Source: Huberarchaeum crystalense [NCBI: Candidatus Huberarchaeum crystalense] (GTDB lineage Archaea > Huberarchaeota > Huberarchaeia > Huberarchaeales). Taken from it: DNA of 7,424 nucleotides. Under the pieces are notes generated by a model. The model was not told the DNA's origin. It searched no databases and was given only the letters and a program-made list of their open reading frames with translations. How positions within the stretch are numbered: position 1 is the first letter of the stretch; each line of letters starts with the position of its first letter. The stretch is taken from the NCBI GenBank assembly GCA_002790315.1, contig PFUW01000040.1, positions 18,877 through 26,300 on the forward strand, read 5' to 3'. The position numbers and the translations under genes are program-made. Positions 1 to 7,424 of this stretch are shown piece after piece.

Positions 1-1
1 A

Positions 2-277
2 AATATAGAAGTATACCTAAAACTAAATAAAAATGCAGATATCCAAGTGCATATTTATGGAATAGCTTCGCGCCAAGGATCTAATCTAATTGACGAAACT
101 AAAAATGTAAGTGTTTCTACTGAAGGTCAAAGTTCTGTTAAATTTGATGTAAATGCTCCTACTTGCACGCATGGATGTGGGGCAAGATATTTCCCGGGAC
201 TATATCTGCTAAATGCAGAAGTAATTGTTAATGGAGAAGTAGTTGATAAAACAACTATTAATGTTGAACTTTACTAA
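2..277 (+). CDS. C-terminal end of a probable surface beta-sandwich protein (partial)
   Basis: The reading frame is open to the left edge, so only the last 91 residues are visible and the start lies outside the window. The GTG at 47 is internal and need not be a start. The visible part alternates short hydrophobic strands with polar turns (VEVYLKL, VQVHIYGIA, SSVKFDV, YLLNAEVIVNG, TTINVEL), as in an Ig-like or macroglobulin-like extracellular beta-sandwich. A CTHGC segment at about residues 54-58 (counting from the edge) gives a closely spaced cysteine pair, followed by a PGLYLLNAE turn of the kind that ends such domains. There is no C-terminal membrane anchor. I do not recognise a specific family. 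Exported location is inferred from the fold style, not from a signal peptide. Confidence 0.6.
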   Translation, partial: NIEVYLKLNKNADIQVHIYGIASRQGSNLIDETKNVSVSTEGQSSVKFDVNAPTCTHGCGARYFPGLYLLNAEVIVNGEVVDKTTINVELY

Positions 278-398
278 ACAAAAATATAACTTGATTTTTA
301 ACCCAAATATTTTTATTATTTATTGGATTTTTCCAAGAGCCACATATAAATTATAGTTATTCTTATTCTAATGATTAGTGTTGTTCCTAATAACTTAA

Positions 399-419
399 AA
401 AAGATATAAAATATCTTTT
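399..419. terminator. Perfect 9-bp hairpin with a 3-nt loop between convergent genes
   Basis: The arms AAAAGATAT (399-407) and ATATCTTTT (411-419) are exactly complementary around the loop AAA. The left arm begins in an A-rich run and the right arm ends in T4, so either strand would give a hairpin flanked by A/T. The convergent setting suggests a transcription end or a protein site. Archaeal intrinsic termination depends mainly on U-runs, so the terminator role is an inference. Its right arm overlaps the first copy of the repeat array. Confidence 0.4.
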
Positions 420-560
420 GTTTGTCTTGAATTAAAGCAACAGCCAACAAATATAACTAAAATTTTTGTTTGTTGTTTGAATTAGAACAATATTTAGCAA
501 ATCTAACTAAAAATTTTGTTTGTCTTGAATTAAAGCAACGGCCAACAAATATAACTAAAT
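416..560. repeat. Three tandem ~47-bp repeats, each an imperfect hairpin
   Basis: Copies lie at 416-462, 464-512 and 514-560, with starts 48 and 50 bp apart. Copies 1 and 3 differ at two positions, including CAACAGCC versus CAACGGCC. Copy 2 is more diverged but keeps the TTTTGTTTGT beginning, the TGAATTA centre and the CTAACTAA end. Each copy can fold: in copy 1, TTTGTT (417-422) pairs with AACAAA (446-451) and TTG (427-429) with CAA (438-440). In copy 2, TTTGT (465-469) pairs with GCAAA (497-501, one G-T) and TTGTT (473-477) with AACAA (486-490). There is no spacer, so it is not a CRISPR array. Confidence 0.75.
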
Positions 561-569
561 ATAAAGTAT

Positions 570-591
570 AAAAATATAAAAAACAATTGTT
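570..591 (-). terminator. Probable U-run terminator of the secF-gatD gene cluster
   Basis: Read on the minus strand, the palindrome AACAATTGTT (582-591) runs into a T6 tract and then a T5 tract (570-583). This lies 28 to 49 bases past the gatD stop codon. U-rich tracts are the main element of archaeal intrinsic termination, which fits the end of the minus-strand cluster. Confidence 0.4.
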
Positions 592-618
592 GTTATATTT
601 ACTATAATCTTTTTCAAT

Positions 619-1587
619 CTAAGAGCCTTTGCTCAACTCAATCAATAGCTTCATAAAAACACTCTCAGGCGGCAAATTTTCATAATTTCCCTTTACTCCT
701 AACTCAAGCAACTTTCTTCCTCTGCTGTAAACATTCATATTTACAACTCCAAAAATTGTTTGTGTTGCCATAATAACTTTAACACCCTTTTTTATCAAAT
801 TTTCAATTTCAGGCAAGCAATTTTCATGAACATGCCCAAGACCAGTGCCTTCAATAACCAATCCAGAATAATTGATATAATTTCGCAAAATTTTAGGATC
901 AAAACCAGGATGAACTTTAATTAAACCAACCCATATATTTTTATCAATTAAAGTTAATTCAAACTTCTCTTTATTTATTATAACTTTGTGCAACATCTCA
1001 ACTTCGCCAGACAAGTAAGAAACGCGCGCAACCAACCCATCATCAAAAGACATAAACGCATCTCTTCTGCTTGAGTGCATTTTTCTTGCTTTTTCACCAG
1101 GCAAAACCACACAACTTTCATCACTTTGGTTTTCGTGCATGCAAACTCCTACTCCTCCCCAATTAGTTTTAATTATAAAGCGCGCTGCGCAAATCAGATT
1201 CATTCCTGCATCAGAGCTTGGTCTGTCAGAACTTCGCTGAGCCCCAACTAAAATAACAGGAATTGGCAAATTTTTAAGCATAAAATGCAAAGCAGCTGAA
1301 GTATAATGTATTGTGTCAGTTCCGTGAGTAATTATTATTCCTTTTGTCTCTTTTTTAATTCCTTTTTTAATTGCAAGTGCCAATTCATTAACAAAATTAA
1401 AATCAACATCCTCAGACATAATATTTGCAACTTTGATAATGTCAAAGTCAGATACTTCTTTTAGTTCAGGGTATAAAGCATAAAGTTCTTCAGGCTCAAA
1501 TTTCGCAACAACTGCACCTGTTTTATAGTCAACTTTTGAAGCGATTGTTCCGCCAGTGTGAATAATTATTATTTTTGATTTACTCAT
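619..1587 (-). CDS. gatD: GatD catalytic domain: Glu-tRNA(Gln) amidotransferase subunit D, separate ORF
   Basis: GatD is the L-asparaginase-like subunit of the archaeal GatDE complex; it releases ammonia from glutamine or asparagine, which GatE uses to convert Glu-tRNA(Gln) to Gln-tRNA(Gln). The 322 residues carry the family motifs in order: TGGTIAS (11-17, catalytic Thr14), HGTDTIHYTSAAL (88-100, catalytic Thr90-Asp91), GAQRSSDRPSSDA (115-127), RKMHSSRRDAF (168-178, catalytic Lys169) and VNMNVYSRGR (282-291). The SSDRPSSDA block and RKMHSSRRD favour GatD over ordinary asparaginase. The usual N-terminal domain is absent here and is encoded by the preceding ORF, which overlaps by 8 nt. The protein ends soon after the LPPESVFMKLL segment, without the ~30-residue tail I recall from full-length GatD. 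GatE is not in the window. The start ATG at 1587 is the only one upstream of TGGTIAS and has no Shine-Dalgarno. Confidence 0.88.
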   Translation of the reverse strand: MSKSKIIIIHTGGTIASKVDYKTGAVVAKFEPEELYALYPELKEVSDFDIIKVANIMSEDVDFNFVNELALAIKKGIKKETKGIIITHGTDTIHYTSAALHFMLKNLPIPVILVGAQRSSDRPSSDAGMNLICAARFIIKTNWGGVGVCMHENQSDESCVVLPGEKARKMHSSRRDAFMSFDDGLVARVSYLSGEVEMLHKVIINKEKFELTLIDKNIWVGLIKVHPGFDPKILRNYINYSGLVIEGTGLGHVHENCLPEIENLIKKGVKVIMATQTIFGVVNMNVYSRGRKLLELGVKGNYENLPPESVFMKLLIELSKGS

Positions 1588-1744
1588 ATTGTTTTATAGA
1601 ATCTTCTTCAATATATTCAATTTCTTCTTTATCTAAAGCAACATTATATCCGTTTTTTAGTTTGATAATTATATATTTTGGATGTAATAGTAAAATACCT
1701 TCAAACTGACTATTATCTTTTAATTTAACCTTTATTGTTTCCAT
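1580..1744 (-). CDS. GatD N-terminal Sm-like domain as a separate 54-residue ORF
   Basis: The 54 residues starting at METIKVKLKD match the small N-terminal domain of archaeal GatD: a beta strand, FEGILLL, then YIIIKLKNGYNVAL, where the family has a YEG...IVLKLENGYNIGV pattern. It ends in IEYIEEDSIKQYE, exactly where the linker to the asparaginase domain should begin. Its stop (TAA, 1580-1582) overlaps the ATG of the catalytic ORF in the +1 frame, so together the two ORFs reconstitute a nearly complete GatD. The ATG at 1744 is preferred over an upstream one at 1837, because the latter would overlap the SGNH gene by 62 bp and add a lysine-rich stretch with no family match. The start lies 31 bp after the SGNH stop. 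It may be a true gene fission or a single frameshift or assembly error. Confidence 0.75.
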   Translation of the reverse strand: METIKVKLKDNSQFEGILLLHPKYIIIKLKNGYNVALDKEEIEYIEEDSIKQYE

Positions 1745-1775
1745 ATATTTTTTAATTATAAATTTATTTTGTTTT

Positions 1776-2417
1776 TTAAATAATTTTAAAATTGATAAGA
1801 GAATCTTTAATAGTTTCAAATAGTTTTTGATGGCCAACTGAATTGGGGTGAAGCCCCTCTTCTAATAATTTTTTGTAATTAAAATTTAGCCAATTATCAA
1901 AGATTTCAATAAAGAGAATTTTATTCTTTTGACAAACTTCTTTTATAATTTCATTGTATTCTTTAATACTTTTATTTTTGTATGTAATATTAGTATTCCA
2001 TGAAATAGGTGTGGTTTTTGATTCATCAACAGGTGTTAAACAAATGAAAACGATTTTATTTGTAAATTTTTTAGCAATTTCTATTAATTTTTTAATATTT
2101 TCTTTAAATTTCTTTGGTGAAGTCCAATTCTTTTTTAAATTGTTAAGATAAGCAGAGTCATTACTACCAATAGAAAATAAAATAATAGTCCTATCAACGT
2201 CTTTTGATAATCTGGCTTTTATTTCTGATTCTAATCTTTTTAAGAGATAATCACTTGTATCTCCATCAACACCAAGATTATAAACAGCAAAATGATTTAA
2301 ATAATTAGATAATAAAATTCTTTTATCTAAAAATGTTTTTAATTTCTGGACATAGCCACATTCAGGATCCCAAGCTCCAAATGCTATACTGTCGCCGAAA
2401 ACTAAAATATTTGCCAT
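1776..2417 (-). CDS. SGNH/GDSL-type hydrolase, probably cytosolic
   Basis: A 213-residue protein of the SGNH hydrolase superfamily, which uses a Ser-Asp-His triad to cleave esters or related bonds; the substrate cannot be read from the sequence. Block I is FGDSIAFG (7-14, nucleophile Ser10). Block II is the NLGVDGDTS segment (47-55). Block III is IGSND (83-87, oxyanion Asn86). Block V is EGLHPNSVGH (187-196, His190). The family usually has DxxH in block V; here the Asp is Glu187 (codon GAG), so the triad looks altered. No signal peptide or membrane segment is present. The gene begins 12 bp after secD and ends 31 bp before the GatD N-domain ORF, so it is likely co-transcribed with both. There is no Shine-Dalgarno ahead of ATG 2417. 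Confidence 0.85.
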   Translation of the reverse strand: MANILVFGDSIAFGAWDPECGYVQKLKTFLDKRILLSNYLNHFAVYNLGVDGDTSDYLLKRLESEIKARLSKDVDRTIILFSIGSNDSAYLNNLKKNWTSPKKFKENIKKLIEIAKKFTNKIVFICLTPVDESKTTPISWNTNITYKNKSIKEYNEIIKEVCQKNKILFIEIFDNWLNFNYKKLLEEGLHPNSVGHQKLFETIKDSLINFKII

Positions 2418-2429
2418 AATGTTTTTTAA

Positions 2430-3902
2430 TTATTTTGGTGCCCTGTTTGTATACACTTCGCTAATGAGATGAGCAAACAACGGCCGCGTTATAAACACAC
2501 CAACAAGAATTCCTATGATAGTTGTAATTGCAAAGCCCTTCAAAAAGCTGACTCCTGTTGTGAATAGCAACAACGAAGCAATAGTTGTAAATGCAGAACC
2601 ATAAATAACAAAAAATGCGCGCTCAATTCGCACATGTATAGTTTTTCCTGTCTGTTCGCCAGACCTTACTTCACTCAAGATGACAATAAGATTATCAACA
2701 CCTGATCCAACAATTGCAATCAAAGCTATAATAGAAGCAATATCTAAGTTCCAATGAATAAGAGCTGCAATCCCCAAAATAATTATTAATTCAGAAACCA
2801 ATGCACCTATGACTAGCAAAGTGTCAATAATTTTTTTGAACCGAATAAAAATAAGAACTGCAATACCTATAAAAGCACTTACCAAAGCAATCAAAAATTC
2901 ATTTAGGAAAACATTGCCCATTTTTGCAGAATAAGGCTGCATACTATATATTTTTATTTGCACAGGCAAACTTCCAGATTCAAGCAAAGCTTTCATTCTA
3001 TCTGCATCTTTTTTTCCACCAGACCCTTTAATGCTTGTAGTTATTAGTTCATCAGCACTGCTTCGCTTTAACTCGTTTGCAATAAGCAACTCGCTAACAT
3101 TTTCTTTGTCAAGAAGCAAAACAATTTTTTTATTCAAATAACCCTTATATTCTGTACTATAATCCAATGTCTTTAAAATCCGCGCATAATTTTCAGCAGC
3201 ACCAGGTGTTATGGTTAAAGGCAATTGATAACCCCCTTTCTGCGCCACTGTTGGATAGCCAACTTTAGATATTTGATCCCCTGTGAATACTGTTTTGTTG
3301 TCTATTTTTGCTTCAAATTGGCCTTGACGCAAAAGCATTTGTTCTAAGTCCTCGCGCGTTGTGCCCGCCATTGATATTTGTAGAAAATAATTATTTTCCT
3401 CTTTTAATTTAACAATCTGCATATCAGTAAGGCCAACACTATTAATTCTGCGGTTTAAGACCCCATACACACGATCTATCATTTCAGATGCATTTGAAAC
3501 AGTTTCAGGACTTTCAAAACCGATAATAACTGTTGTTCCCCCAACAATATCCAAACCATACTTTAAACCACGGCTAGGGGTTATAGATACATTAAATCCC
3601 AAACTATTATTCTCCATTGCAAGTATTATTTTTTTTTGTCCGTCAATTACACAAATTACACTGTCCCCTTGCTTTATTTGATTCATAGCAAAGTAATAGT
3701 CATCTATTGTTTTTATTGGCTGAGAAAAAATTGCCTCAAATGTTTGCCCAGCATACTGGCCGTTTGTAATAATAACCTTTTGACCACTGCCAAAAACCCC
3801 TAGAGGGTTAATTAAATAAATACTAGCAAGCAAAAGAATAAAAACAAAAATTGCGCGCCATTCTTTTCTAATTAAATTTTCTAAAGAGAGCTTAGCAGGC
3901 AT
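2430..3902 (-). CDS. secD: Protein translocase subunit SecD
   Basis: SecD pairs with SecF in the membrane and assists Sec-dependent export from the outer face. In the 490 residues, TM1 is at about 16-36. A loop at 41-97 looks PDZ-like (IKTIDDYYFAMNQIKQGD). The SecD signature YGLDIVGGT is at 115-123, followed by an external P1-type domain (about 125-330) containing LLESGSLPVQIKI (306-318). Five more helices follow (about 334-354, 359-382, 388-411, 429-451 and 457-479), with GSGVDNLIVILSE (399-411) at the site of the conserved TM4 motif. The start at 3902 is preceded by a G-rich GGGGTGA (3906-3912), a possible Shine-Dalgarno. The first 33 bp of the start region are duplicated 43 bp upstream, and a 40-codon ORF from the end of secF overlaps the first codons of secD. 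Confidence 0.92.
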   Translation of the reverse strand: MPAKLSLENLIRKEWRAIFVFILLLASIYLINPLGVFGSGQKVIITNGQYAGQTFEAIFSQPIKTIDDYYFAMNQIKQGDSVICVIDGQKKIILAMENNSLGFNVSITPSRGLKYGLDIVGGTTVIIGFESPETVSNASEMIDRVYGVLNRRINSVGLTDMQIVKLKEENNYFLQISMAGTTREDLEQMLLRQGQFEAKIDNKTVFTGDQISKVGYPTVAQKGGYQLPLTITPGAAENYARILKTLDYSTEYKGYLNKKIVLLLDKENVSELLIANELKRSSADELITTSIKGSGGKKDADRMKALLESGSLPVQIKIYSMQPYSAKMGNVFLNEFLIALVSAFIGIAVLIFIRFKKIIDTLLVIGALVSELIIILGIAALIHWNLDIASIIALIAIVGSGVDNLIVILSEVRSGEQTGKTIHVRIERAFFVIYGSAFTTIASLLLFTTGVSFLKGFAITTIIGILVGVFITRPLFAHLISEVYTNRAPK

Positions 3903-3949
3903 TTTTCACCCCAACAAAATTTTCTAAAGAGAGCTTAGCAGGCATTTTT
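3874..3949. repeat. 33-bp direct repeat of the secD start region
   Basis: Copies at 3874-3906 and 3917-3949 are identical over 33 bp and separated by 10 bp. Each contains, on the minus strand, AAAAATGCCTGCTAAGC and the codons for MPAKLSLEN. The downstream copy (3874-3906) is the true secD start. The upstream copy falls in the secF-secD gap and has its own G-rich stretch (GGGGAT, 3951-3956) ahead of its ATG at 3945. Exact identity suggests a recent event. Confidence 0.9.
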
Positions 3950-4014
3950 AATCCCCATAAAAAAGTGTCGCGGTTATGCAATATTATTTTCTCTCTTTTT
4001 ATTTTTATATTCAT
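3892..4014 (-). CDS. 40-codon ORF linking secF to secD, made by duplication of the secD start
   Basis: An ATG at 4014 overlaps the secF stop as ATGA and opens a 40-residue frame. Residues 1-23 (MNIKIKREKIILHNRD...) have no match I recognise. Residues 24-32 (MPAKLSLEN) repeat the secD N-terminus exactly, then the frame runs into FVGVKNAC and stops at TAA 3892-3894, 8 bp inside secD. The stop arises because the duplicated segment is offset by 43 bp, not a multiple of three. It may be a translated leader that hands ribosomes from secF to secD, or the scar of a frameshifting duplication that cut an older, longer secD N-terminus. Expression is unproven. Confidence 0.35.
   Translation of the reverse strand: MNIKIKREKIILHNRDTFLWGLKMPAKLSLENFVGVKNAC
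3906..3912 (-). promoter_or_regulatory. Candidate Shine-Dalgarno of secD
   Basis: On the minus strand GGGGTGA stands three bases before the secD ATG. It resembles GAGGTGA, the complement of the archaeal 16S rRNA 3' end. It is notable because the other starts in the window lack such a motif. The spacing is short, so its use is uncertain. Confidence 0.4.
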
Positions 4015-4898
4015 ACGCTTGCCTCCTTTTTTTCTAAATACCATCTTAATATTCCTGTATTTATAATCCAAGTGTTTATAATATCAAAAGCAATCGCTAT
4101 ATTCATAATCAGTGCAATTGTGCGCGCAATATCATTTGTAGAAACAAGCTGAATTGCCAAAAAAGCGCACCAAGACGTTATCTGCATCGTAAGTCCTATT
4201 TTGGCTGCTGATTTTATTGAAGCAAATATTGTGCCTTCTCGCATTTTCATAAGTTTTGTAGTCAAAAGAACATCAGTATTAATTGAGTATCCAAACACAA
4301 ACATAAAAGCAATGATTGTAGATGTGTTAATTTCAACACCCAAAAATGAAGCAATAATAAAGGTCTCAATAACGTCAATAAGCACACAAGAAACAGCCAT
4401 AACAGAAGGCACAACACTTCGAAAATAAAAAAATACTGCTCCCCCCATCAACAAAAAAGAAAATAGCAAAATTCTTGTTGTTTTTTCATACAAAATTTTG
4501 CCTAAATATGAATCTATTTCCTTTGCATGCGGTTTTTCTTTCAAATTAAGCGCGCTCATAACTTTCTCTTCAAATTGCTGTTTTGTCAAAGAATTGCTAC
4601 CTGATTTTAGAGTAATATCTAAAATGCGCGTTCCTGTAAAAGATGTTGTTTCTTTAACATTTACGCCACTTAAATCGCCAAGTGCTGCATAAATCTCTGT
4701 CTCGCTGCCCCCTTGCCATTCAACAAGCGAAATTTTATATCCTCCAACAAAATCAAGGCCCAAATTCAAATTAACATTTCCTGTGCTTAATCCTATGAAA
4801 AATGCTATAACCAAAATAACAAACAACACTATTGGAAGTACAAGCATTTTTCGATAGTTTTTGTCGAAAAATAAATCAAGTGTTTTTGCGATTGCCAT
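4011..4898 (-). CDS. secF: Protein translocase subunit SecF
   Basis: SecF is the partner of SecD in the Sec translocon accessory complex. The 295-residue protein has the full archaeal six-helix layout: TM1 at about 18-37, the signature LGLDFVGGY at 46-54, an external P4-type domain to about 138, then helices at about 141-160, 164-186, 192-211, 232-252 and 258-282. The FGYSINTDVLLTTKL segment (202-216) is the conserved TM4-region motif (GYSLNDTVV in bacterial SecF). It is the first gene of the minus-strand cluster and its stop overlaps, as ATGA, the ATG of the 40-codon ORF before secD. The ATG at 4898 has no Shine-Dalgarno and is preceded by a perfect 42-bp tandem duplication. Confidence 0.92.
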   Translation of the reverse strand: MAIAKTLDLFFDKNYRKMLVLPIVLFVILVIAFFIGLSTGNVNLNLGLDFVGGYKISLVEWQGGSETEIYAALGDLSGVNVKETTSFTGTRILDITLKSGSNSLTKQQFEEKVMSALNLKEKPHAKEIDSYLGKILYEKTTRILLFSFLLMGGAVFFYFRSVVPSVMAVSCVLIDVIETFIIASFLGVEINTSTIIAFMFVFGYSINTDVLLTTKLMKMREGTIFASIKSAAKIGLTMQITSWCAFLAIQLVSTNDIARTIALIMNIAIAFDIINTWIINTGILRWYLEKKEASV

Positions 4899-4902
4899 AA
4901 AC

Positions 4903-4986
4903 TTATTTTGTAAGTTTGTAGGTTGTTGTTATTGAATAACAATATTATTTTGTAAGTTTGTAGGTTGTTGTTATTGAATAACAATA
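4903..4986. repeat. Perfect 42-bp tandem duplication upstream of secF
   Basis: The units 4903-4944 and 4945-4986 are identical and abut directly. Each contains the arms TTGTTATT and AATAACAA around a single central base (4926-4942 and 4968-4984), so each unit has an 8-bp inverted repeat able to form a hairpin or bind a dimeric protein. The array ends 4 bp before the secF ATG and sits between that start and a TATA-like element, so much of it may be transcribed as a 5' leader. Confidence 0.9.
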
Positions 4987-5001
4987 TAAAAAAATATAAA
5001 A
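4984..5001 (-). promoter_or_regulatory. Candidate TATA box of the secF-secD-SGNH-gatD cluster
   Basis: On the minus strand TTTTATAT (4994-5001) is followed by TTTATAT (4984-4990). An archaeal start site some 25 bp downstream would fall near 4970, giving a leader of about 70 nt that includes most of the 42-bp duplication. In such AT-rich sequence TATA-like matches are common, so support is moderate at best. Confidence 0.35.
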
Positions 5002-5125
5002 CAACCTTTACTTGTTGTTGCATAGCAAAATAATTTGCGAATGAAATAAAATTACATAAATCTAATATAAATCTAAAATCAAAGAAATAAACCCGGCTGT
5101 ATTTACCCAAAAATTATTTGTATTT

Positions 5126-5278
5126 TTAGTTTTTAGTGCTATTCTTTTTTGCCCACTTAATCAAATCCAGGTTTCCTGCAAAAGGATCTGTAACTTCTTC
5201 CTTTTTGATAAATTTTTTTAATCCCTGCAAAATAAAGTTTGATTTTGTTGTGAAGAATTGGCCTAATTGTTGTTTCAT
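5126..5278 (-). pseudogene. N-terminal remnant of a type II DNA adenine methyltransferase
   Basis: The 50 residues begin MKQQLGQFFTTKSNFILQGL and continue to VTDPFAGNLDLIKWAKKN before stopping at TAA 5126-5128. LGQFFT is the region ahead of the SAM-binding motif in N6-adenine restriction-modification methyltransferases, and DPFAGNxDL is motif I itself, with Leu where DPFAGNGDL normally has a second Gly. Intact enzymes run for several hundred residues and need the NPPY catalytic motif, which is absent: the sequence after the stop carries no recognisable continuation in any minus frame before secF. A TATA-like element (5303-5310) stands about 28 bp before the ATG, a normal leaderless spacing. 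I read this as a decayed or truncated gene. A short functional peptide is possible but less likely. Confidence 0.6.
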
Positions 5279-5284
5279 AATATG
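5277..5284 (+). promoter_or_regulatory. Candidate TATA box of aspS
   Basis: ATAATATG lies about 30 bp before the aspS ATG at 5310, the spacing expected for a leaderless archaeal transcript, and no Shine-Dalgarno precedes that ATG. It overlaps the start codon of the methyltransferase remnant on the other strand. Confidence 0.3.
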
Positions 5285-5302
5285 TGTGGTAAAGTTGTTT
5301 AA

Positions 5303-5310
5303 AAAATATA
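5303..5310 (-). promoter_or_regulatory. Candidate TATA box of the methyltransferase remnant
   Basis: TATATTTT on the minus strand is centred about 28 bp ahead of ATG 5278. It lies on top of the aspS start codon, so two divergent promoters would share a space of only about 32 bp. Confidence 0.3.
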
Positions 5311-6584
5311 TGCTAACTGAAGAAAACAATCAAATTAACTTAAAAGGTTGGGTGGACACAATCCGAGAACTTGGACAAATTAAATTTATAATAGTTAGAA
5401 GTCAGCTTGAAAAATATCAGGTTGTTATAAAAAAAGATAGCTCTATCGATATTAGAGAGATAGTAAACAATCTAAACCGCGAAGATGTAGTTGAAATTAT
5501 TGGTGAGAAAAAAGGAGATGAACGCGCGTCTGGTGGCTTTGAAATTATTCCTTCTAAAATTAAAATACTTGCAAAATCAAAAGATAAACTTCCAATTGAA
5601 TTTAGAGATGAGATAGAAACAGAAGAATCAAAACGATTTGATTGGAGATTTTTAGACTTGCGAAATCCAAAAAAAATGGCAATTTTTAAAATTAAGCAAG
5701 TGTTTATTAGCACTGCGCGCGAGTTTTTAGAAAGCGAAGATTTTATAGAAATACATTCCCCGAAAATCGTTGGAACAGGAGCAGAAGGGGGATCTGAAAT
5801 ATTTCCTATTGTTTATTATTCAAGAGAGGCGTTTTTATCTCAATCACCACAATTATATAAGCAATTGGGGTTGGCTGGTGGATTTGAAAAGGTCTTTGAA
5901 ATTGGAGCTAATTATCGCGCAGAAAAAAGCCACACAACGCGCCATTTGACAGAATATATTGGTTTGGACTTAGAACTTTCATTTATTGAATCAGAAGATG
6001 AACTTATGGATTTAGAAGAAAAAATGCTTAAATACTGCTTAGAAAAAGTTAAAGAAAAATGTAAAAAAGAGTTAAAAATATGTGAAGCAACAATCAAAAT
6101 TCCAAAAATTCCTTTTCCAAAAATCGCGATTAGTGAGGCATTCAAAAAATTAAATATTAGTAATACAAATAAAAATGATTTAAGTGATAGTGAAGAAAAA
6201 GAACTTGGAAAAATTATTGAAAAAGAAACAGGCAGTCAGTTTGTTTTTGTTACAAAATATCCTTTTAGCAAGCGACCTTTTTATACTATGAAAGATGAAA
6301 AAGATCCAACACTAACTAAAAGTTTTGACTTGCTTTGGAAGGGCTTAGAAATCACAACAGGAAGCCAACGAGAACATCGGCACAATATTTTAATAAACCA
6401 ATGCAAAGAAAAGGGTGTTCCTACTCAATCAATCGCAACATATCTTGAGGCCTTTAAATATGGAATGCCGCCAGAAGGAGGAATGGGAATTGGAATTGAA
6501 AGAATTATAATGCAAATGCTAAATTTATCAAATATTAGAGAAGCGAGCTTTTTTCCGCGAACAGCAGAAAGATTAGAGCCATAA
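5310..6584 (+). CDS. aspS: Aspartyl-tRNA synthetase, archaeal type
   Basis: AspRS charges tRNA(Asp) with aspartate in the cytosol. The 424-residue protein has an N-terminal OB-fold anticodon domain (about 1-90, GWV at 13-15 and GGFEIIPSKIKIL at 75-87) and a class II catalytic core. Motif 1 is around FLESEDFIEIHSPKI (139-153), followed by EGGSEIFP (159-166) and QSPQLYKQ (178-185). Motif 2 is NYRAEKSHTTRHL (201-213, Arg203). GSQREHRH is at 351-358, and motif 3 is GIGIERI (393-399, Arg398). Length and order match archaeal AspRS. The frame is open upstream to 5136, but homology begins just after the ATG at 5310, and the extra residues would run through the methyltransferase remnant. At the two sites that separate discriminating (Trp, Lys) from non-discriminating (His, Pro) archaeal enzymes, I align Asp16 and Ser74, so specificity is unclear. 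Confidence 0.93.
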   Translation: MLTEENNQINLKGWVDTIRELGQIKFIIVRSQLEKYQVVIKKDSSIDIREIVNNLNREDVVEIIGEKKGDERASGGFEIIPSKIKILAKSKDKLPIEFRDEIETEESKRFDWRFLDLRNPKKMAIFKIKQVFISTAREFLESEDFIEIHSPKIVGTGAEGGSEIFPIVYYSREAFLSQSPQLYKQLGLAGGFEKVFEIGANYRAEKSHTTRHLTEYIGLDLELSFIESEDELMDLEEKMLKYCLEKVKEKCKKELKICEATIKIPKIPFPKIAISEAFKKLNISNTNKNDLSDSEEKELGKIIEKETGSQFVFVTKYPFSKRPFYTMKDEKDPTLTKSFDLLWKGLEITTGSQREHRHNILINQCKEKGVPTQSIATYLEAFKYGMPPEGGMGIGIERIIMQMLNLSNIREASFFPRTAERLEP

Positions 6585-6610
6585 ATAAGGAAAAATACGA
6601 AAACTATTAT

Positions 6611-6619
6611 AAAAAAAAA
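6611..6619 (-). terminator. T9 run downstream of the membrane-protein gene pair
   Basis: Nine consecutive A on the plus strand read as T9 on the minus strand, 46 bp past the stop codon at 6665. A U-run of this length is a good candidate for archaeal intrinsic termination. It lies in the 80-bp gap between the convergent aspS and membrane-protein genes. Confidence 0.45.
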
Positions 6620-6664
6620 GAATATATTTATTAAAAACTTAGATTTAAACTAACAAACCAACAC

Positions 6665-6859
6665 TTATTTTTTACTTTTAATCTTTTCTTCAGCACTATT
6701 AACAGATTTTAGAATACTTTCTTTTTTGCTTTTTAAAATTTCAGCAACAGTGTCTTTAGCTCCAAGTCCTATTGCTAAGCCCAAGCCCAAAGCAAACGCC
6801 ACTGCAAAAGCCATTAAAATAATTTTAAAAGTGTCGGTAATAAGCGAAGGATCAATCAT
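6665..6859 (-). CDS. C-terminal part of a split small TM-helix membrane protein
   Basis: From the ATG at 6859 this frame gives 64 residues: MIDPSLITDTF, one glycine-rich helix (about 11-33, AFALGLGLAIGLG), then AKDTVAEILK and a lysine-rich cytosolic tail. In archaeal 'conserved TM helix' proteins related to small mechanosensitive channels, a segment like this directly continues the fourth helix, so it reads as the end of the protein encoded just upstream in another frame. Its ATG overlaps the upstream stop (ATGATTGA). A TTG at 6892 could extend it by 11 residues, but those read the preceding helix out of frame. It could be translated by reinitiation, or the pair could be one frameshifted gene. 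Confidence 0.6.
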   Translation of the reverse strand: MIDPSLITDTFKIILMAFAVAFALGLGLAIGLGAKDTVAEILKSKKESILKSVNSAEEKIKSKK

Positions 6860-7325
6860 AAAACAGTATAATATATTTAACAATATTTGCAACTAAGCCA
6901 GCAAACAAAAATGGCGCGCGGCGCGTATAATATGCCACATATTCTCCAACAAACAAGCCAACTATAATTAAAATTACTCCATAAATAAAAATAGGGAATA
7001 AATTTGCAATATTAGTTATAAAATGACTAAGCATATCTAATTTTGCAAAACTAACTGCTTGTAACACTACTATTAAAAGCAAATATACATATAAAATATT
7101 TACAAAAAACTTAATGGGTGAATAGTCACCAAGAGTATTTCCAACAGGGGAGTCTGCGATTTTCTTTTCAATGTTTGCTTTCTTTAAAATAGATTTAATT
7201 ACTTTGCGTATAATTTTTGCAACTATAACTCCAACAACCAAAACAAGTATTGCTATTAGGATAGGATAAAGGTGGTTGACAATTGTTTCAACTGCCACAA
7301 GATTAGATAAATCTGTTATTTTCAT
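6852..7325 (-). CDS. N-terminal part of a TM-helix (small mechanosensitive-channel-like) membrane protein
   Basis: The 157 residues contain hydrophobic helices at about 17-40 (ILIAILVLVVGVIVAKII), 71-93, 108-129 (FIYGVILIIVGLFVGEYV) and 141-156. The first helix is followed by the basic segment RKVIKSILKKANIEKK. This layout, with GLFVGEYV and a following NIVKYIIL helix, fits the archaeal 'conserved TM helix' family often annotated near MscS-type channels; function is usually unproven. The frame stops in the middle of the last helix (NIVKYIILFYD, then TGA 6852-6854), and the expected continuation appears in the +1 frame starting at 6859. Compared with my recollection of relatives, about ten residues of that helix and its loop are missing at the junction, which suggests a small deletion. 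The gene lies convergent to aspS. Confidence 0.7.
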   Translation of the reverse strand: MKITDLSNLVAVETIVNHLYPILIAILVLVVGVIVAKIIRKVIKSILKKANIEKKIADSPVGNTLGDYSPIKFFVNILYVYLLLIVVLQAVSFAKLDMLSHFITNIANLFPIFIYGVILIIVGLFVGEYVAYYTRRAPFLFAGLVANIVKYIILFYD

Positions 7326-7360
7326 AATATTATTTAAATGGTTTGTTTAAAAGGCAAGAT

Positions 7361-7371
7361 TAAAAATATAA
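7361..7371 (-). promoter_or_regulatory. Candidate TATA box of the membrane-protein gene pair
   Basis: TTATATTTTTA on the minus strand is centred about 42 bp ahead of the ATG at 7325, which would give a leader of roughly 16 nt. The start has no Shine-Dalgarno. The match is weak in such AT-rich sequence. Confidence 0.3.
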
Positions 7372-7424
7372 CAAATATATTACTTGCTAGTAGCTTTGAG
7401 AGATTTTGACATTAATAGCAGCAA

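What the first reader, a model, noticed from the sequence alone, without database searches (positions are those of the whole stretch)
3874..4014. Duplicated secD start creates a 40-codon ORF that bridges secF and secD
A 33-bp exact copy of the secD start lies 43 bp upstream. An ATG overlapping the secF stop (ATGA) reads in frame through the upstream copy (MPAKLSLEN) and terminates 8 bp inside secD. This forms a continuous stop-start relay secF -> 40-codon ORF -> secD, and could set the SecF:SecD ratio. Alternatively it records a frameshifting duplication that removed an older coupled start and left secD to begin at the second MPAKLSLEN.
Basis: partly seen in the sequence, partly recalled or inferred. 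Interest (0 to 1): 0.6.

Follow-up and report, generated by a model that had tools for sequence, protein, structure and literature searches.

The report
Tandem duplication displaced secD's start codon
In a tiny symbiotic archaeon, a 43-base stutter copied the start of a protein-export gene and probably pushed its old start codon out of frame, leaving a 40-codon mini-gene that still joins it to its partner gene; this looks like one of about 80 such stutters in that genome rather than a purpose-built switch.

Summary
On the minus strand a 43-nt tandem duplication (3874-3916, 3917-3959; 33 nt identical) copies the secD start, and the ATGA at the secF stop opens a 40-codon ORF ending 11 nt into secD. 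The window is Candidatus Huberarchaeum crystalense (DPANN); a second assembly carries the same junction. In 16 of 29 distant relatives an in-frame secD ATG lies in an ATGA on the secF stop, so ATG 4014 most likely marks the ancestral start. If the upstream copy is the original unit, collapsing the repeat restores one 513-codon frame, and duplicating it perfectly creates the 40-codon relay at once. The event is not isolated: the fetched genome has 79 tandem arrays of at least 90% identity in 454 kb (17.4 per 100 kb), against 6 in 930 kb of relatives. Inside genes 16 of 16 have periods divisible by three. Of 7 start-spanning arrays inspected (of 10), 6 leave upstream mini-ORFs; one more of these (Trm5/TYW2) also displaced an ATGA start, without a relay. 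Best reading: a frameshifting tandem duplication whose relay is an automatic by-product that probably keeps secD coupled to secF. A selected ratio-setting role is unsupported. The wider lead is a cellular chromosome peppered with Borg-like tandem repeats.

The parts
4011..4898 (-). secF (295 aa), upstream gene; its TGA stop lies inside ATGA at 4014-4011
   Evidence: NCBIfam SecF models, best E 8e-43, below their curated cut-offs; Pfam SecD_SecF_C 1.6e-20
4022..4026 (-). GGAGG, 7 nt before ATG 4014; complementary to the 16S 3' end (CACCTCC)
   Evidence: Sequence; 16S tail ...GATCACCTCCTTA; GGAGG before 7 of 336 starts against 0 of 336 at a control offset
3892..4014 (-). 40-codon relay ORF (MNIKIKREK...KNAC); starts at the ATGA on the secF stop, ends 11 nt inside secD
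   Evidence: no Pfam or NCBIfam match at E 0.001
3917..3959 (-). Upstream copy (A) of the 43-nt tandem unit, including ATG 3945 and MPAKLSLEN in the ORF frame
3874..3916 (-). Downstream copy (B) of the unit, including the present secD ATG 3902; its first 10 nt (mRNA sense) carry all 4 mismatches
3906..3910 (-). GGTGA, 3 nt before secD ATG 3902 (possible weak ribosome site); includes TGA 3908-3906 that closes the secD frame upstream
   Evidence: Sequence; GGTGA occurs before only 1 of 336 starts
2430..3902 (-). secD (490 aa)
   Evidence: NCBIfam archaeal SecD subfamily E 2.9e-85, below its curated cut-off; Pfam SecD_SecF_C 2.7e-16
4903..4987 (.). Second tandem duplication in the same operon: exact 42-nt repeat ending 4 nt before the secF start
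416..559 (.). Third array: three copies of a 50-nt unit, intergenic

Best explanation
A 43-nt (3n+1) tandem duplication copied the start region of secD in an archaeon whose chromosome carries dozens of such duplications. The ancestral secD start was most likely the ATGA on the secF stop, as in most of the relatives examined. The duplication threw that start out of frame, so secD is now made from the ATG in the second copy. The frame from the old start ends, automatically, at a TAA inside the copied secD start, so a ribosome finishing secF can restart at ATGA, read 40 codons and restart again on secD. The relay therefore probably keeps secD translationally coupled to secF across a gap (108 nt) that would otherwise be too long. 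Shown: the duplication, the two overlaps, the genome-wide class, the relatives' ATGA. Inferred: the ancestral state, the translation of the ORF, the coupling.
For: Second assembly identical over the junction. In 16 of 29 relatives examined an in-frame secD ATG lies in ATGA on the secF stop; one more has TTGA and one TAATG. Collapsing to copy A gives one 513-codon frame from ATGA; a perfect duplication of copy A yields a 40-codon relay at once. Genome: 79 arrays of at least 90% identity in 454,049 bases, against 6 in 930,099 bases from 42 control genomes, one of them with no readable base; 16 of 16 arrays inside ORFs have periods divisible by three, 25 of 63 elsewhere. Of the 10 start-spanning arrays, 7 were inspected and 6 (secD included) leave upstream mini-ORFs. 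A second array (L105, 63-nt unit, Trm5/TYW2 gene) likewise leaves the first copy of the start as an ATGA on the upstream gene's stop, 126 nt before the called start. In PMC10666635 (abstract and part 1 of the Discussion read) reinitiation is almost lost by about 20-38 nt, and -4, -1 and -8 nt overlaps are the usual geometry.
Against: If copy B is the original unit, the ATGA frame was never fused to secD: it would have been a 21-codon ORF ending just before secD. The 23-residue extension would be unusual: 37 residues before the first membrane segment, against 1-13 in 17 relatives. Codon usage of the extension is inconclusive: 44% of open intergenic ATG frames score as well. An 11-nt overlap is not among the most common coupling overlaps. 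At the Trm5/TYW2 array the displaced ATGA leads to an 8-codon ORF and no relay, so coupling can be lost in this genome. No sister species was available. No expression data.
Confidence: 0.64

Rival explanations
1. secD is initiated independently at its own site (GGGGTGA before ATG 3902); the 40-codon ORF is untranslated debris and there is no relay. (Compatible with the duplication part of the best explanation; odds are not exclusive.)
For: GGTGA pairs with the 16S tail TCACC. All four differences between the copies fall in the 10 nt before secD's ATG, as if that site had been tuned. At the Trm5/TYW2 array a displaced ATGA leaves no relay, so that gene must start on its own.
Against: GGTGA precedes only 1 of 336 starts in this genome, this one, while the ORF start has the better GGAGG at 7 nt spacing. 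The spacing to secD's ATG is only 3 nt.
Confidence: 0.22
2. The secD start was already at MPAKL before the duplication; the stretch between secF and secD was a short upstream ORF (21 codons if copy B is the original) or an open stretch by chance.
For: SecD from 3902 has a near-typical N-terminus (14 residues before the membrane segment; 1-13 in 17 relatives). 228 of 818 intergenic ATGs are open for 23 codons by chance. Copy B as ancestor gives a 21-codon ORF.
Against: The ATGA with GGAGG sits exactly where 16 of 29 relatives have a secD ATG. Copy A, not B, continues the left flank in an open frame.
Confidence: 0.2
3. A selected regulatory leader: the 40-codon ORF was kept to lower or tune SecD relative to SecF.
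For: Ribosome flow would depend on reinitiation at a suboptimal 11-nt overlap, so a lower SecD output is plausible (inference).
Against: The relay arises from a perfect duplication without selection. RNA fold z = -0.09. No Rfam match at gathering thresholds. Similar mini-ORFs lie before unrelated genes.
Confidence: 0.08
4. Programmed frameshifting joins the ORF to SecD and makes an N-terminally extended SecD.
For: The two frames overlap in a short AAAAAUGCCUGC stretch.
Against: The shared stretch is only from TGA 3908 to TAA 3892. The required shift is +1 (or -2) and I see no recognised slippery context (judged by eye). SecD from 3902 already has a near-typical N-terminus.
Confidence: 0.03
5. 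Assembly artefact.
For: Metagenome assemblies from short reads can mis-handle repeats; no reads were available, and it is not known whether the two assemblies come from independent samples.
Against: The two assemblies agree base for base here yet differ elsewhere by a 29-bp indel. The copies differ at 4 sites. Period divisibility by three inside genes (16 of 16) points to real DNA under selection.
Confidence: 0.03

Closest known systems
Termination-reinitiation coupling at short gene overlaps in archaea and bacteria (PMC6728339: search listing and one 'find' only; PMC10666635: abstract and part 1 of the Discussion)
   Same: ATGA 4-nt overlap of two subunit genes; stop codon lying on a start codon
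   Different: Here a 40-codon ORF sits between the two genes and the second overlap is 11 nt; translation not measured
Tandem repeats of Borg elements (PMC9879509: abstract and passages)
   Same: Scattered genome-wide; intergenic and genic; periods inside ORFs divisible by three; high-identity arrays rare in the other genomes compared
   Different: A cellular DPANN chromosome, not an extrachromosomal element; mostly two copies (50 of 79) and often imperfect (28 of 79 perfect); some copy gene starts. Borg A-bias not tested here, since units were not oriented by strand
Leader peptides / upstream ORFs that control a downstream gene (recalled, no call)
   Same: Short ORF overlapping the downstream start
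   Different: No sign of structure; conservation could not be tested for want of a sister

Membership tests
Termination-reinitiation coupled gene pair | Upstream stop overlaps or lies within a few nt of the downstream start | tested here: met
   secF/ORF 4-nt overlap (ATGA), ORF/secD 11-nt overlap
Termination-reinitiation coupled gene pair | Downstream translation depends on upstream translation | not testable with these tools
   Needs a reporter assay
Termination-reinitiation coupled gene pair | Overlap arrangement conserved in relatives | tested here: inconclusive
   Direct secF-secD ATGA in 16 of 29 relatives; the intervening ORF is known only from this species and no sister is held
Borg-like tandem repeat landscape | Dense, genome-wide tandem arrays, nearly absent in related genomes | tested here: met
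   At >=90% identity: 79 in 454 kb against 6 in 930 kb of control stretches. Without the identity filter one AT-rich relative comes close: G027 31 in 147,502 bases (21.0 per 100 kb) against 145 (31.9 per 100 kb)
Borg-like tandem repeat landscape | Periods inside ORFs divisible by three | tested here: met
   16 of 16 at >=90% identity; 30 of 36 without the identity filter
Borg-like tandem repeat landscape | At least 3 perfect units | tested here: not met
   50 of 79 arrays have about two copies, 28 of 79 are perfect; the secD array has 1.9 copies
Borg element | Extrachromosomal linear element | tested here: not met
   The contigs encode 16S rRNA, SecDF, SecY, ribosomal proteins, PCNA and an ABCE1/RLI-type protein

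The most novel reading that the evidence does not exclude
In Huberarchaeum, pervasive short tandem duplications repeatedly copy gene starts and so generate upstream mini-ORFs de novo (secD, an ABCE1/RLI-type gene, Trm5/TYW2, PCNA, a GTPase, one unknown), twice on an ATGA-coupled start. Some of them, such as the secF-secD relay, have become working translation relays or attenuators: a mutational route to new upstream ORFs and small proteins in a cellular chromosome.
Probability: 0.28. Interest if true: 0.66.

Novelty: new variant of a known kind. Interest (0 to 1): 0.43.

Why it matters
It shows how a frameshifting duplication at a coupled gene junction can be tolerated: the displaced start becomes a relay. 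It also points to a chromosome with a far higher density of high-identity tandem arrays than the relatives sampled (about 27 times all controls, about 12 times the five AT-rich ones), which resembles what has been described for Borgs, and offers natural cases for asking how upstream ORFs are born.

Tried and rejected
A sister-species comparison was the first aim. The phylum search held only one genome, a 27-nt junction pattern found nothing in viral contigs, and the genome-contig scan found one locus. The best-scoring other SecD is 38% identical over query residues 112-484.

RNA structure: the fold of 3860-4030 is no better than shuffles (z -0.09); Rfam gave no match at gathering thresholds. 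A regulatory RNA was dropped.

Coding test of the extension: codon score 1.0; 76% of 225 gene N-termini and 44% of 436 open intergenic frames score at least as high. Inconclusive.

Microhomology as the cause of the duplications: in the 22 perfect arrays of fewer than 3 copies the excess over two units ranges from -2 to 45 nt (11 of 22 at 4 nt or less), against a chance mean of 0.9. No mechanism claimed.

Split genes bridged by short overlaps as a genome-wide habit: of 14 overlapping co-directional pairs with overlaps of 5-26 nt, 5 were scanned. None had both partners matching one family. One upstream protein matched nothing, and both partners of the L074 pair match only part of their families. 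GatD is the only gene I saw split across a short overlap. The 8-nt overlap before SecY looks secure; those before S11 and the 11-nt one before L6 do not, since the family match begins about 70 and 14 residues into the called ORF.

Literature: the one paper with both 'huberarchae' and 'tandem repeat' uses the words in unrelated passages. 'tandem repeats', DPANN and intergenic together gave none. This covers only the open-licence library searched.

Limits of the census. Gene calls are my own greedy ORF calls (at least 270 nt), so the start/stop/inside classes are approximate. Control sequence is stretches (1 to 11 contigs per genome), not whole genomes; one control genome (G002) gave only N. Only 5 control genomes are under 36% GC (213,085 bases, 3 arrays). 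Without the identity filter G027 (GC 25.5%) has 21.0 arrays per 100 kb against 31.9 here, so the excess is in high-identity arrays. The Markov control was run once. Relatives include some near-identical pairs (for example L005/L006, L017/L018, L020/L021), and their starts are in-frame candidates, not mapped starts.

Full report
Identity. The window matches Candidatus Huberarchaeum crystalense (record PFSX01000009.1, L001) with no mismatch over its whole length and one 29-bp gap. This is a DPANN archaeon from Crystal Geyser with an estimated genome of about 0.5 Mb and an inferred symbiotic lifestyle (PMC6792436, passages only). The window is from a different assembly: it lacks 29 bp at 6859 that L001 has. 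Whether the two assemblies come from independent samples is not known.

Observation. On the minus strand, secF (4898-4011) ends in TGA inside ATGA. The ATG at 4014 has GGAGG 7 nt upstream and opens 40 codons ending with TAA at 3894-3892. secD starts at 3902. The copies are 3917-3959 (A, upstream in the mRNA) and 3874-3916 (B): 33 identical nt plus 10 nt with 4 mismatches. All four mismatches lie in the 10 nt before secD's ATG; by my arithmetic that has probability 0.0017 if they fell at random in the 43 nt (a cluster noticed after the fact). The secD frame is closed by TGA at 3908-3906, so in-frame SecD can start only at 3902 or later.

What relatives show. No sister is held: the phylum set has one genome. 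Of 60 more distant relatives, 45 had a SecD match; loci were given for 29 of these, and in all 29 a SecF-like frame lies just upstream of secD. In 16 of the 29 an in-frame secD ATG lies in an ATGA on the secF stop; one has TTGA, one TAATG; in the other 11 the nearest in-frame candidates overlap by more or follow a gap, some being TTG. These are candidate starts read from sequence, and a few of the relatives are near-identical pairs. So the ATGA in the window sits where most of these relatives can start secD. The stretch before the first membrane segment is 1-13 residues in 17 relatives, 14 from the present start, and 37 from ATGA in the collapsed sequence. Thus the present SecD is near-typical, and the 23-residue extension, if it was ever part of SecD, was unusual.

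Frame logic. With one 43-nt unit removed and copy A kept, ATGA reads 513 codons into SecD. With copy B kept it stops after 21 codons, just before secD. A perfect duplication of copy A gives a 40-codon ORF with the same stop. The relay thus needs no selection: the secD start sequence ATGCCTGCTAAG contains a TAA in the shifted frame. Which copy is original is not settled.

The genome. I fetched G001, the genome holding L001, in stretches (74 contigs, 499,820 bases, 454,049 readable). Tandem Repeats Finder gives 145 arrays of period 20-200, 79 of them at 90% or more (17.4 per 100 kb). One Markov-1 version gave 8 arrays, none at that identity. In 42 control genomes (930,099 readable bases, one genome all N) there were 54 arrays, 6 at 90% or more (0.65 per 100 kb); among 5 controls under 36% GC, 3 in 213,085 bases. 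Against this, without the identity filter the AT-rich control G027 has 31 arrays in 147,502 bases (21.0 per 100 kb against 31.9), so the excess lies in the high-identity arrays. By position, of the 79: 40 intergenic, 16 inside ORFs, 13 over a stop, 10 over a start. Inside ORFs 16 of 16 periods are divisible by three; elsewhere 25 of 63. That pattern is evidence that the arrays are real DNA under selection. 28 of 79 are perfect.

Copied starts. Of the 10 start-spanning arrays I inspected 7; L035:9007, L055:5357 and L060:3255 were left out. Six leave an upstream mini-ORF: secD (40 codons); L076, an ABCE1/RLI-type protein (14 codons, an exact copy of its N-terminus, ending 39 nt before the start); L041, no Pfam match (20 codons, ending 2 nt before the start); L105, Trm5/TYW2 (8 codons, twice); L035:12867, PCNA (11 codons, imperfect copy); L046, a GTPase (12 codons, twice, copying an internal ATG of a TTG-called ORF). 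In the seventh, L071 (UvrD-like), the copied start codon reads ATA.

A second displaced ATGA. When I checked which mini-ORFs sit on an upstream gene's stop, two did: secD and L105. At L105 the first of three copies of the Trm5/TYW2 start is the ATG of an ATGA closing a 252-codon frame with a weak HD-domain match (E 0.0009, below the Pfam cut-off), and the called start lies 126 nt downstream. There the mini-ORF is 8 codons long and stops 99 nt before the gene, so no relay exists. This supports displacement of coupled starts as a recurrent event in this genome, and it also shows that loss of coupling can be tolerated.

Mechanism. In published reporter work with native gene pairs from Haloferax volcanii and E. 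coli, reinitiation falls steeply with distance; about 20 nt almost abolishes it according to the abstract, and +38 nt (almost) completely according to the Discussion for E. coli pairs (PMC10666635, abstract and part 1 of the Discussion). Without the ORF the secF-secD gap is 108 nt. With it, the junctions are -4 and -11 nt. Overlaps of -4 (12), -8 (4), -1 (4) and -11 (1) occur among the 214 co-directional pairs I called in this genome; the -8 overlap before secY looks secure, those before S11 and L6 depend on uncertain starts. So a relay is plausible, but secD may be translated less well than with a direct ATGA. No expression evidence exists here.

Not supported. A selected ratio-setter: the fold is ordinary (z -0.09), no RNA family was found, and codon usage of the extension is inconclusive. 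Frameshifting and assembly artefact are unlikely for the reasons listed under rivals.

Verdict. A real, frameshifting tandem duplication at an anciently coupled junction, most likely tolerated because its by-product keeps the coupling. Each ingredient is known; the combination, and the Borg-like density of arrays in a cellular chromosome, is what is worth following. I found no description of the latter in the open-licence library searched (listings; passages).

Noticed in passing
window 1837-1580 and 1587-619 (minus strand): GatD is split in two ORFs (GatD_N domain; asparaginase part) with an 8-nt ATGAGTAA overlap. A search of 61 genomes matched GatD in 60: of the 59 besides G001, the best match is an uninterrupted frame in 58 and has one internal stop in one. 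Another frame break bridged by a stop/start overlap.
   Followed up: partly
window 6852-7325 and 6665-6892 (minus strand): A mechanosensitive-channel-like gene is broken in the window (157 codons) by a 29-bp deletion at 6859 that L001 does not have (229 codons there); the deletion is flanked by A-runs.
   Followed up: yes
window 4903-4987: Exact 42-bp tandem duplication directly upstream of the secF start, so both secF and secD have duplicated 5' regions.
   Followed up: no
L105:6458-6633: A 63-nt unit in nearly three copies at the Trm5/TYW2 start; the first copy's ATG overlaps the upstream gene's stop as ATGA, 126 nt before the called start, with no relay.
   Followed up: partly
L076:18884-19056: An 84-bp duplication copies the start of an ABCE1/RLI-type gene exactly, leaving the mini-ORF MRIAILHIDHCFPE upstream.
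   Followed up: partly
L041:522-650: A 65-bp duplication leaves a 20-codon mini-ORF that ends 2 nt before the start of a gene without a Pfam match: a possible second relay, though not on an upstream gene's stop.
   Followed up: partly
L074:9123-10326: Two ORFs overlapping by 8 nt match only the C-terminal part of an LD-carboxypeptidase model and the N-terminal part of an RmlD model: possibly broken genes.
   Followed up: no
G001 (L032-L110), whole assembly: 79 tandem arrays of at least 90% identity in 454 kb, far above the stretches of relatives examined; cause unknown.
   Followed up: partly
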